A stretch of 32,702 bases of DNA from Verrucomicrobiales bacterium (lineage in GTDB: Bacteria > Verrucomicrobiota > Verrucomicrobiia > Verrucomicrobiales > DEV007): NCBI GenBank assembly GCA_020852405.1, contig JADZAX010000159.1:1-32702 (forward strand), read 5' to 3'. Position 1 is the first letter of the stretch; the number at the start of each line of letters is the position of its first letter. A program made the position numbers and the translations under genes. Below are positions 1 through 32,702 of this stretch, in pieces. The notes under the pieces were generated by a model. That model did not search any database, had not been told where the DNA came from, and saw nothing but the letters and a program-made list of their open reading frames with translations.

Positions 1-760
1 CCGAGGTGGTGGCCCACTTGACGAACTTCTCGGCCGCGGGGCTGAGCTTGCCCTCGACGGTGTAGTAGAACAGAGAACGGGCGATCGGATACTGCTTGGC
101 ATTTTCCGGCTTCAGCTCGACACCTTCCACGGAAATGGCTTTGATGCCTTCACCGGTGGCGTATGCCAACCCAACGTAACCGATACCGTTGGCGTTCTTG
201 CCAACTTCTTGAGCGATCTGCTCGTTGCCAGCCATCATCTGGGCGTCTTTGGAGTAGTCTTTCTCATCCATCGCCATTTCCTGGAACGCCTTGAAGGTGC
301 CCGAGGAAGTGTTGCGGGTGTAGATGGAGATAGGACCAGCCGGACCTCCCACTTCGCTCCAGTCGGTTACTTCGCCGACGAAGATGCCTTTGATCTGCTC
401 TTTGGTGAGGTTCTTGACCGGATTCTTTTCGTTGACGATGACACCGATCATGTCGAAACCGGCAAGCCACTCGACCTGCTTCATGCCTTTGGCGGCAAGG
501 GCGTCAATTTCCTTCTGCTTGATGCCGCGGGAAGACATACCGATGTCACCGGCGCCTTCGAGGAGAGCGGTGAACGCGGTCGAAGAGCCTTCAGCGGCGA
601 TTTCGAAACTGACGGAGTTGCCGGCACCTTTGTAGGCCTCGGCAAGTTGGGGCACCAATTTGGCACCGAGCGTGTCGGAACCTTTGATGACGATTTTGTC
701 TTCAGCGACCGCGGCGACCGCAAAGGCGGCGAAAGCGGCAAGAATGGCAGTTTTTTTCAT
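1..760 (-). CDS. pstS: Phosphate ABC transporter substrate-binding protein (PstS-like), truncated by the window edge
   Basis: Minus-strand translation from ATG at 760: MKKTAILAAFAAFAVAVAAEDKIVIKGSDTLGAKLVPQLAEAYKGAGNSVSFEIAAEGSSTAFTALLEGAGDIGMSSRGIKQKE...; signal peptide plus PBP-like phosphate-binding motifs. Absent from the ORF track because its stop lies outside the window. Confidence 0.85.
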   Translation of the reverse strand, partial: MKKTAILAAFAAFAVAAVAEDKIVIKGSDTLGAKLVPQLAEAYKGAGNSVSFEIAAEGSSTAFTALLEGAGDIGMSSRGIKQKEIDALAAKGMKQVEWLAGFDMIGVIVNEKNPVKNLTKEQIKGIFVGEVTDWSEVGGPAGPISIYTRNTSSGTFKAFQEMAMDEKDYSKDAQMMAGNEQIAQEVGKNANGIGYVGLAYATGEGIKAISVEGVELKPENAKQYPIARSLFYYTVEGKLSPAAEKFVKWATTS

Positions 761-876
761 GCGATGGATGGTTTTTGGAATGGTCGTGGTGTTTGGGTTC
801 GTGAACCATTTCGTCAAGCGAACCAGTTCACGCCGCAACATGTGCCACAGCCACCAACCGGAGCCATCGCTTTACC

Positions 877-894
877 GTCACGATATCGTAACAA
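877..894 (-). promoter_or_regulatory. Candidate Pho-box-like / palindromic operator upstream of pstS
   Basis: + strand GTCACGATATCGTAACAA. On the minus strand TGTTACG-ATAT-CGTGACG gives two similar 7-mers (5/7 identical) spaced by 4 nt, and the core GTCACGATATCGTAAC is a near-perfect palindrome. Confidence 0.3.
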
Positions 895-1002
895 TGGCCT
901 TGAGTCATTCAAAATCAAAAGCTTGAACTCCTACCAGAGGCTACTAAACCCCTCCACAGGAGACCGCCGGCAGGCGCCCACAGCTGGATCCGGACCGTTC
1001 CG

Positions 1003-2472
1003 TCACACAAACAACCGGTCCACCGCCTGGGCTTTGACCAGTTCTCGGGGCTGGTTGAGATGGTTGAAGACGATGGTTTCTGGATCAATCCCCATGCTGT
1101 GGTAGATCGTGGCCAGAATTTCCATGGGATGAACCGGATCTTCCACGGGCGCCGAACCGGTATTGTCCGACTTGCCCAGAACAAAGCCTCGCTTGATTCC
1201 GGCGCCACCGATGACGCTGGTGTAGCAGTAAGGCCAATGGTCCCGACCGTCGGCACTGTTGCTGTTGCCGGAGGTGCTGACACCTTTCTCCGGGCTGCGC
1301 CCGAATTCGCCAATGGCGACGACGAGGGTCTCCTCAAGCAGTCCCCGGTTGTCGAGGTCCTCAAAAAGAGCGCTCAGGCCCTGGTCCAGCATGGGACCGC
1401 TCTGGTTCTTCATCCGGTTGGACAAACCGACATGGTGATCCCAGCTGTGGTTGTCCGAATTGGCGACTTTGGGCCAAATGACCTCCACCACCCGGGTACC
1501 GGCCTCCACAAGACGCCGGGCCAGCAGACAGCTCTGACCAAAGGTGTTCCGACCATAGCGGTCACGCATGGCTTCGGTCTCGGAGCCGAGGCTGAAGGCA
1601 TCGCGCGCCCGACCTGAAACCAGAAGGTTGAGGGCCTGATTGTAAAACTCGTCGATGTTGTACTGGGCCACCGCCTTGTCGATGATGGGCATCTGGGCAT
1701 TGATGGCCTCGCGCAGGCTGGCCCGGCGGCGCAGACGAAGCGAGAAGACCTCGGGACGCAACTGGAGATCGTCCACTTTGATGCTGTCCATCTTCGCCAG
1801 ATTCATGTCATCCCCTTCCGGGAAGAGGTAGTAGGGATCAAAGGCCTTGCCGAGGAATCCCGCGGTGCCGCCTTTGTTGACGACATTGGATTCCTGCAGC
1901 GGACGCGGCATGACCACGAAGGGCAGCATCGGCTCATCCGTGGGCTTGAGACGGATGATGTTGGATCCGAAATTGGGGAAGTCTTTCGGACTCGGTGGTT
2001 CCAGCTGACCCGAGGGACTGACCTTGTCCGTGGTGTAGCCGGTCATGATCTGGTAGATCGCCGCCGTGTGGTTGAACAGCCCGTTCGGAGTGTAGCTCAT
2101 CGACCGGATCATGGAGAACTTGTCGTTCACCTGAGCCAGTTTGGGCAGGATTTCCGTGAAATTGACTCCGGGAATTTTGGTCGGAATGGGCTTGAACTGG
2201 CTCCTCACGTTGTCCGGCACGTTCTCTTTCGGATCCCACAGGTCAAGATGGCTAGGTCCGCCCTGCAGGTAGACCATGATGACACTCTTGGCCTTGCCCC
2301 ATCCCGGACCTCCCGCCAAGGGGCTGCCGGTGCTGGCCGCTTGGGCGCGCATGAGGGTGTTGAGGCTCATGCCAAGCATCCCGGCCCCTCCGACGCGGAG
2401 GAAATCGCGACGGCTGGCCCGCAGATGGTTGTCACACAGGTCTTTTCCTTTGGCTCCGGGAATTCTGAACAT
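1003..2472 (-). CDS. DUF1501 domain-containing protein (Tat-exported)
   Basis: 489 aa; N-terminal [18 protein letters not shown] Tat-like motif; [19 protein letters not shown] and [10 protein letters not shown]...[28 protein letters not shown] are typical of DUF1501. Confidence 0.92.
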
Positions 2473-2523
2473 GGCGTAGATGGGTGGGTGCTGGGATGAT
2501 TTTGCAGGAAAACGTGAAAAGGA

Positions 2524-5500
2524 TCAATGATTAAAGAGGAAGGCCGCGTTGTTGAGCAGGGCCCAGGTGAGATCCTGGGCGGCGGTGAGTCGGCGGTTGG
2601 CCGATTGCTCGGTGGACATGGCGACATCCCGGCGGAGTCGCAGCAGGCCCGGATCTTCAATGATGGGCTGCTCGGCTTTGGCAAGACCAGCCTGCAGCCC
2701 TTCCAATTTGGTGTCACCCGGCAAAGGCAGCTTGGTGGACACCACCTTGGCGCGCTTCATCCAGTAATCCTGGTCGAGCTTGCGGTATTCCGCCACCGTC
2801 GCAGCCTTTTGGGCGTCGTTGCGTTGACTGGGCACGACTGCCAAGGCGGTGGCCGCGGAAGCAGAGACGCCCATTTCAAGCGGAGCCGTGCCGTCAGTGG
2901 TCCAAACCCGGAAGCAACCCAATGGATACTCACCATTGGAGAACCGACAGTTCACAGTGACAGTGATCGCGCTGCCTTTCTCCACCTCGAGAGGCTTCTC
3001 CAGCTGGAATCTCGCCCAGTGAGGACGGCGTTCGCCTCCTCCCACAGCCCAGGCTTTGTCATCCCGGTTGGGATTGCCATTGATGGCGTTTTTCACATCG
3101 AAATCTTTCTGATTGTAATCCGCCATGGCGTTGGTGAATTTCACCTTCTGGGGTTTCTTGGCACCGGCAGGCGTCAGCGTCACTTCAAATTCGCTGACCA
3201 CAAAATTGCCGTTCTCATTCAAGCCAGGTCCGAAGCCGGGCAGGGAATCGTGCGGCAAAGCCTCCAGCATGAACCCGCTCACCAAGCCCACGGAAGCATC
3301 GCAGGTGACCGCATAATCGACGTTCTTGACCGGGCCCGAGGCGAGCACACTGCCATCCGGCTGCACGGTCGCCGGCACCCCGCTTTTGCCGGTGTCGACC
3401 GACTTGGCCAGGAGGGGGCTCCAGCGAGTCCAGAGTTGATTCAACGTCAGCTTTGACTCCCATGCCGTGCTTTTGGCGGGAATTTGGACTTCGTAGGCCT
3501 TGAGGTCGGCTTCGGCGGCGGCAATGTCCTGCTTCTGCTTCGCTTCGGCGGCGGCCTTCTCCTTGAGATGGACCGGCATGTAGGCATCGAGTTCTCCCTT
3601 GGCCTTGTTGATCGCGAGGAGGCGCTGCCGCTCCAGTTCGGTCTTCTTGGGCACCCATTCCCCCTCCTTGGTGGCCAGTTGAGCCACGAGGGTCTGGAAG
3701 TCCTGCTCAATGCCGGACCAGTTCTCCAGAGTCAGATCAATCTCCGCCTGGGTCGGAGCCCGGTTGAGAACACGGAGGAATATTTTCTCGATTAACTTTT
3801 TGTCATCCGTCTCCGTCAGCACCAGCTTGGAAATAGCACTGTTCGGGTCGGCCACCGCATCCGCGACCGCCGGTCCGCTCAGCATGGACATCACGGCCCC
3901 GAGCTGGACATCGCTGGAGCGCTCGCATTCACAGGCGCTCTCCCGGACGGGACGTCCCAGATTGGCGAGGAATCCGCTTGGCAGATCGATCTGGGCATCG
4001 GCCAACTCGGCCGCGCGCATGCCCGGGCGGGCCCCCGGAATGTTCATCGTCGATCCGGTGACGGCGTAGACCGCGTCATAGACGGCTTCTGCCGGCAGAC
4101 GGCGGGCTTTGCCATGGGCGTAGTTGATGGTGTCGTCCTCGTTCCAGTCATTGGTCTGGATGGACAACTGGTAGGTGCGCGATTTGCAGATCTCGCGCAT
4201 CAGGTCCTGGACGTTGAACTTGCTGCCGACAAAACGCTGTGAGAGATGACGCAGAAGATCAGGATTGCTTGGGGGATTCCCGGCCCGGATGTCATCAAGC
4301 GGTTCGATGATTCCAGTCCCCAGCAGATACCCCCAGATGCGATTGACGTAGCTGGTGGCAAAGAACTGGTTGTCCGGTGAGGTCAGCCACGCGGCCAGTT
4401 CCTCCCGACGGGAAGCACCGGCTTTGACCTCGTGCTTTGCCGGATAGGGAAATGCGGGCGGAGCCACCTGATTGGTGACCTCGTTGGTGACGTCCCCGGT
4501 TTTGCCGTCCGCGACCACTTCATAGAGCGGTTTGGCCCCTTCCACGGCGGTGCCACCAAGGTTCTGGGTCGGGGCGTTCTTCATGTCACGCCCCAGCCCG
4601 ACCTGGGCGAAATAGGCGGCGGTCTGATAATAGTTCGCGACGTTCCACTTTTCAAAGGGATGGTCGTGGCACTTGTTGCAGTTGAATCGGGTGGCGAGGA
4701 ACAGGTGGGTCGTGTTTTCCACCAGATCTTGAGGAGTGCGGAGAATCTTGTAATAGCTGGCGGCTGGATTGTCCTTGTTGGATCCGGTGGCGGTGACCAC
4801 CGCGCGGACGAACTCGTCGTAAGGCGTATTGTTGGCGACCTGGCTGCGGATCCAATCCCGGAAAACCTGGGCCCCCTCGCGACCGAGGAATTTGCCGTTC
4901 ACCTGCAGCATGTCAGCCCACTTGTTCGTCCAGTTCTCCACATAAGGAGGGGACCCGACGAGCTGGTCGATGACGGCATCCCGTTTCTGGCGGGTGGGCC
5001 GGGAGTCAGCGAGGAAGGCAGTGACCGCTTCCGGCGTCGGGGGCAGACCGGTGAGATCGAGATGAACGCGCCGGATGAATTCCGTGTCGGAGCACAGTTC
5101 GGAAGGCGCGATTTTCATCCGCTGCCACTTGCTGGCGACCAGTTTGTCGATCTCGGTCCAGGCTTCCGGTTCCTTCCAGGTGAAGCCTTCGCGGTTCCCC
5201 ATGACCGTCAGCGTCGTCGCCGCGTAGGCGCCTTCGTAGCGGGCCAAGATGGGTGCTTCCCCGCGACGCACCGTGGTGATGAGCCCAAAATCGTCGTGCT
5301 CGGCGACTTCCGCGTTGCCGCTCTCAATGTAGGCTTCCCGGGACACATCGGCCTGGGTGCCATCGGGATACGTCGCGACGACCCGGATCTGTTGACGCCC
5401 TCCAATGTTCTGGATGACCGGGTTCTTGGGGAAGAGTTCAATCCGGGCCACTTTTTTCGAGTCCGCATTCAGCGAAGCCCCGTCCACGATCCATTGGCGG

Positions 5501-7668
5501 ATCGTTTGGTAATAGTCGGACCCGATGTCCGTAACCACGCCGCCTTCATGGGGCACCGCGCCAGTGGTTTTGAGCAGCATCAGGCTGTCGTCGGGCGAGG
5601 CATAATTGACCCGTCGGGCGGCATGATCATCGCCGAAAGCCCGCACATCATAGAGCGGATCATAGCCCCGAAGACTCAGCTTGAATCCGTTTTTGCCAGC
5701 CTTGGCCCCGTGACAGGTCCCCATGTTGCAACCCAACCGGCTGATCACCGGGTTAACATCACGCACAAAATCAGGATGAAAGGCCAGAGACATGCCGGAG
5801 ACATGAACACTGGCGGAGACCTTGTTGCCGCCCAACTCGGCGGTGAGCGTGGCCTGACCTTCGGCGGTGGGATGAATGACGCCGCGCTCCTCTACCGAGG
5901 CCACGGGCTTGTCGAAAGTCCATTTCACCTGACGGGTCACGTCAGCGGTGCCGCCGCCTTCCAATTTGGCGGTGACGAGCAGTTGGTTGTAGGCATTGGG
6001 GGTGCCGAGAGTGATGCTCGCCGGAAGAATTTCCAGTCCCGTGACCTTGCTCCCGGAGGGCAATCCATCGACACCGGGCTTGGTCTTACCTTTTTTGAAA
6101 TTAACCGGCTTGGCAGCCCCGGCCGCTTGCACGGAAGCCACGGCGGTCGCGGCCTCCACTTGCACGGGCACGAAGGCCTTCGCCAACTTGCCGCTCGCGG
6201 CGTCAATGAAGCGCACCTGACCGTCGTCACCGGAGGCCGCCACGGTCCGGCCATCCGGGGAGAAGGCGACCGCGAAGAGCGCCGCGTCAGGGACTGCCAC
6301 GCTCTGGATCAGCTTCACGTCCTTGGTGTAATAATCTTCGACCGCCTTGACTTCTTCGGGCGAGCGCTGGGTGGCGACTTTTTCAAAGGCCTTCTTGACC
6401 ACCTCGGGGATCGCTGTTTCAGCCAGTTCCATGCCGTAAATGTTGACCCAGCCCTTTCCGTTCAGGCTGCTCACCGCCGCGAAGCGCTTCCCATCCGGAG
6501 CATAGGCGACACTCCAGATCCGGCCTTCCATCGCCGGGAATTTCCGGATCAGGTTCGCGTTGTCCCCGATCTTGCGGGCGGTCTCCCGGTACATGCGGTA
6601 ATTCTGCGGCACTCCGTCAGCCCCGCCCACGAGAATTTCATCACGCTGGGGATGTCGAGCCACGGCATTCATCCCGCCTTTGAGAGCCCCGGGAGTGATC
6701 GAGGTGATGTTGTCGATGAAGCGCTGCGTCGGGACATTGGTCAGCTTTACGGTCATGTCCCGGCCGACCGACACCAGATGATCCCCTTTGATGGAGAATG
6801 CGGTGTCGAGCACCCAATCGCTGTGCCCCCCCATGAAGAGAACTTGTTTGCCAGTCTCGGCCTCGATCGCACGGACCGTTTTATCGGGCAGCCCAAAGGA
6901 AACCAGTTTGCCATCCGGCGACCAGCAGGCGCCGTAGGCCGTGTCAAAGCCAACGGGCACGGACAGCTTCAATTCGCGCTTGGCGACATCCCAGATCTGG
7001 ATCTCGCCCATCCGTCCGGGCAATCCGCCGGCCACCGCGAGCCGCGTGCCGTCTGGAGAAAACCGCGCGCTTTCGACACGCTCGGAGAGACCGACGAGAC
7101 GGCCGACCAACCCGGAACCATCGGCTTTGTGCAGGAGCACTTCATGGAATCCCGCGACGGCGATCATGGTGCCATCGGGGCTGTAATCCAGGGAGGTGAC
7201 CACCGGCGGTTCCGCGTATTTCGGAGGGTGCGTCTGGTCATACTGCTGGCGGGCGTTGCTCGGGGTGTCGTCTTTGGCCCCTTCCGCGATCCAGCGCTTC
7301 ACCAAGTTCAATTCAGTGGCATCCAACGGATCAGCTTTCCCTTTGGGCGGCATTTCCACTTTGCCATCCACCAGACTGATCTGTTCCATCAGGAAGCTTT
7401 TTTCCGGAGCGCCGGCAACCACCGCGACGCCCGTCTCGCCGCCTTTGATAAGGCGGGCGACCTCGGTCATGACAAAGTCCCCTTTGGCCTTGGCCGGTTG
7501 ATGACACCCCTGGCACTTGGCCTGAAAGACGGGACGGATATCCTTGTAGTAGGAGACCGCTTCAGGAGCCTTCTCCTTCATGGCCATGGCCGGTTTGGCA
7601 TCTTCCGCGACAACAGCCAGCGAGCAAGAAAGGAGGGGAAGGAACAGGCAGGTGGGATGGAGCTTCAT
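2524..7668 (-). CDS. Giant fusion protein: PSCyt1 cytochrome domain + WD40 repeats + Ig-like (BIG2) + DUF1549 + DUF1553
   Basis: Likely start MKLHPTCLFLPLLSCSLAVVAED (ATG at 7668), 1714 aa. CQGCH heme motif; SPDGTRLAVAGG and SPDGRTVAASGDDGQVRFIDAASGK WD40 blades; GCNMGTCHGAKAGKNGFKLSLRGYDP; FNCNKCHDHPFEKW (DUF1549); ACECERSSDVQLGAVMSMLSGP (DUF1553). Confidence 0.9.
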   Translation of the reverse strand: MKLHPTCLFLPLLSCSLAVVAEDAKPAMAMKEKAPEAVSYYKDIRPVFQAKCQGCHQPAKAKGDFVMTEVARLIKGGETGVAVVAGAPEKSFLMEQISLVDGKVEMPPKGKADPLDATELNLVKRWIAEGAKDDTPSNARQQYDQTHPPKYAEPPVVTSLDYSPDGTMIAVAGFHEVLLHKADGSGLVGRLVGLSERVESARFSPDGTRLAVAGGLPGRMGEIQIWDVAKRELKLSVPVGFDTAYGACWSPDGKLVSFGLPDKTVRAIEAETGKQVLFMGGHSDWVLDTAFSIKGDHLVSVGRDMTVKLTNVPTQRFIDNITSITPGALKGGMNAVARHPQRDEILVGGADGVPQNYRMYRETARKIGDNANLIRKFPAMEGRIWSVAYAPDGKRFAAVSSLNGKGWVNIYGMELAETAIPEVVKKAFEKVATQRSPEEVKAVEDYYTKDVKLIQSVAVPDAALFAVAFSPDGRTVAASGDDGQVRFIDAASGKLAKAFVPVQVEAATAVASVQAAGAAKPVNFKKGKTKPGVDGLPSGSKVTGLEILPASITLGTPNAYNQLLVTAKLEGGGTADVTRQVKWTFDKPVASVEERGVIHPTAEGQATLTAELGGNKVSASVHVSGMSLAFHPDFVRDVNPVISRLGCNMGTCHGAKAGKNGFKLSLRGYDPLYDVRAFGDDHAARRVNYASPDDSLMLLKTTGAVPHEGGVVTDIGSDYYQTIRQWIVDGASLNADSKKVARIELFPKNPVIQNIGGRQQIRVVATYPDGTQADVSREAYIESGNAEVAEHDDFGLITTVRRGEAPILARYEGAYAATTLTVMGNREGFTWKEPEAWTEIDKLVASKWQRMKIAPSELCSDTEFIRRVHLDLTGLPPTPEAVTAFLADSRPTRQKRDAVIDQLVGSPPYVENWTNKWADMLQVNGKFLGREGAQVFRDWIRSQVANNTPYDEFVRAVVTATGSNKDNPAASYYKILRTPQDLVENTTHLFLATRFNCNKCHDHPFEKWNVANYYQTAAYFAQVGLGRDMKNAPTQNLGGTAVEGAKPLYEVVADGKTGDVTNEVTNQVAPPAFPYPAKHEVKAGASRREELAAWLTSPDNQFFATSYVNRIWGYLLGTGIIEPLDDIRAGNPPSNPDLLRHLSQRFVGSKFNVQDLMREICKSRTYQLSIQTNDWNEDDTINYAHGKARRLPAEAVYDAVYAVTGSTMNIPGARPGMRAAELADAQIDLPSGFLANLGRPVRESACECERSSDVQLGAVMSMLSGPAVADAVADPNSAISKLVLTETDDKKLIEKIFLRVLNRAPTQAEIDLTLENWSGIEQDFQTLVAQLATKEGEWVPKKTELERQRLLAINKAKGELDAYMPVHLKEKAAAEAKQKQDIAAAEADLKAYEVQIPAKSTAWESKLTLNQLWTRWSPLLAKSVDTGKSGVPATVQPDGSVLASGPVKNVDYAVTCDASVGLVSGFMLEALPHDSLPGFGPGLNENGNFVVSEFEVTLTPAGAKKPQKVKFTNAMADYNQKDFDVKNAINGNPNRDDKAWAVGGGERRPHWARFQLEKPLEVEKGSAITVTVNCRFSNGEYPLGCFRVWTTDGTAPLEMGVSASAATALAVVPSQRNDAQKAATVAEYRKLDQDYWMKRAKVVSTKLPLPGDTKLEGLQAGLAKAEQPIIEDPGLLRLRRDVAMSTEQSANRRLTAAQDLTWALLNNAAFLFNH

Positions 7669-7947
7669 GGACTGGGCAGGTCTGAAAAGGGGGAAAAACG
7701 GCGGGACCAGAAACGGCAGGAGCCCCTGGCACCTCGCACCGTCCGCAAGGCAAATGGCCGCAAAGGGCCTTTTATTACGATAATTCTCGTGGTTTCTCCC
7801 ACAATGACGTGATCGTGTATCAGAGGCCATACGGCCGGGGCGGGAGTATTTCGGGGACCCCAGACCGGAGCGTTCCCTCTTCGGCACCTCGTTGGCGCGT
7901 ACCGGTACCGCAGCAGCGTTGCATGGCTAGGCTGGTTCGTGGTATTT

Positions 7948-7970
7948 CAGAGAAGAACTGTTATTCTCTG
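7948..7970 (+). promoter_or_regulatory. Perfect 7-bp inverted repeat ending 3 nt before the PQQ-protein start codon
   Basis: CAGAGAA-GAACTGTTA-TTCTCTG; ATG at 7974. Confidence 0.4.
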
Positions 7971-7973
7971 CCC

Positions 7974-10622
7974 ATGATTTCCCGATTTCTCCTCGCCTTC
8001 TTCCTGCTCTCCAGCACCACCGCCCGGTCGGAGGAATGGCCGCAGTTCAAATTTGACGCCCGTCATTCCGGCAATGCCGCCGACCGTTCGATTGATCCCT
8101 CCCTCCTCGGACTGCAGGGAGCGGTCCCCCTGACCGACGGCATTTACACGGCGCCCGTGATCTCGGAAGGCCGGATCTATGTGGTGGATGGCTCGGGAGT
8201 GGCCTTCTGCATCGATGCGACCACTCTGAAGGTGATCTGGAAAACACCGACTCCAGGCGGCTCTGGAAATTGCAACAATGTCAGTTCGCCCGCCATCGCC
8301 GGGGATTACCTCCACTTCGGCACCACTGCCGGGATTTACCAGGTGCTGAAACGATCGGATGGCTCCGTGGTCAAGGCCCTCGATGTGTCGGATCCCATCT
8401 TCTCCACCCCGGCGGTGAGCGGAGACCGGGTATATTTCGTGACGCTGGGCGCCCAGGTGTTTTCGGTGAACTTCGCTGGAGAGCCCCAATGGTCGTGGGA
8501 TTTTGTCAAAGAGGTGATCGGGTTCACGGGCAACCGCTGGAGCGGGGAGGAATGGCACGCTTTCAAAGACGGCCGGGTGAACTGGAAAGACCACTTTTGC
8601 GCCTCGCGCAATCTCGCGGTGGATGGACGGACGGTGGTCATCCCAGCCGGAGGACGGGTCGTTTACCTCGATGACACGGGATCGAAGCCTCGCGTCCGGA
8701 TCATCGGTGAAATCCCGAAACAGCATGGCAGCGAATACCCCGCCGCCTTCGGACTGAGCCTGGGCGAGGATGGGGCGGCGTATGTGCAATGGCATCGCCG
8801 CGATAATGCCGCGCGCACCGAAATCCTCCGCATCAAGCCCGACGACACGCTCGACTTCGGCGTGGTGCCGGGCACGGAGACCTACATCGACGCGCCGGGC
8901 TTGATGAGTTTCAGCTCGGTCAGCCTGCGGGGGGATGCCATTTACCGCACCAGGCCCGAGCAGGGCTATGGATTCTGCCGCCACGCCGTGGGGGTGGAAA
9001 AAGCCGCTCCGCTCAGCCCCGCCGCCTCGATTTGCCCCCCGATTCTGGTGAAGGATCATGCCATTTATGGAGGCCTCGACGGAGCGCTGCACATCGTGCC
9101 CCTAGAGGGATCGGGGAAGTCCTGGAACTTTCCCACGCCGTTTGGATCGCCCATCACGGCCCCCGCCGCAGTTGCGGACGGACGGGTCGTCTACGGCGGA
9201 GAGGACGGCTATCTCTATGTGCTCGCTCCCGGAGGAAAAACTGTCCTCAAAGCGGAGAATTTGGCCCCTTATCGGATCCGCACCGCCCTGAGCGGCAAGT
9301 ATGCCGATCCGAAATACGACTGGTACACCAACTACGGCAACATGGGTTGCACCAATTCCAATGCCCAGGGCATCACTCCCCCGCTGCGCATGCGCTGGAT
9401 CGCCCGGTTGGACGGCACGGTGAAACACATCCCGGTCTGCGGCGGAGGACGCATCTACACCCACACCGCCGAGGGACAGGTCATCGCGATGGAACAGGAA
9501 ACCGGCCGCATTCTCTGGCGGACCTACCGGCCCGGGGTCTTCCTTTCGTTCACCTCCCCGCTGTATCACCAGGAAAAACTGCTCGTCCCCCAATCGGGCA
9601 TCCATGGCTCGGTCATCTGCTGTTTGGATGCCGCCACTGGTCGCCAGCTCTGGGAAGCGCCTTTCACCGGATCAGCCAGTTGGAGTCGCCAGTTCCCGCC
9701 GGTCATTCAGGGCAACCTCGCCATCTATGCCTCCGGCTCGGGGAAATACGCCCCGGCCGGATCCGCCAAGGCCTACGCGTGGAATGCCGTGACCCCGACC
9801 AGCGGAGGCGAGGAAGTCATGAGTTTCATCTACAGCCACGACAATCCCTACTATCCCCTCGACAGCAAACCCAGAATCTGGGCCTGGGATCTCGACACGG
9901 GCAAACTGGTGTGGGAAAAGGATTTCTCCGAATACGGCGCCGGCGGCAATGACTGCGGCATCGCGCTGATGGATGGCGAACTCTACTACTCCACCTTTTT
10001 CGGGTATCAATCGGCCCAAAAACGCCGCCGCGGCGAGAAGCCCGGGGTCAATGGCATGACTGCCGCCCTCAATCCCGCAACCGGGGAGGTCCGCTGGGTC
10101 ACCACTGACTATTATGTGACCGCAGGCTGCACGGTGACCGCCAAGGACGGTCGGCTCTATCTCGGTGGATTCAACCAACCCGACGACAGCACGAAGGAGC
10201 GATACATCCACTGTCTCAATGCCAAAGACGGCAGTCTGGTCTGGCGTTCGGCCCCGGTGGACTCGGCCATCAATGTGATATCGGCCGGCGACAAATACCT
10301 CTTCTCCAACGCCCGCGGCTCCCTCTGCCAGCTGTTCGACCGGGACACCGGAAAAATCGCCTATCAATTCGATCTCGACTACGCCTGCACCCGCTTCACC
10401 CTGTCTGAGCCCTTCCTCATGGGGGCGAACATGGACATGATCGATCTGCGCGACGGGCACAAACTGGTGGCCACCGGTCCGGCGGTGGACTCTCGGGAAT
10501 GTCTCGGGTCCGCAGTTTCGAACGGGCGCATTTTCTACGTCTCCCAAGCCAGCGGCTTGGTCATGTCCGCCGTCTGCGGGGAGGATGCGAAACGCCTCGC
10601 CCCCGCCTGGGAAACACGTTGA
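7974..10622 (+). CDS. PQQ-binding-like beta-propeller repeat protein, secreted
   Basis: Start MISRFLLAFFLLSSTTARSEEWPQFKFDARHSGNAADR; repeated propeller blades (EGQVIAMEQETGRILWRTYRPG, AATGRQLWEAPF, DLDTGKLVWEKDF, NAKDGSLVWRSAPV). Confidence 0.88.
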   Translation: MISRFLLAFFLLSSTTARSEEWPQFKFDARHSGNAADRSIDPSLLGLQGAVPLTDGIYTAPVISEGRIYVVDGSGVAFCIDATTLKVIWKTPTPGGSGNCNNVSSPAIAGDYLHFGTTAGIYQVLKRSDGSVVKALDVSDPIFSTPAVSGDRVYFVTLGAQVFSVNFAGEPQWSWDFVKEVIGFTGNRWSGEEWHAFKDGRVNWKDHFCASRNLAVDGRTVVIPAGGRVVYLDDTGSKPRVRIIGEIPKQHGSEYPAAFGLSLGEDGAAYVQWHRRDNAARTEILRIKPDDTLDFGVVPGTETYIDAPGLMSFSSVSLRGDAIYRTRPEQGYGFCRHAVGVEKAAPLSPAASICPPILVKDHAIYGGLDGALHIVPLEGSGKSWNFPTPFGSPITAPAAVADGRVVYGGEDGYLYVLAPGGKTVLKAENLAPYRIRTALSGKYADPKYDWYTNYGNMGCTNSNAQGITPPLRMRWIARLDGTVKHIPVCGGGRIYTHTAEGQVIAMEQETGRILWRTYRPGVFLSFTSPLYHQEKLLVPQSGIHGSVICCLDAATGRQLWEAPFTGSASWSRQFPPVIQGNLAIYASGSGKYAPAGSAKAYAWNAVTPTSGGEEVMSFIYSHDNPYYPLDSKPRIWAWDLDTGKLVWEKDFSEYGAGGNDCGIALMDGELYYSTFFGYQSAQKRRRGEKPGVNGMTAALNPATGEVRWVTTDYYVTAGCTVTAKDGRLYLGGFNQPDDSTKERYIHCLNAKDGSLVWRSAPVDSAINVISAGDKYLFSNARGSLCQLFDRDTGKIAYQFDLDYACTRFTLSEPFLMGANMDMIDLRDGHKLVATGPAVDSRECLGSAVSNGRIFYVSQASGLVMSAVCGEDAKRLAPAWETR

Positions 10623-10694
10623 GGCTGTTGGGGAGACGCTCCCCAACCCGGCGTCCTCGCTCCCCTCCCCTCCTTGATCACGCCGTTCTGGCGG

Positions 10695-10722
10695 CTTGCA
10701 TAAGATGTATTGCAAGTACATC
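10695..10722 (+). promoter_or_regulatory. Two overlapping perfect 6-bp inverted repeats in the leader of the heme-protein gene
   Basis: CTTGCA(10695-10700)...TGCAAG(10711-10716) interleaved with GATGTA(10704-10709)...TACATC(10717-10722); start codon at 10750. Confidence 0.4.
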
Positions 10723-10749
10723 ATTTGATCAGATTCCTTTTTCACCACG

Positions 10750-11310
10750 ATGAAAACGCACGTCCTCGCACTCGCCATCACCCTGCTCCTGATCGAAGGC
10801 CTTTTCCTCTCCCCACAGCATCTGCAGGCTGGCGAGCGGGAACGGGAAGCGACCGCGCAGCAGGCAACCGCCTCGGAGGATCTCCCAACGACCGAAGCGG
10901 AGGCTCGGGGACGGGCCCGGATGCTCTATGAAACCATCCACGGCACCCTCCAGGTGGTCCACCGGGACTTCTTTGGCGGTGCCGAGGATTTGAATCTGCC
11001 TTCCCAGTCCCTGGAGGATGTTTTCAAGGAACTGGCCGTCCAATCCCGGGTCCGGGTGCGTTGGCTCGGCGTCAATGCCACCAAAAAGGCGGACCACAAT
11101 CCACAGGATGATTTCGAGCGCAAAGCGGCCCAGGCCCTGCTCGCGGGCAAGAAGGAGTATGCCGAACTGGAGGGCAACCTCTACCGCTACGTCGGCACCA
11201 TCCGCATTCAAAACGAATGCCTAAAATGCCACGTCCCCAACCGGACCTCGCTCGAAGACCGGGTCGCCGGACTCGCGATCTCGATCCCCCTGCGCAACGC
11301 CCCCCATTGA
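10750..11310 (+). CDS. DUF3365-like single-heme c-type sensor/periplasmic protein
   Basis: 186 aa with signal peptide; C-terminal NLYRYVGTIRIQNECLKCHVPN CXXCH motif; overall resembles the Tll0287-like/DUF3365 family. Confidence 0.75.
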   Translation: MKTHVLALAITLLLIEGLFLSPQHLQAGEREREATAQQATASEDLPTTEAEARGRARMLYETIHGTLQVVHRDFFGGAEDLNLPSQSLEDVFKELAVQSRVRVRWLGVNATKKADHNPQDDFERKAAQALLAGKKEYAELEGNLYRYVGTIRIQNECLKCHVPNRTSLEDRVAGLAISIPLRNAPH

Positions 11311-11375
11311 AACGTTTTGTTGGATTCCCCTGCTTAGTCGTTGGTCACGGACCTCCGGGCGGGGTATCCTGATCC

Positions 11376-12173
11376 ATGTTTCGCCTGCTCCGCCACTGCC
11401 GCCGGTTTTTCACCGTCGTCCTCCTCGCCCCGGCGGTCGCGCCTGCCCAGACCTGGCAGTTCGTGCGCGAGACCCGGTCTGAAAAGCCGGATCCCGCCCT
11501 CGCCTTTGTCAGCCGGGAATTCTCGGCCGGAAACCGCCGGGTGACTCTCGATCTCGTCACCTTCGATCCCCGGAGTTTCACCCTCACCGTTGTCGATCAG
11601 GGAGCTACCGATCCCCCCACCCACGCCTCACTGGCAGCCGCGATGCAGGCCAATTTTTGTGTGGCCGGCTGCAACGGCGGCTTTTTCCACCCGGACAACC
11701 GCCCCTCCGGCCTCGTCATTGCCGGAGGACAGAGGATCAACCGGTTTGAACAGGCCAAACTGCTCAGTGGCGTGCTGCTGGTCGATGCCAAAGGCCCACA
11801 AATCCTCCGTCGGGCGGAATTCAAGGACCATCCCGGCATCACCGCCCTGCTCCAGAGCGGCCCGTTCCTGGTCGACGGCGGCACCACCGTCGCCGGCCTC
11901 TCGGCATCTCCGGAACGCCGCCGGACCTTCCTCTTCACCGATGGATCCCACCACTGGGGCCTCGGTCTCGCGGGCAGCAGCAGCCTGGCAGAACTCGGGC
12001 TCATCCTCGCCATTCCCGACGCCACCGGAACGGGATGCCGGGTCACCCGGGCCCTGAATCTGGACGGGGGCACCTCCTGCGGACTCTACTTTGACCGGGG
12101 AGCGGGAGAGCGCGATCATGCCGTGGAACCCTTCAAACGGGTTCGGAATTTCGTCGGGGTGGCTCCCCGCTGA
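11376..12173 (+). CDS. Phosphodiester glycosidase family (NAGPA/DUF2233-like) secreted protein
   Basis: FCVAGCNGGFFHPDNRPSGLVIAGGQRINRF and RALNLDGGTSCGLYFDRG are hallmark motifs of the family. Confidence 0.85.
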   Translation: MFRLLRHCRRFFTVVLLAPAVAPAQTWQFVRETRSEKPDPALAFVSREFSAGNRRVTLDLVTFDPRSFTLTVVDQGATDPPTHASLAAAMQANFCVAGCNGGFFHPDNRPSGLVIAGGQRINRFEQAKLLSGVLLVDAKGPQILRRAEFKDHPGITALLQSGPFLVDGGTTVAGLSASPERRRTFLFTDGSHHWGLGLAGSSSLAELGLILAIPDATGTGCRVTRALNLDGGTSCGLYFDRGAGERDHAVEPFKRVRNFVGVAPR

Positions 12174-12249
12174 AGCGGCCTCGTCCTCCTCGCTGATTCC
12201 ACCCCAGGAAGGGCAGGTCACGGTTGATCTAGGCAACCCCACCAAGATC

Positions 12250-12477
12250 TCACCCCATGCTGCCGCTCCAGACGGTGAGCAGGACGCAGATTGCGACGAC
12301 GGCAAAAGCCAGCAGAACCAGGCCGGCAATAATTGCAATCACCTTCCCCTTGGTCTGCCGCCACTTGGAAAGGCCAAACACCAAGGCAACCAGCGCGGAG
12401 ATGAACAAGGGTCCCAGGACCAGGGAGAACGTGGGAACCCCCAGCAAGGCCAACATGGAAAAGCGTTCCGGGTTCAT
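12250..12477 (-). CDS. Small two-TM membrane protein (DUF4190-like)
   Basis: 75 aa MNPERFSMLALLGVPTFSLVLGPLFISALVALVFGLSKWRQTKGKVIAIIAGLVLLAFAVVAICVLLTVWSGSMG; two hydrophobic helices. Confidence 0.6.
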   Translation of the reverse strand: MNPERFSMLALLGVPTFSLVLGPLFISALVALVFGLSKWRQTKGKVIAIIAGLVLLAFAVVAICVLLTVWSGSMG

Positions 12478-12532
12478 GGTTTCGAATGGATGCGATGCAG
12501 GATTGGGTCAATTTCTCCATTCCCCCGCCGAC

Positions 12533-12605
12533 ACCAAACAACAAGCATCGATTCCTGGCTCCGCAACCGTTGCAGGCGGACCCGGGGGCTTGTCTTTGTG
12601 TTGCC
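12533..12605 (-). other. Candidate attC-like imperfect hairpin (site E)
   Basis: Minus strand GGCAACACAAAGACAAGC...GCTTGTTGTTTGGT; outer arms CAAAGACAAGC / GCTTGTTGTTTG pair imperfectly and enclose TCCGC...GCGGA; ends in GTTTGGT, as site C does. Confidence 0.3.
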
Positions 12606-12734
12606 AAAATCCAACAATTCCGACTCCACCATCTAAAGCTGTTCGGCTGTTGTTTTCCTGATCTCCGGATGACCGGGATGAGATCGTTGACGAGATGTTT
12701 TCCTTCATTCCATCGCGCTAAAATCCAGGCTCAG

Positions 12735-13040
12735 CTAAACATAGAGAACAAACGCCAACCATAGGCCAGACCATCCGCACGCGACCAACGCGAGGCAGCG
12801 CGCCCAATGAAAACGCCCCCCTCTTGTGCGCCACAAAAAAAGAGCGGCGGCTGGAACGCACAGAATCGTGGCGACGAGTTGGGAGGCGTGAAAGAAAGAC
12901 TGCGACCAACCGAGTCGTTCAGCGAGAAGGATCGCAGGAAGACAGGCAAGCGCGTAAATTCCGGCTCCCAGGAAGAGAGGGTGTGCGACGGAGGTGATCA
13001 CCGTCCGGGGAGCGTTGAGGGTGGCGGTTGATTGATTCAT
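12735..13040 (-). CDS. Hypothetical membrane protein
   Basis: Likely start MNQSTATLNAPRTVITSVAHPLFLGAGIYALACLPAILLAERLGWSQSFFHASQLVATILCVPAAALFLW...; multiple TM segments. The upstream alternative start at 13112 is less convincing. Confidence 0.55.
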   Translation of the reverse strand: MNQSTATLNAPRTVITSVAHPLFLGAGIYALACLPAILLAERLGWSQSFFHASQLVATILCVPAAALFLWRTRGGRFHWARCLALVACGWSGLWLAFVLYV

Positions 13041-13123
13041 GGCGCTAGAAATGTGTCCTCCGAAGGTGAAATCAGGATGAAGGCAGGAAGAAATTGGCAT
13101 GAATTTTTTCACGAACGCTCAGG

Positions 13124-13332
13124 CTGATTCTCGCTGGGGGACTGTCGAAAATCAGAAACGCATAAGACGCTCCACCCGCGTCGGTGTGCGACGGCGGGCC
13201 TGTTCAACAACCGACCGATGGGTTGGGTGTTTATCGCCCAAACCCATCTTTGGAGCTCTGCTTCTAAATTTTTCGGAAGAGCAAGTCGGACGCGGAGATG
13301 GCGAGGCCCCTGCCATGAGACAATATGGCAGG
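13124..13332. ncRNA. Candidate structured element: series of tandem stem-loops in a non-coding spacer
   Basis: CTGATTCTCG/CGAAAATCAG (13124-13155); CCCGCGTCG/CGACGGCGGG (13175-13198); GATGGGTTGGG/CCCAAACCCATC (13217-13248); weaker GCTC..TTC/GAAGAGC (13255-13282); CCTGCCAT/ATGGCAGG (13309-13332). Confidence 0.35.
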
Positions 13333-13453
13333 CTGCGGGATTCAAGGGGCGTGACCTCTCTAGGCCAGCAGCGGCTGACGATGCTCCACCAGACCTCCTC
13401 CGTATGGCTTTTGCTTTTCTTCTTTCTCTCGTGGTGGGGTGCCACCGAAGGAA

Positions 13454-13825
13454 TCATTTGCCGGTCACGAGATGGACCATGGATGCAGGTGACCGGATCC
13501 AAAAACCGTCGAATCCGTCAGGTAGTTTCTCAACACTGTCACAACGTTCCACTCCACAGCGAGTGAGGTGCGCTGCGGCCGAAGCCGTGTCAGGTGTGGC
13601 TATCTCAAGCCATACTTCGGCAGTCTCGATTCCCTCCACTCGATCCAGCCAGAGCACGGAACTTCCAAAATGGAACATATGATCGACCGACTGGCCTGAT
13701 ACAGGGGGGAGTCTCAGTACATCCCGGTAAAACACGAGCGTCTCCTCGAAGGACTCCGGGGGAATCTTAATGGCAATGTTAGGCCCACCGCAGAAAATCG
13801 GAAGCTGGTCTGGTGTTGAAGGCAT
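13454..13825 (-). CDS. VOC / glyoxalase-bleomycin resistance-like domain protein
   Basis: MPSTPDQLPIFCGGPNIAIKIPPESFEETLVFYRDVLRLPP...MFHFGSSVLWLDRVEGIETAEVWLEIATPDTASAAAHLTRCGVER...GFWIRSPASMVHLVTGK; VOC pattern. An in-frame ATG at 13912 could extend it. Confidence 0.72.
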   Translation of the reverse strand: MPSTPDQLPIFCGGPNIAIKIPPESFEETLVFYRDVLRLPPVSGQSVDHMFHFGSSVLWLDRVEGIETAEVWLEIATPDTASAAAHLTRCGVERCDSVEKLPDGFDGFWIRSPASMVHLVTGK

Positions 13826-13913
13826 GGCTGCTAAAGGATTCAGGTGAGGGCGAGATCGATCAAATGGGCGGCACCGTTGGTTTCTACTTGGAGGCAATGG
13901 ACTCTGTTTCATG

Positions 13914-13963
13914 ACCAAACGTGCGAGCGTTGGCAGCCCCGGTAGCGGGAGCCCGCGTTGAAC
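13914..13963 (-). other. Candidate attC-like hairpin (site C) upstream of the VOC ORF
   Basis: Minus strand GTTCAAC-GCGGGCTCCCGCTACCGGGGCTGCCAACGCTCGCAC-GTTTGGT: left box fits RYYYAAC, right box is 6/7 to GTTRRRY, internal stem GCGGGC-TCCCG / CGGGG...GCTCGC; in-frame ATG one nt after GTTTGGT. Confidence 0.4.
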
Positions 13964-14092
13964 CGAGGTTGTAGATGGCATCATCGCTACCAAAGGGGCT
14001 GAGGGAAGTGGCATCCTCGCCTTCCATGAGAAAGCAGTCAAACACATCAGGAAGTTTGCTTCAATGCCCTACTCTACGAGGATTCGGAGGAA

Positions 14093-14116
14093 GTGACTTG
14101 TGCAATGCCGAGTCAC
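14093..14116 (-). terminator. Stem-loop immediately 3' of the lipoprotein stop codon
   Basis: + GTGACTTG-tgcaatgc-CGAGTCAC (7 Watson-Crick pairs + 1 GU), directly next to the stop at 14118; no strong U-tract. Confidence 0.35.
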
Positions 14117-14117
14117 G

Positions 14118-15272
14118 CTATGGGGTAAGCCGTTTGATCCGCAATCTAGCGGCTTCAACATTCGCATATCGGATCCGATCACCCACCGTTTTGTCCCCGG
14201 TGAGTTCAACGAGGATCGCGATCGCCGCTTCAGCGCTCGCCGATGGCTTCCGGGCCAGCTTCTCGACAAACGTGGAGCACAGCGCCGAACCATGCTCCTC
14301 GTATAGCGCATGCCAAAAGGCGAAAGACAGGGCATATCCCGGAGAAAAGGAAACTTTCTCGGGGACACGGCCGAATCTGCTTCTTTGGGTGAATTTCCAG
14401 GGAATCACCTGGAACTCGGAGAGAAGATCGACCGTCTCCCGATCACCAATCTGCGCGGGCGCAAGCCGTTCGATGTAATCCTTCGGAAGGCCATGGACTT
14501 TCCACGTGACAAACTCCGCCAATCCATCGCCAATGAAGCGATTTCGAGGGTCATCATAGAGCCCGAAGGCGGAGGTAAGGGTCGACTCCGTCCATTCGTG
14601 GGGGTTGATGTCCATGAATGCACCACTCTCCCAATCCTCTTTGAAACACCTCCAACAGGACTCGTAGCCGGCGGCCGGAACCGTCAGGTAAAGGACGTCC
14701 CTTTCTTTCCGATTGGTTTCGAGAATCACCGCCCAGCGCATCGGTTCAAGGCCCAGAAAGGACTTGATCACTCCACGGGCGCGGATCAATTCAGTTTGCA
14801 CTTCGCGGGCCAGAGCCACATCGCCATCATCATGAAAAACGGCAACGCGGGAGTCTCCGATTTTCTTCAGGTCAGCGGCCGCGCGCACCTGGACTGACCT
14901 GACGTCGCGCCCCGTCTGTTTTCCGGAAATCCTCACCACGAGGTTGACGCCCTTCGGTTCGATGCGGATGGGCGGGTTTTTCCAGAGCAGCGCCGAATCG
15001 ATCGGAACCATGACCTGCCCAGCACCATCGCTCTCAAAAACGGTCGGGTCCGGTGAATTACCGACGATCAACCGGGCGCCGGGAGCGGCTACTTTCGTAT
15101 CAGAGTGAACCAGATAGACTGGAAACACTTCCAATCGATTCGGGGACACTCCCATCCGACTGAGCGGCAGGAATAGATCCTTGTAATGATACTCCGAAGC
15201 GGCACACCCCGCGAGGATCCCGCATGCTGCCAAAACCAGAAATTTGGGGCCTTGCGTGAAACACATGAGCAT
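14118..15272 (-). CDS. Lipoprotein with gluzincin (peptidase MA)-like domain, degenerate zinc motif
   Basis: LAACGILAGCAAS lipobox; INPHEWTESTLTSAFG...RFIGDGLAEFVTW...SPGYALSFAFWHALYEEHGSALCSTFVEKLA resembles HExxH...GLAE gluzincin architecture with HEWTE instead of HExxH. Confidence 0.6.
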   Translation of the reverse strand: MLMCFTQGPKFLVLAACGILAGCAASEYHYKDLFLPLSRMGVSPNRLEVFPVYLVHSDTKVAAPGARLIVGNSPDPTVFESDGAGQVMVPIDSALLWKNPPIRIEPKGVNLVVRISGKQTGRDVRSVQVRAAADLKKIGDSRVAVFHDDGDVALAREVQTELIRARGVIKSFLGLEPMRWAVILETNRKERDVLYLTVPAAGYESCWRCFKEDWESGAFMDINPHEWTESTLTSAFGLYDDPRNRFIGDGLAEFVTWKVHGLPKDYIERLAPAQIGDRETVDLLSEFQVIPWKFTQRSRFGRVPEKVSFSPGYALSFAFWHALYEEHGSALCSTFVEKLARKPSASAEAAIAILVELTGDKTVGDRIRYANVEAARLRIKRLTP

Positions 15273-15274
15273 CG

Positions 15275-15335
15275 GCAGCTCGTCAAAGGCTAGCGCCTCC
15301 CGAACCGGGGGCGACGCTTCGACGGTGAGTTGATG
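15275..15335 (-). other. Candidate attC-like hairpin (site B), related to site A
   Basis: Minus strand CATCAACTCACCGTCGAAGCGTCGCCCCCGGTTCGGGAGGCGCTAGCCTTTGACGAGCTGC; shares CAAC-N5-GTCGAAG...CCTTTGACG with site A (17587-17646). Confidence 0.35.
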
Positions 15336-15369
15336 TGGAAATGGTCATGTCGGCGGGAACCCGCGCCGG

Positions 15370-15816
15370 TCAAGGGTTCAGTGCTGGATCTGGTTGTGCC
15401 TTAGCAGTTCGCAGCTGGAGTTCGGATGCAAGAGCTGCCAGAATTTCGAGATGGGCACCGAAGAATCTCATCTTCGTTCCATCAGCAAAGTTCAGCTTGG
15501 CGGCAAAAATTCCAGACGGCACCTGCATCGAGATGAACTCGGAGGCAGGAGCCTTGGAGAGAATCCACTTGTCGAGCATCCGGTGCTCAACCCGGTCTCC
15601 CACGAAGTGGATGCTGAACATCAGTGTCGGCAAAATTGCGAGTCCGATGACCAGAGCAGGCAAGACCACAATGACCGTAAGCGGGATCAAACGCGCAAGT
15701 GGCAATCGTTCATAAAATACGAACATTGCGGCACTGAAGGCGTAGGCCACGCCTCCAATCACCAGCCCGACGATAACGCCTCTCCGAAGCTGCTTTGCTG
15801 TGTTACCGACGCGCAT
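15370..15816 (-). CDS. Hypothetical two-TM protein with PH-like soluble tail
   Basis: 148 aa; GVIVGLVIGGVAYAFSAAMFVFY and LIPLTVIVVLPALVIGLAIL TM segments, then FADGTKMRFFGAHLEILAALASEL. Confidence 0.55.
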   Translation of the reverse strand: MRVGNTAKQLRRGVIVGLVIGGVAYAFSAAMFVFYERLPLARLIPLTVIVVLPALVIGLAILPTLMFSIHFVGDRVEHRMLDKWILSKAPASEFISMQVPSGIFAAKLNFADGTKMRFFGAHLEILAALASELQLRTAKAQPDPALNP

Positions 15817-15919
15817 TCAATTTTGCCCAGAAAGAGCAACCAAGTTTCGTTCAGGCTCTGTTTCAAACGTTTTAGAGATGGCAGTCCAATCTGTGAGCGT
15901 GATCTCGAAAAGAAAATAG

Positions 15920-15965
15920 GAATTCAAATGAGAGAAGACAATCAACTCGGGGCGTGATCGGGCTC
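15920..15965. repeat. Intergenic repeat copy 1 (pairs with 17059-17104)
   Basis: GAATTCAAATGAGAGAAGACAATCAACTCGGGGCGTGATCGGGCTC; 38/46 identical by eye to 17059-17104. Confidence 0.75.
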
Positions 15966-16044
15966 AGAATCCTCGACATGTTCGGCTTGGGATTCTTCCT
16001 GCCGTGAAAATCCTCGCCGGGCAATTGAATCGAAACGATTGGAT

Positions 16045-16263
16045 TCATTCAGGCTGTTTCCTGCTTTCCATCCTTTGCTTCCAGAATTTTGCTGCGAAAC
16101 ACGGCAGTGAAATACCGACAACCAGACAGAGTCCACCCATCAAGGAGTAGTCACCCACACTTTTTTCCTTGAGTGAATCGATCAACGATGAGCCAAACTG
16201 AATCGCAGTTCCACACAGAGTGAGAACAAAAAAGAAAAAGACAATGCCTCCTGGTTTCATCAT
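16045..16263 (-). CDS. Small hypothetical two-TM protein
   Basis: 72 aa MMKPGGIVFFFFVLTLCGTAIQFGSSLIDSLKEKSVGDYSLMGGLCLVVGISLPCFAAKFWKQRMESRKQPE. Confidence 0.45.
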   Translation of the reverse strand: MMKPGGIVFFFFVLTLCGTAIQFGSSLIDSLKEKSVGDYSLMGGLCLVVGISLPCFAAKFWKQRMESRKQPE

Positions 16264-16277
16264 TCAGGTAAGTTCTG

Positions 16278-16321
16278 AGCCAACGACCCGCATCACGGGG
16301 CGGTGGGTATTGACGTTGAAT
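16278..16321 (-). other. Candidate attC-like hairpin (site D)
   Basis: Minus strand ATTCAAC-GTCAATACCCACCGCCCCGTGATGCGGGTC-GTTGGCT: left box fits RYYYAAC, right box 6/7 to GTTRRRY; CAACG/CGTTG and ACCC/GGGT pair; ORF start 14-17 nt downstream. Confidence 0.4.
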
Positions 16322-16362
16322 TCAAAAAGCGCGTGCCACCGCCGCTATCGTGCACGCGAAGG

Positions 16363-17001
16363 TTATTTTGACTTGTTGTGATTTGTTTCGACGAATGATA
16401 CTCGGATACGTGACAGGACATCCAGATCGGGCGAGCCTCCGGAATCAAATGTCAGTGCGATTCGGTGTTTGCCATCAAGTGTCACGGGCTTTTCGAATCT
16501 GAGAGCCAATTGATGCGACTGGACACTTTGTGTGAACGCCGGAACCGTCCATCCTGTATCAGTCAAGGAGTCGATGCAATTGGCGGGTGATCCATCTTCA
16601 GTGTTACCTAGGTCGACGCAGTCCGAGAACTCCAATGATGTCATTTGATCCGTGCGATTCTCCAATTCCGGCTTGATATCAAAAAGAACTAATCGCTTGC
16701 GTTGACGTGGGCGGTTGGGACCCACCGACGGTGTCGGCGGCAACAACTCCACGAGGATTTCCCGTAACTGGTTTGGTTTCTGAGACTTAAAATAGAGCGT
16801 GAATTCCTGCCACCGAGTATCTCCTCCGAGCTGAACCGAACGGTCGTCTAGTATCTGCGCCGTTCCAAGGGACCGGAACACGATCTTGTCGGGACGAGTT
16901 GGAATCCACTTTGCTGGTTCTGCAACTTGCTCTTGAGCAATCCCGAGTGCACTTAGCAAAACCGCGATGATGAAGAAAAGGAGGCGCATTTGCTCTTTCA
17001 A
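16363..17001 (-). CDS. Secreted protein resembling the galactose-binding-like region of DUF1553-type proteins
   Basis: Signal peptide LLFFIIAVLLSALGIAQ; FTLYFKSQKPNQLREILVELLPPTPSVGPNRPRQ...SPANCIDSLTDTGWTVPAFTQSVQSHQLALRFEKPVTLDGKHRIALTF aligns by eye with a segment of the 2524-7668 product. TTG start at 17001 or ATG at 16989. Confidence 0.6.
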   Translation of the reverse strand: MKEQMRLLFFIIAVLLSALGIAQEQVAEPAKWIPTRPDKIVFRSLGTAQILDDRSVQLGGDTRWQEFTLYFKSQKPNQLREILVELLPPTPSVGPNRPRQRKRLVLFDIKPELENRTDQMTSLEFSDCVDLGNTEDGSPANCIDSLTDTGWTVPAFTQSVQSHQLALRFEKPVTLDGKHRIALTFDSGGSPDLDVLSRIRVSFVETNHNKSK

Positions 17002-17058
17002 ATTAACATTCGAGGAATCGCAGCCTGATCTGGCAGCGATGCTTCGATTGGAGGATAA

Positions 17059-17104
17059 GGATTCTAATCAGAGAAGTCAATCAGCTCGGAGCGTGATCAG
17101 GCTT
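17059..17104. repeat. Intergenic repeat copy 2 (pairs with 15920-15965)
   Basis: GGATTCTAATCAGAGAAGTCAATCAGCTCGGAGCGTGATCAGGCTT; 38/46 identical by eye to copy 1. Confidence 0.75.
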
Positions 17105-17132
17105 GCGATCGCCGTCTTGTTGGGCGCGGATT

Positions 17133-17579
17133 TCATGGCGGGTCTCCATCGGATATTACTCGCTCGCTTGGCCAATCTACAAAGACTTGGAGCCCCTTCT
17201 GTAACGCTTCGCTAATTTGTTCGCGAACTTCCACCAGCGGTTTTTCATCAAGGATGCGATCTCGATGAATCGACCATGTTTTCGTATCGAACGAGAAAGC
17301 GCTGACAGCAGCTGTTAGCACGAGGGGAAGCTCCTCAGTGGGATCAGGTGGCCGGTTCGTTTTGGGATCTCGACTTCCGACACGACAGTCGAAGGTTTGG
17401 AAGTAGCGAGATACAAGGTCGGACTTTTGGATTGTTCGGCAGGGGGGATTGAAGTCACCGTCCTGTGATCTCCTAAATTCGAATCCGTGTTCTTCTGCGA
17501 ACGATTCAAACAGAGGAGTAAACTCCTCCAAGACCTCATCCAACTTGATGATCAGAGGGTGAGAGTGGCCGGATCTCAT
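17133..17579 (-). CDS. Hypothetical protein
   Basis: 148 aa MRSGHSHPLIIKLDEVLEEFTPLFESFAEEHGFEFRRSQDGDFNPPCRTIQKSDLVSRYFQTFDCRVGSRD...; starts 7 nt after a GTTGGGC box, as cassette ORFs do; no family recognised. Confidence 0.5.
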   Translation of the reverse strand: MRSGHSHPLIIKLDEVLEEFTPLFESFAEEHGFEFRRSQDGDFNPPCRTIQKSDLVSRYFQTFDCRVGSRDPKTNRPPDPTEELPLVLTAAVSAFSFDTKTWSIHRDRILDEKPLVEVREQISEALQKGLQVFVDWPSERVISDGDPP

Positions 17580-17586
17580 TTTCTTC

Positions 17587-17646
17587 GCCCAACGTCAAAG
17601 GTCTGGCGCCGCCTACTGGGGGGCGCCTTCGACCGCAGGTTGAGGC
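17587..17646 (-). other. Best candidate attC site (site A), 60 bp
   Basis: Minus strand GCCTCAACCTGCGGTCGAAGGCGCCCCCCAGTAGGCGGCGCCAGACCTTTGACGTTGGGC: GCC(T)CAAC / GTTGGGC pair with one bulge, GGTC...GACC and GGCGCC...GGCGCC pair; right box fits GTTRRRY exactly. Confidence 0.5.
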
Positions 17647-17730
17647 TAGTAGTTACGGTGATCACTGAAACTTGGAGTGCGTAGGCGGTTGTCCAGCACC
17701 GCCTCGTTCGGCTCGGGTGTCTTGCTGTGT

Positions 17731-19197
17731 TCAAGGTATATCGAGATCGCCAACGCCTTCGTCGGTGATCGAAGGTCCGTGTCCGTCTGTCGAGACGGGG
17801 CTTTTGCCATCTTCGGAGGCCATGTTCGGTTTGCCGTGTGCCAGACCCACCCTCGCGACATAGCTCAGCGCGAGCGGCTTGGCGGATTCCTTGCCCAATG
17901 CATTGAGGCGATCCTGCATCGTGGCCACCTTGTCGGGATGCGCCGCCGCGAGGTTGTTCTTTTCATAGGGGTCTTCGGCGAGGTCGTAAAGGTCAACACT
18001 CGTGGGAATGAGCGTGCGCCAAATCAGCTTCCAGTTGCCCTGGCGCACTCCGCCGCGGAACGGCTCGACGTTGTAGATGACTTCGGAGCGCGGCGAGGGT
18101 TTGCCCTCAGCGATGGTGTCCCAGACATTCACGCCATCGAGCGGCTTGCACTTGGCGATGGACGCACCGGCTAGCGCGGCAAACGTGGGATAAATATCCA
18201 CGGCGTGCATGGTTCCGTCCACGGTCTGGGGCTTGATGTGGCCGGGCCAGTTGGCGCAGGCAGCCACGCGACAGCCGCCTTCGAAGAGCGAACCCTTTCC
18301 ATCTCGATAGGAGCCGTTGTCACAAGGTATCTTCGTCTTGGACAAGTCAGCCATCTGGCCGGCAAACATCGCGTTCTTCGTGCCGCCGTTGTCGCTGTGG
18401 AAAATAACGAGCGAGTTGTCGCGCAATCCCTTCTTGTCGAGCGCGGCGACTACGCGGCCGATCTCGTCGTCGAGGCAGGTAACCATGCCGGCATATGTAC
18501 GGCGCGTCAGGTCTTCAATGTTGGGATAACGGTCAACATAGTCCTTCGGAGCCTGATAGGGCGTGTGCGGGGCGTTGAAGGCGAGGTAGAGATAGAACGG
18601 CTTTTTCGGATCCTGCTGGTTGATGTATTTCACAGCGTCATTGCCGATGAGCTGGGTGGTATAGCCTTGTTCTTTGACGGGCTTGTTGTTGCGGAACCAG
18701 TCGAGCACGCCGGCGTCGCTGTGGGTGTAATAGTCCAATTCCCCGATCATCGCGCCGTATTGATAATCGAAGCCGCGCTGCTTTGGCCAATACTTCGTGT
18801 CCGCGTGGCCGAGATGCCACTTGCCGATGATCGCGGTCTCGTAGCCGGCTTCCTTAAGGCACTGGGGGAGAAGCCACTCGCTGGTGTCGAGACCGTAATC
18901 GGCGGGGCCGGGGATGACGATGGTTTGCAGACCGTAGCGGAAAGGATAACGGCCAGTTAACAGTGCTGCGCGCGTCGGTGTGCACATGGGCTGGACATAG
19001 AATTGTGTGAACTTCGCACCGCCCGCAGCAAGCGCGTCCAGATTCGGCGTCTTGATGTCGGTGCAACCGTTGAAACCAACATCCTTCCAGCCGAGATCAT
19101 CGGCGACGATATGGACGATGTTGGGTTTGTCTGCCGCATGAGCGGCTGCACTGGCAAGGGCTATCCCGAGTAGGGAAAGGATCAATGTGTGTTTCAT
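17731..19197 (-). CDS. Sulfatase (arylsulfatase family, Cys-type), secreted
   Basis: ADKPNIVHIVADDLGWKDVGFNG...FYVQPMCTPTRAALLTGRYPFRYGLQ (C-x-P-x-R formylglycine motif), AIIGKWHLGH, FHSDNGG. Confidence 0.93.
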   Translation of the reverse strand: MKHTLILSLLGIALASAAAHAADKPNIVHIVADDLGWKDVGFNGCTDIKTPNLDALAAGGAKFTQFYVQPMCTPTRAALLTGRYPFRYGLQTIVIPGPADYGLDTSEWLLPQCLKEAGYETAIIGKWHLGHADTKYWPKQRGFDYQYGAMIGELDYYTHSDAGVLDWFRNNKPVKEQGYTTQLIGNDAVKYINQQDPKKPFYLYLAFNAPHTPYQAPKDYVDRYPNIEDLTRRTYAGMVTCLDDEIGRVVAALDKKGLRDNSLVIFHSDNGGTKNAMFAGQMADLSKTKIPCDNGSYRDGKGSLFEGGCRVAACANWPGHIKPQTVDGTMHAVDIYPTFAALAGASIAKCKPLDGVNVWDTIAEGKPSPRSEVIYNVEPFRGGVRQGNWKLIWRTLIPTSVDLYDLAEDPYEKNNLAAAHPDKVATMQDRLNALGKESAKPLALSYVARVGLAHGKPNMASEDGKSPVSTDGHGPSITDEGVGDLDIP

Positions 19198-19263
19198 TCA
19201 GTTCTATCTGTTGTTTGGCGTGAGGCGAATGATCGGTTTCAGTTGCTTGCCGAACGGTTGAAT

Positions 19264-19269
19264 ATTATA
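19264..19269 (-). promoter_or_regulatory. Candidate -10 box (TATAAT) for the sulfatase gene
   Basis: + ATTATA = TATAAT on the minus strand, about 67 nt upstream of the ATG at 19197; no clear -35. Confidence 0.3.
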
Positions 19270-19782
19270 CACCAATCTGGCGTACGATCACCCCTGACAT
19301 CAAAAGGCCAGCATTTTCCTGTGTGATTGGTGCTGAATGGATAATACGGGCTCGCCCGAGTATGATCCAAAGCGGCAACGTCACACAGATCCCAGGCTTT
19401 CTAAACCTCGACCATGCCACAATTTCCAACCAGCGTCCATCTGAAAAACCGGGCGCTCTCCGAATTTTGAAAGACCGTCGCCCGCCCCATCTGGTTTGGA
19501 AAATCCCCGGACCGCCGGATCGCCTCCAGTTGGGTAGGCACTCGGCTCCCGTGGCGACTTCCCCTCTCGTCGAATCGTCCCTTGGTCGCACATTTTCACT
19601 CTATTCGTCGCCCCCCTCCCGGGGCTGGTCTAAAACACACCGGGAGCACCCCATTTCGCCCATCTGCGACATCTCCCCTCCGGCACGAGGCGCTGAAATG
19701 ACGGACCAAAATTTCGCCCGTGGCCTGATAACGCCCCTGTCCGGGCTTGATCCGGAGGAGGCAACCCGCTACGTTTGCCTGC

Positions 19783-21237
19783 ATGCCACCGGAATCCATC
19801 TCCCCTTATCTCCCCACGCGCCGCGACTGGCTGCAACGGGCGGGCTGTGGGTTCGCGCACCTCGCATTCGCCGGATTGGCCGCCCGGGAAGGGCTCGGCG
19901 CCACACCCGCGACAGTCCGGAATCCCCTGGCGGCCAAGCACGGCCCGCTTCCGGCCCGGGCCAAGCGGGTCATCTTTCTCTTTATGCAGGGAGGGCCGAG
20001 CCATGTTGATTCCTTTGACTACAAACCGGAACTGATCGCCCGGGGCGGGACCAGCGTGCCGTTTTTTGATTCCCGTACCGTGGCCAACACCGGGGACGTC
20101 AAGGCGACCGAACAGACGCTGATGAAGCCGCTCTGGAAATTCTCCCAGCATGGCCAAAGCGGTCTCTGGGCCTCGGATCTGTTCCCCCGGATGGCCTCCC
20201 TGGCCGATGATCTCTGCCTGATCCGCTCGATGCACACCGAAGGGGTGGCGCACGGTCCTTCCACGTTGTTTCTCCACTGCGGGGCGACCAATTTCATCCG
20301 GCCCTCGATGGGCTCCTGGATCACCTACGGCCTGGGGACGGAAAACGAAAACCTGCCCGGGTTCATCAGCATCAGTCCCTCGACGGGGAACGGCGGTCCC
20401 CGGAACTATGGCAATGCGTTCCTCCCGGCCGTCTACCAAGGGACGCCGCTCGGTTCGGCGGGGCGCCCGGCCTCTGAGGCGACGATCCGCAATCTCGTGC
20501 CCTCGGCAGGCCCCCTCTCACCCCGGAAACAGTATGACCTGTTGCAGGCGCTGAACGCCGAGCAGGCCGCGCGCCGCCCGGGGGATGCCGAGATCGACGC
20601 GGTGATCCGCTCCTATGAACTGGCCTGGCGCATGCAGGCCCATGCCCCGGAGGTCCTCAACGTGGACGAGGAGTCCGCGGAAACGAAAGCGCTCTATGGC
20701 ATCGGGGAGAAAGAGACCGACTCCTTCGGTCGGCAATGCCTGCTGGCGCGGCGGTTTGCCGAATCCGGGGTTCGCTACATCCAGGTGACCTACGGGGACA
20801 ACTCAGCCAATCCCGCCTGGGACCAACATTCCAACCTGCCCAAGCACGGGGAGCACGCCGCCCGGGTCGACAAACCGATCGCCGGCCTGCTCCAGGACCT
20901 GAAACGTCGCGGGCTCCTCGAGGACACGCTGGTCTGGTGGGGAGCGGAGTTTGGCCGCACGCCCTATGCCCAGAAAAACGGGACCGGCCGCGACCACAAT
21001 CCCACGGGCTTCACGACCTGGCTCGCGGGAGCCGGAGTCAAACCCGGCTACTGCCATGGGGAGACGGATGAATTCGGCCACTCCGCGGTGAGCGACAAGG
21101 TCCACATGCACGATCTCCACGCGACGATCCTGCACCTGCTGGGGCTGGACCATGAACAGCTGACCTACCGCTTTGACGGACGCAACTACCGTCTCACCGA
21201 TGTCCACGGGCAGGTGGTTCGCGAGATTCTGGCCTGA
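19783..21237 (+). CDS. DUF1501 domain-containing protein (Tat-exported)
   Basis: Start MPPESISPYLPTRRDWLQRAGCGFAHLAFAGLAAREGLG; KRVIFLFMQGGPSHVDSFDYKPEL; WWGAEFGRTPYAQKNGTGRDHNPTGFTTWLAGAGVKPGYCHGETDEFG. Confidence 0.93.
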   Translation: MPPESISPYLPTRRDWLQRAGCGFAHLAFAGLAAREGLGATPATVRNPLAAKHGPLPARAKRVIFLFMQGGPSHVDSFDYKPELIARGGTSVPFFDSRTVANTGDVKATEQTLMKPLWKFSQHGQSGLWASDLFPRMASLADDLCLIRSMHTEGVAHGPSTLFLHCGATNFIRPSMGSWITYGLGTENENLPGFISISPSTGNGGPRNYGNAFLPAVYQGTPLGSAGRPASEATIRNLVPSAGPLSPRKQYDLLQALNAEQAARRPGDAEIDAVIRSYELAWRMQAHAPEVLNVDEESAETKALYGIGEKETDSFGRQCLLARRFAESGVRYIQVTYGDNSANPAWDQHSNLPKHGEHAARVDKPIAGLLQDLKRRGLLEDTLVWWGAEFGRTPYAQKNGTGRDHNPTGFTTWLAGAGVKPGYCHGETDEFGHSAVSDKVHMHDLHATILHLLGLDHEQLTYRFDGRNYRLTDVHGQVVREILA

Positions 21238-21256
21238 CCCACGCCGGGAACACGCC

Positions 21257-21276
21257 ATTGCCCCGCCGGAGGCAAT
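21257..21276 (+). promoter_or_regulatory. Inverted repeat between the DUF1501 stop and the oxidoreductase start
   Basis: ATTGCC-CCGCCGGA-GGCAAT, perfect 6-bp arms. Confidence 0.25.
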
Positions 21277-21293
21277 TCCTCTAGTCTGGCGCG

Positions 21294-22298
21294 ATGATGA
21301 CCCGCACCGCTCCCTGCCTGCTCCTGACCGCCCTGCTGTCCCTCACCGTGCCCCCGGCCCCGGCGGAGGAGGGAAAGCCCATCCGCATTGGCATGGTGGG
21401 GCTCGACACGTCCCACGCCAAAGCCTTCACTGATCTCATCAATGATCCCGAGAGTGCGGTCCATGTGCCCGGAGTGGCTGTCGTCGCCGCGGTGAAGCAA
21501 TCCAGCGCGGACATTCCCTCCAGCGTGGAGCGCGTCGAAGGCTACACCGAGCACCTCGTGAAGAACCGCGGGGTCAAGCTCTACGACACCATCGAGGCGA
21601 TGTGCCAGAATGTGGATGCCGTGATGATCGAGAGCGTCGATGGACGCCCCCATCTCGCGCAGGCGACGCCAGCCCTGCTCGCGGGAAAACCGACCTACAT
21701 TGACAAGCCGATCTCTGCGTCGCTGAAAGACACGCTGGCCATCTTCGCTCTCGCCAAAAAGCACCACACGCAAGTCTGGAGTTCGTCCAACCTGCGGTTT
21801 CATGCCGGAGTCATCGCCGCGCGCGACGACAAGACGATCGGGGATCAAACCCTGGTCTTTTCCTTCGGCCCCTCACCGACGGAGGAGCATCATCCCGATC
21901 TGGCCTGGTATGGCATCCATCCTGTGGAGACGTTGTTCACGGTGTTGGGCAACGGGTGTGACTCGGTGGCCCGGATTTCCACGGACAAGGGCGATCTCGC
22001 GAGCGGCACCTGGAGCGGCGGACGCATCGGGATGGTCCACGGAATCCGGGGAGGCAAGGTGGTTTACGGCGTCAAGGTGTTCGGCACCAAGGGCGTGGCG
22101 GAACATCCGGCCGGTGGAGCCTACCCGGAGATCGTGACCGAGATCATCAAGTTTTTCCAAACCGGCGTGGCTCCGGTCCCTCCGGAAACGACCATCGAGG
22201 TCATGGCTTTCATGGAGGCGGCGGATGAAAGCAAGCGCCTCGGGGGAGCCCCGGTTTCCATCCGGGAGTGGATCAAGAAAAACACCCCCGCGGAGTGA
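21294..22298 (+). CDS. Gfo/Idh/MocA family oxidoreductase, secreted
   Basis: Signal peptide MMTRTAPCLLLTALLSLTVPPAPAEE; KPIRIGMVGLDTSHAKAFTDLIND, MCQNVDAVMIESVDGRPHLAQATPALLAGKPTYIDKPISASLKDTLAIFALAKK. Confidence 0.88.
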   Translation: MMTRTAPCLLLTALLSLTVPPAPAEEGKPIRIGMVGLDTSHAKAFTDLINDPESAVHVPGVAVVAAVKQSSADIPSSVERVEGYTEHLVKNRGVKLYDTIEAMCQNVDAVMIESVDGRPHLAQATPALLAGKPTYIDKPISASLKDTLAIFALAKKHHTQVWSSSNLRFHAGVIAARDDKTIGDQTLVFSFGPSPTEEHHPDLAWYGIHPVETLFTVLGNGCDSVARISTDKGDLASGTWSGGRIGMVHGIRGGKVVYGVKVFGTKGVAEHPAGGAYPEIVTEIIKFFQTGVAPVPPETTIEVMAFMEAADESKRLGGAPVSIREWIKKNTPAE

Positions 22299-22320
22299 CC
22301 GCAGTCCCGGTCGGAAGCGT

Positions 22321-24090
22321 TCACTCCGGCCGGAGATAGTCCGGGCGTTGCCAGACGACGAGGCATTCCACCCAGCTGGTCTTGGCGGCGTTGTAGCCGC
22401 GCACCGTCCGGGTCTCGTAGCGCTGCGGGTCCAACTTGCCGAGGATGGCCTCGCGCCGGTCCTGACTGGGCGGCCAGTCCCGCCGGGTGAGATACTCCCA
22501 CTTCACATCATCGAACTGCCATTCCCGGAGCAGGAAAATGCCGGCCCGGGTGGAGCCCTCCCCGGCAAACCACTCCAGGGTGCGTTCGTCGTTGTCGCCC
22601 ATTTTCCAGGAGCCGTTGGCGTCCTGATAAAACACCAGACAGGGTTCGCTGAAGCCGGAGGCCCGGAACTTGGTCTTCTCCGGCACCCCGGACGCCTTCC
22701 AGAACTCCACCGCGGCGATGCCGGGATGCATGGACCGGATCAGGCTCCCGCCTTCATGGAAGGCCAGGGACAACAGCACCAGCGCGCCCAGCGCGAACCC
22801 GAGTCGGCGGAACCGCAGGGCGAGAGGCAGGGCCACTCCCGCAGTGAGGACGCCCCCGCTGATGAGCAGCAGGAGGGACCGCAAGGGAGCCGTCTCCCCG
22901 GAGAAGGGAGCCCACAGGGTGAACGCGAGAACCACCACCCCGACGAGGCCAAACACCCCGACGACCGCATTGAACCACCGCCGCGCTCCCCCGCCCTCCA
23001 CCTCCGGCCAATGGCCTCGGCTGAAAAGGAGGAGGCAGAACGCGGGGAAACCCGGCATGATGTAATGCGGCAACTGGGTCGCGTAGAATCCAAAAATGAG
23101 GAAAGGGGCGATGAACCAGCCGAGCAAAAAGCAGGTCCGGCGGGAGTCGCGCCATCCCGCCCGCTGGCAGAGCGCGGCCGGTGCGAAGGCGCTCCAGGGA
23201 AGGAGGCTGATGAACGCGCTGACGAGATAAAACACCACCGGCACCGTGATGCGGCCGTTGAAGGCTTCCGCGCCACGTTTCACCACATGCTCGCCAATCC
23301 CGACCTGCCAGAAAGCGCCCTTGGTGGAGAGCAACGCGGGCACTCCCCAGAGGCCGATCAGTGGGACGGCGAAGAGCACCGCCAACCAGAACCAGGCCAC
23401 GAGGATCCAGGGCCGCTTTCCGCGGTAGAGCAGCAGGGCGAGGATCAGCCCCAGCAGCGGCACCGCCCAGGCGATGGGCCCCTTGGCGAGGAAGCCGAGG
23501 GTAAGTGCCCCCACGAGATAAGCCAGCCACCCCCGTCCCGGGGCCAATTGCTCGGGGGGACGGAACCACATGCCGGCGAGGGCATGCATGCAGAGGGTCA
23601 CCGCCAGAAGCATCGGCATGTCGGCCACGCAGAGACGGCCATGGACGAAGACCTGGAGCAGCGACAGCCAAGCCACCCCGGCGAGCAGGCCGGCCCGGGC
23701 ATCAAAGAGCCGCCGACCCAGCGCGGCGGTGACCACCGCGGTCAGCCAGGCCGCCAGCATGGTGTGCAGACGGGCAGCGAATTCCGTTTTGCCGAAGATC
23801 CAGTAGTGAACCCGCATCCACCAGTAGGTGAGAGGAGGTTTGTCGAAACGATACTCGTCGTTGAAGTAAGGCACCGCCCACTCCCCGCGCTCCATCATTT
23901 CCCAGGTCGCTTGGGCAAACCTCGGTTCATCCCGGTCCATCAAAGGAAGAGACGCGGTGCCGGGGAGGAGGAATGCCGCGGCCAGCAAGAGCAGGGCCAA
24001 CGCGGACCACCCTCGATGGTGCGCGACCCGTTGGAACCAGGAATCACCCGTTGGGGAAGGTGGGAGGAAGGAAGCGGATCGATCGGCCAT
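22321..24090 (-). CDS. Glycosyltransferase family 39 (ArnT/PMT-like) integral membrane protein
   Basis: 589 aa; LPLMDRDEPRFAQATWEMMERGEWAVPYFNDEYRFDKPPLTYWWMRVHYWIFGKTEFAARLHTML is a classic GT39 N-terminus; many TM helices. Confidence 0.9.
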   Translation of the reverse strand: MADRSASFLPPSPTGDSWFQRVAHHRGWSALALLLLAAAFLLPGTASLPLMDRDEPRFAQATWEMMERGEWAVPYFNDEYRFDKPPLTYWWMRVHYWIFGKTEFAARLHTMLAAWLTAVVTAALGRRLFDARAGLLAGVAWLSLLQVFVHGRLCVADMPMLLAVTLCMHALAGMWFRPPEQLAPGRGWLAYLVGALTLGFLAKGPIAWAVPLLGLILALLLYRGKRPWILVAWFWLAVLFAVPLIGLWGVPALLSTKGAFWQVGIGEHVVKRGAEAFNGRITVPVVFYLVSAFISLLPWSAFAPAALCQRAGWRDSRRTCFLLGWFIAPFLIFGFYATQLPHYIMPGFPAFCLLLFSRGHWPEVEGGGARRWFNAVVGVFGLVGVVVLAFTLWAPFSGETAPLRSLLLLISGGVLTAGVALPLALRFRRLGFALGALVLLSLAFHEGGSLIRSMHPGIAAVEFWKASGVPEKTKFRASGFSEPCLVFYQDANGSWKMGDNDERTLEWFAGEGSTRAGIFLLREWQFDDVKWEYLTRRDWPPSQDRREAILGKLDPQRYETRTVRGYNAAKTSWVECLVVWQRPDYLRPE

Positions 24091-24119
24091 GGGGTAAAAT
24101 CGGGAGAAAGCGGAGAAGG

Positions 24120-25559
24120 TCAGGGCAATGGAACGATGCGGGCATGTGTTCCGGGACCGGACTGAAGGTCAAGGGAGAGCCAACCGGTGCCGGCTTTTGG
24201 TCGCGGGCCACCGATGCGGCAAACCGAGGGATCCGCAAGTTCCAAAGCGCCGCTGGCGGAGGATTCTCCTTCCCCTGCGGGGAGCCAGACCCAAGTGCCC
24301 ACGGGCACGTGGATGGTGAGGCGGGAGCCTTCGGCTTCGATGAGCCCCTTCACTTGTCCGGAGAGAGGTCCGAGAACGATGTCGGTGCTGCCACGGCCGC
24401 ATTCCAGTTTGAACGATTGGATTCTCGCCCAGGGCACCGTGATCTCCGTGTGCTGGCCGAGTTCCCTGAGCCACCCGCTTTCATACTGGGTGGACCGAAG
24501 CCGATAGACGCGGTGATCCCCCTCCCCTTCCACCGTTTCGGTGTGGCGTTCCCCGAGCTTTGATCCGGGAGCGCCATGTCCGAAACTCCGGCCCTGGATG
24601 CCGAGCAAGGGTCCGGGACGGAAAAAGACATCTCCCCGCACCGTGGTGAGCGAGAGTTTCACGGGCAAAGAGCCCGCCTCGGGCAGCCGCGGGGTGAAGC
24701 GATGCTCTTTTTGATACGGGGTGGCGAGGAGCACCGCCGTGAGAAGGAGGACGAGTGTCACCCCTCCCACAATGCGGACCCGCCAGGGAATGCGGGAAAG
24801 GGCCGCAATGTGCCCGGACTCCGGGGGCAGGAGAACCCGGCGGTGCAAACCCATCAGGTAATACAGCCCCGCCGCGGTGGTCCAGACCACCATCGCGGCG
24901 GCCACGACATCGGTCGCAAAGTGTCCGCCCTGGACCATCCGGACATACCCGATGAGCCCTCCATAGCCCAATCCCAGCACCAGGAAAGCCAGGGCCAGCT
25001 TGCGCCGGGAACGCCGGGCGAGGAAATAGCCCCCGACAAAGACAAATCCCATGGTCGCATGACCACAGGGAAACGATTTGCCATCGCTCACCGGATCAGG
25101 TTGGAGAAACCGTTCGTAGGGCTCCACACCGCCGAGGACATCGACCTCCCGGGGACGCGGCCGTCCATAATGGTCTTTCAGGATGGCATTCGTCACCAGC
25201 CCCGGCCCCACCGCCAGCAGGGCGAGGACAAACCAACTGACCCGTCTCCAGGCCGCCCAACGGGGCCACCGGTAGCCGGCAATCAGCACGAGCACCGCCA
25301 CCACGCCGGAGAGCAACGCGGGGAGAGGACCGAATCGGTAGATCCACCGGGCCATTGAGGTCTCTCCTTCCGGCCAGGGAGCCAGACCAGCCCCGTAGAA
25401 GGTTTTCTCCCAGGCGAGTTCCCGGTCGCCCGCAGCCATCCATGCCGCCAGAGCGCCGAGCAGCGTCAAGGGCAGGATCCAATCGATCCAGAGGGCACGG
25501 ATGGGGGTGACAGGCATCCGGGACCAAACCATGCCCGGAGGGGTCAGGCAAGCCTTCAC
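24120..25559 (-). CDS. PAP2-family phosphatase with an extra C-terminal soluble domain
   Basis: KDHYGRPRP (KX6RP), FPCGHATMGFV (PSGH variant), RMVQGGHFATD (RX5HX3D); about 200-aa C-terminal beta-rich tail after another TM. Confidence 0.88.
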   Translation of the reverse strand: MKACLTPPGMVWSRMPVTPIRALWIDWILPLTLLGALAAWMAAGDRELAWEKTFYGAGLAPWPEGETSMARWIYRFGPLPALLSGVVAVLVLIAGYRWPRWAAWRRVSWFVLALLAVGPGLVTNAILKDHYGRPRPREVDVLGGVEPYERFLQPDPVSDGKSFPCGHATMGFVFVGGYFLARRSRRKLALAFLVLGLGYGGLIGYVRMVQGGHFATDVVAAAMVVWTTAAGLYYLMGLHRRVLLPPESGHIAALSRIPWRVRIVGGVTLVLLLTAVLLATPYQKEHRFTPRLPEAGSLPVKLSLTTVRGDVFFRPGPLLGIQGRSFGHGAPGSKLGERHTETVEGEGDHRVYRLRSTQYESGWLRELGQHTEITVPWARIQSFKLECGRGSTDIVLGPLSGQVKGLIEAEGSRLTIHVPVGTWVWLPAGEGESSASGALELADPSVCRIGGPRPKAGTGWLSLDLQSGPGTHARIVPLP

Positions 25560-25637
25560 TGGCAGGCCCCGGCAGTCAGAATTTCACCCAACCGAAGGTT
25601 GCAATTTTGGCCACTGTTGTTTCACTGTCTGACCACC

Positions 25638-26261
25638 ATGGCGGAATCCATCTACAACGAAGCTGGACTGATCCGCCCAAGCCTGCTCCTGGCGGCCTAC
25701 CGGGCCGGCCTTTTTCCCATGGCGATGGACGAGACGGGGGAAATCGGCTGGTTCTCACCGGATCCCCGCGGCATCTTGCCGCTCGACACCTTCCACAGTC
25801 CCCATGGCCTGAAACGCCGGCTGCGCAAGAACCCGTTCGAAATCCGGATCAATTCCGCCTTTGGCGACGTGATGACCGGCTGTGCCGAACGGGAGCAGAC
25901 CTGGATCAGCCGCATCATCAAGGACAGCTACACGCGTCTCCACGATCTGGGATGGGCCCATTCGGTGGAGACCTGGCAGGACGGCGTCCTCGTCGGCGGT
26001 CTTTACGGAGTCGCCATTGGCGGGGTCTTTTTCGGCGAGTCCATGTTCAGCCGCCGCACCGATGCCTCCAAAGTGGCCCTCGTCGCACTGGTGGAGCGGC
26101 TTCAGGAACGGGGGTTCATCCTGCTCGACACCCAGTGGACCACCGACCACCTCAAGACCTTCGGCTGCCTCGACATCCCCCGGGCCGACTATCTGGAGCG
26201 CCTGGAAGCGGGGCTCTCCATCGAGGCGAACTTTGCTGCCGAGCTCCCTCCGGCAGGCTGA
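25638..26261 (+). CDS. aat: Leucyl/phenylalanyl-tRNA--protein transferase
   Basis: Start MAESIYNEAGLIRPSLLLAAYRAGLFPMAMDETGEIGWFSPDPRGILPLD; GLYGVAIGGVFFGESMFSRRTDASKVALVAL; GFILLDTQWTTDHLKTFG. Confidence 0.95.
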   Translation: MAESIYNEAGLIRPSLLLAAYRAGLFPMAMDETGEIGWFSPDPRGILPLDTFHSPHGLKRRLRKNPFEIRINSAFGDVMTGCAEREQTWISRIIKDSYTRLHDLGWAHSVETWQDGVLVGGLYGVAIGGVFFGESMFSRRTDASKVALVALVERLQERGFILLDTQWTTDHLKTFGCLDIPRADYLERLEAGLSIEANFAAELPPAG

Positions 26262-26295
26262 GCCGGCGGAATCATCCCGGCCCAGCCCAAAAAGA

Positions 26296-26329
26296 AAGCC
26301 CGGCTCCCCACCAAGGGAGAACCGGGCTT
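26296..26329 (-). terminator. Intrinsic terminator between convergent genes (T-rich tail on the minus strand)
   Basis: AAGCCCGG-CTCCC-CACCAA-GGGAG-AA-CCGGGCTT; preceding + AAAAAGAAA gives TTTCTTTTT after the stem on the minus strand. Confidence 0.75.
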
Positions 26330-26355
26330 GGCACCTTTCAGCAAGGGTCTGCCGG

Positions 26356-27801
26356 TCAGAGATCGACCTTGAGATCCCAGCCGGAACGGTATTGCCGTTT
26401 GATGAACTGGTCCGCTTCGGGAGCGTTCGGGCATTTCAGATTGGCGGCATCCCACTCGATCTTTTTGCCGACGCGGATCGCGAGATTGCCAAGCAGAACC
26501 ATTTCGGTGAAAGGACCGGACTGGTGGATGCCGCTCAGCGCCATCTTGGGATCGCCCGCCTTGACGGCGTCGTAGAACTCGTTGTGGGGATTGTGTCCCC
26601 GGGCCCGCGGGATGAACGGCTCGACATACTTCGCCCCGTCGAGGATGGAGGAGGGTTTGACCATCCAGTTGTCCTTGTCGCGCTGGTACCAGAGCTTGCC
26701 CCGGCTGCCGATCATGATCGTGCCGTAGCCCTTGCCTTCATCGATCGGCTGGCCTTCGGTGATGTCTTTGGGCGGCTGGTTGGGTTCCTTCGGCGGGGAG
26801 TTGGGGTTGTCTTTGCTGACAAGTTTCCAGGTCTTCTCATCAAAGACCGCGTCCATGTTGCCGTCATACCAGACGAACTTGACCGGCGGGCGTTTGTCGC
26901 GGGCCGGGAATTCGTAGGTGATGGTCGCCCAGACCGGAGGAGACACTTCGGTGGCCCCGCCATGCTCGGCGGAAACACTGGTGGGAGAGCCCAGTTCAAG
27001 AGACCAGTAGGCCATGTCCATGACGTGGCAGGCCATGTCACCCAGCGCCCCGGGTCCGAAGTCCCAGTAGCCGCGCCAGTTGAACGGCATGATTTTCTCA
27101 TTGTAGTCATGCTGCGGGGCCGGCCCGAGCCAGAGATCCCAGTTGATGTGCTTGGGGGCTTCCTCACCGGCGGGGAAGGCGGCCATGCCCTGCGGCCAGA
27201 TGGGGCGGTTGGTCCAGCAATGGACCTCCGTGACATCGCCGATGATGCCGGAACGCACCAACTCCACCATGCGGCGCATGTGCTGTCCGGCGTGGGCCTG
27301 GTTGCCCATCTGGGTGACGACGCCGGTTTGGGAGGCGACCTTGGTCATGGCCCGGGCTTCCCAAATGCCATGAGTAAGCGGCTTCTGACAATAGACCGAC
27401 ATGCCGGCACGCATCGCGGCGATGGAGGCGAAGGCATGCACGTGGTCGGGAGTCGAGACGGTGACGGCGTCCACCTTGCCTTTTTCGGCTTCCAGCATCT
27501 CGCGCCAGTCTTCATAAAAGCGGGCGTTGGGGAATTTTTTGCGGGTGCCGCCGATGGCCTTGGCCCGGCCGTCCAGGTTGGGGTATTTCTCGGCGTTGAC
27601 CACATCGCACAACACCCCGATTTCAAAGCCGGCGCCGAAGGAACCTTCGATGTCACTGGCCCCTTTGCCACCGGTGCCAATCCCCGCGAGCACGAGGCGG
27701 TCATTCGCACCGAATACCCGGCTGGGCACGACTTGGAATCCAAAGGCGGTCGCGGCAGCCGCGGCCCCCCGGATGAATTTTCGACGATTGAGTTTTTCCA
27801 T
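26356..27801 (-). CDS. Gfo/Idh/MocA family oxidoreductase (Tat-exported)
   Basis: Likely start MEKLNRRKFIRGAAAAATAFGFQVVPSRVFGANDRLVLAGIGTGGKG; VDAVTVSTPDHVHAFASIAAMRAGMSVYCQKPLTHGIWEARAM. Confidence 0.93.
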   Translation of the reverse strand: MEKLNRRKFIRGAAAAATAFGFQVVPSRVFGANDRLVLAGIGTGGKGASDIEGSFGAGFEIGVLCDVVNAEKYPNLDGRAKAIGGTRKKFPNARFYEDWREMLEAEKGKVDAVTVSTPDHVHAFASIAAMRAGMSVYCQKPLTHGIWEARAMTKVASQTGVVTQMGNQAHAGQHMRRMVELVRSGIIGDVTEVHCWTNRPIWPQGMAAFPAGEEAPKHINWDLWLGPAPQHDYNEKIMPFNWRGYWDFGPGALGDMACHVMDMAYWSLELGSPTSVSAEHGGATEVSPPVWATITYEFPARDKRPPVKFVWYDGNMDAVFDEKTWKLVSKDNPNSPPKEPNQPPKDITEGQPIDEGKGYGTIMIGSRGKLWYQRDKDNWMVKPSSILDGAKYVEPFIPRARGHNPHNEFYDAVKAGDPKMALSGIHQSGPFTEMVLLGNLAIRVGKKIEWDAANLKCPNAPEADQFIKRQYRSGWDLKVDL

Positions 27802-27903
27802 GGTCTTTGAACGAAGGGTTGATGCAAGGGACCGGTTTCTTCTACGATCTCCGGCCTCGACTAAACGGCACGCGTCAGAGCGAATCAATGATGGATTCCC
27901 TGA

Positions 27904-27919
27904 TGGCGCGAACGCGCCA
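27904..27919. promoter_or_regulatory. 16-bp palindrome in a divergent intergenic region
   Basis: TGGCGCG-AA-CGCGCCA between divergent starts at 27801 (-) and 27968 (+). Confidence 0.4.
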
Positions 27920-27967
27920 ACGCTCGTTGTTTGCGGGAATGACACAGCAGGCGAGGTTCTGAGCCGC

Positions 27968-29236
27968 ATGAAAAGCCACGTTCTTCGCCTCGTTTTCCCT
28001 TTGATACTCATCGCGTGCGGCTCCCGGGCCAGCGCATCGGACTGGCCCCAGTTCCGCGGTCCGGGAGGCCAGGGCATTTCGGATGCCAAAGACGTGCCGT
28101 TGGAATGGAGCGAGAAAAAGGGTGTTGCCTGGGTTTCTCCGATCGCAGGCAAAGCCTGGTCTTCCCCTGTGATTGTGGGCGGCCGGGTCTACCTGACCAC
28201 CGCGGTGGAGAAAAATCCCGACTCCCCAACCACCGACCGCGAATTGCGGGCTCTCGCCATTGATGCCGCCACGGGGGCCCCGGTCTGGGATGTCGAGGTT
28301 TTCGTCCAAAAGGGAGGGCCTCAAACCCGCATCCACAAGAAAAACACCCACGCCAGCCCGACCGCATTGGTCGAGGACGGCAAGGTCTATGTCCACTTCG
28401 GCCATGACGGCACCGCCTGCCTCGATGCGGACAAGGGCACGGTGCTGTGGCGCCAGACGACCCTGACCTACTCACCGGTTCATGGCAATGGCGGATGCCC
28501 CATCCTGGTGGGCGACAAACTCGTCTTTTCTTCGGACGGCAAGGAGGCCCCCTTCATTGTCGCCCTGAACAAGGCCACCGGCGAAGTCGTTTGGAAAACC
28601 GACCGCGCGGTGGACGTGAAGCGCCACTTCTCCTTCAGCACGCCTCTCCTGATCACCGTCGACGGGCAGGAGCAGATCATCAGCCCGGCGAGTGGCGCGG
28701 TGGTCGCTTACAATCCGGCCGATGGCAAAGAAATCTGGCGCTTCCGCTACGGTGAGGGATACTCCGTGGTGCCGCGCCCGGTGTTCGCCCATGGCATGAT
28801 CTATGTCAGCTCCGGCTTCGACAAAGCCACCCTGTATGCGGTGAAGGTGGGAGGAACGGGCGATGTCACCGACACTCATCTGGCTTGGAAACACGAGAAA
28901 AACGTGCCCAAAGAATCGTCCTTTCTCATCATCGACGACCTGCTTTTCATGAACGATGACAGCGGAGTCGGCACCTGTCTGGATGCCAAAACAGGTGATT
29001 CCGTCTGGCAGGAGCGGCTGTCTCCCGGCAGTTACTCCGCCTCCCCGCTGTATGTCGGTGGACACATTCTCTTCCAGAGTGGCGAAGGTGCCTGCACGGT
29101 GGTCAAACCGGGGCGGAAATTTGAAAAGGTCGGCGAAAACCAGATCGGTGAATACGGCCTGGCGTCCATGGGAGTGACCGATGGGGCCCTCTATCTGCGC
29201 ACGGAGTCAAAGCTCTTCAAAATCGCCAAACAATGA
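27968..29236 (+). CDS. PQQ-binding-like beta-propeller repeat protein, secreted
   Basis: Start MKSHVLRLVFPLILIACGSRASASDWPQFRGPGGQGISDAKDVPLEWSEKKGVAWVSPIAGKAWSSPVIVGGRVYLTTA...; repeated A-T-G-x-x-x-W blades. Confidence 0.92.
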   Translation: MKSHVLRLVFPLILIACGSRASASDWPQFRGPGGQGISDAKDVPLEWSEKKGVAWVSPIAGKAWSSPVIVGGRVYLTTAVEKNPDSPTTDRELRALAIDAATGAPVWDVEVFVQKGGPQTRIHKKNTHASPTALVEDGKVYVHFGHDGTACLDADKGTVLWRQTTLTYSPVHGNGGCPILVGDKLVFSSDGKEAPFIVALNKATGEVVWKTDRAVDVKRHFSFSTPLLITVDGQEQIISPASGAVVAYNPADGKEIWRFRYGEGYSVVPRPVFAHGMIYVSSGFDKATLYAVKVGGTGDVTDTHLAWKHEKNVPKESSFLIIDDLLFMNDDSGVGTCLDAKTGDSVWQERLSPGSYSASPLYVGGHILFQSGEGACTVVKPGRKFEKVGENQIGEYGLASMGVTDGALYLRTESKLFKIAKQ

Positions 29237-29328
29237 CGGAGTGGGCCTCCCGTCCTGCCAGCTGGCAGTGACCTGCGGGCGCGCTCTCAGCGTGCCGATC
29301 CCGCCTAGGCAGTGCGGGAAAAACTGGG

Positions 29329-29352
29329 CAGCGCGGGATAACAACCCCGCTG
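29329..29352 (-). terminator. Hairpin with T-tract on the minus strand downstream of the response-regulator gene
   Basis: + CAGCGCGGG-ATAACAA-CCCCGCTG; minus strand continues CCCAGTTTTTCCC. Confidence 0.5.
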
Positions 29353-29452
29353 CAATCCTGGATATCCACCTCGGAAACCGCTTCCCCGGCCTGCCATCGA
29401 GGCAGGTCCGAGGTCGGTCCGGGAAACGTAAACCAACAAGCCGAAGGCAGGA

Positions 29453-30130
29453 TCAGCCGTTCAACAGACCTTCCTTCAGCGCCTTGGCCACGGCACCGGT
29501 CATGGTGTTGACGTGGAGTTTGCTGTAAATGCCGCGGATGTGTTTGTCGACGGTGTGGAAACTGAGATTCAATTGGTCGGCGATTTCCTTTTTGGTCAAT
29601 CCGGCAACCATCTGCTCCAGCACTTCCTTTTCACGCTCGGTCAGACCATAGTCGTGCCCCACTGGTGAAAGGTGTCCAAACATGTCAAGCACCCGGCGGG
29701 CGATCCGCGCGTTGATGGGCGCGCCCCCGGCCAGAATGTCACGGATGGCGTTGGGAATTTCCCCCATGCTGGAGGTTTTCAGCAGATAACCGGATGCGCC
29801 ATTGCAGATTGCATTGAAAACCTTCTCGTTGTCCTCGAACACCGAGAAGACAAGGATTTCGATGGCGGGAAAGGCGGCCTTGATGTGCCGGATCCCCTCC
29901 AGTCCGCCCATTCCGGGGAGTCCCAGATCGAGCAGGATGACTTCGACCCGCTCCCCGTGTTTCAACGTCAGCAGGGCGTCCTCGCAACGGTCGAACTCCC
30001 GGGTGCACTTCATGTCCTTTTGGCGACTGAGCACCCGCGCCACGGTCTTCCGCAGCGTTTCGTTGTCCTCAATGACCCAGATACGGGTCGGGGCCTTTTC
30101 CTCGGTGGCGGGGGTTTCGGTATCGCTCAT
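29453..30130 (-). CDS. Response regulator, NarL/LuxR family
   Basis: RIWVIEDNETLRKTVARVLSRQ...VILLDLGLPGMGGLEGIRHI receiver; LTEREKEVLEQMVAGLTKKEIADQLNLSFHTVDKHIRGIYSKLHVNTMTGAVAKAL LuxR HTH. Confidence 0.95.
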   Translation of the reverse strand: MSDTETPATEEKAPTRIWVIEDNETLRKTVARVLSRQKDMKCTREFDRCEDALLTLKHGERVEVILLDLGLPGMGGLEGIRHIKAAFPAIEILVFSVFEDNEKVFNAICNGASGYLLKTSSMGEIPNAIRDILAGGAPINARIARRVLDMFGHLSPVGHDYGLTEREKEVLEQMVAGLTKKEIADQLNLSFHTVDKHIRGIYSKLHVNTMTGAVAKALKEGLLNG

Positions 30131-30167
30131 GATCTTGGTGGGTTCATCTGACTCTTCTTTACCTAGG

Positions 30168-32282
30168 CTATGGTAGTGGCGACGTCAACTGCACGGTCGT
30201 GCCTTCGCCTTTCTTACTTTTCACTTTGAGATTGGCTCCAATGTGGTGAGCGCGCCGTCGAAGGTTCGACAATCCGTTGCCTTCCTTGAAGCCTTTCTCA
30301 AGATTGTCAAACCCCCGGCCGTCGTCGGTGACCCTGAGGGTGAGCCGTCCCCGGGCGGCTTCCAGTTCGATCTGGACCCGGGTGGCCTGGGCGTGTTTCA
30401 CGATGTTGTTGAGCACTTCCTTGTAGATGAGGAAAAAGTCGCGCTTGAACTGCAGGGGGAGCAGATCGTCATCGAAACGTCCACTGAGGTCGAAGCGGTA
30501 GACATGGGCTTTGAGCAATGAGGCCGCCGTCTCCCGGAGCCGGGCCAACATTTCCTTCCAGGTCTCCTCCACCGGACGGATCATCCAGACAATGTCCCGC
30601 ATGGACTGGATGGTCCGCTTGGCGGTGTCCTTGATCTCCTGGAGTTCCTCGCGGGCGGCCTCCGGATCGTCGAGGACTTCACTTTCCCCCAACTCCGCCA
30701 GCAGGGCGATACTGGACAGATTGCTCCCGATGTCGTCATGGAAATCACTTGCGATCTGCTGACGGAGCGACTCCAGATCCTTTCTCCGCCGCACCCGCGA
30801 CCGTCCCAGCATCAGGAGAATCAGGGCCACCGTGCCCCCCAGTCCCAATCCACCGTAGCGGACGCCGCGCTCCACCGTGCGATCCACCAGCCCGGCATGA
30901 CGCGACTCCAGATCCCGCCACTCTCTCACGCTCTCCCCCCGGACCTTCAGCGCACTGAGCCACTCCTGGTAGCCGGAGAGCCGATTTCTGCTGTCAAAGC
31001 CATCGACCAGGAATTTGGAGGACCATTTCCCTTCCTCAATGCTATGGGGAGCCATCACGGTCTTGCCTTCGGCCACGTTCCGTTGATCAGAAAACACCTG
31101 GAGCTCGGCCAGGGCAAAGGAAATGGGGACCGGCGTGCGGCGCTCCACGGTGAGCCGGAGGTAGCGGCCGGGGGTTTCCTTGACGGAAATCACGACCGGG
31201 TTGTTGCCCGGCTCGGTGAGCTGGCCGGCGACAAACTGGGCCAGCTTGTCCGCCTTTAGCATGTCGGGATTGTCTGAAATTTCCACACGGAAGGTCAGTG
31301 GAAAGTTGAAGCTGAGCCCGAAGACAAAGTCCTCCGGGATGGCTGGAATGAGGCGGATCTCATTGACCGGAACGGATTCCTCAAGGTCGATCTGCACCCA
31401 CGATTCCTTGGTTTTTTCGGTCGTCTGGCTCTGGAACCCCGAGCTGGGACTGCTTTCGGCACGATGCGGCAACCCCAGGGAAGTGCGGCCATCCGTGAGG
31501 TAAGCGCGGGACCAGAGCGATGCCTGCTCCGCGGTATCCAACGAGCGCACCGGTCGGCCGGCCGCGAGATTGCGATCCCCTTTGAGCACGAAGAGTTCCC
31601 CCAACGCAAGGACCGGGGCTCCGGTGCGGCCTTCTCCCGGCTGCCAAAGCTGGAACGCCGTGAGCCGGACATAGCGGCCCTTCATGCCACTGACTTCGGC
31701 AAAAAAGGGCGCCTCCCGGGCCTCGTTGCGGTCTTTGGCACGGTATTCGGCCAGGGTCTCATAGGTCCGGAACTCCGCATCATCAGAGATGTCGAGCCGG
31801 AAACTCCGGGGAAAGCCGTAGCCGATTTCGGTGCGACGGTCCAAAGCGACCGTGACCGGGGTCACCGCCACGGCGTCGGGGCTGACAGTCTCGCCCAGAT
31901 CGACCTGGACCCACTTCGGCCGGGTCCGTGAGATCCCGCTGTGGTAGCCAAATTCCACCGGCTTGAGCGCGGTTTGGCGGAAGTCCGGAAGCAATTTCAA
32001 TTGATCCACGATCTGTTGTTGGCGTTCCTCCACGTCCCGCAACTCGGCATTGAAAATCCGGGCAAACTTCTCCGCCGGACCTTCCCGCTGAAGCAGCTGC
32101 GGTTCAATGAGATCGGCGGGAACCTCCCGGGGAAGTCCGGGGGCGGGTTCCGAAGGCGTCTCAGAATCCCCCATCCCCGGCAGCGTGAACTGGGCCCGGA
32201 CTGGTGCCGTGACGCCCAACACGAGCAGCGAGGCCATCAAACAGACCCGGCGCAGACTCGATGACGATGGAAACAGCCTCAT
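30168..32282 (-). CDS. Sensor histidine kinase (HisKA_3/HATPase) with two predicted discoidin (F5/8 type C)-like extracytoplasmic domains
   Basis: IASDFHDDIGSNLSSIALLAELGE (HisKA_3 H-box), EVLNNIVKHAQATRVQIELE...VTDDGRGFD...GNGLSNLRRRAHHIGANLKVKSKKGEGTTVQL; two WVQ(V/I)DL segments in the extracytoplasmic part; TM GLGLGGTVALILLML. Confidence 0.88.
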   Translation of the reverse strand: MRLFPSSSSLRRVCLMASLLVLGVTAPVRAQFTLPGMGDSETPSEPAPGLPREVPADLIEPQLLQREGPAEKFARIFNAELRDVEERQQQIVDQLKLLPDFRQTALKPVEFGYHSGISRTRPKWVQVDLGETVSPDAVAVTPVTVALDRRTEIGYGFPRSFRLDISDDAEFRTYETLAEYRAKDRNEAREAPFFAEVSGMKGRYVRLTAFQLWQPGEGRTGAPVLALGELFVLKGDRNLAAGRPVRSLDTAEQASLWSRAYLTDGRTSLGLPHRAESSPSSGFQSQTTEKTKESWVQIDLEESVPVNEIRLIPAIPEDFVFGLSFNFPLTFRVEISDNPDMLKADKLAQFVAGQLTEPGNNPVVISVKETPGRYLRLTVERRTPVPISFALAELQVFSDQRNVAEGKTVMAPHSIEEGKWSSKFLVDGFDSRNRLSGYQEWLSALKVRGESVREWRDLESRHAGLVDRTVERGVRYGGLGLGGTVALILLMLGRSRVRRRKDLESLRQQIASDFHDDIGSNLSSIALLAELGESEVLDDPEAAREELQEIKDTAKRTIQSMRDIVWMIRPVEETWKEMLARLRETAASLLKAHVYRFDLSGRFDDDLLPLQFKRDFFLIYKEVLNNIVKHAQATRVQIELEAARGRLTLRVTDDGRGFDNLEKGFKEGNGLSNLRRRAHHIGANLKVKSKKGEGTTVQLTSPLP

Positions 32283-32702
32283 GGTTTCTTTTCCAGACGG
32301 TACATGGCATGCTCCGTCCGCAAATACAGCGCCCGTCCCACGGCAGCCGGAGAGGCCATGATGGCGCCTTCGAGGGTGTTCTCCCCCAGTTTTTGGTAAA
32401 CTGGTCCGGGAGCCAGAACCAGCATCACGCCTTCCTGGCTGCCGAGATACAGTTTGCCATCGGCATACAGCGGGGACGAGGCGAAGTTCCCTCCAATCCG
32501 CTCTTGGTAATGTGCTTCTCCGGTTGCCGCATCAAAGCAGGAGAGAACGCCCGAGTCGTTCACCACATAGACATTCGGTCCTACGAGGATGGGGGAAGGC
32601 ATACGGGGGATGGCTTTCTTCTGGCGCCAGATTTCCTGCGGAGCTCCCGAGCCTTCCAGGCTGTAGGCCACCAATTCCGTTTTGCCGAAACCGGTCGCGA
32701 GA
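32279..32702 (-). CDS. PQQ-binding-like beta-propeller protein, C-terminal part, truncated by the window edge
   Basis: VVNDSGVLSCFDAATGEAHYQERIGGNFASSPLYADGKLYLGSQEGVMLVLAPGPVYQKLGENTLEGAIMASPAAVGRALYLRTEHAMYRLEKKP*; its stop overlaps the kinase ATG (ATGA). Confidence 0.85.
   Translation of the reverse strand, partial: LATGFGKTELVAYSLEGSGAPQEIWRQKKAIPRMPSPILVGPNVYVVNDSGVLSCFDAATGEAHYQERIGGNFASSPLYADGKLYLGSQEGVMLVLAPGPVYQKLGENTLEGAIMASPAAVGRALYLRTEHAMYRLEKKP

Follow-up and report, generated by a model that had tools for sequence, protein, structure and literature searches.

A partly decayed integron cassette array without a neighbouring integrase, carrying attC sites of a Verrucomicrobiales type

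Eight small ORFs lie on the minus strand of a Verrucomicrobiales metagenome-assembled genome (5.1 Mb, 83% complete, 648 contigs) at positions 12250-17579 of contig C159, and this whole 32.7-kb contig (32,702 nt) is the window analysed here. The original prediction held that most of them have no recognisable family and that they are a candidate integron-like cassette array without an integrase (CALIN). The ORFs are indeed present and none of the eight passed the Pfam gathering cut-off. The question raised by this locus is whether the genes were brought together as mobile cassettes or are ordinary chromosomal genes with hairpins between them. We conclude, with a probability of about 0.95, that approximately 12641-19255 of the minus strand is an old, partly decayed CALIN built of cassettes of gene plus attC. 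Its status as a CALIN is confirmed by covariance model matches, by breaks of similarity at G^TT, by the pairing of cassettes with their own left ends and by whole integrons with the same attC in relatives. The array is ordinary in kind, its lineage is poorly described, and its left end was moved to 19255.

The attC sites were detected with two lineage-specific covariance models. Model R1 was trained on two window spacers (17.0 and 15.9 kb) and on five sites from relatives, and in its alignment (A2) 12 of the 24 pairs had changed on both sides, showing that structure was kept over sequence. R1 found the predicted site A, which was outside the training set, with 44 bits (E 3e-10), and it gave 228 matches lying in same-strand arrays in 335 kb of loci, which were mostly selected for holding such sites. 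Model R2 was built from 150 of these 228 matches and scored site A at 68 bits (E 1e-14); it also detected arrays in G040, a genome of another family of the same order. Sites found by R1 at E 1e-3 occurred in 52 of the 74 genomes of the family, while a sample of the phylum contained R1 sites at E 1e-6 in 7 of 214 genomes. A 22-mer from the attC loop was searched among 85,462 species, and 29 of the 29 named stretches belonged to Verrucomicrobiota, mostly Verrucomicrobiales MAGs. The R1 and R2 matches are far above background, where the original prediction had allowed that none might be found. Rfam gave no match, fold-based scans missed the long sites, and BLAST of site A against its own genome returned no copies. 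No strict RYYYAAC..GTTRRRY pair was found in the window, since R' forms like GTTCGGC are frequent in this lineage and the outer R' bases derive from the next cassette. Other attC of the same family were present in the genome on contig C59 (L134), at C83:8598-8726 and at C488:4043-4167, and C59, with four to six same-strand attC, is a second CALIN.

The array starts at an R' box GTTCGGC (19249-19255, minus strand, as are all features below), with the crossover between 19255 and 19254. A TATAAT at 19264-19269, just upstream, could by its sequence be the array promoter; this is a guess, and a consensus promoter scan did not pick it. One of the two DUF1501 genes of the window, at 1006-2472 (-) and 19747-21234 (+), adjoins the array start. 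Cassette 1 (17593-19254, ends placed by comparison) carries a sulfatase gene at 17731-19197 (Pfam Sulfatase, 3.9e-62). The block was thus not simply inserted among secreted-enzyme genes as had been predicted, since this sulfatase is itself the first cassette. Likewise, the reading of a CALIN on the minus strand held, but its left end is 19255 and not 17646, and the membership of 12250-12477 is uncertain. Site A proved real, extending over 17587-17714 rather than 17587-17646; this attC 1 has R' GTTGGGC at 17587-17593 and R'' at 17706-17713. Cassette 2 (17007-17592) encodes a 148-aa protein without assigned family (17133-17579) and is followed by attC 2 (17001-17127, 137 bits), and attC 4 (15862-15988) scored 115 bits; both are in the R1 training set. 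These two best sites of the window were not among A, C and D, the three that had been singled out as strong. The spacers of attC 2 and attC 4 are homologous, and their genes are unrelated.

Cassette 3 (16284-17006) is read from the sequence only; it encodes a 208-aa protein without assigned family (16363-16989), with left end TTAATT and R'' AAATAAC at the stop codon of the gene. The degenerate attC 3 (16278-16370) extends the predicted site D, for which R' GTTGGCT (16278-16284), the R'' and a hairpin are present and covariance model support is absent. Between attC 3 and attC 4 lies cassette 4 (15868-16283), with a gene for a 72-aa protein without assigned family (16045-16263). Its R'' AGCCGAAC would pair with its left end GTTGGCT provided that one base was lost, as the two ends agree only with one base lost from GTTCGGCT. 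Cassette 5 encodes a membrane-like 148-aa protein without assigned family (15370-15816), which has a 65% homologue in a clear array of G069; its degenerate attC 5 (15274-15401) has lost R' and scored 13 bits with R2 (E 0.15). Cassette 6 encodes a putative lipoprotein of 384 aa (14118-15272), with homologues of 57% in G012 and 54% in G035. At attC 6 (13914-13990), the predicted site C, only the 3' half is recognisable: it shares 18 of 23 bases with the family, a match exceeded by only one other in the window. The site as a whole scored 6 bits, which is no covariance model support, and it is probably decayed. Cassette 7 encodes a 123-aa protein without assigned family (13454-13825; 44% homologue in G003) and its boundaries are inferred. 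The left end of cassette 8 is an R' box GTTCGTG (13110-13116), where similarity to G002 begins and G002 reads GTTCGGC. The 101-aa protein of this cassette, without assigned family (12735-13040), has a 72% homologue in G002 that is bracketed by two attC. Its R'' AGCCGAAC (12641-12648) is shared with G002, similarity ends past R'', and the remaining attC is unrecognisable; as the last sequence common with G002, position 12641 probably lies near the right end of the array. A 75-aa ORF at 12250-12477 showed no homologue in the family and no attC, and is a candidate member only. In total, attC 3, 5, 6, 7 and 8 are degenerate or unrecognised and only three window sites score well, a decay that fits an array seldom or no longer recombined. 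A separate locus, L073:3500-8304 (G069:C635), is a cleaner array than the one in the window, its approximately nine small genes being accompanied by highly regular attC.

The boundaries of the cassettes were placed by comparison with related genomes. In three independent cassettes the homologues stop matching at G^TT: cassette 2 at 17593 (two copies), cassette 1 at 19255 and cassette 8 at about 13116. The gene of cassette 2 is 82-83% identical to two G081 genes located in different places; the window and both G081 copies align from exactly G^TTGGGC, and the DNA upstream is unrelated. Past the stop codon of cassette 2, R'' reads GCCCAAC and complements GTTGGGC at the left end of the same cassette; the G081 copy on C58 has left end TTGAGC and R'' GCTCAAC, so that both ends were changed together. 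In cassette 1, GTTCGGC (19249-19255) complements R'' GCCGAAC (17706-17712) at 4 of 4 bases, and a G035 sulfatase, 84% identical, follows an unrelated attC and is similar to the window precisely from GTTCGGC onwards. For cassette 8 the similarity to G002 spans GTTCG to R''. By sequence comparison, the identity of the cassettes, the crossover point and the movement unit by unit are clear. The block could alternatively have been syntenic and conserved in relatives, an outcome that had been named as speaking against cassettes; instead, homologues of the eight ORFs were present in only 8 of the 75 family genomes (the own genome counted), each time in an unrelated location and always singly. The genes to the right of the array are common in the family, and a search for a syntenic empty site gave none among its results. 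An association with phages was dropped, as the seven cassette proteins scanned had no match in PHROGs and the loop 22-mer was absent from viral contigs.

A more general comparison used the structure of the R' box, which in an array consists of one G of the own cassette and TTxxxx of the following one. Movement as circles closed at G^TT predicts that R'' is complementary to the TTxxxx at the left end of its own cassette. Across related arrays, 142 cassettes were compared, and their outer four bases paired with the own left end at 3.34 of 4 positions (99 perfect), against 1.85 with the adjacent R' and 1.87 (sd 0.08) for shuffled ends (own-end z 18.6). A further 33 cassettes, from loci nearly all of which were outside the training set and most of which adjoin intI, gave values of 3.70 of 4, 2.09 and 2.05, respectively (z 9.8). 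In the window itself the pairing is perfect (4/4) for cassettes 1 and 2 only and imperfect for the others. The own-left-end pairing is decisive for the integron reading of the whole family. It also refutes the view that the block is an ordinary run of small chromosomal genes with terminators or REP-like hairpins between them, in which site-specific recombination plays no part, as R'' pairs with the far left end of the cassette and not with the adjacent R'. Terminator-like patterns do occur in the region, at chance level (10 against 7.4 expected, sd 2.6), and shuffled sequence folds as well as several of the window hairpins, but the similarity breaks at G^TT, the scattered homologues and the arrays adjoining intI make this view extremely improbable. 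For the CALIN, the proposed mechanism is that an integron integrase from elsewhere, present or past, would recombine the folded bottom strand of attC at G^TT, and that cassettes, each a single gene plus its attC site, would be cut out as circles and then reinserted, leading to growth of the array. The same recombination would disperse identical cassettes across related genomes. The bottom-strand reaction is carried over here by analogy from integron knowledge, and we infer that the genome's own integrase may have built the array.

The prediction that no integrase is visible in the window was correct, since TIGR02249 had no match on the 32.7-kb contig at E up to 10, and CALIN is thus the right name. 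A complete integron would have an intI and attI adjoining the array; no intI lies on the contig and no attI was identified, and relatives such as L125 have the complete arrangement. IntI proteins above the TIGR02249 cut-off were detected in 24 of 57 relatives. Locus L125 is a whole integron, with an IntI of 337 bits, a divergent array and attC with the same loop, and its first cassette has the end GTTAGTGC and R'' GCACTAAC. Using R2, attC sites were found adjoining seven more intI genes besides L125; an early reading of stand-alone intI in relatives was dropped, as arrays adjoin eight of those intI. The order of integrase and array varies: in L047 (G040:C1:2260000-2275000; at least 12 attC) and L050 (G006:C79) the integrase is on the same strand as the array, which lies 3' of it and is thus inverted, and L054, the second integron of G040, has the usual divergent order. 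The search of the own genome for an integrase, proposed with the original prediction, gave no complete intI and only two C-terminal ends resembling IntI. Both lie at ends of other contigs (L137:1-87 and L138, at its 3' end), and their short length makes them insufficient evidence of a working gene. The two are nearly identical and one lies near a tRNA-Thr gene, which points to repeated copies of intI that the assembly lost. Together with the 83% completeness and the 648 contigs of the MAG, such scraps would also suit a complete integron cut off from its intI by an assembly break, with only the array visible. We consider this very unlikely, as the contig continues for more than 12 kb on each side of the array and has no intI, so that the integrase does not adjoin the array unless the contig is chimeric.

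Many attC loops of the family contain a conserved TTGACT-N17-TAnnnT. In the window, attC 2 has TTGACT-N17-TATCCT at 17080-17052 and was the only match of a simple promoter scan, and attC 4 has TTGTCT-N17-TATTTT at 15941-15913. The pattern is missing from site A and from G040, and each of the 24 aligned genomes has it in one site or more. There is an even chance, judged from sequence conservation, that this Verrucomicrobiales attC family bears a working sigma70-type promoter in its loop, which would drive the gene of the downstream cassette; transcripts would then start inside attC and would lack the 5' arm of the hairpin. Genome-weighted conservation was 1.80 bits at nine key positions, against 1.14 in the 17-nt spacer and 0.86 in the middle of the -10, although the key positions were chosen post hoc and the sites share ancestry, so that the permutation p value is too favourable. 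Counts of the pattern were 98 in sense inside attC, 8 in sense outside and 3 in antisense. It is nearly as plausible that common descent, or recognition by IntI or a host protein, accounts for the conserved loop rather than promoter function, and conservation concentrated at the key positions and the sense bias inside attC speak against this. In its favour, the attC of chromosomal integrons are usually alike in sequence (PMC8618304), the flanking GAGTTGAT is conserved as strongly as the hexamers, 21 sites of the G040 arrays have a different loop that lacks the element, and the upstream regions of four tRNAs gave no clear promoter consensus of the lineage (n = 4 only). The promoter-like element is possibly the new part of the finding.

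Compared with known systems, the locus agrees with CALINs as defined by IntegronFinder 2.0 (PMC9024848) in having at least two same-strand attC, compact small genes of unassigned function and no intI nearby. Its three covariance-supported sites lie within 1.9 kb, all on the minus strand, and were assigned with the lineage-specific model, not with that of IntegronFinder. A long conserved loop marks them as a Verrucomicrobiales type of attC. Degraded attC, of which the window holds several, are expected in CALINs (PMC9024848). Like the Vibrio-type sedentary chromosomal integrons (PMC8618304), the locus has unrelated cassettes with homologous attC at a spacing of about 600 nt and mostly unassigned genes; unlike them, it has a short array without intI, and many of its relatives have a promoter-like attC loop. 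Integrons have been reported from Verrucomicrobiota (PMC8618304). Conservation of attC sequence and structure within a taxon is in accordance with the taxon-specific classes of Ghaly et al. 2021 (PMC8352920), whose 11 attC classes include none for Verrucomicrobiota. The putative transcription from within an array would resemble that of the promoter-bearing gene-less cassettes of Vibrionaceae, among which cassette F2 has start sites even within attC (PMC11014356). Those cassettes are gene-less, whereas here the putative promoter belongs to the conserved attC loop of gene-bearing cassettes.

In conclusion, an uncultured Verrucomicrobiales family has a rich cassette system, with an attC type that is present in 52 of 74 genomes and is outside the published taxon-specific attC models. 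If the loop promoter is real, arrays of this family, CALINs included, could stay expressed far from any Pc promoter. A promoter travelling inside the recombination site may thus be one answer to the problem of expression far from, or without, Pc.
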